Part shown: in pieces, positions 1 through 64,000 of the stretch | How the letters are laid out: every line of letters begins with the position of its first letter | Position numbering within the stretch: position 1 is the first letter of the stretch | Origin: Gammaproteobacteria bacterium | GTDB taxonomy: Bacteria; Pseudomonadota; Gammaproteobacteria; Natronospirales; REEB76 | NCBI GenBank assembly: GCA_036383255.1 | Contig: DASVOS010000003.1 | Location: forward strand, 1-64,000 | Length of the DNA stretch: 64,000 bases | Direction of reading: 5' to 3' | Position numbers and translations under genes: made by a program | Notes under the pieces: generated by a model | Told to the model about the DNA's origin: nothing | Seen by the model: only the letters and a program-made list of their open reading frames with translations | Databases searched by the model: none

Positions 1-225
1 CGGCGAGCACTGGAGCGAGCAAGGATGGCCGAAGGGCGCGGTCAGGGAGACCGCGCCCGCGCGAAGGGACAGGGATGTCCCGTGAGCGCGGCCCCGCAGC
101 GAGCGAAGCGCGCAGCTTCAGCCCGCTTCGGGCCGGCATCCGGGGGCGCCCTTTCTTTTCGCCCCTTTTCTTTGGGCGAGCAAAGAAAAGGGGCCCGTGT
201 GCGCGGCGGAACGCGCCCTCTTGAA
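1..225 (+). repeat. Dispersed hairpin repeat, copy A (may extend left of the window)
   Basis: A second, inverted copy lies at 9828-10052. Shared parts are the outer ends, a GC-rich core near 120-160, and a perfect 13-bp hairpin (arms 162-174 and 181-193, loop GGCGAG). The inner part, 30-100, differs in sequence between copies but folds in both. Here it makes two hairpins, 36-56 (loop AGGGA) and 66-81 (GGGACA, GGGA, TGTCCC). No transposase and no convincing ORF is present. It lies just past the 3' end of the DUF2007 gene, which is on the other strand. Seen directly: two copies and hairpins. Inferred: a non-autonomous repetitive element, probably present elsewhere in the genome. Confidence 0.85.
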
Positions 226-255
226 CAATCTTTCGGCGTTGTCGTTGAACTGGGC

Positions 256-513
256 TCAGTTCTCAGGCGTGCCCACGTCCACGTCATTCAGCGTGGACGA
301 GTAGTCCGTCTCGAGGACCGCCCGTGCGGCCTTCTCGTCGCCGCGGGTGACGCGCAGCTTCACGCCGCCGAGGGCGATGGAGTAGAGCCAGTCCATCTGC
401 ACCATGTGGTCATCGAAGAGCTGCGCCTCGATGCCCTCCGCCGAGAGGCGGCCGAGCGCGATGTAGGCGTCGGTGGGCTTGTCGTAGGTGGCGACGGTGA
501 CGAGTTCGTCCAT
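256..513 (-). CDS. DUF2007-family putative signal-transducing protein
   Basis: An 85-residue cytoplasmic protein opening MDELVTVATYDKPTDAYIAL, followed by a segment rich in small residues around LSAEGIEAQLFDDH. This is the ferredoxin-like fold and pattern of DUF2007, which resembles small PII-like regulators; no ligand is established for the family. The reading frame stays open upstream to 747, but that extension is low in family similarity and passes through the small-RNA terminator at 678-705, so I chose the ATG at 513. No strong ribosome binding site is visible. It is transcribed toward repeat copy A, so its mRNA would carry the complement of that repeat if transcription runs through. Confidence 0.75.
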   Translation of the reverse strand: MDELVTVATYDKPTDAYIALGRLSAEGIEAQLFDDHMVQMDWLYSIALGGVKLRVTRGDEKAARAVLETDYSSTLNDVDVGTPEN

Positions 514-668
514 GTCGTCGGCGGGATCCGGGTCGGGCGGGGTGCGCAGGCTATCACGCTCCCCGGCGGGGAGCAGCACGGTCAGGCGAAGCAGGGCGGC
601 GAAGCTCAGCACGGGAATACCCCGCGTGTCTTCAAGGGACCGGTTCGGTCTCGTAAGGATTAAAGCAC

Positions 669-705
669 AAAAAAAAACCCCGGCGGCAAGGGGATACCGC
701 CGGGG
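669..705 (-). terminator. Rho-independent terminator of the small RNA
   Basis: Perfect nine-pair stem (arms 678-686 and 697-705, CCCCGGCGG with CCGCCGGGG) with a 10-base loop. On the minus strand it is followed by nine U residues (plus-strand A at 669-677). No annotated minus-strand gene lies directly upstream, so it needs its own transcript. That is part of the case for the small RNA. Confidence 0.85.
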
Positions 706-835
706 AGAGCCTTCTTGGCTGGAGGTGATTGGTGCTACTCGCACCAACGATGGGCGTTCATCCTTGGTCCTAACCCGCGCCCCGGTCCTCGTTCATCCTT
801 GACCCACCAATCCATGGCGGTTCGGGCAAGGGCTA
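669..835 (-). ncRNA. Candidate CsrB/RsmZ-like small RNA (CsrA sponge)
   Basis: No gene explains this interval, but the minus strand reads as a small RNA. It carries GGA motifs at 811-813, 796-798, 786-788, 768-770 and 761-763, with two more at 839-844 just upstream. One GGA sits in the loop of a six-pair hairpin at 804-820 (CCGCCA, loop UGGAU, UGGUGG). The segment AAGGATGAACG occurs twice. A perfect seven-pair hairpin lies at 729-747, followed by a strong terminator at 678-705 with a run of U. Upstream is a GacA-like box (885-902). The 5' end is an estimate. Multiple GGA loops, a GacA box and a terminator are the known signature of RsmX/Y/Z and CsrB RNAs. Sequence similarity to any named member is not claimed. 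Confidence 0.6.
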
Positions 836-884
836 CTTTCCTCCTCTGGGCCCCGTCGGGATGCCAGCCAAAGCCGACACGGCG

Positions 885-902
885 TGTAGGACGATTCCTA
901 CA
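885..902. promoter_or_regulatory. GacA-like upstream activating palindrome TGTAGG-N6-CCTACA
   Basis: A perfect 6-6-6 inverted repeat, TGTAGG ACGATT CCTACA. The GacA/UvrY-family binding site of gammaproteobacteria is TGTAAG-N6-CTTACA, so each half differs by one symmetric base. It is centred about 58 bases upstream of the estimated start of the small RNA, a distance compatible with activation. A separate hairpin at 913-931 (CCCCTTG, CAAGGGG) lies just beyond it. Confidence 0.6.
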
Positions 903-1002
903 AACCCCCAAACCCCTTGTCCCGCAAGGGGGTTGGTCTTTCCGTCCCAAATGTGCCTGTAGTCCGCTGTAGGGGAAAGGTCCGGCAGGGGTGGGCTTTT
1001 GC

Positions 1003-1026
1003 GGGGCAAAAAGGGAAACTTGCCCC
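1003..1026 (+). promoter_or_regulatory. Leader hairpin presenting the pip ribosome binding site
   Basis: GGGGCAA (1003-1009) pairs perfectly with TTGCCCC (1020-1026), immediately before the start codon at 1027. The loop AAAGGGAAAC holds the Shine-Dalgarno sequence. A GGA in a loop over the ribosome binding site is the usual form of a CsrA/RsmA target, and the candidate CsrB-like RNA lies just upstream. Structure is seen; regulation is inferred. Confidence 0.5.
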
Positions 1027-1983
1027 ATGGCCGAGTTCTACCCCGCCCTGGAACCCTACGCCACGCACCGCCTGCCGGTCGGCGGACCCCACGAGCTCTA
1101 CGTGGAGGAGTGCGGCAACCCCAAGGGCATCCCCGCGGTGTTCGTCCACGGCGGCCCCGGCGGCGGCTGCAACGGTGACAGCCGGCGCTTCTTCGATCCT
1201 AGGCGCTACCGCATCGTGCTGTTCGACCAGCGCGGCTGCGGCCGCTCGCGCCCTCACGCGGAGCTCGGGCAGAACACCAGCCAGGACCTGGTGGCGGACA
1301 TGGAGAAGATCCGCGCCATGTTGCACATAGACCGGTGGCTGGTGTTCGGCGGCTCCTGGGGCTCGACCCTCGCGCTGCTCTACGCCGAGAGCCATCCCGA
1401 GCGCGCCCTGGCCTTGGTGCTGCGCGGCATCTTCCTCGGGACTCCGCCGGAGCTGGACTGGTTCTACCGGGGCGGCATCGCCCACATGTTCCCGGACCAT
1501 TTCGCCGACTTCGTGGCGCCGATCCCGGTGCCGGAGCGCGGCGACCTGGTGCGCGCCTACTACAAGCGGCTCACCGATCCTGAGCTGGAGGTGCGGCGCC
1601 GCGCCGCCGAGGCCTGGTCCATGTTCGAGGCACGCTGCTCCACGCTGCTGCCGAGCGAGTCGCTGGTGAACTACTTCACCGAGCCGGACGTGGCGATCGC
1701 GGTGTCGCGCATCGAGTGCCACTACTTCCTCAACGACTGCTTCCTTGCCAAGGACCAGCTCATCCGCGACGTGGAGCGCGTGCGCCGGATCCCCGGCGTC
1801 ATCATCCAGGGCCGCTACGACGTGGTGTGCCCGCCGAGCGCCGCCTGGCGCCTCAAGCAGGCCTGGCCCGAGGTGGAGCTGAGGCTCATCCCCGATTCCG
1901 GCCACTCCGCCAGCGAGCCCGGCACCCGCTCGGCGCTGGTGGAGGCGACCGACGCCTTCGCCGCCCGGCTGGCAGCGGCATGA
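1027..1983 (+). CDS. pip: Proline iminopeptidase (alpha/beta-hydrolase, peptidase S33)
   Basis: Releases N-terminal proline from peptides in the cytoplasm. The 318-residue length is typical. Visible family motifs are HGGPGGG (about 41-47, oxyanion region), DQRGCGRS (about 67-74), and the nucleophile elbow GGSWGS with catalytic Ser about 110. A late Asp region (GRYDVV) and His (GHS) complete the triad. An in-frame ATG at 991 would add 12 unlike residues; the ATG at 1027 is preceded by AAGGGAA and starts where the family starts, so I chose it. The stop overlaps the dtd start (ATGA), implying coupled translation. With the POT and OPT transporters nearby, it fits peptide use. Confidence 0.93.
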
Positions 1984-2444
1984 TCGCGCTGCTGCAGCGG
2001 GTGAGCCGCGCTTCCGTGAGCGTCGGCGGCGGCGAAGTGGCCGCCATCCACCGGGGCCTGCTGGTGTTCCTGGGCGTGCAGAAGGGTGACGCCGAGGAGC
2101 AGGCGGACCGGCTGCTGGAGCGCATCCTGGCCTACCGCGTGTTCCCCGACGCGGACGGCCGCATGAACCTGGACCTCAAGGCCGTGGCCGGAGGCCTCCT
2201 GCTGGTGCCGCAGTTCACGCTCGCCGCCGACACCGCCAAGGGCAACCGTCCGAGCTTCACGCCGGCGGCACCTCCCGAGGAGGGCGCGCGGCTGTTCCGA
2301 TATATATGCACCCAGGCGGCGTCAGTGCACGCGCCGGTGGCGAGCGGCGTGTTCGGCGCCGACATGCAGGTGGGCCTGGTGAACGAGGGGCCGGTCACGT
2401 TCTGGCTGCAGGCGCCGCCACAGGGCGCCACCCCCCTGCATTGA
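1980..2444 (+). CDS. dtd: D-aminoacyl-tRNA deacylase
   Basis: Hydrolyses D-aminoacyl-tRNA, and also mischarged glycyl-tRNA(Ala), as a quality-control step. The 154-residue protein carries the two signature motifs: PQFTLAADT followed by RPSF (the first active-site motif, in the same PQFTL form as E. coli), and [10 protein letters not shown] near the C-terminus (the Gly-cisPro motif that rejects L-amino acids). It overlaps the end of pip by four bases, and the two form an operon. Confidence 0.95.
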
Positions 2445-2526
2445 CGGGGGGCCGGTTTGGCCTATGCTATAGACAACGACACACCCGGACCCGTCGCTAC
2501 TCCGCCCACATCCGAAATCCCCTCCC

Positions 2527-3267
2527 ATGCTCCTGATACCTTCCCTCGAGCTGAAAGGCGGCAAATGCGTGCGCAAGGGCCCGCTCGTGGGCGGCAAGCC
2601 TTCCGCGGCGGTCCCCTATTCCGACGACCCGGCGGCTGAGGCGAAGAAGTGGGTGAAGGCCGGCGCGCGCCGCCTGCAGCTCGTGGACCTGGACAGCCTC
2701 GCCTCCGGCAAGCCGGCGCAGGCCGCGCTGGTGCAGCGCATCGTGGCCGCCTGCCCCGACGTGCCGGTGCAGGTGGCGGGTGGCATGCGCAGCGAGGAGG
2801 CCGTGCTGGCCTACATCGAGGCCGGTGCCGCGTTCGTGGTGCTCGGCATGCGCGCCGTGACCGCGGCGCACCTCATCAACGACCTCTGCCTCGAGTACCC
2901 GGGCCACATCGTGGTGGCGCTGGACGTGAAGGACGGCAAGCTCGCCACCGGCGGCGGCTGGTCCAAGCTCGCGGAGGCCGACATGGCCGAGGCCGCCGAG
3001 CATTTCCAGCGCGAGGGCGTGGCCGCCCTCGTCTACACCGCCGCCGGCGGCGTGGACAAGGCCTACATCGAGTCCGCCGCGGCCCTGGCCCGCACCACCG
3101 CCACGCCGGTGATCGCGGGCGGCGGCGTGGCGACCCTGGAGGACGTGCGCGCGCTGTGCAAGGCAGCGGGCGAGGACCTCTACGGGGTCATCGTTTGCGA
3201 GGCGCTGCACGACGGACTCGACTTCGCCGCCGCCCAGAAGCTGGCGGACTCGCTGACGAAAGGCTGA
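2527..3267 (+). CDS. HisA-like (beta/alpha)8-barrel protein, catalytically divergent
   Basis: 246 residues with an overall HisA barrel: IPSLELKGGKCV at the N-terminus, LVDLD near 55, AGGMRS near 83, ALDVKDG near 137, and AGGGV near 200. Authentic HisA (ProFAR isomerase) uses Asp in the first strand, written IDLKDGKCV; here it is Glu (LELKGGKCV). The second-half motif IEKDGT is absent (YTAAGGVDK instead), and GVIVGKA reads GVIVCEA. The second-half Asp in ALDVKDG is kept. There is no histidine operon nearby; tatABC follows. It may be a HisA paralogue with another sugar-phosphate substrate or a non-catalytic role. I would not call it hisA. Confidence 0.75.
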   Translation: MLLIPSLELKGGKCVRKGPLVGGKPSAAVPYSDDPAAEAKKWVKAGARRLQLVDLDSLASGKPAQAALVQRIVAACPDVPVQVAGGMRSEEAVLAYIEAGAAFVVLGMRAVTAAHLINDLCLEYPGHIVVALDVKDGKLATGGGWSKLAEADMAEAAEHFQREGVAALVYTAAGGVDKAYIESAAALARTTATPVIAGGGVATLEDVRALCKAAGEDLYGVIVCEALHDGLDFAAAQKLADSLTKG

Positions 3268-3369
3268 TTTCAGGCCTTTATTCCACGATCTTCGTTATTC
3301 CCGGGCCTCTCCCCGGCCCGGCCGCGGAGTAAAATACGCCATCCCAAGACAACCCTTACCGGTCCGCCC

Positions 3370-3549
3370 ATGGAATTCAGCTTCGGCAAACTCCTGCTGC
3401 TCCTCATCATCATCGTGCTGGTGTTTGGCACCAGCAAGCTCCCCAGGATCGGCGAGGATCTGGGCAAGGCGATGCGCAGCTTCAAGAAGGCGATGCACGA
3501 GGGCGACGACTCTGCCGGCGGCAACGCCGGCAAGAACGACAAGCACTGA
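3370..3549 (+). CDS. tatA: Twin-arginine translocase subunit TatA
   Basis: A 59-residue protein: one N-terminal membrane helix (about 6-20), the hinge FGTSKLPRIGEDLGKAM, an amphipathic helix with SFKKAM, and a charged tail ending NAGKNDKH. This is the standard TatA plan, forming the pore for folded proteins across the inner membrane. It is first of tatABC, 24 bases ahead of tatB. The Tat pathway would serve periplasmic cofactor proteins of the kind encoded elsewhere here. Confidence 0.95.
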   Translation: MEFSFGKLLLLLIIIVLVFGTSKLPRIGEDLGKAMRSFKKAMHEGDDSAGGNAGKNDKH

Positions 3550-3573
3550 GCCCCGCGCACCCGACCGAATCCC

Positions 3574-3840
3574 ATGTTGGAAGGCAGCTTCTGGGAGCTC
3601 TCCCTCATCTTCCTGATCGCGCTGGTGGTGTTCGGGCCGGAGCGCCTGCCGGGCCTGGCCCGCAGCGTCGGCCTGTGGGTGGGCCGCGCCCGCGCCACGC
3701 TGCGCAACCTCAACGAGCAGATCGAGCGTGAGCTGGCCGCGGAAGAGATGCGCAAAGCGGCGTCCGCCGCGCGCGAGAGCCTCAACGAGGCCGTGAAGCC
3801 GCCCTCCGACTCCGGCGGCAAGTCCGGTGACGGCAAATGA
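3574..3840 (+). CDS. tatB: Twin-arginine translocase subunit TatB
   Basis: 88 residues: an N-terminal membrane helix (about 6-20), then the TatB-specific [16 protein letters not shown] hinge and a long amphipathic, charged helix (about 35-70) ending in a flexible tail. TatB pairs with TatC to receive twin-arginine signal peptides. It is shorter at the C-terminus than E. coli TatB, as in many species. It overlaps the tatC start by four bases. Confidence 0.95.
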
Positions 3841-4613
3841 CTGAAGAGGCCGGCGACTCGCTGGTCAGCCCCAAGCTGATCACGCATCTCCTGGAGCTGC
3901 GCCGTCGCCTGTTGAACTCCGCCTTGGCCCTGTTCTTGATCTTCTTCTGCCTGTTCCCGTTTCAGAACCAGGTGTTCGCCTGGGTGGCACGTCCCATGCT
4001 GCAGCGCCTGCCCGCCGGCAGCAGCATGATCGCGACCGGCGTCGCGTCGCCGTTCATGACGCCCATGAAGCTCTCGCTGGTGGTGGCCCTGTTCCTCGCG
4101 GTGCCCGTGTTCCTCTACCACCTGTGGCGCTTCATCTCGCCGGCGCTGTACCAGCGCGAGCGGCGCATGTTCCTGCCACTGCTCGTCTCCAGCGTGGTGC
4201 TGTTCTATTCAGGCGTGGCCTTCGCCTACTTCGTGCTGTTCCCGGTGGCGTTCGCCTTCCTCAACACCGCTGCGCCCGAGGGCGTGCGGGTGATGACCGA
4301 CATCAATGCCTACCTCGACTTCGTGCTCACCATCTTCTTCGCCTTCGGCGTCGCCTTCGAGGTGCCGGTGGCGATCGTGCTGATGGTGTGGGCCGGCTTC
4401 AGCTCGCCTGGGCGCCTCAGGAAGATGCGGCCCTACGCGCTGGTGGGCGCGTTCTTCGTGGGCTTCCTGCTGGCGCCGCCGGACGTGGTGTCCATGACGC
4501 TCCTGGCGGTGCCGGTGTACCTCCTCTACGAGCTCGGCATGGTGATGGCCCGCATCCTTGTGCCGGGCTCCCGCGAGGTGGACGCCCAGCGCGAGGGGGA
4601 CCGCCCGGCGTGA
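3837..4613 (+). CDS. tatC: Twin-arginine translocase subunit TatC
   Basis: 258-residue inner-membrane protein with six predicted helices. The N-terminal [13 protein letters not shown] is the conserved cytoplasmic signal-peptide binding region, and later [19 protein letters not shown] matches the conserved TatC loop. [14 protein letters not shown] and [17 protein letters not shown] are the expected late membrane segments, with the conserved Glu in the first. The start overlaps tatB (ATGA) and the end overlaps the next gene (GTGA), so all four genes are probably cotranscribed. Confidence 0.96.
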
Positions 4614-5041
4614 GCGATCTGCGCGTGCGTCCCGCCGAGCATGAGGACGCCGCCGCGGTGGCCGTGCTCGTGACCCAGCTTGGCTATCCCAGCGCCACCG
4701 CCGAGGTGGAGGCGCGCTTCGCGCGCCTGCGCCTCAACCCCGACGTGCGCGCCTTTGTGGCCGAGCGGGAGGGCCGCGTGGTGGGGGTGGTGGGGCTCAT
4801 GGCGTTCCCGGCTTTCCACAGGGATGGCCTGCACGGCTACGTCACCGCGCTGGTGGTGGATGAGAAGGAGCGTGGTGGCGGCATCGGCGCGGCGCTGATG
4901 GTGCAGGCCGAGGCCTGGTTCGCGGAGCGGGGTGTCAAGCGCGTGAACCTCACCACCGCCCTTCACCGGGAAGATGCCCATGTCTTCTACGAGAAACGGG
5001 GCTACACCTACACCGGAAAAAGATACACAAAGATCCTCTAG
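4610..5041 (+). CDS. GNAT-family N-acetyltransferase
   Basis: 143 residues with the full GNAT fold: an N-terminal strand-helix ([18 protein letters not shown]), central [20 protein letters not shown] carrying the acetyl-CoA pyrophosphate loop (RGGGIGAAL, about 85-95), and the C-terminal FYEKRGY motif. The substrate cannot be told. The GTG start at 4610 overlaps the tatC stop; the frame is open far upstream but only because of tatC. Physical linkage to tat does not imply a Tat function. Confidence 0.85.
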
Positions 5042-5123
5042 TTTCTTCTCTTCGAGCGCCTAGCCCCAGCTTCGCTCGCGACGCTTCTGCCCAGCCCCTT
5101 GTTGACGCAGACCCCGTAAAACA

Positions 5124-5154
5124 GTGATGCTCCGGCATCACCCAATCGTTGGGT
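5124..5154 (+). promoter_or_regulatory. Two adjacent palindromes in the POT transporter leader
   Basis: GTGATGC TCCG GCATCAC (5124-5141) is followed by the perfect 15-base palindrome ACCCAA TCG TTGGGT (5140-5154), which ends just before the Shine-Dalgarno AGGGGA. They could be an operator for a regulator or RNA hairpins controlling ribosome access. No ligand or regulator is identifiable. Confidence 0.4.
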
Positions 5155-5165
5155 AGGGGATATCC

Positions 5166-6680
5166 ATGGCCAAGACCGCCGCATCGCAGCAGGGTCGCAC
5201 GTTCCTGGGCCACCCGCTCGGGCTGATGAACCTGTTCTTCACCGAGGCCTTCGAGCGCTTCAGCTATTACGGCCTGCGGGCCATGCTGATCCTGTACCTG
5301 GGCGATGCGGTCATCAACCACCGCGGCGGTCTGGGACTCGACGACAAGCAGGCGGCCGGCATCTACGCCCTGTACGTCGGGTTCGTCTATCTCCTGTCGC
5401 TGCCCGGCGGCTGGATCGCGGACCGCCTCATCGGCCAGCAGCGCGCCGTGTTCTACGGCGCCATCATCATCGCCTGCGGCCAGTTCGCCCTGGCGGTCCC
5501 CTCGGGCGGCCTGCCCGGCGCCTGTCTCGGCCTCGTGCTCATCGTGCTGGGGACGGGCCTGCTCAAGCCCAACGTCAGCGTGATCGTGGGCCAGCTCTAC
5601 CCCGAGGGCGGCGTGCGCCGCGACGCGGGCTTCTCCATCTTCTATTCCGGCATCAACCTCGGCGCCTTCGTGGCGCCGCTGCCGGTGAGCTACGTGGCCG
5701 AGACCTACAACTGGCACTGGGGCTACCTGCTCTGCGGCTTCGTCATGCTGGGCGGCGCCGTGTGGTTCCGCTTCACCAAGCACTGGCTGGCGGGCGCGGG
5801 TTCGGAACCCAGCCGCAGCGGCGATGCGGCGCGGGACGTCGCCGTGCAGCGGCGCGGCTGGATCGCGGTGGCGGCCGCCATGGCCGCGCTGGCCCTGGGC
5901 GGCCTCGCGCTCTGGTCCGGTTGGTTCAGCTTCGACGTGAACACCGCTGCCGGCTACACCGGCGGCATGATCTTCTGCGCCGCGGTGCTGTTCTTCTCCT
6001 ACATCCTGGCCTTCGGCGGCCTCACCACGGTGGAGAAGAAGCGGGTTGTGGTGATCTTCCTGTTGTTCGCCGGCGCTGCGCTGTTCTGGACCGGCTTCGA
6101 GCAGGCGGGCTCGTCCCTCAACATCTTCGGTGAGCGCTATACCGACCGCAGCGTGCTCGGCTTCGTGTTCCCGGCCGGCTGGTTCCAGAGCGTGCAGCCG
6201 TTCTTCATCATCACGCTCTCGCCGTTCGTCGGCTACCTGTGGATCCGCCTCGCTGCAAGGAACCTGAACCCCTCCACCCCGGTGAAGTTCGCCCTGGGGC
6301 TCATCATGATGGCGGTGGGCTTCATGGTGATGGTGGGCGCCGCCCACGTGGTGGCCCACGGCGCGCTGGCCTTGCCTTACTGGCTCATCGTGACCTACTT
6401 CTTCCATACGGTGGGTGAGCTCCTGCTGAGTCCGGTGGGCCTCTCCGCCGTCACCAAGCTCGCGCCGCCGCGCTACGTGAGCCAGATGATGGGCACCTTC
6501 TTCATGGGCTTGTCGCTCGGCAACGTGTTCGCGGGCCTCATGGGCGGCAAGCTCGACCCGAGCCAGATCGAGCAGATGCCGGACGTGTTCATGCAGATCG
6601 TGTATCTTGGCCTCGGCACGGGCTTCCTGTTCCTGGCGTTCAGCAAGCCGATACGCAGGCTCATCGGCGGCGCGGAATAG
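5166..6680 (+). CDS. POT/PTR2-family proton-dependent di/tripeptide transporter
   Basis: 504-residue inner-membrane symporter. The N-terminal FFTEAFERFSYYGLRAML is the POT ExxERFxYY signature (helix 1), which carries the proton-coupling and peptide-binding residues. GTGLLKPNVSVIVGQLY matches the second family motif (GTGLFKPN), and the C-terminal half has SPVGLSAVTKLAPP and MMGTFFMGLSLGN. About 14 membrane segments are visible, with a charged cytoplasmic linker near 210-225. The start is supported by AGGGGA seven bases upstream. The OPT transporter is convergent across a shared terminator, so this genome neighbourhood carries two unrelated peptide importers. Confidence 0.93.
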   Translation: MAKTAASQQGRTFLGHPLGLMNLFFTEAFERFSYYGLRAMLILYLGDAVINHRGGLGLDDKQAAGIYALYVGFVYLLSLPGGWIADRLIGQQRAVFYGAIIIACGQFALAVPSGGLPGACLGLVLIVLGTGLLKPNVSVIVGQLYPEGGVRRDAGFSIFYSGINLGAFVAPLPVSYVAETYNWHWGYLLCGFVMLGGAVWFRFTKHWLAGAGSEPSRSGDAARDVAVQRRGWIAVAAAMAALALGGLALWSGWFSFDVNTAAGYTGGMIFCAAVLFFSYILAFGGLTTVEKKRVVVIFLLFAGAALFWTGFEQAGSSLNIFGERYTDRSVLGFVFPAGWFQSVQPFFIITLSPFVGYLWIRLAARNLNPSTPVKFALGLIMMAVGFMVMVGAAHVVAHGALALPYWLIVTYFFHTVGELLLSPVGLSAVTKLAPPRYVSQMMGTFFMGLSLGNVFAGLMGGKLDPSQIEQMPDVFMQIVYLGLGTGFLFLAFSKPIRRLIGGAE

Positions 6681-6704
6681 CCTGGGTTTTCTCCGAGACA
6701 AAAA

Positions 6705-6730
6705 GAAAGCCCCCGTCATCGGGGGCTTTC
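6705..6730. terminator. Bidirectional terminator between POT and OPT genes
   Basis: Perfect 11-pair stem, GAAAGCCCCCG with CGGGGGCTTTC, and a four-base TCAT loop, flanked by A-rich and T-containing sequence on the two sides. It ends both convergent genes. Confidence 0.85.
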
Positions 6731-6750
6731 TGTCTCTGGCGTGGGGAGGC

Positions 6751-8748
6751 TCAGGCTTTCGCCAGGCGTTCCGTCCAGCGGTAGAGCAGGTACACCATGA
6801 TCGCGAAGGCGATGCCGCCGATCCACAGGCCGGGGATGGCGAAGTCGTCGCCCATCACGCCGATGGGGAAGGGCTTCTCGGTGAACACCACCAGGGCCGT
6901 GAACACCACGCCCAGGATGCTCTCGCCCACGATCAGGCCCGAGGCCAGCAGCGTGCCGAGCTGCTTGGTGGCCTCCGCCTTGGGCTTGGACAGCCGGTCG
7001 GCGCGCTTCTCGAACCACCAGCCCACCACCGCGCCGACCGTCACCATCAGCGTGGACTGCGTCGGCAGGTAGATGCCGAGACCCACCGCCAGCGGCGGCA
7101 GGCGCAGCTTGCTGGTCTTGGACAGCACGATATCCACCACGATGCAGGCGACGCCGATGGCGGCGCCGATGCCCATCAGCTTCCACTTCTCCAGGTCCAC
7201 CTCGATCACGCTCTGGGCCAGGGCCGAGATCAGGCCCGCCTGGGGCGCCGGCAGGGCGTGGATGCCCGCGCCGGGGGCGCCCAGGAAGCCGTAGGCCTTG
7301 TTCACCAGGTCCAGCACCGGCGCGATGACGAGCGCGCTCGCGACCACGCCGATCACCAGCGCCCACTGCTGCTTGGCGGGGGTCGCGTCCACCAGCTGGC
7401 CCGTCTTGAGGTCCTGCAGGTTGTTGTTGGCGATGGCAGCCACGTTGAACACCACCGCGGTCACGAACAGCGCGTAGGCCACCAGCGCCTTGCCCATCTC
7501 CGGCGGCAGCGCCGACTTCACGGTGAGCACCAGGAACATGGCGGTGATCGCCACCACCAGGATGCCGATGCCGGAGAGCGGGCTGTTGGAGGCGCCGATG
7601 AGGCCGGCCATGTAGCCGCACACGGTGGAGACCAGGAAGCCCACCACCACCACCACCACGATGCCGCCGATGGTGAGCAGCAGGGCGTGCTCGCCCAGGC
7701 CCGCGCCGTTGGCGAAGTTCCACAGCAGCCAGGCGATGGGCAGGATGCACAGCAGCGAGACGATGCCCACCTGGTCCACGGGGATGTCCAGTTCGGTGCG
7801 CGCCAGGGTGGCGCCCTTGCCGGTCTTGCGCGCCTTGGACGAGGCCATGGCGCTCTTGAGGCCGCCGATCACCGGCTTCACCAGCTTGATGAGGGTCCAG
7901 ATGGCGGACACCGCGATGGCGCCGGCGCCCACGAAGCGCACGTAGTGGCTCCAGGTGCCCAGCGCGAAGCCGGTGGCGTCGCCCGCCGCCGGGTGCAGCG
8001 CGCTGAAGTGCGGCACGCCCCAGGCCCAGCCGATGAGCGCGCCCACGAACATGGCGACGCCCACCGTGATGCCCACCAGGTGGCCGATGCCGAACAGCGC
8101 GGTGGAGAGCGCGAAGTCGAAGCCGCTGGCGGGCGCGTCGTCGCCGTTGCCGAGGCGGAAGAAGCGCACCACGTCGCTGGCGAAGAGGCGTGTCTGCACC
8201 ACCACCAGGAACAGCGCCGAGGCCAGCGAGCCCATCAGCACCGCCTTGAGGCCCTTGCCGCCGGATTCCACCGAGTCCTTGGCCTTGGACGAGGAGCCGG
8301 AGCCGACCTTGATCACCTCGGCGCAGGCGGTGCCTTCGGGGTAGGGCAGATCGGACTCGGTCACCAGCGCGCGGCGCAGCGGGATCGAGTACATCACGCC
8401 CAGGATGCCGCCGGTCACGCAGATGGCGGTCGACTCCCAGTACGGGAAGCCCGTCCACCAGCCGATCATGATGAAGCCCGGCAGCACGAAGATGATGGAG
8501 GACAGCGTGCCCGCCGTGGAGGCGATGGTCTGCACGATGTTGTTCTCCTGGGCGGTGGAGTTGCCCAGCCAGCGCAGCAGCGCCATGGAGATCACCACCG
8601 CCGGGATGGAGGTGGAGAAGGTGAGGCCGGCCTTGAGGCCGAAGTACACGTTCGCCGCCGTGAACAGCAGCGTCAGGGCGATGCCGATGATGACGCCACG
8701 GACCGTGATTTCCTTGAGCGCCGGGGCGCTGCCGGAGGACTTCTTCAT
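6751..8748 (-). CDS. OPT-family oligopeptide transporter
   Basis: 665-residue membrane protein beginning MKKSSGSAPALKEITVRGVI and running through about 15 hydrophobic segments. GLKAGLTFSTSIPAVVISMA and a PEGTACAEVI block (about 155-165) are typical of the bacterial OPT/YSL-like family, which imports peptides, or metal chelates in some branches, by proton symport. The frame extends 18 residues upstream to 8802, but the internal ATG at 8748 has a GGGAA upstream and matches the family start. The divergent neighbour is an EamA exporter 86 bases away. Confidence 0.9.
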   Translation of the reverse strand: MKKSSGSAPALKEITVRGVIIGIALTLLFTAANVYFGLKAGLTFSTSIPAVVISMALLRWLGNSTAQENNIVQTIASTAGTLSSIIFVLPGFIMIGWWTGFPYWESTAICVTGGILGVMYSIPLRRALVTESDLPYPEGTACAEVIKVGSGSSSKAKDSVESGGKGLKAVLMGSLASALFLVVVQTRLFASDVVRFFRLGNGDDAPASGFDFALSTALFGIGHLVGITVGVAMFVGALIGWAWGVPHFSALHPAAGDATGFALGTWSHYVRFVGAGAIAVSAIWTLIKLVKPVIGGLKSAMASSKARKTGKGATLARTELDIPVDQVGIVSLLCILPIAWLLWNFANGAGLGEHALLLTIGGIVVVVVVGFLVSTVCGYMAGLIGASNSPLSGIGILVVAITAMFLVLTVKSALPPEMGKALVAYALFVTAVVFNVAAIANNNLQDLKTGQLVDATPAKQQWALVIGVVASALVIAPVLDLVNKAYGFLGAPGAGIHALPAPQAGLISALAQSVIEVDLEKWKLMGIGAAIGVACIVVDIVLSKTSKLRLPPLAVGLGIYLPTQSTLMVTVGAVVGWWFEKRADRLSKPKAEATKQLGTLLASGLIVGESILGVVFTALVVFTEKPFPIGVMGDDFAIPGLWIGGIAFAIMVYLLYRWTERLAKA

Positions 8749-8834
8749 GTGGGATTCCCGCTGTTCCGCGGCGTATGCCGGGGTTGGCGTAAAATACCCC
8801 ATCCGTCCCCCGGTGTCTTGCCCCGAAGGCCTCC

Positions 8835-9755
8835 ATGACCCGCGCCGCTCCCACGCGACTGCAGTTCGTCCTCGCTTTCGCCGTGGTCTATATAGTCTGG
8901 GGCTCCACCTTCCTCGCCATCCGCATCGGCGTCGCCGACCTGCCGCCGGCCTTCCTGGCGGGCGGCCGCAACACCCTGGGCGGAGTGCTGCTCATGGCCT
9001 TCGCCTGGTGGCGCACCGGCATGGCGCCCTGGCGCTCGCCTGACTGGGCCGTGGCCGTGGCCGTGGGCTTGACCATGATCGCCGTGGCCAACGGCTTCAC
9101 CACCTGGGGCGAGATGTGGGTGCCTTCCAACCAGGCGGCGCTCATCTCCGTGTGCTCGGCCCTGTGGACCGCCTGGTTCGGCACCTTCGGCGCCCGCGGC
9201 CACGCCCTGAGCCTGCGTGCCAAGACCGGCCTCGCCCTGGGGTTCGCCGGCGCGGTGCTGCTGTTCATGCCGGGCCACGGTTTCAGCTTCGAGCACCTGG
9301 GCGCCCAGTGCCTGATCCTCGTCGCCACGCTCTCCTGGGCTGGCGGCGCCATGTGGGGCAGGTCGCGGGATGTCACCACGCCGCCGCTGATGCTGGCCTC
9401 CATGCAGATGCTGACCGGCGGCGTGGCCTTGCTGGTCGCGGGTCTCGTCACCGGCGAGGCGGGACAGCTGCAGTTCACGCTGAAGGGCGTTGGATCGGTG
9501 GTGTACCTGGCGCTGTTCGGCTCCTGTCTGGCCTACACCGCCTATATATGGCTGCTGCGCAAGGTCACGCCGGACAAGATCGCGACCATCGCGTACGTGA
9601 ACCCGCTGGTGGCGGTGGTGCTGGGATGGGCGGTGCTGGGGGAGACGCTGAACGCGTGGCAGTTCATGGGGATGCTGGTGATGCTCTTCGGGGTGTTGCT
9701 GATTAGTACCCCGGCAGGAGCGTTCGCCAAGAAACTTCTGACAAGAGCGCGCTGA
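8835..9755 (+). CDS. EamA-domain (DMT superfamily) transporter, YedA-like
   Basis: 306 residues with ten predicted membrane helices in two EamA repeats. The first repeat begins YIVWGSTFLAIRIGV (about 19-33); the second ends IAYVNPLVAVVLGWAVLGE (about 250-268), the typical end-of-domain motif. The family exports amino acids, metabolites or drugs; substrate unknown. It is transcribed divergently from the OPT gene. Confidence 0.88.
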   Translation: MTRAAPTRLQFVLAFAVVYIVWGSTFLAIRIGVADLPPAFLAGGRNTLGGVLLMAFAWWRTGMAPWRSPDWAVAVAVGLTMIAVANGFTTWGEMWVPSNQAALISVCSALWTAWFGTFGARGHALSLRAKTGLALGFAGAVLLFMPGHGFSFEHLGAQCLILVATLSWAGGAMWGRSRDVTTPPLMLASMQMLTGGVALLVAGLVTGEAGQLQFTLKGVGSVVYLALFGSCLAYTAYIWLLRKVTPDKIATIAYVNPLVAVVLGWAVLGETLNAWQFMGMLVMLFGVLLISTPAGAFAKKLLTRAR

Positions 9756-9769
9756 TTTTCTTACCCGTC

Positions 9770-9789
9770 ATTCCGGCGTAGGCTGGAAT
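9770..9789. repeat. dRS3-like palindrome (ATTCCGGC-N4-GCTGGAAT)
   Basis: A 20-base inverted repeat in the context CGTCATTCC...GGAATCCAG, with one G-T wobble. It has the form of the short repeats in many proteobacterial intergenic regions (Neisseria dRS3 is the best-known example). It lies between the EamA gene and repeat copy B. Confidence 0.6.
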
Positions 9790-9827
9790 CCAGCTTCAGA
9801 TTGGTGCGGCCTTCGGCCGCGGCCTTA

Positions 9828-10052
9828 TCAAGAGGGCGCGTTCCGCCGCTCACACGGGCCCCTTTTCTTTGCTCGCCCAAAGAAAAGGGGCGAAAAGAAA
9901 GGGCGCCCCCGGGATGCCGGCCCGAAGCGGGCTGCCCTGCGCGCTTCCTTCGCTGCGGAGCCCCACACACGGCACGTCCCTGTGCCGCGTGTGGGGGCTC
10001 GCCATCCTGGCTTCGCCCCTTCGGGCTATCCTTGCTCAGTCCAGTGCTCGGC
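9828..10052 (-). repeat. Dispersed hairpin repeat, copy B (inverted relative to copy A)
   Basis: Inverted copy of the element at 1-225. The 13-bp hairpin (9859-9871 with 9878-9890) and the GC-rich core are conserved. The variable hairpin is here a 15-pair stem with one wobble (9961-9975 with 9982-9996), quite unlike the stems of copy A, yet its minus-strand loop again reads AGGGAC. The stretch 9756-10092 between genes holds only this repeat, the short palindrome and a short AT-rich leader for the next gene. Confidence 0.85.
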
Positions 10053-10092
10053 GGCATCCAGGGGTTTATAACCATTTCAGGGACGGTTAACT

Positions 10093-11061
10093 ATGAAAGC
10101 TATTGAACTTGTGTGGGTAGAACCCATTCGTAAGCTAATAAAGTATGGCCTGGTATTTGCACTTTTAACGGCCGCAGTTTTCACTTTCAATCGATCCATT
10201 TTAAATTTCAATGCAACAATTGATGAAAATCTTTTTGCCGCGTACGGAAATTTCATTAGCGGCACAGTAGGCGTGCTTTTCTCTCTCGTTGGAATACTTT
10301 TGATTATTAAAAATCTAAAGGATCAAAGTGATTCTTTTTTAAAAAAGCAAATTGAAGATACGTTTTTTGAATTACTAAGAATTCAACGCGAAAATAGCAA
10401 TGAAATATATTGGGGGGAGATCAGAAACAGGAGAGTTTTTGTAGAGTTGATAAACGAATTTAACCACTGCTATACAAGAGTTCTTCCGTTTAAGGGCCAG
10501 CATAAAATAGAGAATGACGAAGAGATTATTAACATCGCATATATGGTGTTTTTTTACGGTGCAATAGGGCTTTCTGCTAAAGAAGTTTTAGAGGAAAGGC
10601 TTGCCAAGAGATACGGTGCGAATTTTGTAAACGAGCTTATTAAAGCATTTACTTCTGCGCCATATAAAAAAGACAACAATTCCTTTTTTACCGGGCATCA
10701 GTCTAGGTTGGGGCACTATTACAGGCACTTATTTCAAACAGTCAAATATATTAATGATCAGCCTTCTTTAAAATATAAAGAAAAATATCAGTATGTGAAA
10801 ACTCTGCGTGCGCAACTTTCAACTCATGAGCAAGTGCTATTTTTTCTGAATTCAGTTTCTGATTTAGGCAGAGTTTGGGAAAAGAAACCTGAAAAAACTG
10901 GTTCCGATTATCAATTAATCACAAAGTACAATCTCATCAAGAACATACCATCTGGCTATATTAAAGGCATAAAAACACGTGACTATTACCCAGATGTATT
11001 TTATGAAAGCGATGAGACTATGAGTGTGAAACGTGCGGAGTTGGAGCTGATTTATAAATAG
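10093..11061 (+). CDS. Putative phage abortive-infection protein (PutAbiC family), horizontally acquired
   Basis: A 322-residue protein. Two hydrophobic segments (about 15-35 and 50-70) are followed by a cytoplasmic, mostly helical region with IEDTFFELLRIQRENSNEI, RRVFVELI, LGHYYRHLFQTVKYI (about 213-227) and YVKTLRAQLSTHEQVLFFLN. That order matches the putative phage abortive-infection family. Base composition is radically different from the neighbours: two 60-base lines I counted are 32% and 40% G+C, with many AAA, ATT and TTT codons. It abuts repeat copy B. Known: the family is linked to abortive infection by similarity. Inferred: a membrane-anchored phage-defence gene gained by transfer. 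No partner gene is visible. Confidence 0.8.
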   Translation: MKAIELVWVEPIRKLIKYGLVFALLTAAVFTFNRSILNFNATIDENLFAAYGNFISGTVGVLFSLVGILLIIKNLKDQSDSFLKKQIEDTFFELLRIQRENSNEIYWGEIRNRRVFVELINEFNHCYTRVLPFKGQHKIENDEEIINIAYMVFFYGAIGLSAKEVLEERLAKRYGANFVNELIKAFTSAPYKKDNNSFFTGHQSRLGHYYRHLFQTVKYINDQPSLKYKEKYQYVKTLRAQLSTHEQVLFFLNSVSDLGRVWEKKPEKTGSDYQLITKYNLIKNIPSGYIKGIKTRDYYPDVFYESDETMSVKRAELELIYK

Positions 11062-11064
11062 CAC

Positions 11065-12654
11065 CTAATCCGTATCGAACTGCTGCCACCATTCCAAGGC
11101 TGGCGGCTCGGGGGTCTTGGGCGTCGGCATGGCGAGGGCCTCGGGTTTGACCCGGTAGAGCACCATCGGGTCCTCGGCCCGCACTTTCATCACTTGCTCG
11201 AAGTACTTGGGGCTCGGTTCCGGCACGAACTTCACCGGGTCCTGCTCGCTGCCCAGCGGCAGGTACTTCTCGTTCACGAGGATGTAGTCGCCGGGCTTGA
11301 TCTCGCCGCCCTGGATCTTCGCGTACAGCTCGCGGCTGGAGCGCACGTAGGGCATCGGGCCGCCCAGCTCATATAAGGTGAGCGCGCGCGGCCACTGGAA
11401 GCTCACGATGTCGCCGGGCCGGTGGTTCTGCGCCGCCTTGATCTTGCGGAATGCGGACTGGTGGGTGATGCGGTCATCGTCGTGCAGCGGCACCCACACC
11501 GCCACGCCCGCGGCGAAAACCGCGATCACGAACACGGCGAACCCGCCCAGGATGTTGCGCACCAGGCCGTGCAGCTTGTCGGTCTTGAACACGGGTTCGA
11601 TGGCGGCGAGGCCGAGCAGCGCCAGCGCCGGCGCCGCCGGCAGGATGTACTTGCTCTGCTTGGAGGCGGAGAGGGTGAAGAACAGCACCGTCCACAGGCT
11701 CCAGATGATGAGCAGGCGCCAGCGGAACTCGCGGCGCGCATAGCGGAAGCCGTAGTAGAGGCCGAACGGGATCAGCACGCACAGCGGCAGGAGGTCGCCC
11801 CACAGGGTGTGGGCATACAGGTACCAGGGCTGCTGGTGGTCGAAACCCACGAAGAAGCGCGTGAAGTTCTGGTACACCAGCACCGCGCGCACGAAGTCCC
11901 AGTTCACGGTCAGCCCGGCGGCGATGTACCAGGGTACGATGCCCACCAGCGACAGCAGCACGCCGCGCACCGGCGACAGGCGCCACAGTTCCCTGAGGCA
12001 CCAGCCCAGCCGGTAGGCGAGGCCGCGCGGCTCGCCGGTGTCCGGCTGCAGGCTCATGAGGCCGGTGGCCAGGATCTCCAGGCCCATGGCCGGCAGCGTC
12101 ACGGCGATTCCCACCGGGCCCTTGGCGGCGGTGGCGAGCGCGACCCCGAGCCACATCTCCCAGGGGAACCGGCGCAGCGGCGGGTCGGTGCGGATGCGGA
12201 TGTAGCCGGTGAAGGCCACCAGCGTGCCGAAGATCAGCAGCGAGTCGGACTGGGCGGTGAAGAAGTTGTAGATGACCGCCGGCATGGCGGCGCCGGTGAG
12301 CGGCAGCAGCCACTTCGGCCAGGTGGGGAACAGCTCCTTCTGCAGGCGGCCGAGCCAGACCACCCATAGGAGCAGCGCCACGTAGCCCGGCAGGCGCACC
12401 GCCGCGTCGATGGGCAGGCCGAAGAACGCGCCCGCCAGCGAGAGCCAGAAGTACAGCGGCGGGTACTCGATGTAGGGCGTGCCGTTCTTGATGGGGATCA
12501 GGAACTCGTGGCGCGCCAGCATCTCGCGCACCGCCTCGGCGAAGCGCGGTTCCATGGAGGGCACGGGGCCGTGGTTGAACATCGACAGGACGCACAGCGT
12601 CCCGAGCACGACGAGCAACCAGTGGAGCGCGGTTATTTTCTTGATTGGTGGCAT
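11065..12654 (-). CDS. ArnT/PMT-like GT-C glycosyltransferase
   Basis: 529-residue inner-membrane protein with about 11-12 helices. After the first helix comes HGPVPSMEPRFAEAVREML, the ArnT-type periplasmic loop with an acidic residue followed by RFAE, the proposed catalytic site for transfer from a polyprenyl-phosphate sugar. IPIKNGTPYIEYPPLYFWLS is the next conserved block. A soluble C-terminal domain follows about residue 390. Probable role: adding a sugar from a lipid carrier to lipid A or another surface acceptor. It ends four bases from the foreign Abi gene, which may have been inserted beside it. Confidence 0.82.
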   Translation of the reverse strand: MPPIKKITALHWLLVVLGTLCVLSMFNHGPVPSMEPRFAEAVREMLARHEFLIPIKNGTPYIEYPPLYFWLSLAGAFFGLPIDAAVRLPGYVALLLWVVWLGRLQKELFPTWPKWLLPLTGAAMPAVIYNFFTAQSDSLLIFGTLVAFTGYIRIRTDPPLRRFPWEMWLGVALATAAKGPVGIAVTLPAMGLEILATGLMSLQPDTGEPRGLAYRLGWCLRELWRLSPVRGVLLSLVGIVPWYIAAGLTVNWDFVRAVLVYQNFTRFFVGFDHQQPWYLYAHTLWGDLLPLCVLIPFGLYYGFRYARREFRWRLLIIWSLWTVLFFTLSASKQSKYILPAAPALALLGLAAIEPVFKTDKLHGLVRNILGGFAVFVIAVFAAGVAVWVPLHDDDRITHQSAFRKIKAAQNHRPGDIVSFQWPRALTLYELGGPMPYVRSSRELYAKIQGGEIKPGDYILVNEKYLPLGSEQDPVKFVPEPSPKYFEQVMKVRAEDPMVLYRVKPEALAMPTPKTPEPPALEWWQQFDTD

Positions 12655-12709
12655 CGGGCGCTTCCGCGGGGATGGCCCATGATACCAATGCCTGTGCCAT
12701 CATCGGCAC

Positions 12710-13549
12710 ATGAACTACCGCCACGCCTTCCACGCGGGCAACTTCGCCGACGTGGTGAAGCACACGCTGCTGATCCTGCTGCTGGAGGCGCTGGGCAAGA
12801 AGCCTGCCCCCTGGGCCTACCTCGACACCCACGCCGGGGCCGGTGCCTTCGACCTCGCCTCCGAGGCGGCCAAGCGCACCGGCGAGGCCGCGGGCGGCAT
12901 CGGGCGGCTGTGGCCGGCCCGGGGCACGCTGCCGGCGGCGGCGGAGCGGCTCTGCGCCCTGGTGGCGGAGCTGAACCCCGGCGCCGGCGCCGCGGGCCTG
13001 CCGCGGGTCTATCCCGGCTCGCCACGGGTGGCCGCGAGCCTCGCGCGCCCGGGAGACCGGCTGCTGCTGGCGGAGCTGCACCCGGAGGAGGCTTACCTCC
13101 TGCGCGGCGAGTTCATGGGCAACAAGGCGGTGGCCGTGCACGAGCGGGACGGCTACGAGATGCTGCAGGCGCTCACGCCGCCGAAGGAGCGGCGCGGGCT
13201 GGTGCTGATGGATCCGCCCTACGAGAAGCCGGACGAGTTCAGCCAGGCTGCCGCCGCGCTGGAGGCCGCCCATGCGCGCTGGGCCACGGGCACGTACGCC
13301 CTCTGGTATCCCATCAAGGACGACAGCGCCAAGCGCCGTTTCCTGCGCCGGGTGGAGCAATCAGGGCTTCGCAAGGTGCTGCTCGCCGAACTCAGCTTGC
13401 CGGTCCAGGCGGACGCCCTCTATGGCACCGGCATGCTGGTGGTGAACCCGCCCTGGCAGTTCGACACGGCCGCCCGGGAGCATCTGCAGGCCTTGGCGCC
13501 GCTGCTTGGCGCTGATCACACAGAAGTGCGTTGGCTGGTCCCAGAGTAG
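12710..13549 (+). CDS. rlmJ: 23S rRNA (adenine-2030-N6)-methyltransferase
   Basis: 279 residues. The N-terminal MNYRHAFHAGNFADVVKH is the RlmJ signature; YLDTHAGAGAFDL (about 37-49) is the SAM-binding motif, and LMDPPYEKPDEF (about 165-176) is the DPPY catalytic motif of N6-adenine methyltransferases. The length matches E. coli RlmJ. The gene is divergent from the glycosyltransferase, with a 55-base gap. Confidence 0.95.
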   Translation: MNYRHAFHAGNFADVVKHTLLILLLEALGKKPAPWAYLDTHAGAGAFDLASEAAKRTGEAAGGIGRLWPARGTLPAAAERLCALVAELNPGAGAAGLPRVYPGSPRVAASLARPGDRLLLAELHPEEAYLLRGEFMGNKAVAVHERDGYEMLQALTPPKERRGLVLMDPPYEKPDEFSQAAAALEAAHARWATGTYALWYPIKDDSAKRRFLRRVEQSGLRKVLLAELSLPVQADALYGTGMLVVNPPWQFDTAAREHLQALAPLLGADHTEVRWLVPE

Positions 13550-13558
13550 GTGCGCCGC

Positions 13559-13600
13559 TTGACAAATGACCCATGGTCAGTAAATGATGACCCAGGGTCA
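13559..13600 (+). promoter_or_regulatory. Promoter with paired TetR operators
   Basis: TTGACA at 13559-13564 is a consensus -35, with a weak TAAATG-like -10 near 13581. Two palindromes overlap the promoter: TGACCCATGGTCA (13567-13579) and TGACCCAGGGTCA (13588-13600). Their centres are 21 bases, two helical turns, apart. The next gene encodes a TetR regulator, so autorepression is likely. Confidence 0.7.
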
Positions 13601-13616
13601 TTTTAGAGCGACTTCC

Positions 13617-14276
13617 ATGGGCAAGCACCGCGCCGTCACCGACGTCCAGAAAGGAGCGCGCCGCGCCGCGATCCTCGAAGTCGCATCGCGGCTTTTCACC
13701 ACCACACCCTACGACTCCCTCAGCATGGCGGAGACCGCGGACGCCGCCGGCGTCGCCAAGGGCACCTTGTACCTCTACTTCCAGAGCAAGGAGGAGCTGT
13801 TCCTCGCCATCTGCAGCGAACAGCTCGCCGCCTGGTTCGACGAGATGGATGCAGGCCTGCGTCAGACCGGCGACACCAGCGTGGCGGGGTTCCTGAAGCT
13901 CCTCGGCGACTCGCTGGTGAGCCGCCCCGAGCTCCTGCGCCTCATCGCGATCCTGCACACCAAGCTCGAAGCCAACGTGAGCCCCGGGACCGCGCGCGAT
14001 TTCCGCACCTGGCTGGAGGAGCGCCGCCGCGCCACCGGGCTCCTGCTTGAGCAGCGGGCGCCGTTCCTCAAGCCCGGCCAGGGCGCGGTGCTGCTGCGGC
14101 AGATCGACGCGCTGGTGATCGGCTTCCAGCACCAGGCGGAACCCCTGGGCGGCATGCGCGAGGCCCTGGCGTCGCCGGACATGGCGGCGCACAAAGTGGA
14201 TCTGCGCGACTCGCTGCTGCGCACCATCAATACACTTCTCACCGGCCTCGCCTATGAGTCCAAGTATGGGAAGTGA
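13617..14276 (+). CDS. TetR/AcrR-family transcriptional regulator
   Basis: 219 residues. The N-terminal HTH runs about 13-60: RRAAILEVASRLF, then YDSLSMAETADAAGVAKGTLYLYF, the recognition-helix pattern, then QSKEELFLAI. The C-terminal ligand domain is not assignable to a ligand. A further in-frame ATG at 13584 lies inside the operators, so I chose 13617. It is followed by hutD after six bases; the pair is probably one transcript, repressed by its own product. Confidence 0.9.
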   Translation: MGKHRAVTDVQKGARRAAILEVASRLFTTTPYDSLSMAETADAAGVAKGTLYLYFQSKEELFLAICSEQLAAWFDEMDAGLRQTGDTSVAGFLKLLGDSLVSRPELLRLIAILHTKLEANVSPGTARDFRTWLEERRRATGLLLEQRAPFLKPGQGAVLLRQIDALVIGFQHQAEPLGGMREALASPDMAAHKVDLRDSLLRTINTLLTGLAYESKYGK

Positions 14277-14282
14277 AGCCTG

Positions 14283-14909
14283 ATGTCCGGCCCCCAGATC
14301 AGCGCGCACCTGTTCGGTCCCGATGACTATCGCGTCATGCCCTGGAAGAACGGCCGCGGCGCCACCACCGAGCTCGCGATCCACCCCGCCGGCGCGGCGC
14401 TGGACGGCTTCGACTGGCGCCTCAGCATCGCCGACGTGGTGGAAGACGGCGACTTCTCCCGCTTCCCCGGCTACGACCGCACCCTCGTGGTCGCGGAAGG
14501 GCGCGGCATGGAACTCGAGTTCGACGGCGCCTCGGCGCCGCAGCGCCTCGCTGGGCCCGGCAGCCTGGCGCTCTTCTCCGGCGACTGGATCACCCGCGGG
14601 CGGCTGCTGGCCGGCCCGGTGCGGGACTTCAACGTCATGAGCGCGCGTGAGCGCGTGCACCACGAATGCGAGGTGCTTAAGGACGCGCCGGTGGAGTTCG
14701 TCTGGGAGCCGGGGCGCGAGACGCTGTTCTGCCACGCCATCGCCGGCAACCTGATACTGAAGATGCGTGGCAGCGCGGAGTGGAGGCTGGAGCCGCGCCA
14801 GAGCCTCTCGCTCTCGGCGCAGCCGGACAGTCCCGGCTTCTCCCAGCTCATGGTGATGCCCCACGCGCGCCAGACCCTGGCGGTGGTGGTGCGGCTGCGC
14901 CGGATTTGA
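14283..14909 (+). CDS. HutD/Ves-family cupin protein
   Basis: 208 residues. VMPWKNGRGATTELAIHP near the N-terminus is the HutD/Ves hallmark. FDWRLSIADVVEDGDFSRFPG and a later FNVMSARE complete the bicupin pattern. HutD is linked to histidine-use operons in pseudomonads and Ves to cold response in E. coli; neither activity is established. No other hut gene is nearby, so the name hutD would mislead on function. Confidence 0.85.
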   Translation: MSGPQISAHLFGPDDYRVMPWKNGRGATTELAIHPAGAALDGFDWRLSIADVVEDGDFSRFPGYDRTLVVAEGRGMELEFDGASAPQRLAGPGSLALFSGDWITRGRLLAGPVRDFNVMSARERVHHECEVLKDAPVEFVWEPGRETLFCHAIAGNLILKMRGSAEWRLEPRQSLSLSAQPDSPGFSQLMVMPHARQTLAVVVRLRRI

Positions 14910-14925
14910 TGAGGCCGAGCGCTCT

Positions 14926-15525
14926 CTACCGTTGAGCGGCCTGGGCCGTGAGGCCGCGCGTGGCCACCGGCGCCGGCGCGTTGCCGCGCTGCAAAAGGCC
15001 GCGCGCCAGGAACAGCTCGATGCGCTCGAAGGGGATGCGGTCGCCCGCATCGCTGCCGTAGTAGGTCTCCACGATGCGGCCCTGCTCGTCGATGAGGAAG
15101 TCCGCCGGCATCAGGTTGTTGGTGTTGAGGCCCGCCAGCCCCACCAGGCGCAGGCCCTTCACCAGCGTCGGCACCCGCGTCACCACCGCCTTGAGCTTGC
15201 GCAGCAGCGAGCGCTCGATGCCGTAGAGCCGGTGCGTGGTCGCGTCCGGATCCGCCACCACCCGGAACGGGCGCGGATGGCGCGCCACGAAGCGCAGCAC
15301 CTCCGCCTGGGAGGAGCCGAACACCGCCACCACGTCCAGGCCCAGCGCCAGGAGGCCCTTGTGCTGCTGGGTGAGCTCGTAGATGCGGTAGTTGCAGAAC
15401 GGGCAGGCCGCGTCGCGGAAGAACGAGAGCAGCGTGCGCCGGCCGGTGCCGCCGATGACGACGGGATCGCCGTAGATGTCCGTGAGCCGGAGCGGCGGGG
15501 CCGCGCTGGGAGCTGAGAGTCGCAT
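14926..15525 (-). CDS. AhpC/TSA-type peroxiredoxin-like thiol protein
   Basis: 199 residues with a thioredoxin fold. LLSFFRDAACPFCNYRIYEL (about 32-51) carries a CPFC motif where peroxiredoxins have the peroxidatic Cys. The later VVAVFGSSQAEVLRFV and PADFLIDEQGRIVETYYG are typical redoxin strands. No signal peptide, so cytoplasmic. CPFC suggests a dithiol reductase or atypical peroxiredoxin. It is the last gene of an operon with an Fe-S-type regulator, which fits a redox-stress role. Confidence 0.75.
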   Translation of the reverse strand: MRLSAPSAAPPLRLTDIYGDPVVIGGTGRRTLLSFFRDAACPFCNYRIYELTQQHKGLLALGLDVVAVFGSSQAEVLRFVARHPRPFRVVADPDATTHRLYGIERSLLRKLKAVVTRVPTLVKGLRLVGLAGLNTNNLMPADFLIDEQGRIVETYYGSDAGDRIPFERIELFLARGLLQRGNAPAPVATRGLTAQAAQR

Positions 15526-15540
15526 GGGATCGTCCTCGGG

Positions 15541-16233
15541 TCAGGCGGCGCGGGCCGCGGGTTCCTCGAGCGTGAACGGATGGCCGGCGGCGACGGGCTG
15601 GTCCTCCAGCACGCGGAACACGCAGCGCCGGTCGCCGTCCTGGAAGCGTTCGTCGCGCACCACCCGCACGCCCAGGAGGCGCGTCAGGGTGTTGAGGGTG
15701 ATGGAGCAGAGTTGCGGGCGGCGCATCGCCACGTTCAGGAACGGGCAGTTGCGCTCCACCAGCGTGTAGCCGCGGGCGTCCTTGCGCACCGAGGTGTGCG
15801 GATCTTCCTCGAAGTAGATGCCCTTGAGCGCCTTGATGCGCTCCGGCAGCGTCTTGCCTGCGAGCCGCGGCTCCCACAATCTCACCTGCTGCTCGGTGAT
15901 GCTGGCCAGGAGCTTCACCAGCGCCTCCTGCCCGAGCTGGTCCGCCACCGCGTCCACCAGCGTCATGGAGAGCGCGTCGTAGTTCTTGGGGAACATGTGG
16001 TCGCCGGCGGGGGTGATCTGGAAGCTCACCGCCGGGCGTCCGGCGCCTTCCGCGGCCTGGTGGCCGCAGCGCGCGATCCACCCCTCCGCCTCCAGCAGCT
16101 GCAACTGCTGGCGCGCGCCCTCGCGGGTCACGCCCAGGTGCTCCGCCACCTCGCCGGCGGTGGCCTCGCCCTGCCGCTTGATGAACTGCATGATGAGCCG
16201 GCGCGAGTCCGGGGTGGCGGGACGTGTTTTCAT
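15541..16233 (-). CDS. SufR-like winged-helix regulator with C-terminal cysteine cluster
   Basis: 230 residues. The N-terminal winged HTH (about 10-75) reads LIMQFIKRQGEATAGEVAEHL, then GVTREGARQQLQLLEAEGWI. The C-terminal part has Cys at about 164, 177 and 205 (ERNCPFL, PQLCSI, RRCVF): C-X12-C-X27-C. SufR uses C-X12-C-X13-C-X14-C to hold an Fe-S cluster; the spacing here matches except that the third Cys is missing. So an Fe-S or redox-sensing repressor is likely. It overlaps the DUF2231 gene start (ATGA), and a palindrome at the operon promoter is a candidate operator. Confidence 0.75.
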   Translation of the reverse strand: MKTRPATPDSRRLIMQFIKRQGEATAGEVAEHLGVTREGARQQLQLLEAEGWIARCGHQAAEGAGRPAVSFQITPAGDHMFPKNYDALSMTLVDAVADQLGQEALVKLLASITEQQVRLWEPRLAGKTLPERIKALKGIYFEEDPHTSVRKDARGYTLVERNCPFLNVAMRRPQLCSITLNTLTRLLGVRVVRDERFQDGDRRCVFRVLEDQPVAAGHPFTLEEPAARAA

Positions 16234-16682
16234 GGCTGCGGTGGTCGGTTCTGGCCGATGCCGAAATCGTACACCAGCCGCGCGCCGGCATAGGCGCCGA
16301 ATGCGAGCAGCAGGAAGCCGGCGGCCGACAGCGCCAGGGCGCCCACCGCCTCAGGCGGGGAAGGCTCACCCTGTTGCGGCCGGAACAGCAGCGTCACCAC
16401 GAACAGGCACCAGGCCGAGCCCACCAGGAGGAGATGGCGCTGCGCCACCGGCTGCGCCGGGTGTTCGGCGGGCAGCGCCATCAGGTCCATGAGGCCGGCG
16501 CACAGGGCGAGCAGGCCCATGGCGACGCCGAGGGCGATGCACCAGAACGCCGCGTGCCACCAGGCCGGGCCATGCGTCAGCAGGTATCCCAGGTCCAGCA
16601 CCGGCGCCAGCGTCCAGCAAACGACCGGGAAGTGCACCAGCGCGGGGTGCACGGGATGTCCGCCGAGGCGCAGGCCCTGCAT
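16230..16682 (-). CDS. DUF2231-like inner-membrane protein
   Basis: 150 residues with four predicted helices. The N-terminal LGGHPVHPALVHFPVVCW is the DUF2231 signature (HPxHP...HFP), and several His residues could bind heme or metal. Function unknown. It is translated just after the preceding membrane protein and overlaps the regulator gene. In a redox-regulated operon it may be a membrane redox component; that is inference. Confidence 0.8.
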   Translation of the reverse strand: MQGLRLGGHPVHPALVHFPVVCWTLAPVLDLGYLLTHGPAWWHAAFWCIALGVAMGLLALCAGLMDLMALPAEHPAQPVAQRHLLLVGSAWCLFVVTLLFRPQQGEPSPPEAVGALALSAAGFLLLAFGAYAGARLVYDFGIGQNRPPQP

Positions 16683-16691
16683 GGCGTGGCC

Positions 16692-17054
16692 TCAGGCCGC
16701 CGGAGCCTGAGCCTGGACGATCGAGACCAGCAGCGTCAGGAAGCCGATCACGGCCACCAGCGCGTGCACCACGATCACCGCGCGCGGATGCTGCTGCTTC
16801 TTGATGTGGAAGGTGAGCAGGTAGAAGCCGCCCAGCGCCGCCACCAGGAGCACGATGAGCGCGATGCGGGCCGTGCCGCCGCCCAGGCCCGCCATCACCC
16901 CGACGATGAGCAGCACGAGGCCGGTGGCGCCGAACAGGCCGTGCAGCACCGCGACCGGCACCGGCAGGCTCTGGCCCTTGAAGCTGCGCACCGCCAGGAA
17001 CAGGCCGCCCAGGGCGCCCAGCGCGAAGAGGACCGCCGCATAGATCAGGAACAT
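16692..17054 (-). CDS. Small four-helix membrane protein of unknown function
   Basis: 120 residues, almost all membrane: helices about 3-22, 34-58, 64-82 and 90-112. Between helices 3 and 4 is HIKKQQHPRAVIVVHALVAV, with two conserved-looking His. I do not recognise the family. It is the first gene of the operon leading to DUF2231, the SufR-like regulator and the redoxin, and has its own promoter and palindrome upstream. Confidence 0.7.
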   Translation of the reverse strand: MFLIYAAVLFALGALGGLFLAVRSFKGQSLPVPVAVLHGLFGATGLVLLIVGVMAGLGGGTARIALIVLLVAALGGFYLLTFHIKKQQHPRAVIVVHALVAVIGFLTLLVSIVQAQAPAA

Positions 17055-17073
17055 GGATATCTCCCCTATTAAG

Positions 17074-17096
17074 CAAGTTATGACTTGGTGAATATA
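17074..17096 (-). promoter_or_regulatory. Promoter -10 and candidate operator of the SufR-like operon
   Basis: On the minus strand a TATATT -10 (17091-17096) is followed by the palindrome CAAGT TATG ACTTG (17074-17087), close to the expected transcription start. That is a good position for repression by the operon's own regulator. The -35 is not clear. Confidence 0.45.
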
Positions 17097-17169
17097 GCAC
17101 GCCTATGGCCGCCGTCAATGCCCCGGATCACCGGGGCACGCTGCGGCCGCAGGCCTCCAGGGGCGGGGA

Positions 17170-17667
17170 TCAGTAGGCGTCGCGGGGGCGGTAGAGGGGG
17201 AACAGCGAGGTCTCCTCGAACTCCAGGCGCTGCTGGAACTCCGCGATGGCCTCGTCCAGCTCGCGGCCGAAGCGCCTGAGGTTCGCGTCCCCCACCGGGA
17301 TGCTGAGGTAGTGCTGCAGGAAGCCTGACACCATGCGCTCGGTGTGGGCGGCACTGGCGTGCATGCTGCGTACCAGGGTGGAGTCGTGGTCCTTGATGTG
17401 GCGTTCGATGTAGGCGAAGCAGCGCCCGCTCTTGCGCTGCGCGTGCTGCTTGAGCTCGGTGTGGAACTGGTTGAGCAGCGGCTTGATCACCTCGTAGCGC
17501 CGCACCTTGGCGGCCTCGCGCACGCTCTGCAGCATGGCGCGCAGGATGCGGTGCTCGTCCATCAGCATGGGGACGAGGTTCGGGTCGTAGGGCAGCGTAG
17601 TGTCGTCGGGCGCCACCGGGGTGCTGGCCGGAGCGGGCTCGCCGCGCGAGAAGAAGCTGAGTCGCAT
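17170..17667 (-). CDS. Hemerythrin HHE-domain protein
   Basis: 165 residues, mainly helical. The iron-ligand pattern is visible: MDEHRILRAML, FHTELKQHAQRKSG, IKDHDSTLV, HASAAHTERM and EFEETSLFPLY. These supply His/Glu residues for a di-iron oxygen- or NO-responsive site. The start at 17667 has GAGG upstream (GAGGTGGACACC-ATG); a start at 17697 adds ten residues without a good site. Bacterial single-domain forms bind O2 or help repair iron centres; which applies here cannot be told. Confidence 0.82.
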   Translation of the reverse strand: MRLSFFSRGEPAPASTPVAPDDTTLPYDPNLVPMLMDEHRILRAMLQSVREAAKVRRYEVIKPLLNQFHTELKQHAQRKSGRCFAYIERHIKDHDSTLVRSMHASAAHTERMVSGFLQHYLSIPVGDANLRRFGRELDEAIAEFQQRLEFEETSLFPLYRPRDAY

Positions 17668-17860
17668 GGTGTCCACCTCAAGGTGCCCGGAAGGCACCGG
17701 CGGCGCGGATTATCCGCATCCGGTCCCAGGGAGATAAGGGCAGAATTGCCTAAATAATCGGCCAACCCGGCCGTTCTCGCGGTGAAGCCACGGTGGGTTG
17801 CGAGTGAACTGACCGGCCCCGGGGGGGTCATATTCCCCGGTACTAACGGAAGGGACCGCC

Positions 17861-18721
17861 ATGCGCCTCAGCCTGCTCGCCGCCAGCCTGCTTGCCACCG
17901 CCGCCTCCGCCGACGTGGTGCCCTGGCAGCCGGCACACATCTCGAGCCCGCTGTTCGAGTCCCATGCCGCCTTCGACCCCAAGGCCCGGGATATCTACTT
18001 CGTGCGCAGCTCCAAGGACTTCAGCGGCTGGCGCATCCTGGTGAGCCACTGCGGGGCGGACGGCTGGTCCGAGCCCGCGCCGCCGCCCTTCGCCGGCGAC
18101 GGGGTGGAGGCGGATCCCTGGTTCACGCCGGACGGGTCCAGCCTCTACTTCATCTCCACCCGCTCCACCGACGGGGTGGTGCAGCCCAAGAACCTGGACA
18201 TCTGGCGCATGGACCGGGACACCGCCGGCAAGTGGGGCACGCCGCGGCGCCTGCCGGAGCCCGTCAACTCCGCCGGTGCCGAGTGGTTCCCGCGCCTCGC
18301 GAAGGACGGCTGGCTCTACTTCGGTTCCAGCCGCGCCGGAGGCCAGGGCAAGAACGACATCTGGCGCGCGCGGCAGGACGCCTCCGGCAAGTGGCAGGCG
18401 GAGGACCTGGGTCCCGCCATCAATACCGCCGACGACGAGTACGAGCCCCTGCCGGCGCCGGACGGCAAGCGCATGGTGGTCATGGCGGCGGACGGACTCT
18501 ATGAGTCCCTGAGCGACGGCAAGGGCGGCTGGCTCCCGAAGCACAAGCTCGGGCCGGACGTGGACGTGAACGGCAGCGAGATCGGCGCGGCCTTCTCCCC
18601 CAGCGGCCGCTCCATGCTGTTCGCGCGGGACGTGAAGGGCGATCTCTCCGGCGAGTTCTTCCTGCAGCGCGCCGCGCCGCCGGAGGACTGGCCGCCGAGC
18701 TGCCCGGTGAAGCCCCGCTGA
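17861..18721 (+). CDS. Secreted PD40/WD40-like beta-propeller protein
   Basis: 286 residues with a signal peptide (about 1-17, MRLSLLAASLLATAASA). The mature part is a run of TolB-type repeats: DPKARDIYFVRSS, TPDGSSLYFISTRS, AKDGWLYFGSSRAGGQG, APDGKRMVVMA and SPSGRSMLFARD. About six blades fit the length. It is probably periplasmic; binding partner unknown. Monocistronic, with a strong terminator directly after it. Confidence 0.82.
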   Translation: MRLSLLAASLLATAASADVVPWQPAHISSPLFESHAAFDPKARDIYFVRSSKDFSGWRILVSHCGADGWSEPAPPPFAGDGVEADPWFTPDGSSLYFISTRSTDGVVQPKNLDIWRMDRDTAGKWGTPRRLPEPVNSAGAEWFPRLAKDGWLYFGSSRAGGQGKNDIWRARQDASGKWQAEDLGPAINTADDEYEPLPAPDGKRMVVMAADGLYESLSDGKGGWLPKHKLGPDVDVNGSEIGAAFSPSGRSMLFARDVKGDLSGEFFLQRAAPPEDWPPSCPVKPR

Positions 18722-18727
18722 AAAAGA

Positions 18728-18752
18728 GAAGGCCCGACGATGTCGGGCCTTC
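18728..18752. terminator. Bidirectional terminator
   Basis: Perfect 11-pair stem, GAAGGCCCGAC with GTCGGGCCTTC, and a three-base loop, with A-run on one side and T-rich sequence on the other. It ends the beta-propeller gene and the convergent membrane protein gene. Confidence 0.85.
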
Positions 18753-18773
18753 TTCATTCCATCCCTGTGAAGT

Positions 18774-19340
18774 TTAAGCCACGTGCGGCCAGAGCCACAT
18801 GAACACCGCGGCCATCACCAGCGAGTACAGCAGCGCGTCCACCAGGTCCTTGGACGCCGCCTTCCAGGGCTGGCCGTACCAGATCACCATCGGGAAGATG
18901 CCGAGGCCGAAGGCCATCAGGCCGGCGGTCGTGATCACGCGGAACACGTGCATGGGCGCGTCGCCCGCGGGGAGCGTGATGCTGCCGAGGTAGCCGGCGA
19001 ACACGGCCGCCAGCAGGCAGAACGCGAACCACAGGCCCAGGCTCTTGCCCATGTTGAACATGCCGTTGGCACGCACGATCATGAAGCCCACCGGGCCTTC
19101 GGTGAACTTCTGCAGCGTGGCCGGATCCTTCATGGTCTCGGGCGGGCAGTAGGGGACCATGTACATGCCGGGCGCCGGGCTGCCCTTGCGGATGGCGGCG
19201 CGCACCTCGTCCTCGTTGGAGAACTTGTGGTAGTCGGGCCGGTGCCAGAACTGCAGCACCATGTGCACGATGCTGCTGGCGGCGAAGACGCCGATGGCGG
19301 CCACCACGATGGGCAGCCAGAGCTGGGCGAGTGAGACCAT
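18774..19340 (-). CDS. Conserved membrane protein of unknown function
   Basis: 188 residues with about four helices (about 8-30, 100-120, 135-155, 165-185). Between the first and second is a soluble loop containing HRPDYHKFSNEDEVRAAI and PGMYMVPYCPPETM. I do not recognise a named family. It stands alone between a terminator and the response regulator gene. Confidence 0.7.
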   Translation of the reverse strand: MVSLAQLWLPIVVAAIGVFAASSIVHMVLQFWHRPDYHKFSNEDEVRAAIRKGSPAPGMYMVPYCPPETMKDPATLQKFTEGPVGFMIVRANGMFNMGKSLGLWFAFCLLAAVFAGYLGSITLPAGDAPMHVFRVITTAGLMAFGLGIFPMVIWYGQPWKAASKDLVDALLYSLVMAAVFMWLWPHVA

Positions 19341-19408
19341 GGCGGGACTCCCTTGGGATCTGTTATGGGACCGACGGATTCTACCCCCGCCGCCGCCCGC
19401 CGGAGGGA

Positions 19409-19861
19409 CTATCTGCCGAGGCTGCGGCCGCCCGGCACTTCGTTCAGCAGCAGCCAGTACAGGCCGAGCTGGCTCACCACCTTGGCGAACTCCGCGAACA
19501 CCACCGGCTTCCTGACGTAGCTGTTGGCGCCGCTCTTGTAGCTGCGCACTATGTCCTCCTCCTCGCTGGAGGAGGTGAGCACCACCACCGGGATGCTGCG
19601 GGTGCGATCGTCCTTGCGCATGCGGTTCAGCACGTCGATGCCGTCGAGCTTGGGCAGCTTGAGGTCCAGCAGCACCACCGCCGGCATGCGCGTGGTATCG
19701 CGCTTGGCGAACGGGCCGGCGCCGAACAGGAAGTCCAGCGCCTCCACGCCGTCGCGCACCACGTGCACGTCGTTGGCGAGGCCGGCATCGTGGAGTGAGC
19801 GCAGCGTCATCTCCTCGTCGTCCGGGTTGTCCTCCACGATCAGGATCATCATCTCTTCCAT
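19409..19861 (-). CDS. Single-domain response regulator (Rcp1/CheY-like)
   Basis: 150 residues, one receiver domain. LIVEDNPDDEEMTLRSL holds the acidic pocket, VVLLDLKLPKLDG the phospho-acceptor Asp, VVVLTSS the Thr/Ser switch, and KPVVFAEF the conserved Lys. There is no output domain. Insertions around LNRMRKDDRTRSIP match the Rcp1 type, which pairs with phytochrome-like or PAS kinases. I chose the ATG at 19861, which has GAGGA upstream, over 19873. It lies 22 bases after the histidine kinase gene and is its likely partner. Confidence 0.92.
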   Translation of the reverse strand: MEEMMILIVEDNPDDEEMTLRSLHDAGLANDVHVVRDGVEALDFLFGAGPFAKRDTTRMPAVVLLDLKLPKLDGIDVLNRMRKDDRTRSIPVVVLTSSSEEEDIVRSYKSGANSYVRKPVVFAEFAKVVSQLGLYWLLLNEVPGGRSLGR

Positions 19862-19883
19862 GTCAGTCCTCATGCAGTAGCGC

Positions 19884-21797
19884 TCACGCCGGCGCGCGCG
19901 GCGGCTCGCCGCGGTCCTCGTTCACCGTGAAGAAGAAGGTGGCGCCCTTGTCGGGCTTGGCCTGGCACCAGATGCGGCCGCCGTGGCGCAGCACGATGCG
20001 CTGCACGGTGGCGAGGCCGATGCCGGTGCCCGGGAACTCGTGCACGCCGTGCAGCCGTTGGAACGCGCCGAACAGCTTGTCGGAGTAGGCCATGTCGAAG
20101 CCGGCGCCGTTGTCGCGCACGAACATCACCTGCCGCGCGCCCTCCTGCATCATTCCGAACTCGATCTTCGCCTCCAGCACCTTGGACGTGAACTTCCAGG
20201 CGTTGCCGAGGAGGTTCTCCAGTGCCACCCGCACCAGCCTGGGGTCCGCGTCCACCGTCACGCCGTCCCAGACCGAGTACTGCACCTTGCGCTCCGGCTC
20301 GCGCTGCTGCAGGTCCTCCAGCACCCCGTGGGCGATCGCGCTCACGTCCACTTCCTGGCGCCTGAGTTCGAGGCGCGAGATGCGGGAGAGGCTCAGGAGG
20401 TCCTCGATGAGCTGGCCCATGCGCACCGCGCCGGCCTTGATGCGCATGAGGTAGCCGCGCATCTTCTCCTCGACCTTCTCGCCGTACTCCAGCAGCAGGG
20501 TCTGGCTGAAGCCGTCTATCGCGCGCAGCGGCGCGCGCAAGTCATGGGACACCGAGTAGGAGAACGCCTCCAGCTCGCCGTTGGCCTCCTGCAGCTTGCG
20601 GGTGCGCTCCTCCACCCGAGCCTCCAGTTCCACGTTGAGGCGGCGCACCTCGTCCTCGGCGCGGCGGCGGTCGTCGATGTCGGTGAGGGTGCCGATCCAC
20701 TCGCGGAACGCGCCGCCGGCGTCGAACACCGCCACCGGCCTCAGGGAGACGATGCGGTACTGCGCGCTGGAAGCCTGCCACAGGCGGAACTCCGCCTCGA
20801 AGGTCTCGCGGGTACGGATCGCGTGGGCGATGCTCCGCTCCAGCGCCGGCAGGTCGTCGGGGTGGAAGGCCTTGCGCCAGCCCTTGCCCCGGTACTCGTT
20901 GCCGGACTGGCCGGTGTAGGCCTCCCACGAGGCCTGCTCGCCCTCGAACTCCCAGTCCCGGTTCGCCACCCACACCACCGTGGACAGGGTCGAGACCAGC
21001 GCGCGGTAGCGCTTCTCGCTGTTGCGCAGCGCCTGCTCGGCGCCCTCGCGCTCGGTGATCTCGTGGGCCAGGTCGCGGTTGGAGGCCTCCAGCGCGTCGG
21101 TGCGGCCGCCGATCTCGGTGAGCATGCGGTTGAAGGCGTCGGCGAGGTAGCCGATCTCGTCGTCGGTGCTCTTCTGCGCGCGCACCGAGTAGTCGTCCTT
21201 CTCCACCACCTGCTGCGAGAGGCTGGCGATGGCGAGGATGGGCTTGGTCACGGTGGCCTGCAGCCAGGTGGAGAGCAGCAGCGAGATCAGCATCGCGAGG
21301 CTCCCCACCGCCAGCACGATGCCGAGGTAGCTGCGCACGCGCTGCAAGAGGTCGTAGTGGGCGTGCAGGTAGATGGTGCCGATGATCTCGCCGTTGTCGA
21401 TGATGCGGCGGTTGGCGGTGATCTCCTGCCCGTCGAAGCGCACCTCGTCCGCGCCGGGCAAGGGCGGGAACTCCGCCGTCCCGCCGCCGCGGATGTAGCG
21501 GCCGAAGACCGCGCCCTTGGCGTTGTAGAGGGCGGCCGCGTCGATGATGGGGCGCGCCTGCAGCAGGGCCAGGTTGTCGTTCGCCACCTTGGCGTCGTCG
21601 AACTGCAGCGCCGGCAGGCAGGCGCGGCCGATGAGCTCGGCCTGCGTCGAGAGGTCGTGGCTCAGGGTGTCGCGCACGGTGTGCAGGTCGTAGGCGAGCA
21701 GCGAGCCGCCGGTGACCAGGAGCGCCGCCAGGGTGGTGAACAACACCCCCACGAACAGCTTGCGTCGCACCGACCTGAACTGGAAGAGCGATCTCAC
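19884..21797 (-). CDS. CHASE8-HAMP-PAS sensor histidine kinase
   Basis: 637 residues. First membrane helix about 10-35, then a periplasmic region with TVRDTLSHDLSTQAELIG (CHASE8 pattern), second helix about 170-190, HAMP about 190-245, PAS with YTGQSG and FHPDDL, then HisKA at SVSHDLRAPLRAIDGFSQ (phospho-His) and HATPase (ENLLGNAWKF, DNGAGFD, GTGIGLATVQRIV). The GTG at 21797 overlaps the yfiR-like stop (GTGA); longer starts run into that gene. With the upstream YfiR-like protein and TonB receptor, it probably senses periplasmic or outer-membrane status and signals to the next-door response regulator. Confidence 0.9.
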   Translation of the reverse strand: MRSLFQFRSVRRKLFVGVLFTTLAALLVTGGSLLAYDLHTVRDTLSHDLSTQAELIGRACLPALQFDDAKVANDNLALLQARPIIDAAALYNAKGAVFGRYIRGGGTAEFPPLPGADEVRFDGQEITANRRIIDNGEIIGTIYLHAHYDLLQRVRSYLGIVLAVGSLAMLISLLLSTWLQATVTKPILAIASLSQQVVEKDDYSVRAQKSTDDEIGYLADAFNRMLTEIGGRTDALEASNRDLAHEITEREGAEQALRNSEKRYRALVSTLSTVVWVANRDWEFEGEQASWEAYTGQSGNEYRGKGWRKAFHPDDLPALERSIAHAIRTRETFEAEFRLWQASSAQYRIVSLRPVAVFDAGGAFREWIGTLTDIDDRRRAEDEVRRLNVELEARVEERTRKLQEANGELEAFSYSVSHDLRAPLRAIDGFSQTLLLEYGEKVEEKMRGYLMRIKAGAVRMGQLIEDLLSLSRISRLELRRQEVDVSAIAHGVLEDLQQREPERKVQYSVWDGVTVDADPRLVRVALENLLGNAWKFTSKVLEAKIEFGMMQEGARQVMFVRDNGAGFDMAYSDKLFGAFQRLHGVHEFPGTGIGLATVQRIVLRHGGRIWCQAKPDKGATFFFTVNEDRGEPPRAPA

Positions 21798-22372
21798 TGC
21801 CTGGAGGCCCCGCTCACGGAGTGCGCCACCGACAGCAGCAACGAACTCAGCTTGAGGCTGCTCTGCTGCACCATATCCAGGTCCACGTCGAAACGGACGC
21901 GGTCGTCCACCACCACGAAGGTCATATCGGCGCCGCGGCCCAGCCCATCCGGCCCTTCGGTGACCGCCAGCGTCCAACGGCCACGGGCCGCGTCCAGCAG
22001 GGACTGGCTGCCCGGCGTGCCGGCGGCGACGAACAGGATGTGCAGGCCGCTTATCGTGTCTCCGGGCCGCACGCGTTTCACCACCACCGGCCGGTTGCCG
22101 ATGCTGCGGCCCTCCACCAGCGCGCCGAGGTTCGCGGCCAGCGGGTCGGAACCCGCCACGCCGATGACGATGGGACTGTTGGGCGAGGCGAAGGCCTGGT
22201 CCGGCCAGGTCACGTAGCCGCCGAACTTGTAGAGGTAGGCGGCCTCGATGCGTTGCTGGGCGTCGATCTCCTGGTCCTGCGCGATGGCGAGCGCCGGCAG
22301 CGCCGCCAGCAGCGACGTGCAGGCCAGCAGCCGGCAGAGCCAGCTGCGATGCATCGCGCTCAGGAACGCCAC
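21794..22372 (-). CDS. YfiR-like (DUF4154) periplasmic protein
   Basis: 192 residues with a signal peptide ending near ALPALAIAQ. The mature part starts QQRIEAAYLYKFGGYVTWP, the DUF4154 hallmark (xxxKAAYLxxFxxFxxWP), with further ILFVAAGTPGSQ and RGRWTLAVTE. In Pseudomonas YfiR restrains the YfiN cyclase from the periplasm; here a histidine kinase takes the YfiN place, so it may be a periplasmic brake or ligand sensor for that kinase. The start at 22372 overlaps the TonB receptor end; 22354 is an alternative. Confidence 0.85.
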   Translation of the reverse strand: MAFLSAMHRSWLCRLLACTSLLAALPALAIAQDQEIDAQQRIEAAYLYKFGGYVTWPDQAFASPNSPIVIGVAGSDPLAANLGALVEGRSIGNRPVVVKRVRPGDTISGLHILFVAAGTPGSQSLLDAARGRWTLAVTEGPDGLGRGADMTFVVVDDRVRFDVDLDMVQQSSLKLSSLLLSVAHSVSGASRQ

Positions 22373-24309
22373 GTCAGCCTTAGGTAGTAGCTGCGGCCGA
22401 ACTCTGCGGTGCCGGTGGGGCCGAACTCGATGTGCGAGGGGCCGAACAGGTTGAATGCGGCGAACGAGAGCTCGAAGTTACGGCCGAGGTCCATCCCCAG
22501 GCGCATGCTGCCCACGGTGTAGGCGGGCACCATCGGATCCGGCAGCGCGCCCACGTGGCGCACCGTCACGTCCAGTTCCATGCCGCTGCTGAAGTCGTAG
22601 GAGGAACGCAGGCTCCACTGGTTGTGGGGGTCGTTGCCCTCGGGCGGGATGCTGCTCGGCAGCGACTGCGGCTGGAGCGTGTGGCTTTCCCTAAGCGCGC
22701 TGAACCCGGCCTGGAAGCGCCAGTTGTCCAGCGGCTTCCAGGTGGCCCAGGCGCTCATGCCGGTGGTGCTGCTGGTCATGCCGTTGCCGAAGGTCACCTG
22801 CAGCGGCACCGCCGTGACCACGTCCGTGGTGCGGATGTTGTCGGAGTAGTCGTGGTACACGTTCACCGCGTAGGACCACTCCGGCGCAGGCTGCGAGCGC
22901 ATGCCGGCCTCGTAGACCTTCACCACCTCGGACTCGAAGTTCTGGTTGCCCACCAGGAAGTAGGGCGGGTTCTGCGGCGAGTAGAGGTCCGCATCCAGGC
23001 GCGAGGGCGAGCGCACCGCGCGCGAGACCGCGGTCCACAACAGCGTGTTGTCGGTCGCATTCCAGGCCAGGCGCAGGTTCGGCAGCGTCTCGGTGCCGGT
23101 GTAGGGGTTATGCTCCAGCCTGAGGCCCACGATACCGCGCAGCGAGGCGGTCAGTGCGGTCTCGTTCTGGGCGAACAGGCTCTCCCAGGACTGGTTCACG
23201 CTGGCCGGGATGAAGTTCAGGCCTGAGGTCGGCGCCGGCTGGAAGTCATCCATCACGTAGCGGTAGCTTGCGCCCCAGGTCAGGGACTGCGCCCCCACCG
23301 GCGGCAGCGCCTGCTGGAACTCCGCATTGGCGATGTCCTCGCGGTCGGTGTAGTTGTTGGGCTGGTCGCGCAGCACGTGGTCCAGGTAGGTCAGCACCGA
23401 GAGGTCTGAGCCGCCGGACAGCTTGTTCTGCCAGTGGTTCGAGAGGTTCGCGCCGGAGATGCGGATGCCCTCACCCAGCGGGTTGTCCTCGTCGCGTTTG
23501 TAGGCGTCGCCCTGCAGCGTGTCCTGGTGCTCGAGGCCGGTCCAGTCGGTGCGGAACCCGGCCTGCGCCAGGTTCTGGGCATCCGGCATATCGAGGCCGG
23601 TATTGGTGTGGTTGTTGGCGTCGGCGCTCATCATGCCGTACACGCGGTAGCTGCCGCTCTCCAGCTCGCCGCCGTAGCGGGCCTCGGCGTTGCCGCCGTG
23701 CCGGCCGCCGCCGGCTGCGGCCAGCGTGCCGCCCGTGGCCTGGGCCTTGCGGGTGATGATGTTGATGATGCCGTTCACGGCGTTGGTGCCCCACAGCGTG
23801 CCTCCGGGGCCGCTCACCACCTCGATGCGGTCCACGTCCTCCAGCATCACGTTCTGGGCGTCCCAGAACGTGCCCGAGAACAGCGGCGAGTACACGATGC
23901 GACCGTCGATGAGCACCAGCATCTTGTCGGTGGTGGCGGAAGTGGCGCCGCGCGCGCCGATCGCCCAGGTCTGGTTGTTGGCGTCCGCCACCTGCAGGTT
24001 CGGCGCCAGGCGCAGCGCGCCCAGCAGCGTGCGCGCCCCGGTGCGGCGGATGTCGTCGTTGGTGATCACGTAGATCGCCGCCGCGGCGTTCGCCAGGGGC
24101 TCGGGCCGCTTGGAGACGGACGTCACCGGCAGGTTCGCCAGTTCCTCCAGCGAGAGGTCCGCCAGCGCGGTCTCCTGTGCGCAGGCGGCCGGCGCGTGCG
24201 CGAGCCCGAGCGCCAGCAGCGCGGCGCTGATCGCGTACGCGAGCTTGAGATGGTTCGGGATGGACTCTGGCATGCGTCCCATACACGCCTCGCTTTCGTT
24301 GTGCGCCAC
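22360..24309 (-). CDS. TonB-dependent outer-membrane receptor
   Basis: 649 residues: signal sequence (an early M at about residue 10 is an alternative start), then LADLSLEELANLPVTSVSKR, the short N-terminus of a subfamily often found beside YfiR and kinase genes. The plug domain runs about 55-165 (AIYVITNDDIRRTGA, IDGRIVYSPLF, RIEVVSGPGGTLWGTNAVNG). A 22-strand barrel follows, ending in an aromatic-rich YYLRLTWRS. Substrate unknown. It is the first gene of the receptor, YfiR, kinase, regulator set, which suggests ligand sensing as well as uptake. Confidence 0.9.
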   Translation of the reverse strand: MAHNESEACMGRMPESIPNHLKLAYAISAALLALGLAHAPAACAQETALADLSLEELANLPVTSVSKRPEPLANAAAAIYVITNDDIRRTGARTLLGALRLAPNLQVADANNQTWAIGARGATSATTDKMLVLIDGRIVYSPLFSGTFWDAQNVMLEDVDRIEVVSGPGGTLWGTNAVNGIINIITRKAQATGGTLAAAGGGRHGGNAEARYGGELESGSYRVYGMMSADANNHTNTGLDMPDAQNLAQAGFRTDWTGLEHQDTLQGDAYKRDEDNPLGEGIRISGANLSNHWQNKLSGGSDLSVLTYLDHVLRDQPNNYTDREDIANAEFQQALPPVGAQSLTWGASYRYVMDDFQPAPTSGLNFIPASVNQSWESLFAQNETALTASLRGIVGLRLEHNPYTGTETLPNLRLAWNATDNTLLWTAVSRAVRSPSRLDADLYSPQNPPYFLVGNQNFESEVVKVYEAGMRSQPAPEWSYAVNVYHDYSDNIRTTDVVTAVPLQVTFGNGMTSSTTGMSAWATWKPLDNWRFQAGFSALRESHTLQPQSLPSSIPPEGNDPHNQWSLRSSYDFSSGMELDVTVRHVGALPDPMVPAYTVGSMRLGMDLGRNFELSFAAFNLFGPSHIEFGPTGTAEFGRSYYLRLTWRS

Positions 24310-24491
24310 TCCCCAGCGGCGGTTGTTATAAGGCTTGATCGCGTGACGGATCGGCTCTGGACCCTTTTATGTCACGTACACGCGATTATGCGGTGCGCGT
24401 GGAGCGCGCCGTATCGGGTGATTACCCGAGAGGTTATGTAATGGGGATTACGGATACCCTCCCTGGACCCCGCGGACCGAGCATAGCCCCA
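24310..24491. other. Intergenic region between TonB receptor and MFS gene
   Basis: No gene, tRNA or clear terminator is visible. It should contain the promoter of the receptor operon. I see no convincing Fur box or riboswitch. Confidence 0.5.
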
Positions 24492-25949
24492 TCATGGGCC
24501 GCCGGGAAGTACCGCCTTGGGCCGGCTCACGGCATCGCCGTCGCCGCTCCTGAGGGCCTGGAACACCAGGGTCGAGGCCACCGTGAGCACGCCGAGCACC
24601 AGGAAGCCCTCGTGGATGCCGTGGATCATCTGTGCCGGGTCCGCGTGGAAGCGGTCCGGGATGAAGGCGGCCGTCACCAGCGAGGCGCAGGCCACGCCGA
24701 AGCTGATGGACAACTGCTGCAGCGTGCTGGCGAGGGTGCTGGCCCCGCTGGTCTGGCGCGCGGTCACGTCGGCGTACACCAGCGTGTTCATGCTGGTGTA
24801 CTGCAGCGAGGCGAAGAAGCCGTAGGCGAACACGTAGAACACCACCAGCGGCACCGGCGTGTCAGCGCCGATGGTGGCGAACAGCGCGATCATGACGCCG
24901 ATCATCAGCGTGTTCGCCATCAGCACGCGCCGGTAGCCGAAGCGCGTGAGGATCTTCGGCATGGTGAGCTTGAGGCTCATGGCCGCGAAGGCCTGCGGCA
25001 CCAGCATGAGCCCCGACTGCAGCGGCGTGAACCCCAGGCCCACCTGGTACAGCAGCGGGAACAGGAACGGGATGCCGCCCATGCCGAGGCGCGTCACGAA
25101 GCCGCCGCTCACCGCGGTGCGGAAGGTGCGCACGCGGAACAGCGCGAGCCTGAGCAGCGGGTGGGAGAGGCGCAGGGTGTGCAGGCCGTAGCCCGCCAGC
25201 AGCGCCGCGGAGATGGCGAGCAGGCTCAGCATCTCGCGCCCGCTCAGGCTGTGCTCGCCGAACACCTCCAATACATAGGAGAGCAGGGCGATGCCCGAGC
25301 CGAACAGGATCAGGCCGACGAGGTCCAGCGGCGTGCGCTTCGTCTCCCGGTAGTCCGGCAGGTAGCGGTACACCAGGTACAAGCCCGCCAGGCCGATGGG
25401 TATGTTGATGAAGAAGATCACGTTCCACGGCAGGTAGCTCACGATCAGCCCGCCCGCCACCGGGCCCAGCATGGGGCCCACCAGGCCCGGGATCGCGATG
25501 AAGCTCATGGTGCGGATGAGCTCGGAACGGCCGAAGGTGCGCACGATGGCGATGCGGCCCACCGGGATCATCATGGCGCCGCCGGCGCCCTGCAGCACGC
25601 GGCAGGCCACCAGTCCGTGGATGTCCGTGCACAGGCCGCAGAGGAACGAGCCCAGGGTGAAGATGCCGATGGCGGCGGCGAACACCCGGCGCGTGCCGAA
25701 GCGGTCCGCGACCCAACCGCTCACCGGTATGAACACCGCGAGGCTGAGCGTGTAGCTCGAGAGCACCGCCTTCATGCTGAGCGGCACCACCTGCATGGCC
25801 GCGGCGATGGCGGGCGCCGCGGTGTTGAGGATGGTGGTGTCCAGCGACTCCATGAAGAACGCCACCGCTACCAGCCAGGGCAGCAGCCGCCGGCTGAGCG
25901 CGGAGACGGGAGGGGCGCCGGGGCGGGTGACGGGCTTGGCGGTATCCAT
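24492..25949 (-). CDS. DHA2-family (EmrB/QacA-type) MFS drug exporter
   Basis: 485 residues, about 14 membrane helices. ESLDTTILNTAAPAIA (about 34-49) is the DHA2 motif D1, GWVADRFGTRRVF motif A, and GPMLGPVAGGLIV motif C (antiporter signature). It probably exports toxic organics with proton exchange. There is no membrane-fusion partner next to it, so it works alone or with a partner elsewhere. Confidence 0.9.
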   Translation of the reverse strand: MDTAKPVTRPGAPPVSALSRRLLPWLVAVAFFMESLDTTILNTAAPAIAAAMQVVPLSMKAVLSSYTLSLAVFIPVSGWVADRFGTRRVFAAAIGIFTLGSFLCGLCTDIHGLVACRVLQGAGGAMMIPVGRIAIVRTFGRSELIRTMSFIAIPGLVGPMLGPVAGGLIVSYLPWNVIFFINIPIGLAGLYLVYRYLPDYRETKRTPLDLVGLILFGSGIALLSYVLEVFGEHSLSGREMLSLLAISAALLAGYGLHTLRLSHPLLRLALFRVRTFRTAVSGGFVTRLGMGGIPFLFPLLYQVGLGFTPLQSGLMLVPQAFAAMSLKLTMPKILTRFGYRRVLMANTLMIGVMIALFATIGADTPVPLVVFYVFAYGFFASLQYTSMNTLVYADVTARQTSGASTLASTLQQLSISFGVACASLVTAAFIPDRFHADPAQMIHGIHEGFLVLGVLTVASTLVFQALRSGDGDAVSRPKAVLPGGP

Positions 25950-26023
25950 GGGTGTGCCCGTCAGGATACCGCGCCGTCACGGGCGGCGCCGTGATGCCGC
26001 GAAAGGTAAACCGGCCGGCCGCT

Positions 26024-26944
26024 TCAGCCCGCGGGCGGGAGCGGCAAGTGGTGGTCCACCAGCAGCGCGGCGAACAGCAGCGCGAGATACCAGAGGGAGA
26101 AACGGAAGGTGCGCAGCGGCAGCCGTTCGTCTTCGCTGGTCTTGAGGCGCCAGGCCTGCCACAGGAACAGGCCGCCCAGCACCAGCGCGGCGATGAGATA
26201 CAGGAGGCCGCTCATGCCGATGGCGAAGGGCAGGAGGCTCACCGCCGCCAGCAGCAGCGTGTAGAGCAGGATCTGCAGCTTGGTGTGCGCCACGCCGCGG
26301 GTCACCGGCAGCAGGGGCAGGCCCGTCTTGGCGTAGTCTTCGCGGCGGTGGATCGCCAGCGCCCAGAAGTGCGGCGGCGTCCACACGAAGATGATGAGGA
26401 AGAGCGCGAGCGCGCCCGGGTCCACGTGCCCGGTGGCTGCCGCCCACCCGAGCAGCGGCGGCGCGGCGCCCGCGGCCCCGCCGATTACGACGCCCTGGGC
26501 CGAGGCGCGCTTCAGGTACACCGTGTATATCACGGCATAGCCCACCAGCGAGACGAACGTGAGCCATGCCGTGAGCGGGTTCACCTGCCACGCCAGCAGC
26601 GCGCTTCCCGCCAGCACCAGGGCCGCGGCGTACCCCAGCGCCTGCACCTGCGTCAGCCTGTGCATGGGCAGCGGCCGGTGCCGGGTGCGGTGCATCAATG
26701 CGTCGATGCGCCGGTCCAGCACGTGGTTGACCGCTGCGGCGCCGGAGGCCGCGAGCGCGATGCCGAGCGTGCCGAACACCAGCCCCGGCAGCGGCGGCCA
26801 GCCCGGCACCGCCAGGAACATGCCCACCACCGCCGTGAACACGATGAGCGAGACCACCTTGGGCTTGCCGAGCTCCAGGTAGTCGCGCCAGGCGGCGCGT
26901 TCCCCGGCGAGGCTGCCGGTCACGATGGGGGAAGGGGCGCTCAT
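26024..26944 (-). CDS. ctaB: Protoheme IX farnesyltransferase (heme O synthase)
   Basis: 306 residues, about nine helices of the UbiA superfamily. AAVNHVLDRRIDALMHRTRHRP (about 70-91) is the first Asp-rich prenyl-diphosphate motif, and FVWTPPHFWALAIHRREDYAKTG the second conserved loop. It makes heme O for the oxidase encoded upstream. The start overlaps the porin stop (ATGA), and it closes the nine-gene operon. No heme A synthase (CtaA) is present here, so heme A must come from another locus or the oxidase uses heme O. Confidence 0.95.
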   Translation of the reverse strand: MSAPSPIVTGSLAGERAAWRDYLELGKPKVVSLIVFTAVVGMFLAVPGWPPLPGLVFGTLGIALAASGAAAVNHVLDRRIDALMHRTRHRPLPMHRLTQVQALGYAAALVLAGSALLAWQVNPLTAWLTFVSLVGYAVIYTVYLKRASAQGVVIGGAAGAAPPLLGWAAATGHVDPGALALFLIIFVWTPPHFWALAIHRREDYAKTGLPLLPVTRGVAHTKLQILLYTLLLAAVSLLPFAIGMSGLLYLIAALVLGGLFLWQAWRLKTSEDERLPLRTFRFSLWYLALLFAALLVDHHLPLPPAG

Positions 26945-28395
26945 CAGAAGGTGTAGACCAGCCGCAGGCGGTCCTCCACGAAGGTGTTGCGCCCGCCGAA
27001 ACCGCTGCGGAACACCAGGTCGTCACCCAGGGACCAGTCGCCGCCGCCGGGCTGCACCGCGAAGCCCAGGTCCAGCTCGTTGCCGGACTGGTCCGGCACG
27101 AGCTGCCCGCCCAGCAGGCTGTCGCCGGAGAAATGCGCCGGGCCGCTGTAGTCGTAGAGCGAGCCGTTGGCGCCGTAGTCCGCCACGTAGTGCATGAGCC
27201 GCAGGTAGCTGGATGCGTGCTTGCCGGGGTCGCAGTCCACCTGCACGCCGAAGCCGCGGCCCGGCCCCAGGTCCTCCAGCCCCACGTCGGTGGCGTCGTC
27301 GTAGAGCACTCCGCTCAAGTCGGTATAGGCGTGCAGCAGGCCGCCGTCGCGGAAGCTGCCGGGATGGTCCGGCGAATACTCCGCGAGCAGCAGCACGTCG
27401 CCCTTCGGCAGGTTCAGGCCCAGCTTCAGGCCATAGAGATCCGCGTCCACCGGTCCGGCCCGCGCGGCACCGGTATCGCCCTCCGTCGTGTATTGCAGCG
27501 CCAGCATCGGCCGCGGACCGTCGCCGCCCCACTTGGCGCCCTGCCAGCCCGCCTCGTAGTACTGCAGCCGCGCGTAGTCGAAGAAGGTGTAGTACCAGGC
27601 GCGCGCCATCACTCCCGCATCGGCGAGGTCGTGCCGGTACTCCAGGCCGGTGCTGAAGAAGCCGGGCGTGGCGTCGGGGACCGCCGGATCAGCCATGTGC
27701 AAGCCCGGCCCGTAGCGGTTCACGTCGGCGAAGCCATCGGAGAAGCGGCTCATGTAGCGCGTGATGCGCGCGAGATGCAGCTTCAGGTCCGCCGGCGCGC
27801 TCTTCGCGTCGTAGGAGAAGGAGGGCTTCACCGCCGGGTCGAAGCCGGACGGCGGGTTGCCGTCGGGTCCCGTGTTGTTGAACGGCGCCGCCGGGGGCTC
27901 GCCGGAATCCAGCAGATGCAGCGCCGCCGTGAAGCCGTAGAACGAACGGGTCGTGAGGCTGAACGCATCCCCGTTCGCGAACGGCGTGCTCAGCATCTGC
28001 CGGCCGAAGCGCAGCTGCAGCTTGGACTTCTGGAACTGCAGGTAGGACTCGGCGAGCTGGTTGAGCGGCGGCAGGTAGGGATTGGGTTCGGCGTAGTGGA
28101 TGAGCCTCTGCTGGGTGAACACCGACACCCCGGCGCTGAAGCCGCCGACGCTGCCGCTCCTGAGCAGCACGTCGCCGCCTAGCACCGTGGCCTGGCTGTC
28201 GTGGCCGCTGTCCTGGGGCTGGTTGGGGTAGGGCGCGTTCTCGTCATTCCAGCGGCGGTTGTCGTAGAGCCGCGCGCGGCCCGAGACCGTGCCGTCCATG
28301 AGCTGGGACCATACGCTGTCGGCGTCACCGGCGTGTACGGTGGCGGGCAGGAGTGACAGCAGAGCGATCAAGAGCAGCGCTACGGCGATGGACAT
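26944..28395 (-). CDS. OprD-like outer-membrane porin
   Basis: 483 residues with a signal peptide (about 1-22, ending ATVHAG). The mature part is beta-strand rich, with SGRARLYDNRRWN near the N-terminus, QKSKLQLRFGRQML, and TRSFYGFTAALHLLD, all OprD-like, and a terminal aromatic (VYTF) typical of Bam-dependent barrels. OprD porins take up small acidic or basic organics. Its place between ctaG and ctaB in an oxidase operon is unusual. I infer that it brings in the substrate, or the metal or cofactor, of the periplasmic PQQ enzyme. Confidence 0.75.
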   Translation of the reverse strand: MSIAVALLLIALLSLLPATVHAGDADSVWSQLMDGTVSGRARLYDNRRWNDENAPYPNQPQDSGHDSQATVLGGDVLLRSGSVGGFSAGVSVFTQQRLIHYAEPNPYLPPLNQLAESYLQFQKSKLQLRFGRQMLSTPFANGDAFSLTTRSFYGFTAALHLLDSGEPPAAPFNNTGPDGNPPSGFDPAVKPSFSYDAKSAPADLKLHLARITRYMSRFSDGFADVNRYGPGLHMADPAVPDATPGFFSTGLEYRHDLADAGVMARAWYYTFFDYARLQYYEAGWQGAKWGGDGPRPMLALQYTTEGDTGAARAGPVDADLYGLKLGLNLPKGDVLLLAEYSPDHPGSFRDGGLLHAYTDLSGVLYDDATDVGLEDLGPGRGFGVQVDCDPGKHASSYLRLMHYVADYGANGSLYDYSGPAHFSGDSLLGGQLVPDQSGNELDLGFAVQPGGGDWSLGDDLVFRSGFGGRNTFVEDRLRLVYTF

Positions 28396-28396
28396 C

Positions 28397-29233
28397 TCAA
28401 TGGCCTCCGACGGCGGGCAGGATCAGGCGTGACACGGTGGCCTGTGCTTCGCGTTCCGCCTGACGGAGCCAGCCCAGGAACAAGGTGGCGAGGGTGGTGA
28501 CGTGGACGAGCCCGGCCGGTATCCACATCACGAGCCCGGCGATCTGCTGGTCCTCGAGCGGGTCGAGGCCCCACGGCAGGACGGCATGGGCATAGAAGGC
28601 GTAGAGCGGCCGCGGCGCGAAGGTGAGCAGCGCGCCGAGGAAGCCCATCTCCACGCTGAACGTGGCCACCAGCAGCATGCAGGCCGGGTAGTCCTGCCGG
28701 CGCCGATAGGGCTCGATCACCAGCGACCAGAACATCAGCGAGGTGACGAACAGGCAGGCATGCTCGAAGGTATGGATGCCCTCGTCTTCCAGCGCCCAGC
28801 CATAGGGCCCTGGCAGGTGCCAGAACACCAGCGCCAGGCTCGACAGCAGCCACACGCTCACGGGGTGCATGAGCAGGCGGAAGCCGGTCGCGAAGCCGCC
28901 GCTCCAGACGCGGCCCAGCACGCGCCGGCCCCGCAACGGGAAGGCCCACAGCCAGGCCGTGGCCGGGCGCGCATAGACCAGCAGCGGCGGTGCCAGCAGC
29001 ATCAGCATGAGGTGCTGCAGCATGTGGGCGGAGAACGAGCGGTCCGCGAAGCCGTCGAGGGGCGAGAGCAGTGCGAAGAAGACGGCGGCGAGGCCCGCGG
29101 CGAAGGCCGCGCGGCGGCGTGCATCGAGCAGGCGCCGGCGTGAGCGCATGCGCAGGAGTCCCGCGAGGTAGGCTCCAGCCGCCAGGATGAGGGCGAGCAG
29201 CACCGCCGGCTGCCAGTCCCATTCCAGGTTCAC
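28397..29233 (-). CDS. ctaG: CtaG-type (caa3_CtaG) cytochrome oxidase assembly factor
   Basis: 278 residues with about seven helices. FSAHMLQHLMLMLLAPPLLV (about 65-84) is the caa3_CtaG motif with conserved His, and the later DEGIHTFEHACLFVTSLMFW and PLEDQQIAGLVMWIPAGLVH are typical. It helps assemble the copper centres of caa3 oxidases. No Cox11 or Sco gene is in this operon. The GTG at 29233 overlaps the previous stop; 29239 is an equally possible GTG. It is followed by the porin after one base. Confidence 0.88.
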   Translation of the reverse strand: MNLEWDWQPAVLLALILAAGAYLAGLLRMRSRRRLLDARRRAAFAAGLAAVFFALLSPLDGFADRSFSAHMLQHLMLMLLAPPLLVYARPATAWLWAFPLRGRRVLGRVWSGGFATGFRLLMHPVSVWLLSSLALVFWHLPGPYGWALEDEGIHTFEHACLFVTSLMFWSLVIEPYRRRQDYPACMLLVATFSVEMGFLGALLTFAPRPLYAFYAHAVLPWGLDPLEDQQIAGLVMWIPAGLVHVTTLATLFLGWLRQAEREAQATVSRLILPAVGGH

Positions 29234-29661
29234 AGACACAGCCGGAACACGAACACCTGCGTCGATGCGGACAGCAGCGCCAGCAGGAACAGGCTGCTGC
29301 TCAGGATGCCGGCCATGGCCATGAAGCGGGTGCGGCCCTCGCCGATGTCCAGCAGCCGGTGGCTTGAGCCCTCCCGCTCCTTGTGCACCCGCGCCCACGC
29401 GGCCGCCGACACCAGGAGCGCGACGGCGGCGAGCAGGATGCCCGCCGCATCGGTGACGAGCAGTATCCCGCGCGGGTCCGCCCACATGGACGTGTCCAGC
29501 GGCCGGTCGCCGGGGAAGCAGGCGTGGCCCGCCACCGCGGAACCCACCATCAGCTGCAGGGTCCAGGCGAAGGGCGCGGCGAAGATGCCGAACAGCAGCC
29601 AGCCGAAGCCGAAGCGCTCGCGGTGCGGCGCGGGATGCTGGATGCGGGCCGGCGTGCTCAT
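29230..29661 (-). CDS. Small membrane protein of the oxidase operon, unknown function
   Basis: 143 residues with three or four helices (about 20-40, 65-90, 113-140). The region AGHACFPGDRPL holds a Cys between helices. It overlaps coxC at its start (ATGA) and ctaG at its end (GTGA). It is not a standard subunit IV (too long, and no such motif). It may be an accessory subunit or assembly protein of this oxidase type. Confidence 0.75.
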   Translation of the reverse strand: MSTPARIQHPAPHRERFGFGWLLFGIFAAPFAWTLQLMVGSAVAGHACFPGDRPLDTSMWADPRGILLVTDAAGILLAAVALLVSAAAWARVHKEREGSSHRLLDIGEGRTRFMAMAGILSSSLFLLALLSASTQVFVFRLCL

Positions 29662-30260
29662 GGGCTGAGGCGCGGCACGATGAAGAAGGTGAAGAAGACC
29701 GCGAGCCACACCACCGTCACGAAGTGCCAGTACAGGCCGGCGATGGTGACGGCGGAGTGGCGTCGCGGGCCGAAGTAGCCGAGGCATGCCCACACCAGCG
29801 CCACTGCCAGCATCACCATCCCGACCGCCAGGTGCGCCAGGTGGAAGCCGGTGATGATGAAGTACGAGGAGCTGTATACGTCCGTGCTCGGGGTGGCGCC
29901 CTTGTCGTGCCATTCCCAGAGCTCGAGGAGTATGAAGAGCGCCGCCAGGACGATGCTGATGGCGAGCCCGGCGATGAGCCGTCCGTTGGCGCCTTGCTTG
30001 ATGCCGCGCTCCCCCCAGTACATGACGAAGCTGCCGGCCAGCAGTACGAGCGTGCCGGGGGCCGAGAGGCGCAGCGTGGGCGGCCCGCCCAGCGGCCACA
30101 CATGCAGCGAGTGCGCCATCAGGTAGTAGTAGCTGAACAGCAGGTAGCCGAACACCGCGGCCTCGCTCGCCACAAGCGCCACCATGCCCCACCAGCCGGA
30201 GGAGCGGCGGCCCTTGCTGCCCACCGGCAGCTCGCGGAACTCATCCACGGCCTGGTTCAT
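29658..30260 (-). CDS. coxC: Cytochrome c oxidase subunit III
   Basis: 200 residues, five helices, the short form of caa3-type enzymes. SSGWWGMVALVASEAAVFGY (about 20-39), ELWEWHDKGATPSTDVYSSS and ITGFHLAHLAVGMVMLAVAL are the expected subunit III blocks, and YWHFVTVVWLAVFFTFF forms the last helix. It overlaps coxA at its start (ATGA). Confidence 0.93.
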   Translation of the reverse strand: MNQAVDEFRELPVGSKGRRSSGWWGMVALVASEAAVFGYLLFSYYYLMAHSLHVWPLGGPPTLRLSAPGTLVLLAGSFVMYWGERGIKQGANGRLIAGLAISIVLAALFILLELWEWHDKGATPSTDVYSSSYFIITGFHLAHLAVGMVMLAVALVWACLGYFGPRRHSAVTIAGLYWHFVTVVWLAVFFTFFIVPRLSP

Positions 30261-32224
30261 GGCGCATCCTCATCGAGCGTCTGCACCATGTAGCGGTGCG
30301 GCCACAGCCAGGCGATGCCGCACGCCAGCGTGCCGGCACCGCCCAGTCCCGCCAGGACCCAGCAGGCCAGCGCCGACACCCCGTGGATGGAGAAGCCCAG
30401 GAACACCACCAGCAGTGCCAGCGACACCAGCAGCGGCATCAGCGACTCGCGCGGCATGCGCAGGATCGCGTCCGGTTCCGCGTCCACCGGGGTCGTGCCC
30501 AGCGTCTCGCGCTCCTTCGCCAGGAGGTAGCCCTCATCGAGCGAGCTCGCCACCGCTTCTTCCCTGAGCCGCCCGTCCCAGAGCGGATGGCGGCTCGCCA
30601 CCACCGGGATCACCGCGAAGTTGTAGGCGGGCGGCGGCGAGCTCACGCTCCACTCCAGCGTCGGGCCGTCCCAGGGGTTGGGGCCGGCGGGCCTGCCGCG
30701 CCAGCGGCTCCACACCACGTTGCTGAGGAACAGTAGGACGCCGGCGGCGAACAGGTAGGAACCGAGGGTGATCACCAGGTTGGTGCCGCCCCAGCCCGTG
30801 TCCGCCGCGTAGGTGTAGATGCGCCGCGGCATGCCCTGCAGCCCGACGATGTGCATGGGGAAGAAGCCGAGGTTGAAGCCGACGAACATCACCCAGAAGC
30901 TCCACTTGCCGAGCTTCTCGCTCATCATCCGTCCGGTCATCTTGGGGAACCAGAGGTGCACGCCCGCGATCACCGGGAACACGTTGATGCCGATGATCAC
31001 GTAGTGGATGTGGCCGACCACGAAGTAGGTATGGGTGAGCTGCCAGTCCAGCGGCACCGCCGCGGTCATGAAGCCGGACACGCCGCCGATCACGAACAGC
31101 AGCACGAAGCCGGCGAAGAACAGGAACGGCGCCGTGAACTGCGGCCTCCCGGTCCAGACGGTGGCGATCCAGGCGAACACCGCCACCGCGCTCGGGATCA
31201 CTATGATGAAGCTCGCCGAGCTGAAGAACGAGGCGGCCGTCATGGGGATGCCGGTGGCGAACATGTGGTGCACCCAGACGCCGAAGCCCAGCACCATGGT
31301 GGCGATGGTGGATAGCACCACCGCCGAGTAGCCCACCAGCGGGCGGCGGCAGAAGATGGGGATGCCGTCCGAGACGATGCCCATGGCCGGCAGCACGATC
31401 GCGTACACCCACGGGTGGCCGAACATCCAGAACAGGTGCTGCCACAGCAGCGGCTGCCCGCCCTGGCTCACGTCGTAGAAGTGGGTGTTGAATTGCCGGT
31501 CGAACCACAGCAACGCGAACGCCAGCGATACCGCCGGCACCGCGAACAGGTTGCCCATGGCGGCGGTGATGGTGCCCCAGACCAGGATCGGGATGCGGTT
31601 GATGGACATGCCCGGCGCGCGCAGCCGCACCAGGGTCACGATGAAGTTGATGGCGGCACCGGTGGTCGAGATCCCCAGCAGGATCATCGCCATGGCATAG
31701 ACGTCGATGTTGGGTCCGGGGTTGTAGGGCTGGGAGGCATAGGGGACGTAGTTGTACCAGCCGTTGTTGGGCGCCCAGCCCGCGGCGAAGCTGGCATAGA
31801 ACAGGAGGCCCGAGAACAGGAATATCCAATAGGTGAAGGCGTTGAGCCGGGGGAAAGCCAGGTCTCGGCAACCGAGCAGCAAGGGCCACAGGTATACGCT
31901 GAACCCGGTGAGCACCGGGAACGCGTACAGGAAGATCATGGTGATGCCGTGCATGGTGAAGAGCTGGGCATAGGCTTCCGGGGTCAGCACATGCATGTCC
32001 GGCTGCATGAGCTGCCAGCGCATCACCGCCGCCTCGAGCCCTCCCAGCAGCAGGAACACGAAGGCGGTGATGAGATAGCGCTTGCCGAGCTCCTTGTGGT
32101 CCACCGTGGCGAGCCAGCCCTTCAGGCCGGGTGAGGTCTCCCACAGGGCCTTCAGCTTCGCGGCATGACGTGCCGCCTCGTCGCGGGTGACGAGGGCGGG
32201 GATGCGGCGTGCGTCGGTTGCCAA
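30257..32224 (-). CDS. coxA: Cytochrome c oxidase subunit I, atypical proton-channel residues
   Basis: 655 residues. Heme and copper ligands are all present: His about 92 (TMHG), His 270 and Tyr 274 (the His-Tyr pair), HH about 319-320, and His about 405 and 407. The D-channel entry residues (CRDLAFPRLN) are also kept. However, the Glu of the usual GHPEVY is Trp (GHPWVY, about 272), and the K-channel Lys of TGIKVF is Ala (SAVAVF, about 348). It is therefore neither a standard A1 enzyme nor, lacking a YS pair, a standard A2 enzyme. The last 110 residues add a linker and two extra helices. Oxygen reduction is likely; pumping efficiency is open. Confidence 0.93.
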   Translation of the reverse strand: MATDARRIPALVTRDEAARHAAKLKALWETSPGLKGWLATVDHKELGKRYLITAFVFLLLGGLEAAVMRWQLMQPDMHVLTPEAYAQLFTMHGITMIFLYAFPVLTGFSVYLWPLLLGCRDLAFPRLNAFTYWIFLFSGLLFYASFAAGWAPNNGWYNYVPYASQPYNPGPNIDVYAMAMILLGISTTGAAINFIVTLVRLRAPGMSINRIPILVWGTITAAMGNLFAVPAVSLAFALLWFDRQFNTHFYDVSQGGQPLLWQHLFWMFGHPWVYAIVLPAMGIVSDGIPIFCRRPLVGYSAVVLSTIATMVLGFGVWVHHMFATGIPMTAASFFSSASFIIVIPSAVAVFAWIATVWTGRPQFTAPFLFFAGFVLLFVIGGVSGFMTAAVPLDWQLTHTYFVVGHIHYVIIGINVFPVIAGVHLWFPKMTGRMMSEKLGKWSFWVMFVGFNLGFFPMHIVGLQGMPRRIYTYAADTGWGGTNLVITLGSYLFAAGVLLFLSNVVWSRWRGRPAGPNPWDGPTLEWSVSSPPPAYNFAVIPVVASRHPLWDGRLREEAVASSLDEGYLLAKERETLGTTPVDAEPDAILRMPRESLMPLLVSLALLVVFLGFSIHGVSALACWVLAGLGGAGTLACGIAWLWPHRYMVQTLDEDAP

Positions 32225-32239
32225 GTTCGTGCTCCGGTC

Positions 32240-33238
32240 TCAGTGCAGCGTCTGGAGATAGGCAGCCAGCTCCGAGAGCTCGCCGGCGGAAAGCTGCACC
32301 GTGGGCATCTGCGTGCCAGGCTTGAACCGCTGCGGTGCGCTGACCCAGTCCTTGAGGTGCTCCGGATCGTTGGGCAGGGTGCCGGCGGCGAGGGTGCGCC
32401 GGCTCATGAGGTGGGTCAGGTCCGGTCCGACCACGCCGCCGGCGTTGCCGCCGCGGATGGTGTGGCAGCCGGCGCACTTGTCGTCGAATACGCGCTCGCC
32501 GCGCTCCAGCCTGATGCCGGCGGGCGGCGCGGCGTCGGCGAGCTGGGACTCCTTCCAGGCCTTGAAGCCGTCCGGCGTGTCCGCGATCACCTGGAAGGCC
32601 ATGTGCGCGTGCTGCGCGCCGCACAGCACCGAGCACTCGCCGCGGTAGACGCCTGGCCGGTCCGCCTGCATCCAGGCGACGTTGATCTGGCCGGGGATCA
32701 CGTCCATCTTGCCGGCGAGCTTGGGCACCCAGAAGGAATGGATGACGTCGGGGCTGCGCAGCTCCAGGCGCACCGGCTCGCCGGCCGGGATGTGGATCTC
32801 GTTGGCGGTCAGGAAATCGCGGTGCGGGTCGGCGCCGTCCGGGTACTCCACCTCCCACCACCACTGGTGCGCGGTGACCTGCACCGTGAACGCCGCCGGC
32901 CGCGGCGGCCGCCGCACCTTGGCGATGGCCGCCAGGTTCCAGCCCATGCACACGCCGAGCACCACCACCGTGGCGCCGACGCCGATGTAGATGAAGCTCA
33001 GCCCGCCGCGGTCGCGCTGCAGCGTGCGGCCGGCCTCCCCGCCGGGGCGCCGCCGCGCCAAGGCCCAGACGAGCAGCAGCGCGACGATCACGATCACCGC
33101 GATGGACACGCCGCCCATCAGCCAGCCGAGGTGTGTCAGTGGATCGGCGGCGGGGCCCGCAGTGGTGAGGTAGGCCAGGGGCTCGTCGGCATGGGCCGGC
33201 ACGGCTGCCAGCGCGGAGAGGATGAGCCCGTATCTCAT
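32240..33238 (-). CDS. coxB: Cytochrome c oxidase subunit II fused to cytochrome c (caa3-type)
   Basis: 332 residues. Signal peptide, two membrane helices (about 38-62 and 82-105), then the CuA cupredoxin with HQWWWEVEY (electron entry), His about 167 (IHSFW) and ECSVLCGAQHAHM (about 201-213: Cys, Cys, His, Met ligands). The C-terminal domain (about 240-332) is a cytochrome c: FDDKCAGCHT (heme motif about 255-259) with a later Met in GTQMP. The fused heme domain marks a caa3 enzyme that accepts electrons from small cytochromes. The start overlaps the cytochrome gene (ATGA). Confidence 0.95.
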   Translation of the reverse strand: MRYGLILSALAAVPAHADEPLAYLTTAGPAADPLTHLGWLMGGVSIAVIVIVALLLVWALARRRPGGEAGRTLQRDRGGLSFIYIGVGATVVVLGVCMGWNLAAIAKVRRPPRPAAFTVQVTAHQWWWEVEYPDGADPHRDFLTANEIHIPAGEPVRLELRSPDVIHSFWVPKLAGKMDVIPGQINVAWMQADRPGVYRGECSVLCGAQHAHMAFQVIADTPDGFKAWKESQLADAAPPAGIRLERGERVFDDKCAGCHTIRGGNAGGVVGPDLTHLMSRRTLAAGTLPNDPEHLKDWVSAPQRFKPGTQMPTVQLSAGELSELAAYLQTLH

Positions 33239-33837
33239 CAGCGCGGCCGGGTCGCCGGCGGCGGCGGGTTGGTGGGATTGGGCGGTGCGGCCAGCGGCGG
33301 GGGCGGCTGCACCTGGTCGTAGGCTTCCGGTGCCTCGTTCTCGCCGTCCGCGTCGCCCTGCGGCGCATGCTTGTAGTAGTCGGCCGGGAAAGCGCCGCCG
33401 AAGGATTCCACCACCGTCACCAGCTTCCAGATCTGGTCGTTGGTGAGCTTCTCCCCCCAGGCCGGCATGCCCTGGGGCCGCCCGTCGTGGATGGTGTTGA
33501 AGATCTGGATCGGCAGGCCGCCGTAGCGCCACTCCGTGTCGGTGAGCGTCGGCGCCATGTTGCCGGAGCCGTCGTAGGCGTGGCAGTTGGCGCAGTTCAT
33601 CTTTATGAAGAGCTGGTAGCCCTCCTCGCGCGCCCGTTCGTCACCCTCGTAGGGGTTGCGTGTCGCCAATGCTTCCGGGCTCAGCACCTGGCCTGCGGCA
33701 TGGCCCAGCGGCACCGGCACGGACTGGCGTGACGAGGGCGTGGTGTCCGCCGCCGTGTTGCTGCCGCCCTTGGAGTGGCCGCAGGCCGCCAGCAGTGCCG
33801 CCAGCACCAGGTATATGAGTGTCGAAGATCTGGACAT
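33238..33837 (-). CDS. Lipoprotein monoheme cytochrome c
   Basis: 199 residues. A lipoprotein signal with lipobox LAAC (Cys about 19), one heme motif CANCH (about 82-86), a later GMPAWG (axial Met about 124), and a proline-rich tail after residue 175. Probably anchored in the membrane on the periplasmic side. Placed between the PQQ dehydrogenase and the caa3 oxidase, it is the likely electron carrier from one to the other. Confidence 0.9.
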   Translation of the reverse strand: MSRSSTLIYLVLAALLAACGHSKGGSNTAADTTPSSRQSVPVPLGHAAGQVLSPEALATRNPYEGDERAREEGYQLFIKMNCANCHAYDGSGNMAPTLTDTEWRYGGLPIQIFNTIHDGRPQGMPAWGEKLTNDQIWKLVTVVESFGGAFPADYYKHAPQGDADGENEAPEAYDQVQPPPPLAAPPNPTNPPPPATRPR

Positions 33838-33845
33838 GCCGCACC

Positions 33846-35798
33846 TCACCGGTCCGCGCCCGGCGGCGGGTATTTCTTGGTCCGCTTCTTGGCTCCCGGC
33901 GGCGGCGGATCGGACAAGGGCTTGGGCGGCCACTTGCCCTCGGTCAGCTTGCCCGGCGTCTCCAGGAAGTCGCCGCCGTGCGCGGTCGCGCCCTCGCCGT
34001 CGATGGAGAACACGTAAGTGGTGTTGCCGCGGGCCGGGAACTTCGCGCCGTAGACTGCGGCCTTGTCGGCCTGCACCATGGCGGCGCCGCCGACGCCCGC
34101 CGTGATGGCGATGTACTGGCGTCCATCGGGCCCGAGGTAGGTGATGGGCTGGCCGATGATGCCGGACCCGAGCTTCTGCGACCACAGCACCTTGCCGCTC
34201 CACGCATCCACCGCGCGGAACCAGCCGTCGGCGGTGCCGTAGAAGACCACGTCGCCGGCGGTGGCCAGCACGCCGCTCATGGTCATGTATTTCTCCTTGA
34301 TGGCCCACATCTTCTTGCCGGTGATGGGGTTCCAGGCCATGAACTCGCCGGAGTAACCGCCCGGCGCCGGCATGCGCTTCATGTTCATGCCGTCGTAGGG
34401 CGTGCTCGGCATGTAGCTCACCTTGTTGTCCAGGAGGTTCATGCACAGCGTGAAGTGATCCACGTACACGAGGCCGGTGCGCGGCGATGCGGCGGAGGGC
34501 TGCCAGTCCTTGCCGCCGATGTCCGGCGGGCAGAGGTTCTTCAGCGTCACGCCGGCGTGCGGCTCCATCGCGGGGATCACGCCGGGCATGCCGCTCTTGA
34601 GGTCCACGCCGCTGGACCAGTTCTGGGGCGCGAAGGGCTCCGCCACCAGCACCTCGCCGGTGGTCCGGTCGATGGTGTAGGCGAAGGCGTTGCGGTCGAA
34701 GTGCACCAGCACCTTGCGCGTCTTGCCCTGGAACGGCAGGTCCATGAGGAGGTTCTCGTTCACGCCGTCGTAGTCCCACTCGTCATGGGGCGTGAACTGG
34801 TAGGCCCATTTCGCCTCGCCGGTATCGGCGTCGCGCGCGAACACTGCGCTGGTCCAGAGGTTGTAGCCGGGCCGCTGCTCCGGCACCCTCGGTCCCGCGT
34901 TGCTGGTGCCGTGGTAGATGAGGTTGGTGTCCGGGTCGTAGGAGATCCAGCCCCACACCGCGCCGGTGCCGTGCTTCCACATGTCCGTCGGCCAGGTGGA
35001 GACGCCGAGGTCCTTGCCCTGCATCCACCTGTAGAAGGGGTGGAAGTCCGGGCCGATCTTCACTTCCTTGTCGGGGCCGGTGCTGTAGGCGCGCCACAGT
35101 TCCTTGCCGCTCTTCACGTCGAGCGCCGCGATCCAGCCGCGCACGCCCATCTCGCCGCCGCTGTCGCCCACGTAGACCTTGTCCTTCACCACGAACGGCG
35201 CCATGGTCATGGTCTCGCCGGTCATGATGTTGCCCATCTTGGTGCGCCAGGCCTGCTTGCCGGTCTTCACGTCCACCGCGACGGTGTGGTCGTCCAAGAG
35301 GTTGTAGATGATCTTGCCGTCGGCGTAGGCCATGCCCCGGTCCACCGCGTCGCAGCAGGCCTTGCCGAGGGCCAGCGGCACAGGGTTGGGATCGAACTCC
35401 CACTTGATCGGATGCCCCGGCTGGGCGAGGTCCAGCGCGAACAGCTTGTCCGGCCACGGCGTCAGGATGTACATGACGTTGTCCACCACCAGCGGCGCCG
35501 CCTCCTGGCCGTACTGCGTGCCGTTGGAGAAGGTCCAGGCGATGCGCAGGCGTGCGACGTTCTTGTCGGTGATCTCGTCGAGGTCGCTGTAGCGGGTGTT
35601 GGCCCAGTCGTGGGCCTGGCTCAGCCACTGGCCGTGAGGCTCGCCCGGCGCGAAGTTCAGCTTCGCGCCGGTGAGGCTGGCATGGGGCGCCGGTTGAGCG
35701 GCGCACACGGCGGCGGCCAGCGTGAGCAGCAAGGCGACGCCGCGCACGAAGACTCTCTTGCCGCAATCCCTTGCGCGCGCCGAAGTCTTCTGTCGCAT
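33846..35798 (-). CDS. PQQ-dependent alcohol dehydrogenase, lanthanide-type
   Basis: 650 residues with a signal peptide (cleavage near AVCAAQ) and an eight-bladed quinoprotein propeller. The vicinal disulfide is ACCD (Cys about 148-149). Metal and PQQ ligands are Glu about 216 (GGEMGVRG), Asn about 300 (HGTSN), catalytic Asp about 342, and Asp about 344 (EWDYDG). In calcium enzymes such as MxaF the last position is Ala; Asp there marks XoxF, ExaF and PedH, which use lanthanides. The substrate is a primary alcohol or aldehyde; methanol cannot be assumed. There is no fused heme domain; the lipoprotein cytochrome follows nine bases later. A Lys/Pro-rich tail ends the protein. Confidence 0.92.
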   Translation of the reverse strand: MRQKTSARARDCGKRVFVRGVALLLTLAAAVCAAQPAPHASLTGAKLNFAPGEPHGQWLSQAHDWANTRYSDLDEITDKNVARLRIAWTFSNGTQYGQEAAPLVVDNVMYILTPWPDKLFALDLAQPGHPIKWEFDPNPVPLALGKACCDAVDRGMAYADGKIIYNLLDDHTVAVDVKTGKQAWRTKMGNIMTGETMTMAPFVVKDKVYVGDSGGEMGVRGWIAALDVKSGKELWRAYSTGPDKEVKIGPDFHPFYRWMQGKDLGVSTWPTDMWKHGTGAVWGWISYDPDTNLIYHGTSNAGPRVPEQRPGYNLWTSAVFARDADTGEAKWAYQFTPHDEWDYDGVNENLLMDLPFQGKTRKVLVHFDRNAFAYTIDRTTGEVLVAEPFAPQNWSSGVDLKSGMPGVIPAMEPHAGVTLKNLCPPDIGGKDWQPSAASPRTGLVYVDHFTLCMNLLDNKVSYMPSTPYDGMNMKRMPAPGGYSGEFMAWNPITGKKMWAIKEKYMTMSGVLATAGDVVFYGTADGWFRAVDAWSGKVLWSQKLGSGIIGQPITYLGPDGRQYIAITAGVGGAAMVQADKAAVYGAKFPARGNTTYVFSIDGEGATAHGGDFLETPGKLTEGKWPPKPLSDPPPPGAKKRTKKYPPPGADR

Positions 35799-36083
35799 GT
35801 GCTATGCCCGCTCTTCTTGATGAACCAGGAGACGCGACCGTAACGCCCATCCCGTGCTCAGTCTGTGCGCCGTCACACAATTACACGCATGTTTTGCAAT
35901 GCAAATCACATCAGCGAGCCGATGCTTATGGCAGCCGATGATGCGCTGGGTCGTCGCAGGCACCCTTGCTCAGGTGATGCCCCCAGAGTTTATGGCACGC
36001 GATGGAGCGGATGTTCTCCCAGTTGACCAAAGCAGCGTAGCGTTGCGGCATGATGACACCTTCATCGTCCCAGGCCGCCGCTC

Positions 36084-36737
36084 TTGTCTTATGCCCATCC
36101 CTTCTTGCATCCGATCGCGATGCTCGCGATCGGTATGGCGCTCATCTGCGCGCTCGCCGTCAGTCTCGACCTGCTGCGGCATCCGCAGAAGATGTGGATC
36201 ATGGATCTGGTGTGGCCGGTCTCCATGCTCTATCTCGGGCCGTTGGGTCTATGGATCTACTGGCGCATAGGTCGCGCTTCCGGCGGAGGCAACACGCTGT
36301 CCTGGCAAGCGGCCCTCAAGGGCTCGTTGCACTGCGGTGCCGGCTGCACGGTGGGTGACTTCATCGGCGAATGGCTGGTGTTCCTGCTGGGCGTCACCGT
36401 GCTGGGATCGGACCTGCTCGCAAAGTACGTCTTTGCATTCATATTGGCCTACGCCTTCGGCATCTTCTTCCAGTACTTCTCCATCGCACCCATGCGCCAC
36501 CTCTCGCCCGGTGCGGGGATCGTGGCGGCGCTCAAGGCGGACACGCTGTCGCTGGCGGCGTTCGAGGTGGGCATGTTCGTGTGGATGGCGGTGACCCAGA
36601 AGCTGCTGCTGCCGGGTATTGAACCCACGTCGGTGGAGTACTGGTTCATGATGCAGCTCGCCATGATCCTCGGCCTCGCCACCACCTTGCCTGTCAACGC
36701 CTGGCTGATCCGTAAAGGCTGGAAGGAGCGCATGTAG
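36084..36737 (+). CDS. DUF4396-family membrane protein
   Basis: About 217 residues and five or six helices. HPQKMWIMDLVWPVSMLYLGP (about 34-54) and the His/Cys motif HCGAGCTVGDFIGEW (about 83-97) are typical of DUF4396. The His/Cys cluster at a membrane edge suggests metal binding, but function is unknown. The start is uncertain: TTG at 36084 keeps the first helix complete, ATG at 36120 shortens it by 12 residues; neither has a good ribosome binding site. The 285 bases upstream hold the divergent promoters of this gene and the PQQ operon. Confidence 0.75.
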   Translation: MSYAHPFLHPIAMLAIGMALICALAVSLDLLRHPQKMWIMDLVWPVSMLYLGPLGLWIYWRIGRASGGGNTLSWQAALKGSLHCGAGCTVGDFIGEWLVFLLGVTVLGSDLLAKYVFAFILAYAFGIFFQYFSIAPMRHLSPGAGIVAALKADTLSLAAFEVGMFVWMAVTQKLLLPGIEPTSVEYWFMMQLAMILGLATTLPVNAWLIRKGWKERM

Positions 36738-36782
36738 CCGTGCACCGGACCGCAACGGCCCGGTGCAACGCGGGTCTGGGGG

Positions 36783-37838
36783 TCAGGCCGAGGCCAGCTC
36801 GCCGCGGTCGAAGTTCATGCGCGCGAAGCGCATGCGGTACTCGGCCGGTGTCATGCCGGTGTGGCGCTTGAACAGGCTGCGGAAGAACGTCAGGTCCTCG
36901 TAGCCCACCTTGCTGCACACCGCCTGGATCGAGGCGGCGCCGTGCTCCAGCATCTCGCGGGCGGCACTGATGCGCAGCGTCTGCAGATAGGCGCCGGGCA
37001 GGCGCCCGGTGGCGGCCTTGAAGCGGCGGATGAAGTTGCGCGGGCTCATGCCGGTGCGTGCCGCCAGCGCCTCGATGGATACGTCGCGGTCGAAGTTCGC
37101 CTGCAGGTAGCGCTCGGCCTGCTGGATCGGCGCGTCCGAGTGCGGCGGCGAGAGCTGCGACATCGCATAGCCGGACTGCCGCCCGCGCGGCATGCTGAGC
37201 AGCAGCGACTTGGCGCACTGCAGCGCAACCTCGTGGCCGCAGAACTTCTCCACCAGGTATAGGCTGAGGTCGATGGAGGCGTACACGCCGCCGCTGCAGA
37301 ACAGGCCGCCGTCCTCGGTCACGAACTGCTCCGGCTGCCAGTCCACCTTTGGGTAGCGCTGGCGCATCGCATCCGCCAGCGCCCAGTGTGTGGTGGCCTC
37401 GCGTCCGTCCAGCAGGCCGCCCTCCGCCATGAACGCCACACCGGTGCAGACGCCGGCGATGTAGGCCCCGCGCTCGTGCTGCGCGCACAGCCACGGCACC
37501 AGCGGCCCATGCTTCGCGAGCTGCTCCACCATGTCCCAGCCCGGCGTCGCGACGATGACGAGGTCGGTCTCGGCGACGTCTTCCAGCGCGCTGTCGGCGC
37601 GGATGTTCAGCCCATGCCCGCTCACGATCGGCGCCCCGCCGAGGGAGGCGGTGCGCACCCTGAAGCGCGGCTGCGGCGTCTCGCCGTGCAGCCAGTTCCA
37701 GACCGCGCCGGCGGAATGGAATATCTCCAGCGGCCCGATGGCGGTGGAGGCGAAACCTCCCTCCAGCAGCAGCACCGTCACGTCCATGGGCTTGGCGGCG
37801 GAGGCGGTACGCGGCTTGGAGACGGATTTGTCGGCCAT
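36783..37838 (-). CDS. GlxA-type AraC-family regulator (DJ-1/PfpI plus HTH)
   Basis: 351 residues. The N-terminal amidotransferase-like domain (about 18-195) has VTVLLLEGGFASTAIGPLEI and GAYIAGVCTGVAFMAEGGLL, with a Cys at the nucleophile elbow. The C-terminal AraC domain (about 235-340) has VSIEALAARTGMSPRNFIRRF and YEDLTFFRSLFKRHTGMTPAEY. The ligand is unknown; relatives respond to quaternary amines or other small molecules. It is convergent with the DUF4396 gene. Confidence 0.9.
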   Translation of the reverse strand: MADKSVSKPRTASAAKPMDVTVLLLEGGFASTAIGPLEIFHSAGAVWNWLHGETPQPRFRVRTASLGGAPIVSGHGLNIRADSALEDVAETDLVIVATPGWDMVEQLAKHGPLVPWLCAQHERGAYIAGVCTGVAFMAEGGLLDGREATTHWALADAMRQRYPKVDWQPEQFVTEDGGLFCSGGVYASIDLSLYLVEKFCGHEVALQCAKSLLLSMPRGRQSGYAMSQLSPPHSDAPIQQAERYLQANFDRDVSIEALAARTGMSPRNFIRRFKAATGRLPGAYLQTLRISAAREMLEHGAASIQAVCSKVGYEDLTFFRSLFKRHTGMTPAEYRMRFARMNFDRGELASA

Positions 37839-37904
37839 AGGGTCCTCCGGACAGGGCCCGCGCTATGGGGCTGAAGTTCGCTGCTGGCAGTATAGGAGGA
37901 GGAT

Positions 37905-37919
37905 GACAGTTTTGACAGT
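37905..37919. promoter_or_regulatory. Tandem GACAGT-TTT-GACAGT repeat upstream of the GlxA-type gene
   Basis: Two identical hexamers nine bases apart, 67 bases upstream of the regulator start. AraC proteins bind direct repeats, so autoregulation is possible, but the spacing is shorter than one helical turn and the call is weak. Confidence 0.3.
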
Positions 37920-38095
37920 GTAGCTGGCTGATATTGCCACCCCCTCACCCTTGCAGGGGCTTGGGGCACGGGGGTCTGTCCCCACAGTCCGGCGATTTCA
38001 GGTTTTGCGCGCCGGGGTTTCAGGGATACCCGGATACGGACGGAGGGGGCCGGCATGGTCTGATGCGCCCGTACTCAACCACAGGGATCGTGACC

Positions 38096-38653
38096 ATGTA
38101 TGACAGCTATATAGACGCCGCCCGCCCCCTGCAGGCGCCCATCACCGTGTTCCCCAACCGCCAGCGCTTCGAGACAGGCGTGGCCCGCCTGCTGGAACGG
38201 GAGGAGTGCGCCGTGCTGCACGTGGCGATACAGGGCGACCCCGCCGGTGACGGCGTCGTCTCCCTGCGCATGCTCAACCTGGTCGGCAATACCCTGCGCG
38301 CCTGCCTGCGCGGCGGCGCCGTGGCCTACCTCGGTGACGCGGAGTTCGCGGTGCTGCTGAGCGACACCGACGCGCGCCAGGCCGCCAACTATGCCCGCAC
38401 CGTGTCCACCATCGTCGCCAGCTTCCACGTCATGTGGGGCGGCGAGATGCACTCGGCCCATGCCAGCATCGGCGGTGTCATGGCCGAAGGCTGCGCCGAT
38501 GGCGCCGCGCTGCTGGCCGATGCCATGGCCGCGAGCGAGTTTGCCCGCGGCAAGGCCGGCAGCAAGGTGCATCTCGTGCACGGCCACGGGCAGGCTCATC
38601 CGGGACCGTCCCGTCTCGCCACCATCGCCGCGGAGAACAGCCTCGCCGGATGA
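38096..38653 (+). CDS. Degenerate GGDEF-domain protein
   Basis: 185 residues, cytoplasmic, no membrane segment. The GGDEF fold is traceable: FPNRQRFETGVARLL, AVLHVAIQG, then VAYLGDAEFAVLLSDTDARQA where LGDAEF replaces GGDEF, and HASIGGVMAEG with a following helix. The loss of the first Gly and the shifted acidic pair argue against cyclase activity; a c-di-GMP or protein-binding role is more likely. The ATG at 38096 has AGGGA upstream; longer starts add low-complexity sequence. Confidence 0.72.
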   Translation: MYDSYIDAARPLQAPITVFPNRQRFETGVARLLEREECAVLHVAIQGDPAGDGVVSLRMLNLVGNTLRACLRGGAVAYLGDAEFAVLLSDTDARQAANYARTVSTIVASFHVMWGGEMHSAHASIGGVMAEGCADGAALLADAMAASEFARGKAGSKVHLVHGHGQAHPGPSRLATIAAENSLAG

Positions 38654-38751
38654 GATCCGCCGCGCGACGGGTCCATTTCGAGGCCCCGCCGGAAACTTCC
38701 GGGCTCCAGGTCCTGTCCTAGACGACAGTACTGGCTGTGGAGGAGAGGCCG

Positions 38752-39537
38752 ATGCGCATCGTGAGCCCGGGTCATGCGGTCTTCGCGGCGACCCTCGCAG
38801 CCATCGGCATTGTGGGCCTGGCGCGGCCCGAGTACGCCGCCATCTGGAACGGGGTGCCCAAGGATTTCCCGGCACGCGGAGCCTTGCCCTATCTCTGCGC
38901 CCTCCTGGCCATTGCCTGCGGCCTCGGGCTCCTGTGGCCGCGCACCGCGGCGCCTGCAGCCCGGGTGCTGCTCGCTTGGCTACTGGCCTGGATGCTGCTC
39001 TTCAAGGGGCGCTTCATCCTCCTCGCGCCACTGCAGGAAGGCTCCTACCAGAGCATCGGCGAGAACGCGGTGATCGTGGCGGGCGCCTGGGTGCTGTTCG
39101 CCTGGTTCGCCACGGATTGGGACCGGCAGCAGCTCGGCTTCGCCACCGGCGAGCGAGGCCTGCGCATCGCGCGCGCGCTCTATGGCTTAGCCCTCATCGC
39201 CTTCGGCCTGTCCCACTTCTTCTATCTGCAATTCACCGCGCCGCTCATTCCCGACTGGCTGCTGTGGCCCGTGTTCTGGGCTTATTTCACCGGCACCACG
39301 TATCTCGCAGCAGGCGTCGCGGTGCTCACCGGCGTGTGGGCGCGGCTCGCCGCCACCCTCGCCGCCGTGCAGATGGGGTCGTTCCTGTTGCTGGTGTGGC
39401 TGCCTGTCTTCCTGGCCGGCAAGATGACCGGCTTCAACTGGGGCGAGGTCACCGTCACCTTCGCGCTGGCGGCGGGTGGCTGGGTGGTGGCGGAGAGTTA
39501 TCGCGGCGTGCCGTGGCTCGCGGTGGGCAAACGCTAA
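38752..39537 (+). CDS. DoxX-like membrane protein
   Basis: 261 residues, about eight helices. ALYGLALIAFGLSHFFYLQF (about 147-166) and AYFTGTTYLAAGVAVLTGVW are DoxX-type blocks, and the N-terminal half has an internal echo of them. Some DoxX proteins are quinol-oxidase subunits or redox partners; function here is not defined. The ATG at 38752 has GGAGAGG upstream; the ATG at 38737 adds five residues. Confidence 0.72.
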   Translation: MRIVSPGHAVFAATLAAIGIVGLARPEYAAIWNGVPKDFPARGALPYLCALLAIACGLGLLWPRTAAPAARVLLAWLLAWMLLFKGRFILLAPLQEGSYQSIGENAVIVAGAWVLFAWFATDWDRQQLGFATGERGLRIARALYGLALIAFGLSHFFYLQFTAPLIPDWLLWPVFWAYFTGTTYLAAGVAVLTGVWARLAATLAAVQMGSFLLLVWLPVFLAGKMTGFNWGEVTVTFALAAGGWVVAESYRGVPWLAVGKR

Positions 39538-39546
39538 GAAATTTTT

Positions 39547-39747
39547 GTGGGCTCACCAGGCGAACCGCGAAGCGGTGCGCGCGGCGCCTGGCGCGCCGCC
39601 GTCTATACCCAGGGACGGGCCGGCTGGTATCAGCAACGGATTGGTGGGCCCACTAGGGCGAACCGCGAAGCGGTGAGCGCGGCGCCTGGAGCGCCGCCGT
39701 CTATACCCAAGGACGGGCCAACTGGTATCGATTCTATAGCAACGGAT

Positions 39748-39749
<2 letters not shown>
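39547..39749 (-). repeat. Two tandem repeats carrying tRNA-Ile 3' ends, downstream of the tRNA
   Basis: Units 39547-39643 (97 bases) and 39644-39749 (106 bases) differ by a few substitutions and a short insertion. Read on the minus strand, the tRNA end GGGCCCACCAATCCGTTGCT recurs at the end of the first downstream unit, preceded by a T-arm-like GGTTCG. A second, weaker end (GTGAGCCCAC) closes the second unit. Each unit has hairpins (ACCGC-GAA-GCGGT; a GC-rich arm pair). The arrangement resembles the E. coli tyrT (rtT) repeats. Confidence 0.85.
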
Positions 39750-39823
<74 letters not shown>

Positions 39824-39900
39824 GAATCTCACTAAACCGTCCCTGGTGCGCCTTCCTGCCCGAGCTTCCATGCTCGGGCGCGCGCAGCTTCGCTGCTCGC

Positions 39901-39930
39901 CCCCTGCTCTAACCATTGAGCTATAGGCCC
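39901..39930 (-). repeat. Duplicate of the 5' half of tRNA-Ile (30 bases, identical)
   Basis: The first 30 bases of the tRNA (acceptor strand, D-arm, start of the anticodon arm) are repeated exactly 107 bases upstream in the same orientation. Between the copies are a perfect eight-pair hairpin (39858-39879) and GCAGC-TTC-GCTGC. The copy begins about 11 bases after the -10, so the promoter now abuts the fragment rather than the intact tRNA. Confidence 0.9.
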
Positions 39931-39940
39931 ATGCGCGCGC

Positions 39941-39946
39941 ATTGTA
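39941..39946 (-). promoter_or_regulatory. -10 element (TACAAT) of the tRNA-Ile transcript
   Basis: On the minus strand TACAAT lies about 11 bases before the tRNA 5' fragment and about 118 before the intact tRNA. The -35 is poor. The stretch 39947-40168 beyond it holds no gene that I can support. Confidence 0.5.
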
Positions 39947-40168
39947 CCTTGACCCCGCCCAAAGTGATTTCGAAGCGGATCGACGCGGCTTTTCTGGCAG
40001 AAATCAGGTAGGCAAGTGCTAAGGCGGTTTCCAGGTTGCCTGGATGAGCGGGTTCGCCGTCGCGATTGATTCGCATTCATCTCGCTAACGTGACGCAGTT
40101 CACAGCGTGCCACCCGCTTAGACTACTAAGAATCTAGTAACTCCTTGATGTACTGCGATTTTGCTTTT

Positions 40169-40197
40169 GGAATAAAAATTCACGCCATTGTGTCTTG
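40169..40197 (+). promoter_or_regulatory. Possible ECF-type promoter, GGAATAA-N16-GTCTTGA
   Basis: Two-part motif upstream of the TlpA-DUF4266-DUF3570-ApbE operon, with the GGAA-type -35 and GTC-type -10 of extracytoplasmic-function sigma factors, in AT-rich sequence. It lies about 80 bases before the first start codon. Suggestive only. Confidence 0.3.
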
Positions 40198-40278
40198 AGC
40201 ATGATATTACCGCCCTAACATAGAGGAGAAGGTGGCCAGGGGCGGGATGGGGCCATGCTTCGACTGGAGGGTTTCGTC

Positions 40279-40728
40279 ATGCGCCGTTTCGTGCTGATGC
40301 TGCTGGTGGCACTGCCGCTGGCACTCGCGTGGCTTCCTGCGTCCGCAGCCGCGCCGCTGGACCTCGCTCCCTACAAGGGCAAGGTCGTCTACCTCGACTT
40401 CTGGGCCTCCTGGTGCAAACCCTGCCGGCAGTCCTTCCCGTGGATGAACGCAATGCAGAAGAAGTACGCGGGCGACTTGGTGGTCGTGGCGGTGAACCTG
40501 GACGAGGTACAGGCCGACGCGGCCCGCTTCCTCAAGGAGACCCCCGCGGACTTCACCGTGGTCTACGATCCCGAGGGCAAGTCCGCCGAGCAGTACGGCA
40601 TCATCGGCATGCCGAGCTCCTTCGTCATCGGCCGTGACGGCCAGGTGCTCAAGAAGCACCAGGGATTCTTCGAGGACTCGCCCGGCAAGTACGAGGCGGA
40701 GCTGCGCGAGATCCTGGGCAAGCAATGA
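40279..40728 (+). CDS. TlpA-like periplasmic thioredoxin-fold protein
   Basis: 149 residues with a signal peptide (about 1-24, ending PASAAA). FWASWCKPCRQSFPWMNAMQ carries the WCKPC redox motif, then VAVNLDEVQADAARFL and YGIIGMPSSFVIGRDG with the cis-Pro loop. It is a reducing thiol protein of the TlpA/ResA type, which act on apocytochromes or copper sites. The ATG at 40279 has GGAGGG upstream; 40255 adds eight residues ahead of the signal peptide. First gene of a four-gene operon; the DUF4266 protein with its Cys-rich tail is a likely client. Confidence 0.88.
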   Translation: MRRFVLMLLVALPLALAWLPASAAAPLDLAPYKGKVVYLDFWASWCKPCRQSFPWMNAMQKKYAGDLVVVAVNLDEVQADAARFLKETPADFTVVYDPEGKSAEQYGIIGMPSSFVIGRDGQVLKKHQGFFEDSPGKYEAELREILGKQ

Positions 40729-40754
40729 GACCGTATTCGACCGAGGTACCTGCC

Positions 40755-40979
40755 ATGAGAAAGCTTGGATTATTGTCGGTCGTCGCGGCGCTGGCCGTGC
40801 TGCTGGGCGGTTGCACCAGCCTCGGCGTGAAGCCCTGGCAGCGCGGTAACCTCGCCAAGCCCGAGATGGCCCTGAACTGCGACCCCTTGAGCCTGTCGTT
40901 CGATGACCACATCTACTTCTCCAAGGAAGCGATCAGTGGCGGCCGGGGATTCGCCGGCGGAGGCTGCGGATGCAACTGA
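40755..40979 (+). CDS. DUF4266 small lipoprotein with GGGCGCN C-terminus
   Basis: 74 residues: lipoprotein signal with LLGGC lipobox (Cys about 19), then VKPWQRGNLAKPEMAL, a CDPLSLSFDDHIYFSKE block, and a Gly-rich tail ending GGGCGCN. The constant tail with two Cys resembles a modification or metal-binding site and would suit a thiol partner such as the TlpA-like protein. It overlaps the next gene by ten bases. Function unknown. A start at 40725 adds ten residues before the signal and is less likely (GAGG precedes 40755). Confidence 0.88.
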   Translation: MRKLGLLSVVAALAVLLGGCTSLGVKPWQRGNLAKPEMALNCDPLSLSFDDHIYFSKEAISGGRGFAGGGCGCN

Positions 40980-42388
40980 AGCGCAAGCAACGCCGCAAGC
41001 TGCGGCAGACGCTGCTGGCGTCGAGCTGCGCGCTGCTCGGCACCGCGGGCACCGCCCGCGCCGCCGACGGCGACTGGAGCTTCGATGCCGGCGTGCTCTA
41101 TTACTCCGAGGTGGACCGGGTGCGCGCCATCGAGCCCGCGGTCATCGTCAAGCGCGACCTGGGCGACGACGCCTCGGTGAGCGCCCGCGTGGTGAGCGAC
41201 ACCCTGAGCGGTGCCACCCCCACCGGCGCCATGCCCGCCAGCACCGGCACCACCGTCACCAGCCCCTCGGGCCAGTCCGGCAACGCGGCCGGCGCCGGCA
41301 AGACGCCGCTGGACAGCAGCTTCCGCGACCAGCGCTATGGCCTCAGCGTCACCTGGTCGCGGCCCCTCGCGCAGCTCTGGCGCCTCGACCTCGGCGCGAA
41401 CTACTCCACCGAGCACGACTTCCAGTCGCAGGGCATCAACCTGCTGCTGGCGCGGGACTTCAACGAGCGCAACACCACCGTCTCGGCCGGGGTGTCCTTC
41501 GAGTCGGACCTCATCAAGCCCATCGGCGGCATCCATCAGCCCCTCAGCACCATCAAGCTGCCGCCGCCGCCGGAACCGGAAGACCCGGAGCCCGACATGG
41601 CGGCGATGTTCCCCCAGGGCGTGATGCCAGCTTCGGATGAGGGCGGCGGTGATGGGAACGGCGAGGCCGCCAACGGCAACCCCGCCATCGCCTCCAGCGA
41701 CCACAAGCACGTCAAGGACCTCTTGCTGGGCGTCACCCAGGTGATGAACCGCGACTGGATCGTGGCGCTCAACTATTCCTACAGCCGCTCCGACGGATAC
41801 CAGAACGACCCTTACAAGGTCGTCTCCATCATCAACTCCCATCTGGGAGGGTTCTTCCCGGGCGGCCCCGGCGGCGGGTTCGGGCCGGCCCTCGGCGACC
41901 CCATCAGCAACATCTACGAGAACCGGCCCTCGACGCGGGTGAAGCACGCGCTCTACCTGCAGAACAAGGCCTACCTCGGCGGCCAGGTGCTGGACTTCTC
42001 CTACCGCTACGGCTGGGACGACTGGGGCATCAAGTCCAGCACCTATGAGCTGCGCTACCGCATCCCCTTCGGCGAGAGCTGGTACGCGATGCCGCACCTG
42101 CGCTGGTACCACCAGAGCCAGGCGGACTTCTACCACCGCGGCCTGCTCGACACCGACGTGGTGCCGCAGTACGTCAGCGCCGACTACCGGCTGGCGGAGT
42201 TCAGCGCGCGCACGGTGGGCATCGAGTTCGGCACCGCGACCTCCTGGGGCGGGCGCGCCAGCGTGCGCCTCGAGCACTACGTGCAGAGCGGCGGCTCGGA
42301 TCCGCACGTGAACATCGGCGTGCAGCAGGCCTATGACCTCTTCCCCGAGCTCAAGGCGGACATTGTCCAGTTCAGCGTCTCCTTCTGA
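40970..42388 (+). CDS. DUF3570 outer-membrane beta-barrel-like protein
   Basis: 472 residues. The N-terminus is basic (MQLKRKQRRKLRQTLLASS) followed by a signal-peptide-like stretch ending ARAAD. The rest alternates strands, with DRNVRAIEP-like openings (DRVRAIEPAV), DTLSGATPTG (the DUF3570 signature near 80-90), DQRYGLSVTW and a terminal VQFSVSF. A Pro/Glu/Gly-rich insert lies about 200-245. It is probably an outer-membrane barrel of unknown transport function, always near DUF4266 in my memory of such operons. Confidence 0.85.
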   Translation: MQLKRKQRRKLRQTLLASSCALLGTAGTARAADGDWSFDAGVLYYSEVDRVRAIEPAVIVKRDLGDDASVSARVVSDTLSGATPTGAMPASTGTTVTSPSGQSGNAAGAGKTPLDSSFRDQRYGLSVTWSRPLAQLWRLDLGANYSTEHDFQSQGINLLLARDFNERNTTVSAGVSFESDLIKPIGGIHQPLSTIKLPPPPEPEDPEPDMAAMFPQGVMPASDEGGGDGNGEAANGNPAIASSDHKHVKDLLLGVTQVMNRDWIVALNYSYSRSDGYQNDPYKVVSIINSHLGGFFPGGPGGGFGPALGDPISNIYENRPSTRVKHALYLQNKAYLGGQVLDFSYRYGWDDWGIKSSTYELRYRIPFGESWYAMPHLRWYHQSQADFYHRGLLDTDVVPQYVSADYRLAEFSARTVGIEFGTATSWGGRASVRLEHYVQSGGSDPHVNIGVQQAYDLFPELKADIVQFSVSF

Positions 42389-43277
42389 GACGCTGCCGCC
42401 CGGGCTCAGCCTGGAGCGGGATGGCGCGCTGTGGCGCGCCAGGTTCACCGCCATGGCCTGCCCCTGCGAGGTCCTCATCGACACCGGCGATGCCACGGCG
42501 GCGCGCCGCGCCGCCGTGGCGGTGGCGACCGAGGCCTGGCGCATCGAGAGCAAGTTCAGCCGTTACCGGGACGACAACGTCGTCCACGCCATCAACCACT
42601 CGGAAGGTAAGCCCGTGGAGGTGGACGGGGAGACCGCGCGGCTGCTGGATTTCGCGGCCCATTGCCACGCCGTCAGCGGAGGCCTCTTCGACGTCACCTC
42701 CGGCGTGCTGCGGCGGGTGTGGAAGTTCGACGGCAGCGACCGGCTGGCGGACCCGGCGGCGGTGCGCGAGGTGCTCAAGCTCGTGGGCTGGGACAAGGTG
42801 GAGTGGCGGTCGCCGCGCCTGCGCCTCGCGCCCGGCATGGAGATCGACTTCGGCGGCATCGGCAAGGAGTACGCGGTGGACCGCGCCGCGGCGCTCGGCG
42901 CCGAGGCCGGCGGCGCGCCGCTCCTCGTCAATTTCGGCGGCGACATCTACGCCAGCGCCCCGCGCCGCGACGGCCAGCCCTGGGCGGTGGCCATCGAGAC
43001 CGTGGCCGGTGCCGGCGCGCCGTTGCTCAAGCTCAAGCGCGGCGGCGTCACCACCAGCGGCGACGCGCGCCGCTATCTCATCAAGGACGGCGTACGCTAC
43101 GGCCACATCCTGGACCCGCGCTCGGGCTGGCCCGTGAAGGACGCACCGCGCTCCGTGACGGTGCTGGAAGCGAACTGCACCCAGGCGGGCCTGCTCTCCA
43201 CCCTGGCGATCCTGCAAGGGAAGGGCGCCGAGAAATTCTTAAAAAAGCAGGGCGTGGATCACTGGATAATGAGATAA
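42333..43277 (+). CDS. apbE: FAD:protein FMN transferase (ApbE)
   Basis: Up to 314 residues. RARFTAMACPCEVLID, AWRIESKFSRYRDDNVVHAIN, SGGLFDVTSGVLRRVW, MEIDFGGIGKEYAVDRAA, LVNFGGDIYA and YGHILDPRSGWPV are the ApbE blocks, including the FAD- and Mg-binding residues. ApbE attaches FMN to a Thr/Ser of exported proteins. There is no lipobox or obvious signal peptide, and the ATG at 42333 overlaps the DUF3570 gene by 56 bases; TTG at 42363 is an alternative. The usual flavinylation motif is not seen in the three operon neighbours, so the substrate is unknown. Confidence 0.92.
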   Translation: MTSSPSSRRTLSSSASPSETLPPGLSLERDGALWRARFTAMACPCEVLIDTGDATAARRAAVAVATEAWRIESKFSRYRDDNVVHAINHSEGKPVEVDGETARLLDFAAHCHAVSGGLFDVTSGVLRRVWKFDGSDRLADPAAVREVLKLVGWDKVEWRSPRLRLAPGMEIDFGGIGKEYAVDRAAALGAEAGGAPLLVNFGGDIYASAPRRDGQPWAVAIETVAGAGAPLLKLKRGGVTTSGDARRYLIKDGVRYGHILDPRSGWPVKDAPRSVTVLEANCTQAGLLSTLAILQGKGAEKFLKKQGVDHWIMR

Positions 43278-43317
43278 CCCGGCTCCGCTCGCGACGCTTT
43301 TCAAAGAGCGCCAAAAG

Positions 43318-43343
43318 AAAAGGCCGCATCGCTGCGGCCTTTT
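43318..43343. terminator. Bidirectional terminator between apbE and rpoD
   Basis: Perfect 11-pair stem, AAAAGGCCGCA with TGCGGCCTTTT, and a TCGC loop; A/T tails on both sides. Confidence 0.88.
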
Positions 43344-43366
43344 CCTTTCTCTGAACCCTTCCGGGC

Positions 43367-45316
<1,950 letters not shown>

Positions 45317-45416
45317 GGTGTCTCTACGGGCTTGGAGGCCCCCGCCTTATGTCCACGGGCGGAAGCCGGAGTGAAACGCTCTAGTTTATCAGAAACCTGG
45401 GTTTTTTCCAGGTAAA

Positions 45417-47201
45417 TCAATCGCTTTTGACGCTATCTGTACCCGGTTTCCGGCCTCTCTCCGCGAGCAAACGCGTCAATTCCGCGTTTTCGGCGCTGTT
45501 CAGGGGCCGTTTACGGGATTCCGCGATGAGTTCGTCCAACCGGGCCTGGGGGCCTGCCGCGCGGAATTGGGCCAGGTAGGCCAGGAACTGCTTGTCCAGG
45601 CCTTCCTCGGGCAGGGCCACGTCCGCCTGGGCCACCCGGTTCAGCTTGGCCCAGGCCTCGGGGTCCTCCCGCCAATGCTCCAGGATCACCGCTTCGTTCA
45701 TATGGGGTCCGGACTGGGCGAAAACCAGTAATGACCGGAACAGATCCAGTTCCCGGCCGCCCCCCAGATCCTGGGGGTCCCCGGCCAGCATGGCCAGGGC
45801 GGGTTGGTGGAGGAGGCAGCCTATGGCCATCTCCACCGGAGAGAGCATGGACGGCCTGCCCGGGTGGCGGGCAGGGGCCCGGCCTGCCGGGCTGGCTGAC
45901 TGCCGGTCAGTGGCCGCCTGGTTAAGCATAGTCAACTTTCCGGGCTCCATATCGGCGAGCTTGCCCAGCTCCTTGCGCAACATCTCCTTGAACGCGCCGG
46001 CCGGCAGACGGTTGAAGTGGGGTGCAGCCAGGTGCAGCAGCCGGGCCCGGCCGTCCGGGGTCTTCATGTCTGTCTGGGTGCTCAGGCTGTCCAGGAGATA
46101 GGCCGAGAGGGGGATGGCCTCGCGGGCGATGCGCCGCTCGAACTCCTCCTGCCCCTCCTTGCGCACCAGGGTGTCCGGGTCCTCGCCCTCTGGCAGGAAC
46201 AGGAAGCGGATGGTGCGGCCGTCCTGGGCCTCCGGCAGGGCGTTCTCCAGGGCCCGCCAGGCGGCGGCGCGGCCGGCCCGGTCGCCGTCGAAGCAGAACA
46301 CCACTTCCGGCGTCACGCGGAACAGTTTCTTCAGGTGGTCAGCCGTGGTGGAGGTGCCGAGGGTCGCCACTGCGTAGCGCACGCCGTACTGGGCCAGCGC
46401 CACCACGTCCATGTAGCCCTCCACCACCAGGAGGCGCGGGATGTTGCGCAAGGCCTGGCAGGCCTCGTAGAGGCCGTAGAGTTCCTGGCCCTTGTGGAAG
46501 AGCGGCGTCTCCGGCGAGTTCAGGTACTTGGGTTCCTCCTTCACGATCACGCGGCCGCCGAAGCCGATGATGCGTCCCGCCCGGTCGCGGATGGGGAACA
46601 TGATCCGTTCGCGGAAGCGGTCGTGGAAGGGGTGCTCGCCGGCCTTCTCTATCAGCATGCCGGTCTCGAGCAGGCGCTTGCGCCGCTCGTCGGTGTCGCC
46701 CACGGCCTTCAGCAGGTTGTCCCAGCCGGCGGGCGCGAAGCCCATGCCGAAGTCGCGGGCGATCTCGCCCGTGAGCCCGCGGCCCTTGAGGTAGTCGATG
46801 GCCACCTGGGAGTTCTTGAGCTGCTCCTTGTAGAAGTTCGCAGCCCTGTCCAGCACCTCGTAGAGAGGCGCCTTGGAGACCCCCTGCACCTGGCTCTCGC
46901 CCTGTTCCACCGGCACTTCCATGCCCACCAGGGAAGCCAATTCCTGCACCGCTTCCCGGAACTCCATGTGGTCGTATTCGATGAGGAAGGAGAGCGCGGT
47001 GCCATGGGCGCCGCAGCCGAAGCAGTGGTAGAACTGCTTCACCGGGCTCACGTAGAAGGACGGGCTCTTCTCGTTGTGGAACGGGCAGCAGGCGGCGAAC
47101 TCGCGGCCCTGCTTCTTCAGGGGCACGCGCTTGTCGATGAGCTCGACGATGTCGACTCTACCGAGCAGCTCTTCTATGAACTGTTGGGGTATGCGAGCCA
47201 T
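45417..47201 (-). CDS. dnaG: DNA primase
   Basis: 594 residues. The N-terminal zinc-binding domain has CPFHNEKSPSFYVSPVKQFYHCFGCG (CHC2 type, about 39-65), the catalytic TOPRIM core has LLVVEGYMDVVALAQYGV (about 255-272) and FCFDGDRAG, and RFRERIMFPIRDRAGRIIGFGG belongs to the core N-lobe. The C-terminal helicase-binding domain follows about residue 440. It makes RNA primers for replication. Confidence 0.98.
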   Translation of the reverse strand: MARIPQQFIEELLGRVDIVELIDKRVPLKKQGREFAACCPFHNEKSPSFYVSPVKQFYHCFGCGAHGTALSFLIEYDHMEFREAVQELASLVGMEVPVEQGESQVQGVSKAPLYEVLDRAANFYKEQLKNSQVAIDYLKGRGLTGEIARDFGMGFAPAGWDNLLKAVGDTDERRKRLLETGMLIEKAGEHPFHDRFRERIMFPIRDRAGRIIGFGGRVIVKEEPKYLNSPETPLFHKGQELYGLYEACQALRNIPRLLVVEGYMDVVALAQYGVRYAVATLGTSTTADHLKKLFRVTPEVVFCFDGDRAGRAAAWRALENALPEAQDGRTIRFLFLPEGEDPDTLVRKEGQEEFERRIAREAIPLSAYLLDSLSTQTDMKTPDGRARLLHLAAPHFNRLPAGAFKEMLRKELGKLADMEPGKLTMLNQAATDRQSASPAGRAPARHPGRPSMLSPVEMAIGCLLHQPALAMLAGDPQDLGGGRELDLFRSLLVFAQSGPHMNEAVILEHWREDPEAWAKLNRVAQADVALPEEGLDKQFLAYLAQFRAAGPQARLDELIAESRKRPLNSAENAELTRLLAERGRKPGTDSVKSD

Positions 47202-47250
47202 GGGGTCCCGGTGAAGCGTGGACTATCAGAGGATAGTCCACGCTTGGGAA

Positions 47251-47697
47251 TCAGCCGCCCAACTTCGACTTAATCTTCGCACTGACGGCACTCATGTCCG
47301 CCTTGCCCGCGACCTTGGGCTTCAGGATGCCCATGACCTTGCCCATGTCCTTCACGGAAGCCGCGCCGGACTCGGCTACGGCGGCGGCCACCAGCTGGTC
47401 CAGCTCGGCATCCGAGAGCTGCGCCGGCAGGTAAGCCTGGATGATCTTGATCTCGGCTTCTTCCTTGGCCACGAGGTCCGGGCGGTTGCCCTGGGTGAAC
47501 TGGGCCACGGACTCGCGGCGCTGCTTCAGCATCTTCTCCAGGATCGAGAGCACCTGGGCGTCGTCCAGCACGATACGCTCGTCCACTTCCTTCTGCTTGA
47601 GGGCGGCGAGGATCAAGCGGATAACGCCGAGGCGGTCCTTGGCGCCGGACTTCATGGACTCCTTCATATCGTTCGTGATCTGTTCTTTGAGAGCCAT
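47251..47697 (-). CDS. GatB/YqeY-domain protein
   Basis: 148 residues, helical. It has the YqeY signature: LKEQITNDMKESMKSGAKDR, LGVIRLILAALKQKEVDER, then YLPAQLSDAELDQLVAAAV and MGKVMGILKPKVAGKADM. The domain also ends GatB, where it binds tRNA; stand-alone YqeY may have a tRNA-related role. It sits between rpsU and dnaG, as in many proteobacteria. Confidence 0.92.
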   Translation of the reverse strand: MALKEQITNDMKESMKSGAKDRLGVIRLILAALKQKEVDERIVLDDAQVLSILEKMLKQRRESVAQFTQGNRPDLVAKEEAEIKIIQAYLPAQLSDAELDQLVAAAVAESGAASVKDMGKVMGILKPKVAGKADMSAVSAKIKSKLGG

Positions 47698-47725
47698 GTG
47701 AGTACCTCGTTAGCAGAAAAAGAAA

Positions 47726-47749
47726 CGGCGCTTTCTTTCGGAAGCGCCG
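47726..47749 (-). terminator. Terminator or attenuator between rpsU and yqeY-dnaG
   Basis: On the minus strand CGGCGCTT and AAGCGCCG pair over an eight-base loop, followed by a U-rich tail (plus A-rich 47714-47725). E. coli has an equivalent partial terminator after rpsU that sets a high S21 to primase ratio. Confidence 0.75.
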
Positions 47750-47777
47750 CTCTTCGGATCGAAACTTGAAGCCGGGA

Positions 47778-47993
47778 TCAGTAGAGACGCGTGCGGCGGG
47801 CGGACTCGCGCGACAGCTTCTTCATGTGGCGCTTCACGGCCGCGGCCTGCTTGCGCTTGCGCTCCTGGGTCGGCTTTTCGTAGAACTCGCGGCGGCGCAG
47901 CTCGGTCATCACGCCGGCCTTCTCGCAGGCGCGCTTGAAGCGGCGCAGGGCGGCGTCGAAATGCTCGTTTTCCTTGACACGTACGCTGGGCAT
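47778..47993 (-). CDS. rpsU: Small-subunit ribosomal protein S21
   Basis: 71 residues beginning [20 protein letters not shown] and ending [11 protein letters not shown], rich in Arg/Lys, an exact family match. It helps 30S initiation near the anti-Shine-Dalgarno region. The frame is open far upstream but the ATG at 47993 gives the standard protein. It is divergent from tsaD, 118 bases apart. Confidence 0.98.
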
Positions 47994-48111
47994 TCGCGGG
48001 TCCTTGAAAAGTAGGGTTTTCAGGGGCTTAGGGCCCCGGCAAAGGGGCGGAATTGTACTGTCCGGCGTGTAGAATTGCAAAGCCCGCCCACCCGAAGACC
48101 CCTCTGCCCCC

Positions 48112-49122
48112 ATGCGAGTCCTTGGCATAGAGACCTCCTGCGACGAGACCGGCGTGGCCGTGTACGACACGTCCCGGGGTCTCCTGGCCCATGCCCTCTA
48201 CAGCCAGATCAAGCTACACCGGGAGTACGGCGGGGTGGTACCTGAGCTGGCCTCCCGGGACCACGTCCAGAAGCTCCTGCCCATGGTCCAGAAGGTGGTG
48301 GCGGAGGCGGGTGGCCCCGGGACCCTGGACGGGGTGGTCTATACCGCCGGCCCGGGCTTGGTGGGGGCGCTCCTGGTGGGAGCGTGCCTCGGCCGTTCCC
48401 TGGCCTTCGCCTGGGGGGTGCCGGCCCTGGGAGTGCACCACATGGAAGGCCACCTCCTGGCCCCCATGCTGGAGGACCCGAAACCCGATTTCCCCTTCAT
48501 CGCTCTCCTGGTGTCCGGCGGCCACAGCCTGCTGGTGGAGGTGGAGGGCGTGGGCCGCTACCGGACCCTCGGCGAGTCCATCGACGATGCCGCCGGCGAG
48601 GCCTTCGACAAGGTGGCCAAGCTCCTCAAGCTCCCCTATCCCGGCGGTCCTGCCCTCGCGAAGCTGGCGGAGCAGGGGCGCCCCGGCAAATACGACCTGC
48701 CGCGGCCCATGACCGACCGGCCCGGCCTCGACATGAGCTTCAGCGGTCTCAAGACCGCCGTGTTGGTCCTGCTCAAGTCGTTGCCCGACGCCGATGAGCA
48801 GACCAAGGCAGACGTGGCCCGCGCCTTCGAAGACGCCGTCGTCGACACACTCAGTATCAAGTGCGAGCGCGCGCTCAAGCAGACCGGCCAGCGGCGCCTC
48901 GTGGTAGCGGGCGGCGTGGGCGCCAACAAGCGTCTGCGTGCGCGCCTCAAGGAGATGGCGGCGAAACTGGGCGGCGAGGTGTACTACCCGCGTCCCGAGT
49001 TCTGCACCGACAACGGCGCCATGATCGCCTACGCCGGCGCGCTCAGGCTCGCTTCCGGTGCGTCCGCGGCGAGCCCGGTCACCGCGCGCTGGCCCCTCGA
49101 TTCCCTGGCCGCGCCCCAATAA
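48112..49122 (+). CDS. tsaD: tRNA N6-adenosine threonylcarbamoyltransferase
   Basis: 336 residues. [17 protein letters not shown] at the N-terminus; metal-binding [12 protein letters not shown] (about 111-122) with the HxxxH pair; [22 protein letters not shown]; and [16 protein letters not shown]; all classic Kae1/TsaD. It transfers threonylcarbamoyl to A37 of ANN-decoding tRNAs, including the tRNA-Ile in this window. Divergent from rpsU, as in E. coli. Confidence 0.98.
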
Positions 49123-49132
49123 AGTAGAGAGC

Positions 49133-49495
49133 ATGGGCATGGATATAGTTTTCATCCGCGACCTCAAGGTGGACACGCTGGTCGGCATCTACGACTGGGA
49201 GCGACGCCTGCGCCAGCATGTGATCCTCGACCTCGACATGGGCACCGACATCGCCAAGGCGGCCAAGAGCGACCACATCGACGACACCCTGGACTACAAG
49301 GCCGTCTCCAAGCGCGTGATGCAGTTCGTGCGCGAGTCCGAGTTCCAGCTCGTCGAGACCCTGGCGGAGAAAGTGGCCGGCATCGTGATGCAGGAGTTCG
49401 GCGTGAAGTGGGTGAAGGTCACGCTGCACAAGCCGGGTGCCGTGAGCGGCACGAAATCAGTAGGGATCATCATCGAGCGCGGGACACGCGCTTGA
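49133..49495 (+). CDS. folB: Dihydroneopterin aldolase
   Basis: About 120 residues, FolB fold: IRDLKVDTLVGIYDWERRLR (the Tyr-Asp-Trp-Glu active-site region), LDYKAVSKRVMQFVRESEF with the conserved Glu following (FQLVETLAE), and HKPGAVSGTKSVGI. It splits dihydroneopterin in folate synthesis. Start at 49133 or two codons later; both fit. It overlaps folK by four bases. Confidence 0.95.
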   Translation: MGMDIVFIRDLKVDTLVGIYDWERRLRQHVILDLDMGTDIAKAAKSDHIDDTLDYKAVSKRVMQFVRESEFQLVETLAEKVAGIVMQEFGVKWVKVTLHKPGAVSGTKSVGIIIERGTRA

Positions 49496-49968
49496 CCCAG
49501 GTCTACGTCGGCATCGGCAGCAACGTGCAGCCGGAACAGCACGTGGCCAAGGCGGTGGAACTGATGCGCGCCCGCTTCGGCCGGGTCAGCCTCTCGCCCA
49601 TCTACAGGAACAAGGCCGTGGGCTTCGAGGGGGACGACTTCCTCAACGCCGTGGCGGGCTTCGAGACCGGCCTCCCGGTGGCGGAGCTCAAGACCGCCTT
49701 GGACAACGTCGAAGTCCTCTGCGGCCGCGAGCGGGGCGCCGCGCGCTTCGCCCCCCGCACCCTCGACCTGGACCTCCTGCTCTACGGCGACCGGGTGGAC
49801 GAGGCGGAGCGGCTGCCGCGCAAGGAGATCCTGAAGTACGCCTTCGTGCTCAAGCCCCTGGCGGATATCGCCGGCGCCGAACGGCACCCGATCACCGGCC
49901 AGACGTTCGCCGAGCATTGGAGCGCGTTCCAGGGCGAGGGAGGCTCACTGGAGGTCCAGGACCTATAG
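49492..49968 (+). CDS. folK: 6-hydroxymethyl-7,8-dihydropterin pyrophosphokinase
   Basis: 158 residues. VYVGIGSNVQPEQHVAKAVE starts the HPPK fold, and RFAPRTLDLDLLLYGD (about 87-102) is the signature with the two Mg-binding Asp. It makes the pterin pyrophosphate for folate synthesis. The start is TTG at 49492, overlapping the folB stop (TTGA). With folB and the pteridine reductase at 56488-57246, three pterin genes lie in this region. Confidence 0.95.
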   Translation: MTQVYVGIGSNVQPEQHVAKAVELMRARFGRVSLSPIYRNKAVGFEGDDFLNAVAGFETGLPVAELKTALDNVEVLCGRERGAARFAPRTLDLDLLLYGDRVDEAERLPRKEILKYAFVLKPLADIAGAERHPITGQTFAEHWSAFQGEGGSLEVQDL

Positions 49969-50078
49969 GGGGCGCGGGGTTTTAGCCGGCCCAAGCGCCG
50001 GATATAAAGGTAAAATGGCCGCTTTCCACAGCCCCTAACTGCGGTCCCGGCACGATGCTGGGCGCTGAGCGCGGAACC

Positions 50079-51236
50079 ATGGACAAGATACGCTTCAACT
50101 ATCCTCACGCCACCGGCCGCGAGCTCGAGGCCATCCGCGACGCCATCGAGAAGGGCCATCTCTCCGGCAACGGCCCCTACGGCAAGAAGTGCCAGGCCTG
50201 GCTCGAGCAGAACATCGGCAGCCCCAAGGCGCTGCTCACCCACTCCTGCACCGCGGCCCTCGAGATGGCCGCGATCCTCGCCGACCTCGGTCCCGGCGAC
50301 GAAGTCATCATGCCGTCCTACACCTTCGTCTCCACCGCCAACGCGGTGGTGCTGCGCGGCGCCACGCCGGTGTTCGTGGACATCCGCCCCGACACCCTGA
50401 ACCTGGACGAGCGGCTCGTCGAGTCCGCCATCACTCCGCGCACCAAGGCCATCTTCGTGGTGCACTACGCGGGCGTCGCCTGCAACATGGAAGTCATCGA
50501 CGCCATCGCCAGGAAGCACGGCCTGCTGGTGCTGGCGGATTCCGCCCAGGCCATCCACTCCACGTACAAGGGCAAGCCGCTGGCCGGCTACGGCGCGCTC
50601 TCGGCGCTCAGCTTCCACGAGACCAAGAACGTCATCTCAGGCGAAGGCGGCGCGCTGCTGGTCAACGACCCGCGCTTCGCGGAGCGTGCCGAGATCATCT
50701 GGGAGAAAGGCACCAACCGTTCCAAGTTCTTCCGCGGCCAGGTGGACAAGTACACCTGGGTGGACGTGGGATCCTCCTTCTTGCCGAGCGAGCTCATCGC
50801 CGCCTTCCTGTGGCCGCAGCTGGAGGACTTGAAGCCCATCACCGCGCGCCGCATGCAGATCTGGGAGCAGTACCACCAGGCGCTCAAGCCGTTGCGCGAC
50901 GCGGGCCGCATCCAGGGACCGACCATCCCGGCGGACTGCGAGCACAACGCCCACATGTACTACATCCTCGCCGGCAGCCACGCCGAACAGGACCGGATCC
51001 TGGAGCACCTGAAGTCCAAGGGCGTGATGGCGGTGTTCCACTACATCCCGCTGCACAGCGCGCCCGCCGGCAGGCGCTTCGGCCGCACCCACGGCGGCGA
51101 CCTCAAGGTCACCGATGACCTCTACGCGCGCCTGATCCGCCTGCCGCTGTGGCCCGACATGACCGAAGGCGACATCGCGCGCGTCACCGGCGCGGTGCAG
51201 GAAGTGCTGGCGCAGCCCGCGCAGCGCCGCGCCTGA
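50079..51236 (+). CDS. wecE: dTDP-4-amino-4,6-dideoxygalactose transaminase (WecE/RffA-like)
   Basis: 385 residues, DegT/DnrJ/EryC1 aminotransferase. LLTHSCTAALEMAA, GDEVIMPSYTFVSTANAVVL, FVVHYAGVACNMEVID, LADSAQ (Asp about 154) and SFHETKN (PLP Lys about 183) match E. coli WecE along the whole length, as does GTNRSKFFRGQVDKYTWVDV. It turns a 4-keto-6-deoxy dTDP-sugar into the 4-amino sugar. It overlaps the next gene (TGATG). ATG at 50055 adds eight residues. No Rml or other wec gene is nearby. Confidence 0.92.
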   Translation: MDKIRFNYPHATGRELEAIRDAIEKGHLSGNGPYGKKCQAWLEQNIGSPKALLTHSCTAALEMAAILADLGPGDEVIMPSYTFVSTANAVVLRGATPVFVDIRPDTLNLDERLVESAITPRTKAIFVVHYAGVACNMEVIDAIARKHGLLVLADSAQAIHSTYKGKPLAGYGALSALSFHETKNVISGEGGALLVNDPRFAERAEIIWEKGTNRSKFFRGQVDKYTWVDVGSSFLPSELIAAFLWPQLEDLKPITARRMQIWEQYHQALKPLRDAGRIQGPTIPADCEHNAHMYYILAGSHAEQDRILEHLKSKGVMAVFHYIPLHSAPAGRRFGRTHGGDLKVTDDLYARLIRLPLWPDMTEGDIARVTGAVQEVLAQPAQRRA

Positions 51237-52213
51237 TGGCTGCGCCCCGCACCCGCAAGGCCGCGCTGCCGCACACCGCGCCGGTGGCGCTCTCGGTGGT
51301 GGTGCCGGTGTACATGAACCGCGGCGGCCTGGAGGAGTTCTTCCGCCGCGTGAAGCCGGTGCTGGAGGCCGTGACCCGGCACTGGGAAGTCATCATGGTG
51401 GATGACGGCAGCACCGACGGCAGCTATACGGTGCTGCAGAAGCTGCGCGCCGCCGAACCGCGCGTGAAGCTCATCCAGTTCGGCCACAACCACGGCCAGC
51501 ATCACGCCATCCTCTGCGGCCTGCAGCATAGCCGCGGCGATGCCGTCATCACCCTCGACGACGACCTGCAGAACCCGCCGGAGGAGATCCCGCGCTTCCT
51601 CGCGGCGCTGGCCGAGGGCCATCACATCGTCATCGGCCGCATCGCCGAGAAGAAGAAGCACGGCTGGTTCAGGAACCTCGGCAGCCGCTCGGTCCAGGCC
51701 ATGACCAACATGATCCTGGGGAAGCCCAAGCACCTCAGGTTCTCCAGCTACCGGGCCTTCTCGCGCGAGGCGGTGGATGCCATCGCCGCCTATAAGGGCG
51801 TGCATCCCTACCTGCCGGCGCTGATCCTGGGCTCGGTGCCTACGGAATCCATCGTCAACATCGACGTGCGCCACGACCCGCGGCACCACGGCCGCAGCAC
51901 CTACACCCTGCGCAAGCTGGTCAAGCTGGCCTCGTACCTGCTCATCAACCACTCCTTCATCCCGCTGCGCCTCATGATCTACTGGGGCATGCTGGTGAGC
52001 CTGGGGAGCCTGGCCTTCGCGGTGTACGTGATCGTGCGGGCGCTGTTCTGGCAGCACACCGGCGTCATGGGCTGGCCGTCGCTGGCGGTGCTGATCTCGT
52101 TCTTCTCCGGCAACATCCTCCTCGCCCTGGGCGTGCTCGGCGAGTACATCGGCCGCCTGGTGCAGGAATCCGCCACCAACCTGCAGTTCTATATATTCCG
52201 CAAGGAGCTCTGA
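51236..52213 (+). CDS. GT2 polyprenyl-phosphate glycosyltransferase (ArnC/GtrB-like)
   Basis: 325 residues. GT-A domain: LSVVVPVYMNRGGLEEFF, VIMVDDGSTDGSY (DxD-like), GHNHGQHHAILCGL, ITLDDDLQNPPEEIPRFL (metal-binding DDD). Two C-terminal membrane helices follow (about 240-262 and 275-300), with LLALGVLGEYIGRLVQE, the ArnC/GtrB/DPM1 ending. It loads a sugar, probably the WecE product, on undecaprenyl phosphate at the inner face of the membrane. Confidence 0.9.
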   Translation: MAAPRTRKAALPHTAPVALSVVVPVYMNRGGLEEFFRRVKPVLEAVTRHWEVIMVDDGSTDGSYTVLQKLRAAEPRVKLIQFGHNHGQHHAILCGLQHSRGDAVITLDDDLQNPPEEIPRFLAALAEGHHIVIGRIAEKKKHGWFRNLGSRSVQAMTNMILGKPKHLRFSSYRAFSREAVDAIAAYKGVHPYLPALILGSVPTESIVNIDVRHDPRHHGRSTYTLRKLVKLASYLLINHSFIPLRLMIYWGMLVSLGSLAFAVYVIVRALFWQHTGVMGWPSLAVLISFFSGNILLALGVLGEYIGRLVQESATNLQFYIFRKEL

Positions 52214-52216
52214 TCC

Positions 52217-53179
52217 ATGGGCGGTAAGCGGCTCGCCGGCAAGGTGTTGCGGGTGCTGGTGAGCCTCGCCATGGTGGGCGGCATCTTCTACCTTGCGCGC
52301 AAGTACGACGTGGCGAGCGCCTTCAGGGACACCGATCCCTTGTTCATCGCGCTCGGCATCGCGAGCTACCTCGGCGGCCAGCTGGTGGCGGCGGTGCGCT
52401 GGCACAGGCTCTTGCACAAGAGCGGCTTCCGGCCGGCGTTCCTGGCGGTGCTGCGGGCCAACACCATCGGCATGTACAGCAGCAACTTCCTGCCCGGTGT
52501 GGCGGGCGGCGACCTGGTGCGGCCCCTGGCCCTGTATGGCGCCGCCTCGGCCCACAAGCCGCAGCTCTATGCCAGCGTGGTGTTCGAGCGCCTCTGTGGC
52601 ATCGGCTCCATCGTGCTGTTGGCCACCGTGGGCGGTGCCTGGCTGGGGGTCAACCGCGGGGATTGGCGTTATCTCACGGTGGCGGGCGTGATCCTGGCGG
52701 CGATCCTGGCGGCACTCTGGCTGGTGCAGCTTGCCCGGCATGCGCGGCTCAAGGGCGGGTCGCGCATCGTGCGCCTGCTGCGCGCGCTCAAGGAGGGCAG
52801 TGACCACCTGATGCGCTATGCGCTCGCGCCCGGCACCGTGCTCATGGTGCTGGCCTATAGCGTGCTGTTCCAGATGGGCTATATCCTCATGTTCTGGTGC
52901 TTCCTCACGAGCCTGGGGGGCCATGCCTCTCTGTTCTCGGTGGTGCTGGCGGCGCCGCTCGCCTGGCTGGCGTCCATGACGCCCATCTCCCTGAACGGCT
53001 TGGGCGTGCGCGAGGGCGCGCTCATCGTGGTGCTGATGCAGCTCGGCGTACCGCGCGCAGCAGTCACCGGCGCGGCGCTCCTCGGTCTCGTGCCGCTGTT
53101 CCTGGTCTCGGCCCTGGGCGCGCTCTGGTCCCTCAAGATCTTCAGCCGCTTCGGCGCGCATGCCCGGGCGGAGGACTGA
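52217..53179 (+). CDS. Flippase-like (LPG synthase TM/YbhN) membrane protein
   Basis: 320 residues, about eight helices, the integral membrane domain shared with MprF. RANTIGMYSSNFLPGVAGGD (about 75-94), DLVRPLALY and SLNGLGVREGALIVVLMQLG are family blocks. Such proteins without the lysyl-transferase half are proposed to move lipids or polyprenyl sugars. Between the GT2 enzyme and the GT-C-like proteins it may flip the polyprenyl-phosphate sugar; that is inference. Confidence 0.85.
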   Translation: MGGKRLAGKVLRVLVSLAMVGGIFYLARKYDVASAFRDTDPLFIALGIASYLGGQLVAAVRWHRLLHKSGFRPAFLAVLRANTIGMYSSNFLPGVAGGDLVRPLALYGAASAHKPQLYASVVFERLCGIGSIVLLATVGGAWLGVNRGDWRYLTVAGVILAAILAALWLVQLARHARLKGGSRIVRLLRALKEGSDHLMRYALAPGTVLMVLAYSVLFQMGYILMFWCFLTSLGGHASLFSVVLAAPLAWLASMTPISLNGLGVREGALIVVLMQLGVPRAAVTGAALLGLVPLFLVSALGALWSLKIFSRFGAHARAED

Positions 53180-53180
53180 C

Positions 53181-54644
53181 ATGTCGAACGTCTTCGCGCT
53201 CACCGACTTCCGCGCGTTCCTGGTCCGGCGCTTCGGGGCCGTGATCGTGACATGCTTCATCGTGCTGTGTACCGTCGGCATGGTGTATTACGTGTACTTC
53301 GCGGCTCCCGACAGCATCACGCGCGACGAGTGGAAGTTCATGCCGGTGCTGCGGCACTGGTACTCCGGGCAGCTGACCTTGTCCGACATCTGGGACACCA
53401 ACTCGCCGGGTTCAGAGCACCGTACTCCGGCTTTCCGGCTCTACTTCATCGCCAACGCGGCACTGTTCGGGCTGGACGTCAGGCTCGGTTGTTACATCGG
53501 CGTACTCGCCCTGGGCTTGCTCGCCCTGTGCCTATACCGGCATTTCATCCGCTCCGGCACGGCTGCCCCGGAGACTTTCGATCATCTTGCGTTCATCCCC
53601 GTGGCATTGGGCGTCTTCAGTTTCGCGCAGTCACATTTCTACACCTACGACTTGCTCGCGATGTTCGCCATCGTGGGCACCTTCTGGTTCGTCGCCTTGT
53701 GGACCGCGATGGACTCCAGGCTGCGCACTCCCCAGCCGTGGTGGCGCTATGCCGGGCTGATGGTGAGCATGGTGCTGGCACTGGTGTTGTTCGGCGCCGG
53801 CAAGGGGCCGGCGATAGTCCTGGCCACCCTGGTGATGATCGTATCGCTTGCGGTACAGGCGGAGGGCGGCAAGGGCACCGGGTTCCGGATGCTGGCCTGG
53901 ATGGGCGCAGCGCTGCTGGCAGCGGAGTCCATCTACTGGTATGGCGGGGCAGGCAAGATGGACTCCGGCATGCTGGGAAGCTTCATCGGCAGGATCTCGG
54001 ACGACCCGCTCGGGGCTGCCGAATATGTATTGCATGCCCTCGGCGCCAGCGTCGTGATCGACGTGGGCCTTCAGAGGCTCGCCGTCGGGACGGACACGGT
54101 GGGTCTGGCGGTGCTGGCGTTCAGCTTGCTGGCGCTCTATCTCTATCTGCGCATGCGCCTATATCGCCAGAGCCTGGTGCCGCTGACCATGGCGTTGTTC
54201 GTCGGCGGGTACCTCGGCGAGCTTCTCATCGCCCGTTTCGGCCGGGGCACGGAGAACGGCGCCGCGCCACGCTACGTGTTCACCGACCATCTCCTGGCCG
54301 TGGCCTGCCTCTTCGTGTGCGCCATGGCGCTGCGCCGGCTCCATGCCGCGGGCAGGCGGCGGTTGTCCGCGGGCCTGCTGGCCTTGCTCGTGCTCGGCGT
54401 GGCATCGCTGGAAGGCTACAACCTTTCAGTGGATCTCGATGGCTTGAGCGCTCACAAGCGCTCGCAGGACCGGGCGGTCGCGATCGCGAAGGCACGCCTT
54501 GCCGGCGCCAGTACGCCCTATCCCCGCTGGTACTGCCCTAGCCCGAGAGTCTGTGACGAAGGAGTCAGGTTCCTCGCGGCACATCGCCTCAGCTTCTTCC
54601 ACGAGCCGCGGGGCAAGCGGCATCCGCGCCACCGAAAACCTTAG
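53181..54644 (+). CDS. Large membrane protein, probable GT-C glycosyltransferase
   Basis: 487 residues with about 11 helices. After the first helix is a periplasmic loop with ITRDEWKFMPVLRHWYSGQL (about 52-71), where an acidic DE pair sits as in GT-C enzymes (RDEW), then IWDTNSPGSEHRTPAFRLYF. I do not recognise the family by name. The ATG at 53181 has GAGGA upstream; 53160 adds seven residues. It ends tail-to-tail with the next gene, four bases overlapping. Confidence 0.75.
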   Translation: MSNVFALTDFRAFLVRRFGAVIVTCFIVLCTVGMVYYVYFAAPDSITRDEWKFMPVLRHWYSGQLTLSDIWDTNSPGSEHRTPAFRLYFIANAALFGLDVRLGCYIGVLALGLLALCLYRHFIRSGTAAPETFDHLAFIPVALGVFSFAQSHFYTYDLLAMFAIVGTFWFVALWTAMDSRLRTPQPWWRYAGLMVSMVLALVLFGAGKGPAIVLATLVMIVSLAVQAEGGKGTGFRMLAWMGAALLAAESIYWYGGAGKMDSGMLGSFIGRISDDPLGAAEYVLHALGASVVIDVGLQRLAVGTDTVGLAVLAFSLLALYLYLRMRLYRQSLVPLTMALFVGGYLGELLIARFGRGTENGAAPRYVFTDHLLAVACLFVCAMALRRLHAAGRRRLSAGLLALLVLGVASLEGYNLSVDLDGLSAHKRSQDRAVAIAKARLAGASTPYPRWYCPSPRVCDEGVRFLAAHRLSFFHEPRGKRHPRHRKP

Positions 54645-56353
54645 TTTTCGTCGTCGTCATCGTCCTGCTCATCGCTCTCCTGGGCATCATCAGGGCCCTT
54701 GGTCACTATCTTGGGTAGGGCCTTGCCCGACGCAGGACCGGCGATGTGCACCTCGAAGAGGTTGAGGTGGTAGTCACGCATGATCTCCTGCCCTGCAAGG
54801 GCGAGCGAGTAATGTTCCACGAAATATTGCTGCAGGTTCTCGAGCCGGTGCAGGGTCGTGAAGACGTAGACCGGCTGGCCTTTTATCAGGGCATCGGCCA
54901 GGGACCGGGTGCCGGTGTAATGCTCCAGGTTGTCCAGGGTATAGGGGGCGAGCTGCATGGAACCCAATGAGTACAAGTCTGGATCGCAGGCCGGGCCCTT
55001 GTCTCCAGGATGATAGAGGTTCCGGTATGGGAACCTTCCCCATATCACCAGCAGCCTTTGATGGGATACCTGGCAGACCTCCCGTGCAAACCGCGCTGTC
55101 GGGCTCGCCTTCGGATTGAAGGCATGCACCACCATCGGGGTGGCGAGGAGCACCAGGCCGGCGACGCCGGCGAGATGCATGCGCCAGCGGGTCTCGGGAG
55201 CGAAAGCCATCAGCGACAGGACCGATATCGCCGCCAGCGGGGGTATGTAGACGCGCGTGACGCCGCCCCGGCCCAGCAAATAGAGCACGCCCATGCCCAG
55301 CAGGAAGAGGCCGAACGCCGCTGCCGTCCGCGGATCCCTGCGGAAGTTCAACAGCACCAGCAGAGGGATCAGCCAGAACAGCTTCTTGAACTGGTCCCTG
55401 TCGAAATTGCGGAGTACGTGAGGATACTTCCTGGCGTTCAGGTCGAGGCGCTCCTGCCACGGGAGGCCTGCCAGGATCCTGGAGAACGCCGCTCCGTCGA
55501 AGACACGGGTGTCCTGGTAGAACCACTGCTGGATCAGCTGGATGTCGTTCCTGCTGATCTTGGACCCCTCCAGGCTCTCCGGGTGCAGGGAGAAATACTT
55601 CCCGGCCCTGTAGTCCGTGAACTGCACCCGCACGGGATTGATGTCGCGGAACGGTTTCCACTCGTCGGATGAGTAATACGCCTTGTTCGCGACGTAGGCG
55701 GACGACAAAAGCACGAGCATCGCTGCGGCGAACAGCGCGGTGCGCCTGAACCGCTCACCCGAGAACGCGGCGCGGGAAGGCAACAGGCGTGGTACCGCCA
55801 GCAGCAGCGGGCAGGCGACGCCCAGCACGAAGACGAACTCGGTCATCCGCACGATGCTCGCCAGGAACAGCAGCGCACCCGCCAGGGACAAGGTCACCAG
55901 GGAGTGGGACTCCCGCCAGGCCACGAAGACCGCCAGGCCTGCGATGGCGACATAGCCCGCCACGATCGTGAACTGGGGGACGACGAGCACCGGGGAATAC
56001 ATCAGCAGCAGTATCGCGGCGCCCAGCCAGGGGGAGGCGTGCAGCCGCTGCAGGCTCGCGGCTATCGCCAGGAACGAGGCGAACAGGAGACCGTAGGTGG
56101 CGAGCGCATAGCCGGTGACGCCGCCTGCGTCCGGCAGGTGCATCACTATCCAGCCCCAGATGACGTTCGAGAATATGAGGCCCGCGGAGGGATGGGCCGC
56201 GATCCCGAAGCCACCCGAGATCATGGCCATGCCGATGTCGTCGTTGGTGGCCCAGATCTTGTTGGAGGTGAGCATCTCGGCCACCAGTAGCACCAGCGCC
56301 AGCGCGTAGGGCAGCCAGGTGCCGTGGAACCAGGACTTGAAGCGGGGATGCAT
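54641..56353 (-). CDS. Large membrane protein, probable GT-C glycosyltransferase, acidic tail
   Basis: 570 residues from ATG 56353 (GTG 56437 would add 28 residues). About 11 helices. The first periplasmic loop reads NKIWATNDDIGMAMISGGFG, a TNDD acidic motif in the usual GT-C catalytic position. A C-terminal soluble domain (about 440-570) ends in a run of Asp (QDDDDDEN). It resembles the protein at 58438-60186 in plan (TNDD against TNDN) and is a distant relative. The acceptor is unknown. Confidence 0.75.
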   Translation of the reverse strand: MHPRFKSWFHGTWLPYALALVLLVAEMLTSNKIWATNDDIGMAMISGGFGIAAHPSAGLIFSNVIWGWIVMHLPDAGGVTGYALATYGLLFASFLAIAASLQRLHASPWLGAAILLLMYSPVLVVPQFTIVAGYVAIAGLAVFVAWRESHSLVTLSLAGALLFLASIVRMTEFVFVLGVACPLLLAVPRLLPSRAAFSGERFRRTALFAAAMLVLLSSAYVANKAYYSSDEWKPFRDINPVRVQFTDYRAGKYFSLHPESLEGSKISRNDIQLIQQWFYQDTRVFDGAAFSRILAGLPWQERLDLNARKYPHVLRNFDRDQFKKLFWLIPLLVLLNFRRDPRTAAAFGLFLLGMGVLYLLGRGGVTRVYIPPLAAISVLSLMAFAPETRWRMHLAGVAGLVLLATPMVVHAFNPKASPTARFAREVCQVSHQRLLVIWGRFPYRNLYHPGDKGPACDPDLYSLGSMQLAPYTLDNLEHYTGTRSLADALIKGQPVYVFTTLHRLENLQQYFVEHYSLALAGQEIMRDYHLNLFEVHIAGPASGKALPKIVTKGPDDAQESDEQDDDDDEN

Positions 56354-56487
56354 GAGCGCCGCGGCGTGGCCGGAGACGGCCTGCGGCCAGTTGGCAGGAA
56401 ACAGGATCAAGGAGGCCTCCCCGCTTGGCGGTTCCACGATGGCCGCCGGCTTGCCCGCCGTTATTCTAGCGGAGCAGCGCGGCCGGT

Positions 56488-57246
56488 CTACCAGCCGATG
56501 CTGCGCCCGCCATCCACGGCGAGGATCTGGCCGGTGACATAGTCCGCGTCGCGGACGAGATAGATGATCGCGCCGGCCACGTCTTCCGGCGAGCCCTTGC
56601 GCTTCAGCGCCGTGGCCTCGAGTATGGACTTCTTGGTGGCCGCATCCATGGGCGCCTCGGGCCACAGCACCGGCCCCGGCGCGACCCCGTTCACCCGCAC
56701 TTCCGGCCCCAGCTCCTTGGCGAGCGACAGCGTGAGCATCACCAGGCCCGCCTTTGCGGCGCAGTACACCGTGTGCTCCCGCAGCGGCCGGTAGGCGTGG
56801 ATGTCGATCATGTTCACGATGCAGCCGTGGTTCTTCCTGAGATGCGGCGCCGCGGCCTGGGCCAGGAACAGGGGCGCCTTGAGGTTGCTGCCCATGAGGT
56901 CGTCCCAGTCATCCTCGCCGATGCTGCCGAGCGGCGTCGGCCGGAAGCTGGAGGCGTTGTTCACCAGCACGTCCAGGCCGTCCCACTGCAGCGCGGCTTT
57001 GACCAGGGATTCGAGTCCCTGGGTGTTGCCGAGGTCCGCCTGGGCGATGGCAGCGGAATCGCGGCGGGCGCCGTTCAGCTCCTTGGCGAGTGCCACCGCC
57101 TCTGCTTCGGACCTGTTGTAGTGCAGCAAGAGGTTCATGCCCTCCGCATGCAGCGCGCGGGCGGTCACGGCGCCCAGGCGCTTGGCGGCGCCGGTCACGA
57201 GCGCGGTGCGGCCGGCGAGCTTTGAGGTATTCTTCATGAGCATCAT
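56488..57246 (-). CDS. Pteridine reductase-like short-chain dehydrogenase
   Basis: 252 residues, Rossmann fold. RTALVTGAAKRLGAVTARAL carries the NADP-binding TGxxxRxG with the Arg typical of pteridine reductase; NNASSFRPTPLG is the pteridine-reductase version of NNAS, and YCAAKAGLVMLTLSLAKELG holds catalytic Tyr and Lys. GPVLWPEA replaces the standard PG loop. FolM/PTR1-like enzymes reduce dihydromonapterin or dihydrofolate. It breaks the sugar cluster, so its location may be accidental. Divergent from the MidA gene, 14 bases apart. Confidence 0.85.
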   Translation of the reverse strand: MMLMKNTSKLAGRTALVTGAAKRLGAVTARALHAEGMNLLLHYNRSEAEAVALAKELNGARRDSAAIAQADLGNTQGLESLVKAALQWDGLDVLVNNASSFRPTPLGSIGEDDWDDLMGSNLKAPLFLAQAAAPHLRKNHGCIVNMIDIHAYRPLREHTVYCAAKAGLVMLTLSLAKELGPEVRVNGVAPGPVLWPEAPMDAATKKSILEATALKRKGSPEDVAGAIIYLVRDADYVTGQILAVDGGRSIGW

Positions 57247-57260
57247 TAGAGCAGAAATCC

Positions 57261-58427
57261 TTGCTGCCCATCACCCAGAACTATGTTGACCTGCCGCTGC
57301 CCACGCCTGACGCGCTGGCCCACAGCGCGCGGCTCTCGGCGCGCATCCACGAGGCCATACACGGCGCGGGCGGACGCATCCCCTTCAGCCGCTACATGGA
57401 ACTGGCGCTCTACGCTCCGGGCCTCGGCTACTACAGTGCCGGCGCCCGCAAGTTCGGCGCCGCCGGTGACTTCATCACCGCGCCCGAGCTCTCGCCGCTC
57501 TTCTCCCGCTGCCTCGCGCGTCAGTGCGCGGAAGTGTTGGACGGGGTGGAGGGAGGCTCCATCCTCGAACTTGGCGCAGGTTCCGGCATCATGGCGGCGG
57601 ACATGCTGCTGGAGTTGCAGGCGCTCGATTCGCTCCCGGAGGAATACCTCATCCTGGAGGTCAGCGCCGAACTCAAAGAGCGCCAGCGCGCGACGCTGGC
57701 GGCGAAGGTGCCCGGCTTCGCCGCCAAGATACGCTGGCTCGATGCGCTGCCCGGGCGGTTCACCGGGGTCATCGTCGGCAACGAAGTGCTGGACGCGCTG
57801 CCGGTGGAGCGCTTCCGGCGCGCGGCCGGAGATTACGAAGAATACTGCGTGCGCAGTGAAGGCGAAGGTTTCGCCTGGACCACGCGCCCGGCCGGCGAGC
57901 AGCTGGCGGCGGCGCTTGCGGCCCTGGAGACCACGCTGCCGGCACCCTTGGCGGCAGGTTATGAGTCTGAGATCTGCCTCGGCGCCGCTTCGCTGGTCGC
58001 GAGCCTCGCTGCTTGCCTCGCACGCGGCGCGCTGTTGCTCCTGGACTACGGCTACCCCCGCGCCGCGTATTACCACCCCGAGCGCAGCATGGGCACGCTC
58101 ATGTGCCACTACCGGCAGCGGGCTCATGGCGACCCGTTCCTGTACCCCGGCCTCCAGGACATCACTGCCCACGTGGACTTCACCGCCGTGGCGGAGGCGG
58201 GCACTGGCGCGGGGCTGGAACTCGCGGGCTACACCACCCAGGCCCATTTCCTCATGGCACTGGGCATCGCCGGTCTTGCGGACACCGGCATGCGCGCCGC
58301 TCAGCAGGTGAAGCTGCTCACGCTGCCCGAGGAGATGGGCGAGCGCTTCAAGGCCATCGGGTTCACGCGGGGAGTGGACGCGTCCCTCCAGGGTTTCGCG
58401 CTCAGGGACCTGACCCGCACGCTCTGA
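57261..58427 (+). CDS. MidA/NDUFAF7-like SAM-dependent methyltransferase
   Basis: 388 residues. GGRIPFSRYMELALYAPGLG, GAAGDFITAPELSPLFSRCL, ILELGAGSGIMAADML (SAM motif about 95-110), GVIVGNEVLDALPVERF and LLLLDYGYPRAAYYHPERSMG are the DUF185/MidA blocks. The mitochondrial homologue methylates an Arg of complex I; the bacterial substrate is not known. The start is TTG at 57261, with no better ATG before the conserved region. Confidence 0.88.
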   Translation: MLPITQNYVDLPLPTPDALAHSARLSARIHEAIHGAGGRIPFSRYMELALYAPGLGYYSAGARKFGAAGDFITAPELSPLFSRCLARQCAEVLDGVEGGSILELGAGSGIMAADMLLELQALDSLPEEYLILEVSAELKERQRATLAAKVPGFAAKIRWLDALPGRFTGVIVGNEVLDALPVERFRRAAGDYEEYCVRSEGEGFAWTTRPAGEQLAAALAALETTLPAPLAAGYESEICLGAASLVASLAACLARGALLLLDYGYPRAAYYHPERSMGTLMCHYRQRAHGDPFLYPGLQDITAHVDFTAVAEAGTGAGLELAGYTTQAHFLMALGIAGLADTGMRAAQQVKLLTLPEEMGERFKAIGFTRGVDASLQGFALRDLTRTL

Positions 58428-58437
58428 GAGGGTCGCA

Positions 58438-60186
58438 TCAGCGCTGCGCGGCAGCGTCTCCCGGAGGAGCCTCGTAGCGCGACAGCGCCGTCCCATTGGG
58501 GAACCTCCTCAGCGCCCGCACCTTTATCTTGTGCCGGTCGGCCCGCTCCGAATAGGTGAGCAGGTTCTGGGGCCATCCGGGCAAGCCCAGCAAGTACGCG
58601 TCCTGCCGGCTTATCAACGCATCGACCAGCTGATGGGGTTGCTCGATGCCGAGCCGGTGCAAGTCATCGTAGAACTTCGGCGAATAGGTGGTCCAACCCA
58701 GCTGGATGAGATTGAAATCCATCGCCGGCGGGTGCCGCGGGTCCAGCGCCTCCAGGAAACCCTGCCTGGCCTGGATCACGATGGTGGCGCCGGCGAAATC
58801 CCGGTTGAGGCCGTCGATCTCCACCTGTGCGTTGCGCGCTGCCGTCGCGGCTTTCTGGTATCCATGCAGCGTCTGCAACGCGGCCTTGGAGCCGCCGCAC
58901 AACGCCAGCGCCAGGCTGCAAGCCAGGGCAAGCCGCTCGAAGCGCCCGGCCGGGAAGTGGCGCAGCGCTTGCACCGCCAACACCAGCCCCAGCAATCCGA
59001 CTCCGAGCTCGAACGTGAATTCCACGCGCGGCAGGAACCCGAAGAACAACGACATCGCCGTGCCGATGCCGAGACACCACAGCGGCGCCAGGGCGCCGAT
59101 GAGGTTCAGCCGGGATCGCCTCAGGAGCACCAGCCAGAGCGGCAGTGACGCGAACACCAGCAGCACGTAGGGGTTGCGCCAGTCCGCCTTCTGCGCGAAG
59201 GTCCCGGCGGCTTCCCTGAGGGAAAGACGCGGCGCGGGGGCTGCATCCAGCAGCACCTGCAGTGCTTGTACCGTATAGGTCCTCTCGTCCAGGAAGTACC
59301 AGTTATAGAGGTAAGCCAGGTCACGCCGTGTCCAATGGATGGATCTCAGCGCGGCCCGGTCCTTCATCAGCGCGGCCTTGCGCGGCCGGCTCAGGCGATG
59401 TATGTGTCCGCGTAGTTTGTTGAAGGACTCGTACTGCGCCTCCAGCGGGGTGCGGTTCACGTGGCGCCAGCCCAGGTCGGCGACATGGGTGGCGAGGACT
59501 GGCACCAGGAAGATGAGCCCCGTGAAGGCCAAGCGCCGGACTGCGGGTCGGGTCTTGCTCTCTCGAAGGGTAAGCGCGAGCACCCACAGCCCGAAACATG
59601 CCGAGTAGGCGAGCACGCCGAGCGGTACCTGCGGGCGGATCAGCAGTCCGCAGGCGAACAGCAGGCCGGCGACGAGCGCGCGCAAGCGGACGGCCTCCCC
59701 TTCTCTCACTTCAACGCCCAGCCAGGTCAGCGCGCTGGCGCACAACAAGGCGGCGGCCGATGTGTAGTCGAGGAATACCAGGCACCGCACGTAGTAGGCG
59801 AAGACCACCAGTGCCAGGGGTGCCCACAGCCAGGGCGAGCGGCAGGTGCGCCACAGCAACCAGAGCCACAGGAACAGGCTCGCCGCGTGGGCGGCATACA
59901 GGGCCAGCGGATACCATGCTGCGCCGGGCCACGCCGTATACAGCAGGTGGAGCAGGGAAGTGAAGGGCGCCCCGATGTATGGCACGGGGTAGCCGAGCTT
60001 CGCGAACTCGACGATGCCGAAGTTGTCGTTGGTGATGTAGTGGCTCTGCAGGAACCCCCAACAACAGGCGAGGAACGCGATGACCAGTAGTGCCAGGGCG
60101 CCTGGCCAGAGCCATGGCCGGTGCCCGCCGCTCATTCGCGTCGGCTGCTGGCTCGGCAGGGAGGGATCAGGGGTCGGGAGGGGCAT
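58438..60186 (-). CDS. Large membrane protein, probable GT-C glycosyltransferase
   Basis: 582 residues (ATG 60135 would give 565). About 12 helices. After helix 1 is SHYITNDNFGIVEFAKLGYP (about 48-67), an acidic TNDN motif at the GT-C position, then PYIGAPFTSLLHLLY. The soluble C-terminal part is like that of 54641-56353. It ends ten bases from the convergent MidA gene. Together with the two other large membrane proteins it suggests several sugar-transfer steps at the periplasmic face. Confidence 0.75.
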   Translation of the reverse strand: MPLPTPDPSLPSQQPTRMSGGHRPWLWPGALALLVIAFLACCWGFLQSHYITNDNFGIVEFAKLGYPVPYIGAPFTSLLHLLYTAWPGAAWYPLALYAAHAASLFLWLWLLWRTCRSPWLWAPLALVVFAYYVRCLVFLDYTSAAALLCASALTWLGVEVREGEAVRLRALVAGLLFACGLLIRPQVPLGVLAYSACFGLWVLALTLRESKTRPAVRRLAFTGLIFLVPVLATHVADLGWRHVNRTPLEAQYESFNKLRGHIHRLSRPRKAALMKDRAALRSIHWTRRDLAYLYNWYFLDERTYTVQALQVLLDAAPAPRLSLREAAGTFAQKADWRNPYVLLVFASLPLWLVLLRRSRLNLIGALAPLWCLGIGTAMSLFFGFLPRVEFTFELGVGLLGLVLAVQALRHFPAGRFERLALACSLALALCGGSKAALQTLHGYQKAATAARNAQVEIDGLNRDFAGATIVIQARQGFLEALDPRHPPAMDFNLIQLGWTTYSPKFYDDLHRLGIEQPHQLVDALISRQDAYLLGLPGWPQNLLTYSERADRHKIKVRALRRFPNGTALSRYEAPPGDAAAQR

Positions 60187-60317
60187 CTTTCCCGGCCAGT
60201 GGGGCAGAGTGGTGAGATTGTACCAGCAGGGCGCCGCCGTCCGCGGGACTCGGACCGCACGCTATAATTTCCATCCGTTCAGGGGTCCGCCGGACCGCGG
60301 GACAGACAAGGCGCGCG

Positions 60318-61244
60318 ATGCAAAGCTTCCTGGACATGCTCCCGGCGGGTTACCGCGAATCGTTCGGTATCGGCGAGATCGTGCAGCCGGAGTTCCTGTC
60401 TTCCGCGCGCGCCACCGCTTTCACCTGGACCAAGCTCCCCGGCAGGGTCTGTCTCGCGCTCAATCGCGAGTACTTCGATGAGGCCGCGGCGAACAGCAAC
60501 GTCGTCGCCATCGTCGCGCCGCGCCAGGCCATCACCCCGGGCGCGCTCCCCCGCCAGGCGGTGATCGTCGCCGACAAGGCGACCGACCTCTTCTATGCCC
60601 TCCACAACGCCGCGATCCATGCGCCGCGTGCGCCCGCCTCGGCGGTGCGTGAGCTGCATCCCACTGCGCGGGTGGCACCGGACGTACGGCTCCTCGGCGG
60701 CGACATCCGCATCGGCGCCGGCAGCGTGGTGCACGAAGGCTGCATCCTGATCGGCCCGCTCGAGATCGGCCCTGACTGCACCGTCATGCCGGGTACCCTG
60801 CTCGGCACCGACGGCATGTTCTCCAAGGAGATACTGGGCCGCAAGCACCACATCACGCACTTCGGCGGTGTGAGGCTCGGCCGCAACTGCATCGTGCACG
60901 CCGGCAGCAACATCTCCAAGTCCGTCAACTTCGGCGAGGTCACGGACGTCGCTGACGGCGTCAGCATCGGCATCGGCGTCAACATCGGCCACGACTGCAG
61001 CATCGGCGCCGACACCGACGTCTCGGGACGCGTGATGCTGGCCGGCCGGGTGACGGTCGGCCGGGACTGCTGGCTGGGCGCCGGCGCCATCCTCTCCAAC
61101 GCGATCACGGTCGGCGACGGCGCCAAGGTGCGCATCGGCTCGATCGTGATCGGTGACGTCCCGGCCGGCGGCGACGTGTCCGGCAACTTCGCCCAGGACC
61201 ACAACCAGCGGTTACGTGAGCTGGCCAAGGCGAGGCGCAGGTGA
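60318..61244 (+). CDS. LpxD-like left-handed beta-helix acyltransferase
   Basis: 308 residues. N-terminal substrate domain (about 1-105), then hexapeptide repeats (about 112-285): LHPTARVAPDVRL, IRIGAGSVVHEGCILIG, IGPDCTVMPGTLLGTDGMF, and HFGGVRLGRNCIVHAG. KHHITHFGGV holds a His at the catalytic place of LpxD. The overall plan is LpxD, but lpxD normally lies with fabZ and lpxA, and here the partners are KAS III and ACP. Best reading: an N-acyltransferase for a 4-amino sugar with acyl-ACP donor. The stop overlaps the next gene (GTGA). Confidence 0.85.
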   Translation: MQSFLDMLPAGYRESFGIGEIVQPEFLSSARATAFTWTKLPGRVCLALNREYFDEAAANSNVVAIVAPRQAITPGALPRQAVIVADKATDLFYALHNAAIHAPRAPASAVRELHPTARVAPDVRLLGGDIRIGAGSVVHEGCILIGPLEIGPDCTVMPGTLLGTDGMFSKEILGRKHHITHFGGVRLGRNCIVHAGSNISKSVNFGEVTDVADGVSIGIGVNIGHDCSIGADTDVSGRVMLAGRVTVGRDCWLGAGAILSNAITVGDGAKVRIGSIVIGDVPAGGDVSGNFAQDHNQRLRELAKARRR

Positions 61245-61783
61245 GCAAGGGGCGCTTCGTCTTCAAGGCCGCGCGGGACTACCTGCACAGCACTACCCTG
61301 TTCGACCACATCCTGGAGCAGGGCGGTCCGGCGCCTGCCAGGGTCGACTTCCGCTTCGCCAAGCGCACCGATCGGGTCTGCAGCCTCGTGGCGGAGAAGC
61401 CCGCCGACGACAAGCTGGTGGCGAGCTACGTGGATTCGCAGCGCAAGCTCTACGCCGTCGAGACGCAGGAACCGATCAGCGAGCGCGTGCCCTACGACGA
61501 GGACGCGCTGGCGACGCATTTCACGCTGGAAGGCAGGAGCCTGCGCGTCACCCCCGTGGCGGGCTACTCCTTCATAGAGTGCGTGGTGGCCGGCTACAAG
61601 CGGCTCCTCATGTCGCTCTACGGCAAGCAGCGCTTCGCTTTCGTGCGCCTCACCCTCGAGCGCGTGCCCCAGGGCCCGTTCACGGTGACCTTCGTGCGCG
61701 AGCTGGGCGGCAATTTCTACCAGGGCAAGATCACCGAGGAAGGCGCCGACATCGGCGGCATCTTCTTCGGCAAGTGGCAATGA
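61241..61783 (+). CDS. Protein of unknown function in the acyl-aminosugar cluster
   Basis: 180 residues from GTG at 61241, overlapping the acyltransferase stop and, at its end, the KAS III start (ATGA). It is soluble, with alternating strand and helix: RFVFKAARDYLHSTTLFDHI at the N-terminus, then GYSFIECVVAGYKRLLMSLYG and GPFTVTFVRELGGNFYQGKI. I recognise no family. Tight overlap on both sides argues that it acts in the same pathway, perhaps as an acyl-chain or sugar-modifying partner. Confidence 0.75.
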   Translation: MSKGRFVFKAARDYLHSTTLFDHILEQGGPAPARVDFRFAKRTDRVCSLVAEKPADDKLVASYVDSQRKLYAVETQEPISERVPYDEDALATHFTLEGRSLRVTPVAGYSFIECVVAGYKRLLMSLYGKQRFAFVRLTLERVPQGPFTVTFVRELGGNFYQGKITEEGADIGGIFFGKWQ

Positions 61784-62706
61784 TCGGCGTCACCGAGGTC
61801 GCTTCGTACGTCCCCGGCACCTCGGTCTCCAACCTCGAGCGCGCGGCACTGTCCGGCAAGACCCCCGACTTCATCACCGGCAAAATCGGGTTCAGGCGCG
61901 TGACGCGCAAGGCACCGGCCGAAGACACCTCCGACCTCTGCGTGCGGGCGTTCGAGGCGCTCCAGGCGAAGCGGCCGCTGCAGCAGCAGGACATCGACTG
62001 CCTCATCGTCTGCACCCAGAACCCGGACGGGCACGGCCTGCCGCACACCTCTGCTGTGGTCCACGCCAAGCTGGGACTGGGGCAGGGCGTCGCCGCCTTC
62101 GACATCTCGCTCGGCTGTTCGGGCTTCGTGTACGGCCTCGCCGTGGCCACGGCGTTCATGCAGGCCCAGGGACTGCGGCGCGGCCTCCTGTTCACCGCCG
62201 ATCCCTACTCGAAGGTGATCGACTCCGAGGACTACGATACCGAGCTCCTGTTCGGTGACGCCGCCGCGGTCACTTACCTCACGGATACGCCCGTGTACCG
62301 CATGCTCAAGTCGAGTTTCGCCTCGGACGGCCGGCTGCGCCACTCCATCCAGGTCTCTCCGGAGAGCGGCCGCCTCTCCATGCTGGGCAGCAACGTCTTC
62401 AAGTTCACCATGACCGTGGTCCCCGAGCAGATCACGGCCTGCCTGAAGGATAACGGCCTCTCCCAGGGCGACGTGGACCTCTACCTCTTCCACCAGGGCA
62501 GCAAGTTCATCGTCGATAACCTCGGCCGGAAGCTGGGCTTGGCCCCCGAGCGGGCGCCCTTCGAGGCCGCGGAGCTGGGGAACACGGTATCATCCACGCT
62601 GCCGCTGATGCTGGAGAGGCGGATGGCGGGCGGCCCCAAGCGCATACTATTGAGCGGTTTCGGCGTCGGCCTGTCCTGGGCCACCACCGTACTGGAGAGG
62701 GCTTAA
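61780..62706 (+). CDS. KAS III-like 3-oxoacyl-ACP synthase
   Basis: 308 residues, thiolase fold. Catalytic Cys about 113 (DISLGCSGFVYGLA), His about 237 (YLFHQGSKFIVDNL) and Asn about 267 (AELGNTVSSTLPLM) form the FabH triad; HQG replaces the common HQAN. LFGDAAAVTYL and the last FGVGLSWATTVLER are family blocks. Placed between a sugar acyltransferase and its own ACP, it probably builds a short, specific acyl chain rather than starting bulk fatty-acid synthesis. Confidence 0.92.
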   Translation: MIGVTEVASYVPGTSVSNLERAALSGKTPDFITGKIGFRRVTRKAPAEDTSDLCVRAFEALQAKRPLQQQDIDCLIVCTQNPDGHGLPHTSAVVHAKLGLGQGVAAFDISLGCSGFVYGLAVATAFMQAQGLRRGLLFTADPYSKVIDSEDYDTELLFGDAAAVTYLTDTPVYRMLKSSFASDGRLRHSIQVSPESGRLSMLGSNVFKFTMTVVPEQITACLKDNGLSQGDVDLYLFHQGSKFIVDNLGRKLGLAPERAPFEAAELGNTVSSTLPLMLERRMAGGPKRILLSGFGVGLSWATTVLERA

Positions 62707-62740
62707 GGCCCCGCCGACAGACAACCGGGAGGATACGAAC

Positions 62741-62992
62741 TTGTTCTCGAAAGACCAATTCAGGAATGCCGTGATCGAGGGGCTGAAGCGCGTCCGCAAC
62801 GTGGATCAGGTGACGATCCGCGACGACGAGAGCTTCGCGAACATCGGGCTGGACTCGCTGGACGGCATGAACCTGGTGCTGGAAGTGGAGTCGATCCTGG
62901 GCATCAACCTGGGCGAGTTCGACCTGCGCGGCGCCAACACCATCGAGACCTTCTACGCCAAGGCCTCGGAAGTGGTCTCCCAGCAGAAGTAG
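62741..62992 (+). CDS. Acyl carrier protein
   Basis: 83 residues from TTG at 62741 (GGGAGG about 15 bases upstream). FANIGLDSLDGMNLVLEVES contains the phosphopantetheine Ser (about 39) in GLDSLD, followed by an acidic helix and IETFYAKASEVV. It is a dedicated ACP, distinct from housekeeping AcpP by its many substitutions. It is the last gene of the acyl set, 34 bases after KAS III. Confidence 0.93.
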   Translation: MFSKDQFRNAVIEGLKRVRNVDQVTIRDDESFANIGLDSLDGMNLVLEVESILGINLGEFDLRGANTIETFYAKASEVVSQQK

Positions 62993-63001
62993 CCTGCCGC
63001 T

Positions 63002-63553
63002 CTAGCCTGTTCCGGCCTTCAGGCAGGCCTTCCACGCATCCAGCGCGTCCTCGCGCTTCGGCACCTTCGGTGGGGCATAGGCCGCGTCGATGGCGCCATG
63101 CGCCTCCTGGTCGTCGAAGCGCTTCAGGTAGTCATAGGCGTCCTGCCTGGGCCGTCCCAGCAGGCGCAGGCTGATGGCGCTGTCCGCGATCATCGCATCG
63201 CGCATGCAGCGCTCCGCCGCCGCGAAGCGCTCCGCCGGAAGCTTCGCCTTGTTCAGCGCACAGCTCTTGAAGTCAGCCGCCGCGTACTCCCAGGCGTCCG
63301 TCACAGTGTCGGCATAGACCCGCTTCACCAGCCGGTTCTCCTTCTGCCCCGGCGCGTGGCCGAAGTAGCGGTCTGTCTTCGCCTCGGGCACGCCGCCCAC
63401 CTTGTACTCGGCGATGCTCTTGATGGAGAGCGCCACCGTGGCGCAGAGCGTGAGGTCCTGCTTCTCCTGCGGCGTGTAACCCGCGGCCTGCACGGCGGAT
63501 GAGGGACAGAACAGCAATAGGGCCGCGATGGCCGCGGTAAGATGCGCGCCCAT
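63002..63553 (-). CDS. Secreted protein of unknown function
   Basis: 183 residues with a signal peptide (about 1-24, ending AVQAAG). The mature part is helical with five Cys after the signal region (about 37, 98, 116, 176 and an early one in the signal), including LTLCATVALSI and FKSCALNKAKL, consistent with disulfides. No family recognised. It starts within the cca stop (ATGA), so it is translated with cca, and converges on the ACP gene. Confidence 0.72.
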   Translation of the reverse strand: MGAHLTAAIAALLLFCPSSAVQAAGYTPQEKQDLTLCATVALSIKSIAEYKVGGVPEAKTDRYFGHAPGQKENRLVKRVYADTVTDAWEYAAADFKSCALNKAKLPAERFAAAERCMRDAMIADSAISLRLLGRPRQDAYDYLKRFDDQEAHGAIDAAYAPPKVPKREDALDAWKACLKAGTG

Positions 63554-64000
63554 CAGTCCCGGCCTATCGCGGCGCGTACTGCTTCGAGGCGCCGCTTCCT
63601 GAGCTGCTCGCCGATCTCGGCGCCCTTGAGGTTCGCCGTGTCCAAGGACTCCGTGGTCACGGCCCGGGCCGCCGCGAAGGCGCGGCGCAGGTAGTCGGCC
63701 TGCGGGAACGGCGCGTCCTCGAGGCCGGTGCGGCCCCGGTGGTCCGCCTCGCAGGCGGTGAGGAAGAGCCCGAAGCGTTCCGGCCGGCGGAACGCGTCCG
63801 CGCCCTCCAGGAGCTTCAGCACCGTGGCGGCGCGCAGCTCCTCCGCCTTGTGCACCAGGCCGTGCTCCCGGGCCACGATCACCGCCAGCTCGCGGAACTC
63901 CTTGGGCGTGCGCAGGCGCTCGCACATGGCCTCCACCAGCTTCACGCTGCGTTCCTCGTGGCCGTAGTGGTGCGGCAGGATGTCCTTGGCCGTGGTGCCC
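63553..64000 (-). CDS. cca: CCA-adding enzyme, C-terminal part (cut by window end)
   Basis: The frame is open to the window edge. The readable part matches the end of E. coli-type Cca with its HD domain and tail: ILPHHYGHEERSVKLVEAMC, ELAVIVAREHGLVHKAEEL, ATVLKLLEGADAFRRPERF, EADHRGRTGLEDAPFPQADY and a final GAEIGEQLRKRRLEAVRAAI. It repairs or adds the 3' CCA of tRNAs; the N-terminal nucleotidyltransferase part lies outside. Confidence 0.93.
   Translation of the reverse strand, partial: GTTAKDILPHHYGHEERSVKLVEAMCERLRTPKEFRELAVIVAREHGLVHKAEELRAATVLKLLEGADAFRRPERFGLFLTACEADHRGRTGLEDAPFPQADYLRRAFAAARAVTTESLDTANLKGAEIGEQLRKRRLEAVRAAIGRD

Follow-up and report, generated by a model that had tools for sequence, protein, structure and literature searches.

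CsrA-antagonist RNAs have been described as protein sponges. RsmX, RsmY and RsmZ of Pseudomonas, and CsrB and CsrC of E. coli and its relatives, have in common several A(N)GGA motifs, one of them in a hairpin loop, an intrinsic terminator and an upstream palindrome of the GacA/UvrY type, in genomes that carry csrA and GacA. Other reports bring in RNA pairing or the csrA mRNA itself. For example, McaS of E. coli binds CsrA and also base-pairs with mRNAs, csgD among them (PMC10729762), and the srbA RNA of P. aeruginosa is predicted to pair at the ribosome-binding region of rsmA, the csrA homologue, with lower rsmA expression reported (PMC12203948). In Marinomonas, a BarA/UvrY-like cascade raises CsrB/CsrC and lowers the csrA1 transcript, an effect ascribed there to a box of GacA type close to csrA1 (PMC8523701). 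An antisense RNA of csrA mRNA has been predicted in Pseudoalteromonas, where a few mRNA targets, imperfect ones, were also predicted for the Csr sRNAs (PMC11882849), and csrA of E. coli is subject to autorepression (PMC7652899). Within the literature covered, which mostly excludes subscription papers, no Csr/Rsm sponge RNA has been shown to pair with csrA mRNA, and a prior description cannot be excluded.

The window analyzed here is a 64,000-nt stretch of a gammaproteobacterial genome. On its minus strand we predict an unannotated small RNA of ~160 nt (669–828) with homologues in relatives. Its 3′ end is set by an intrinsic terminator (669–705), and its 5′ end is inferred from a weak −10-like element, possibly GAAAGT (835–840), itself inferred from the alignment of relatives. 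An earlier note had taken this region for a CsrB/RsmZ-like RNA gene, citing a minus-strand terminator, a duplicated AAGGATGAACG and an upstream palindrome, TGTAGG-N6-CCTACA. All three are there: the terminator has a stem at 678–705 and a U-tract at 669–677, AAGGATGAACG occurs in two copies, and the palindrome lies at 885–902, its center ~65 bp upstream of the inferred 5′ end. To reach the note's count of seven GGA motifs, two that lie in the promoter region must be counted; the predicted transcript has five, and an eighth lies in the box. Its perfect hairpin, CCGCCA-UGGAU-UGGUGG (804–820), does carry a GGA in the loop, in the canonical form of a CsrA site, but one of the six pairs is G.U, so that it is nearly perfect. 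Following this 5′ hairpin are four more A(N)GGA sites (761–798; first G at 798, 788, 770 and 763), two of them within the AAGGATGAACG repeats, then a segment antisense to the leader of csrA mRNA, CCAAUCACCUC (722–732), and, just 3′ of that, a small hairpin, GCC-AAGAA-GGC (709–719), that is conserved in the alignment of relatives. The elements of this putative gene are confirmed as features of the DNA.

The gene neighborhood is only partly as first labeled. The small gene that follows 3′ of the RNA terminator (256–513, minus strand) had been called DUF2007, and a Pfam search at 1e-3 gave it no family at all. Pfam assigns the pip product to alpha/beta-hydrolase families and that of the next gene, dtd, to D-Tyr-tRNA deacylase. 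In L017, L018 and L081 pip has the RNA gene immediately upstream, and from a reading of the flanks it apparently adjoins dtd in L009/L010. In a distant MAG (L086:2650–3000, minus strand), a weak RNA match upstream of pip has the box TGTAGG-N6-CTTACA and carries CAAUCACG.

Measured against the features shared by the Rsm and Csr RNAs, this locus qualifies on each count for which evidence could be sought in the genome. All five GGA motifs of the transcript are preceded by A or AN, one of them in the conserved hairpin, and A(N)GGA is enriched over dinucleotide shuffles (7 with overlapping forms counted, against 1.6 expected, p = 0.0015); GGA alone is not (5 against 4.4 expected, p = 0.48), and the fold z-score of the RNA is only −1.8. 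The palindrome is upstream, in the absence of any GacA binding data. It departs symmetrically from the TGTAAG-N6-CTTACA type of the consensus, as had been claimed, and it is the single occurrence of the class TGTANG-N6-CNTACA in the 2.6-Mb genome. One csrA gene was found with the Pfam model, between what we read as a tRNA gene and an aspartokinase gene, and a regulator of the UvrY/SirA/GacA family exceeds the curated NF007018 cut-off; hfq is also present. The Rfam models of CsrB, CsrC, RsmY and RsmZ had no match in the window at gathering thresholds or at E values up to 10, nor did the homologues match any Rfam family at gathering, which sets them apart from the known RNAs, as does the csrA-antisense 3′ segment. 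Matches to anti-hemB, Esr41 and sX13 were below thresholds, came mainly through the terminator and were set aside. With the conserved GGA hairpin and sites, the box, and csrA and a GacA-family regulator in the same genome, the proposal of a CsrB/Rsm-type, GacA-controlled CsrA antagonist is well supported from sequence, its expression, CsrA binding and sequestration being inferred.

Homologues built of the same parts occur within the genome's own family and order; the signal weakens but persists across the Gammaproteobacteria. A DNA search of 56 relatives placed the RNA in the majority of same-family genomes, and also in two genomes from another family in the order. Alignments of these relatives retain the box, the 5′ GGA hairpin, additional GGA sites, the second small hairpin and the terminator, with both-sided pair changes in the 5′ hairpin and the terminator. 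Loss of the GGA loops in close relatives had been named as a refutation; the loops are kept, and the pairing of the hairpin is held partly by compensatory changes. The family likewise keeps the GacA-like box and additional GGA sites, and both are seen again in distant gammaproteobacteria. When the RNA was searched for with a covariance model (R1), other families of the Gammaproteobacteria yielded homologues, of which many have several GGA sites and a TGTARG-N6-CCTAC box, and a second model to which other-family homologues had been added (R2) recovered still more; in the homologue boxes, TGTAAG or TGTAGG is paired with CCTACA. Weak matches to R1 or R2 that appear unrelated (e.g. in G034, G097, G141 and G177) were left out of the pairing tests. 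Several side observations can be recorded here. One locus (L226, G043:C3:254380–255260) has three tandem copies of the RNA, with a clear TGTAGG-N6-CCTACA box at one only, and all three contain the segment CCAAGGUUCUCCAGCC of family f29, which pairs with the csrA leader of that genome. Two homologues (L127 and L211, in G154 and G361) are longer, at ~210 nt, and contain UCAAUCACCAA; L127 has 13 GGA motifs. L011, L014, L015 and L016 match through the terminator only and were rejected as homologues; these family members hold a second, different conserved small-RNA candidate (~1310–1760), in which a terminator follows hairpins with CUCC-rich loops.

Variation along the RNA is lowest in CACUCAAUCACCUCCAGCC, just 5′ of the terminator, and a 13-mer of this 3′ segment has one copy in each of nine genomes of the order, at the RNA sites. 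We obtained csrA leaders with the Pfam model and then compared them with this segment. The leaders of relatives hold its complement, AGGUGAUUGAGUG, or a near variant, a few bases before the Shine-Dalgarno sequence. The window genome differs on both sides, with CCAAUCACCUC in the RNA and GAGGUGAUUGG in the leader (G000:C11:185975–185985, outside the window), and the 11 pairs are retained as a perfect complement. Only two occurrences of this 11-mer exist in the genome, one in the RNA and one, antisense, in the csrA leader. The first reading of the locus was in this respect incomplete, since the most conserved segment is, from its sequence, an antisense match to csrA mRNA and not a CsrA site. The leader site is probably transcribed, an inference from a promoter-like motif, TTGA-N17/18-AGAAT, upstream of it in most same-family genomes.

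About a dozen families keep 8–15 bp between the RNA and the csrA leader, with compensatory changes. The duplex has 15 pairs in f109 and f3, 13 in f130, 11 in f140, 10 in f149, 12 including G.U in f29, and 10 and 11 in two different sequences of f158. Compensatory changes are seen in f158 (CUUCACCUCG/CGAGGUGAAG and UCUUCAUCACC/GGUGAUGAAGA) and in f29 (AGGUUCUCCAGC/GCUGGAGGAUCU), and the duplexes of f130 and f109 are further examples. The antisense site of most families spans about −40 to −18 relative to the csrA start; that of f29 is at −18 to −7. Conserved complementarity with compensatory changes, as would mark an sRNA that targets csrA, is therefore present, and is absent or weak in some families: no csrA-leader match was found in f48, f141, f180, f75 and f129, and only a weak one in f70 and f38. 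At L121 (G155), L220 (G362), L136/L215 (G202, G062) and L231 (G089), the CACCUC..AGCC segment is kept and the csrA leaders lack a complement. Since several families keep it without a csrA match, the segment may serve a different target or function in them.

The pairing was also assessed statistically. Across 20 families, including the unmatched ones, the RNAs with their own leaders scored 447.5, whereas shuffled assignments averaged 359 and reached at most 428 (none of 100,000 as high as the matched pairs), and in an earlier swap test of 12 families none of 200,000 shuffles reached the matched pairs. Once the core common to the families was left out, the flanks by themselves gave p = 0.013–0.019, a modest covariation. 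The modules were typed in from printed loci, and the choice of family representatives was made by hand; as the families are related and not independent, the shuffles do not give a strict probability. The pattern GTGATTG precedes csrA-like starts in 32 of 369 genomes, 23 of which were judged from the matched sequence to be csrA; second csrA copies in some genomes were not resolved by the start-motif search, except one in G286. Outside the order, RNA and leader pattern co-occurred in this set of 23 in 8 cases with R1 (1.2 expected) and 16 with R2 (2.7 expected), and among genomes outside R2 training in 8 against 1.2 expected (p = 1e-6). Both models contain the seed, so that the co-occurrence is supportive and not independent evidence. 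The search for targets other than csrA was confined to the exact 11-mer genome-wide and to the leaders of the window's own ORFs. Against these leaders, a 28-nt module gave chance matches of 30.5 and 27, both through its 5′ part, compared with 28 for csrA, and the 19-nt core gave no match above 22.

We propose, with a probability of roughly 0.78 and without expression or binding data, an RNA of two halves that would titrate CsrA and pair with csrA mRNA, most likely repressing it. GacA/UvrY would activate its transcription, which is inferred, and the GGA hairpins and loops of the 5′ half would bind and titrate CsrA, as suggested by the GGA sites and the mode of the known class. The antisense segment of the 3′ half would then pair, by inference also in the cell, with the csrA leader beside the ribosome-binding site. 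Such pairing most likely lowers CsrA synthesis; titration by itself is expected to raise that synthesis, through relief of autorepression, and repression of csrA would prevent this. McaS would share this combination of CsrA binding, predicted here, and mRNA pairing; in the text consulted its targets do not include csrA, and no sequence relation was seen. The predicted target region of srbA is similar, but the text consulted neither describes srbA as an RNA that sequesters CsrA nor takes up the conservation of its pairing. In the Marinomonas cascade the outcome, sponge up and csrA down, is the one proposed here, and the text consulted does not consider RNA pairing.

The sign of the effect is inferred, and repression is only somewhat favored over activation or RNA decay. 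The most serious competing explanation, which we consider unlikely, is that pairing activates csrA, or that csrA mRNA triggers decay of the RNA, resulting in homeostasis and not a double block. The Shine-Dalgarno sequence of the window genome is indeed predicted to be partly paired, and to open when the antisense site is blocked (0.22 to 0.41 unpaired). Over 16 leaders, however, there is no average opening (0.44 to 0.43 unpaired when the site is blocked), and unmasking of the Shine-Dalgarno sequence is thus unsupported on average. For the same reason, repression by hindered ribosome loading is favored, perhaps at an upstream standby site, an idea that rests on complementarity between the leader GGUGAU and the 16S rRNA tail.

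Less probable still is a GacA-controlled sponge and nothing more, in which AUCACCUC is kept for structure, stability, Hfq binding or other mRNAs, the match to csrA being a matter of inheritance or coincidence. In its favor, segments of a similar kind stand in f48, f141 and f180, where the csrA leader offers no match; nothing comparable links E. coli CsrB or CsrC to csrA; and the known Csr/Rsm RNAs work by titration (PMC7652899). The genome-unique 11-mer pair and the compensatory changes in several families argue against it.

The leader might instead be a ribosome standby site or an extended Shine-Dalgarno sequence, with the RNA mimicking the 16S tail and pairing with many strong ribosome-binding sites rather than csrA specifically. 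AUCACCUCC is identical to the 16S rRNA tail, GGUGA is kept in most leader sites, and the leader GGUGAU may be conserved for this reason. However, matched changes (AGUG/CACU, AAGC/GCUU and AAGUUC/GAACUU) carry the pairing beyond the 16S-like core, and the 11-mer has no other site in the window genome; we consider this explanation quite unlikely. That there is no gene at all, only a chance terminator in GGA-rich sequence, could draw on the unremarkable GGA count and fold score but can hardly stand against the cross-family conservation, the compensatory pairs and the conserved promoter box.

The preferred reading, a titrating 5′ half and a csrA-pairing 3′ half, likely extends to a widespread gammaproteobacterial group of RNAs that act on both layers, the protein and its mRNA, with the 3′ segment possibly also guiding the CsrA that is bound to the RNA to the csrA Shine-Dalgarno sequence. 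If true, the Gac/Csr circuit would gain a second coherent arm that blocks the autorepression rebound and sharpens the switch. The covarying seed, taken together with the csrA leader, would also be a searchable signature for the poorly conserved RNAs of this class.
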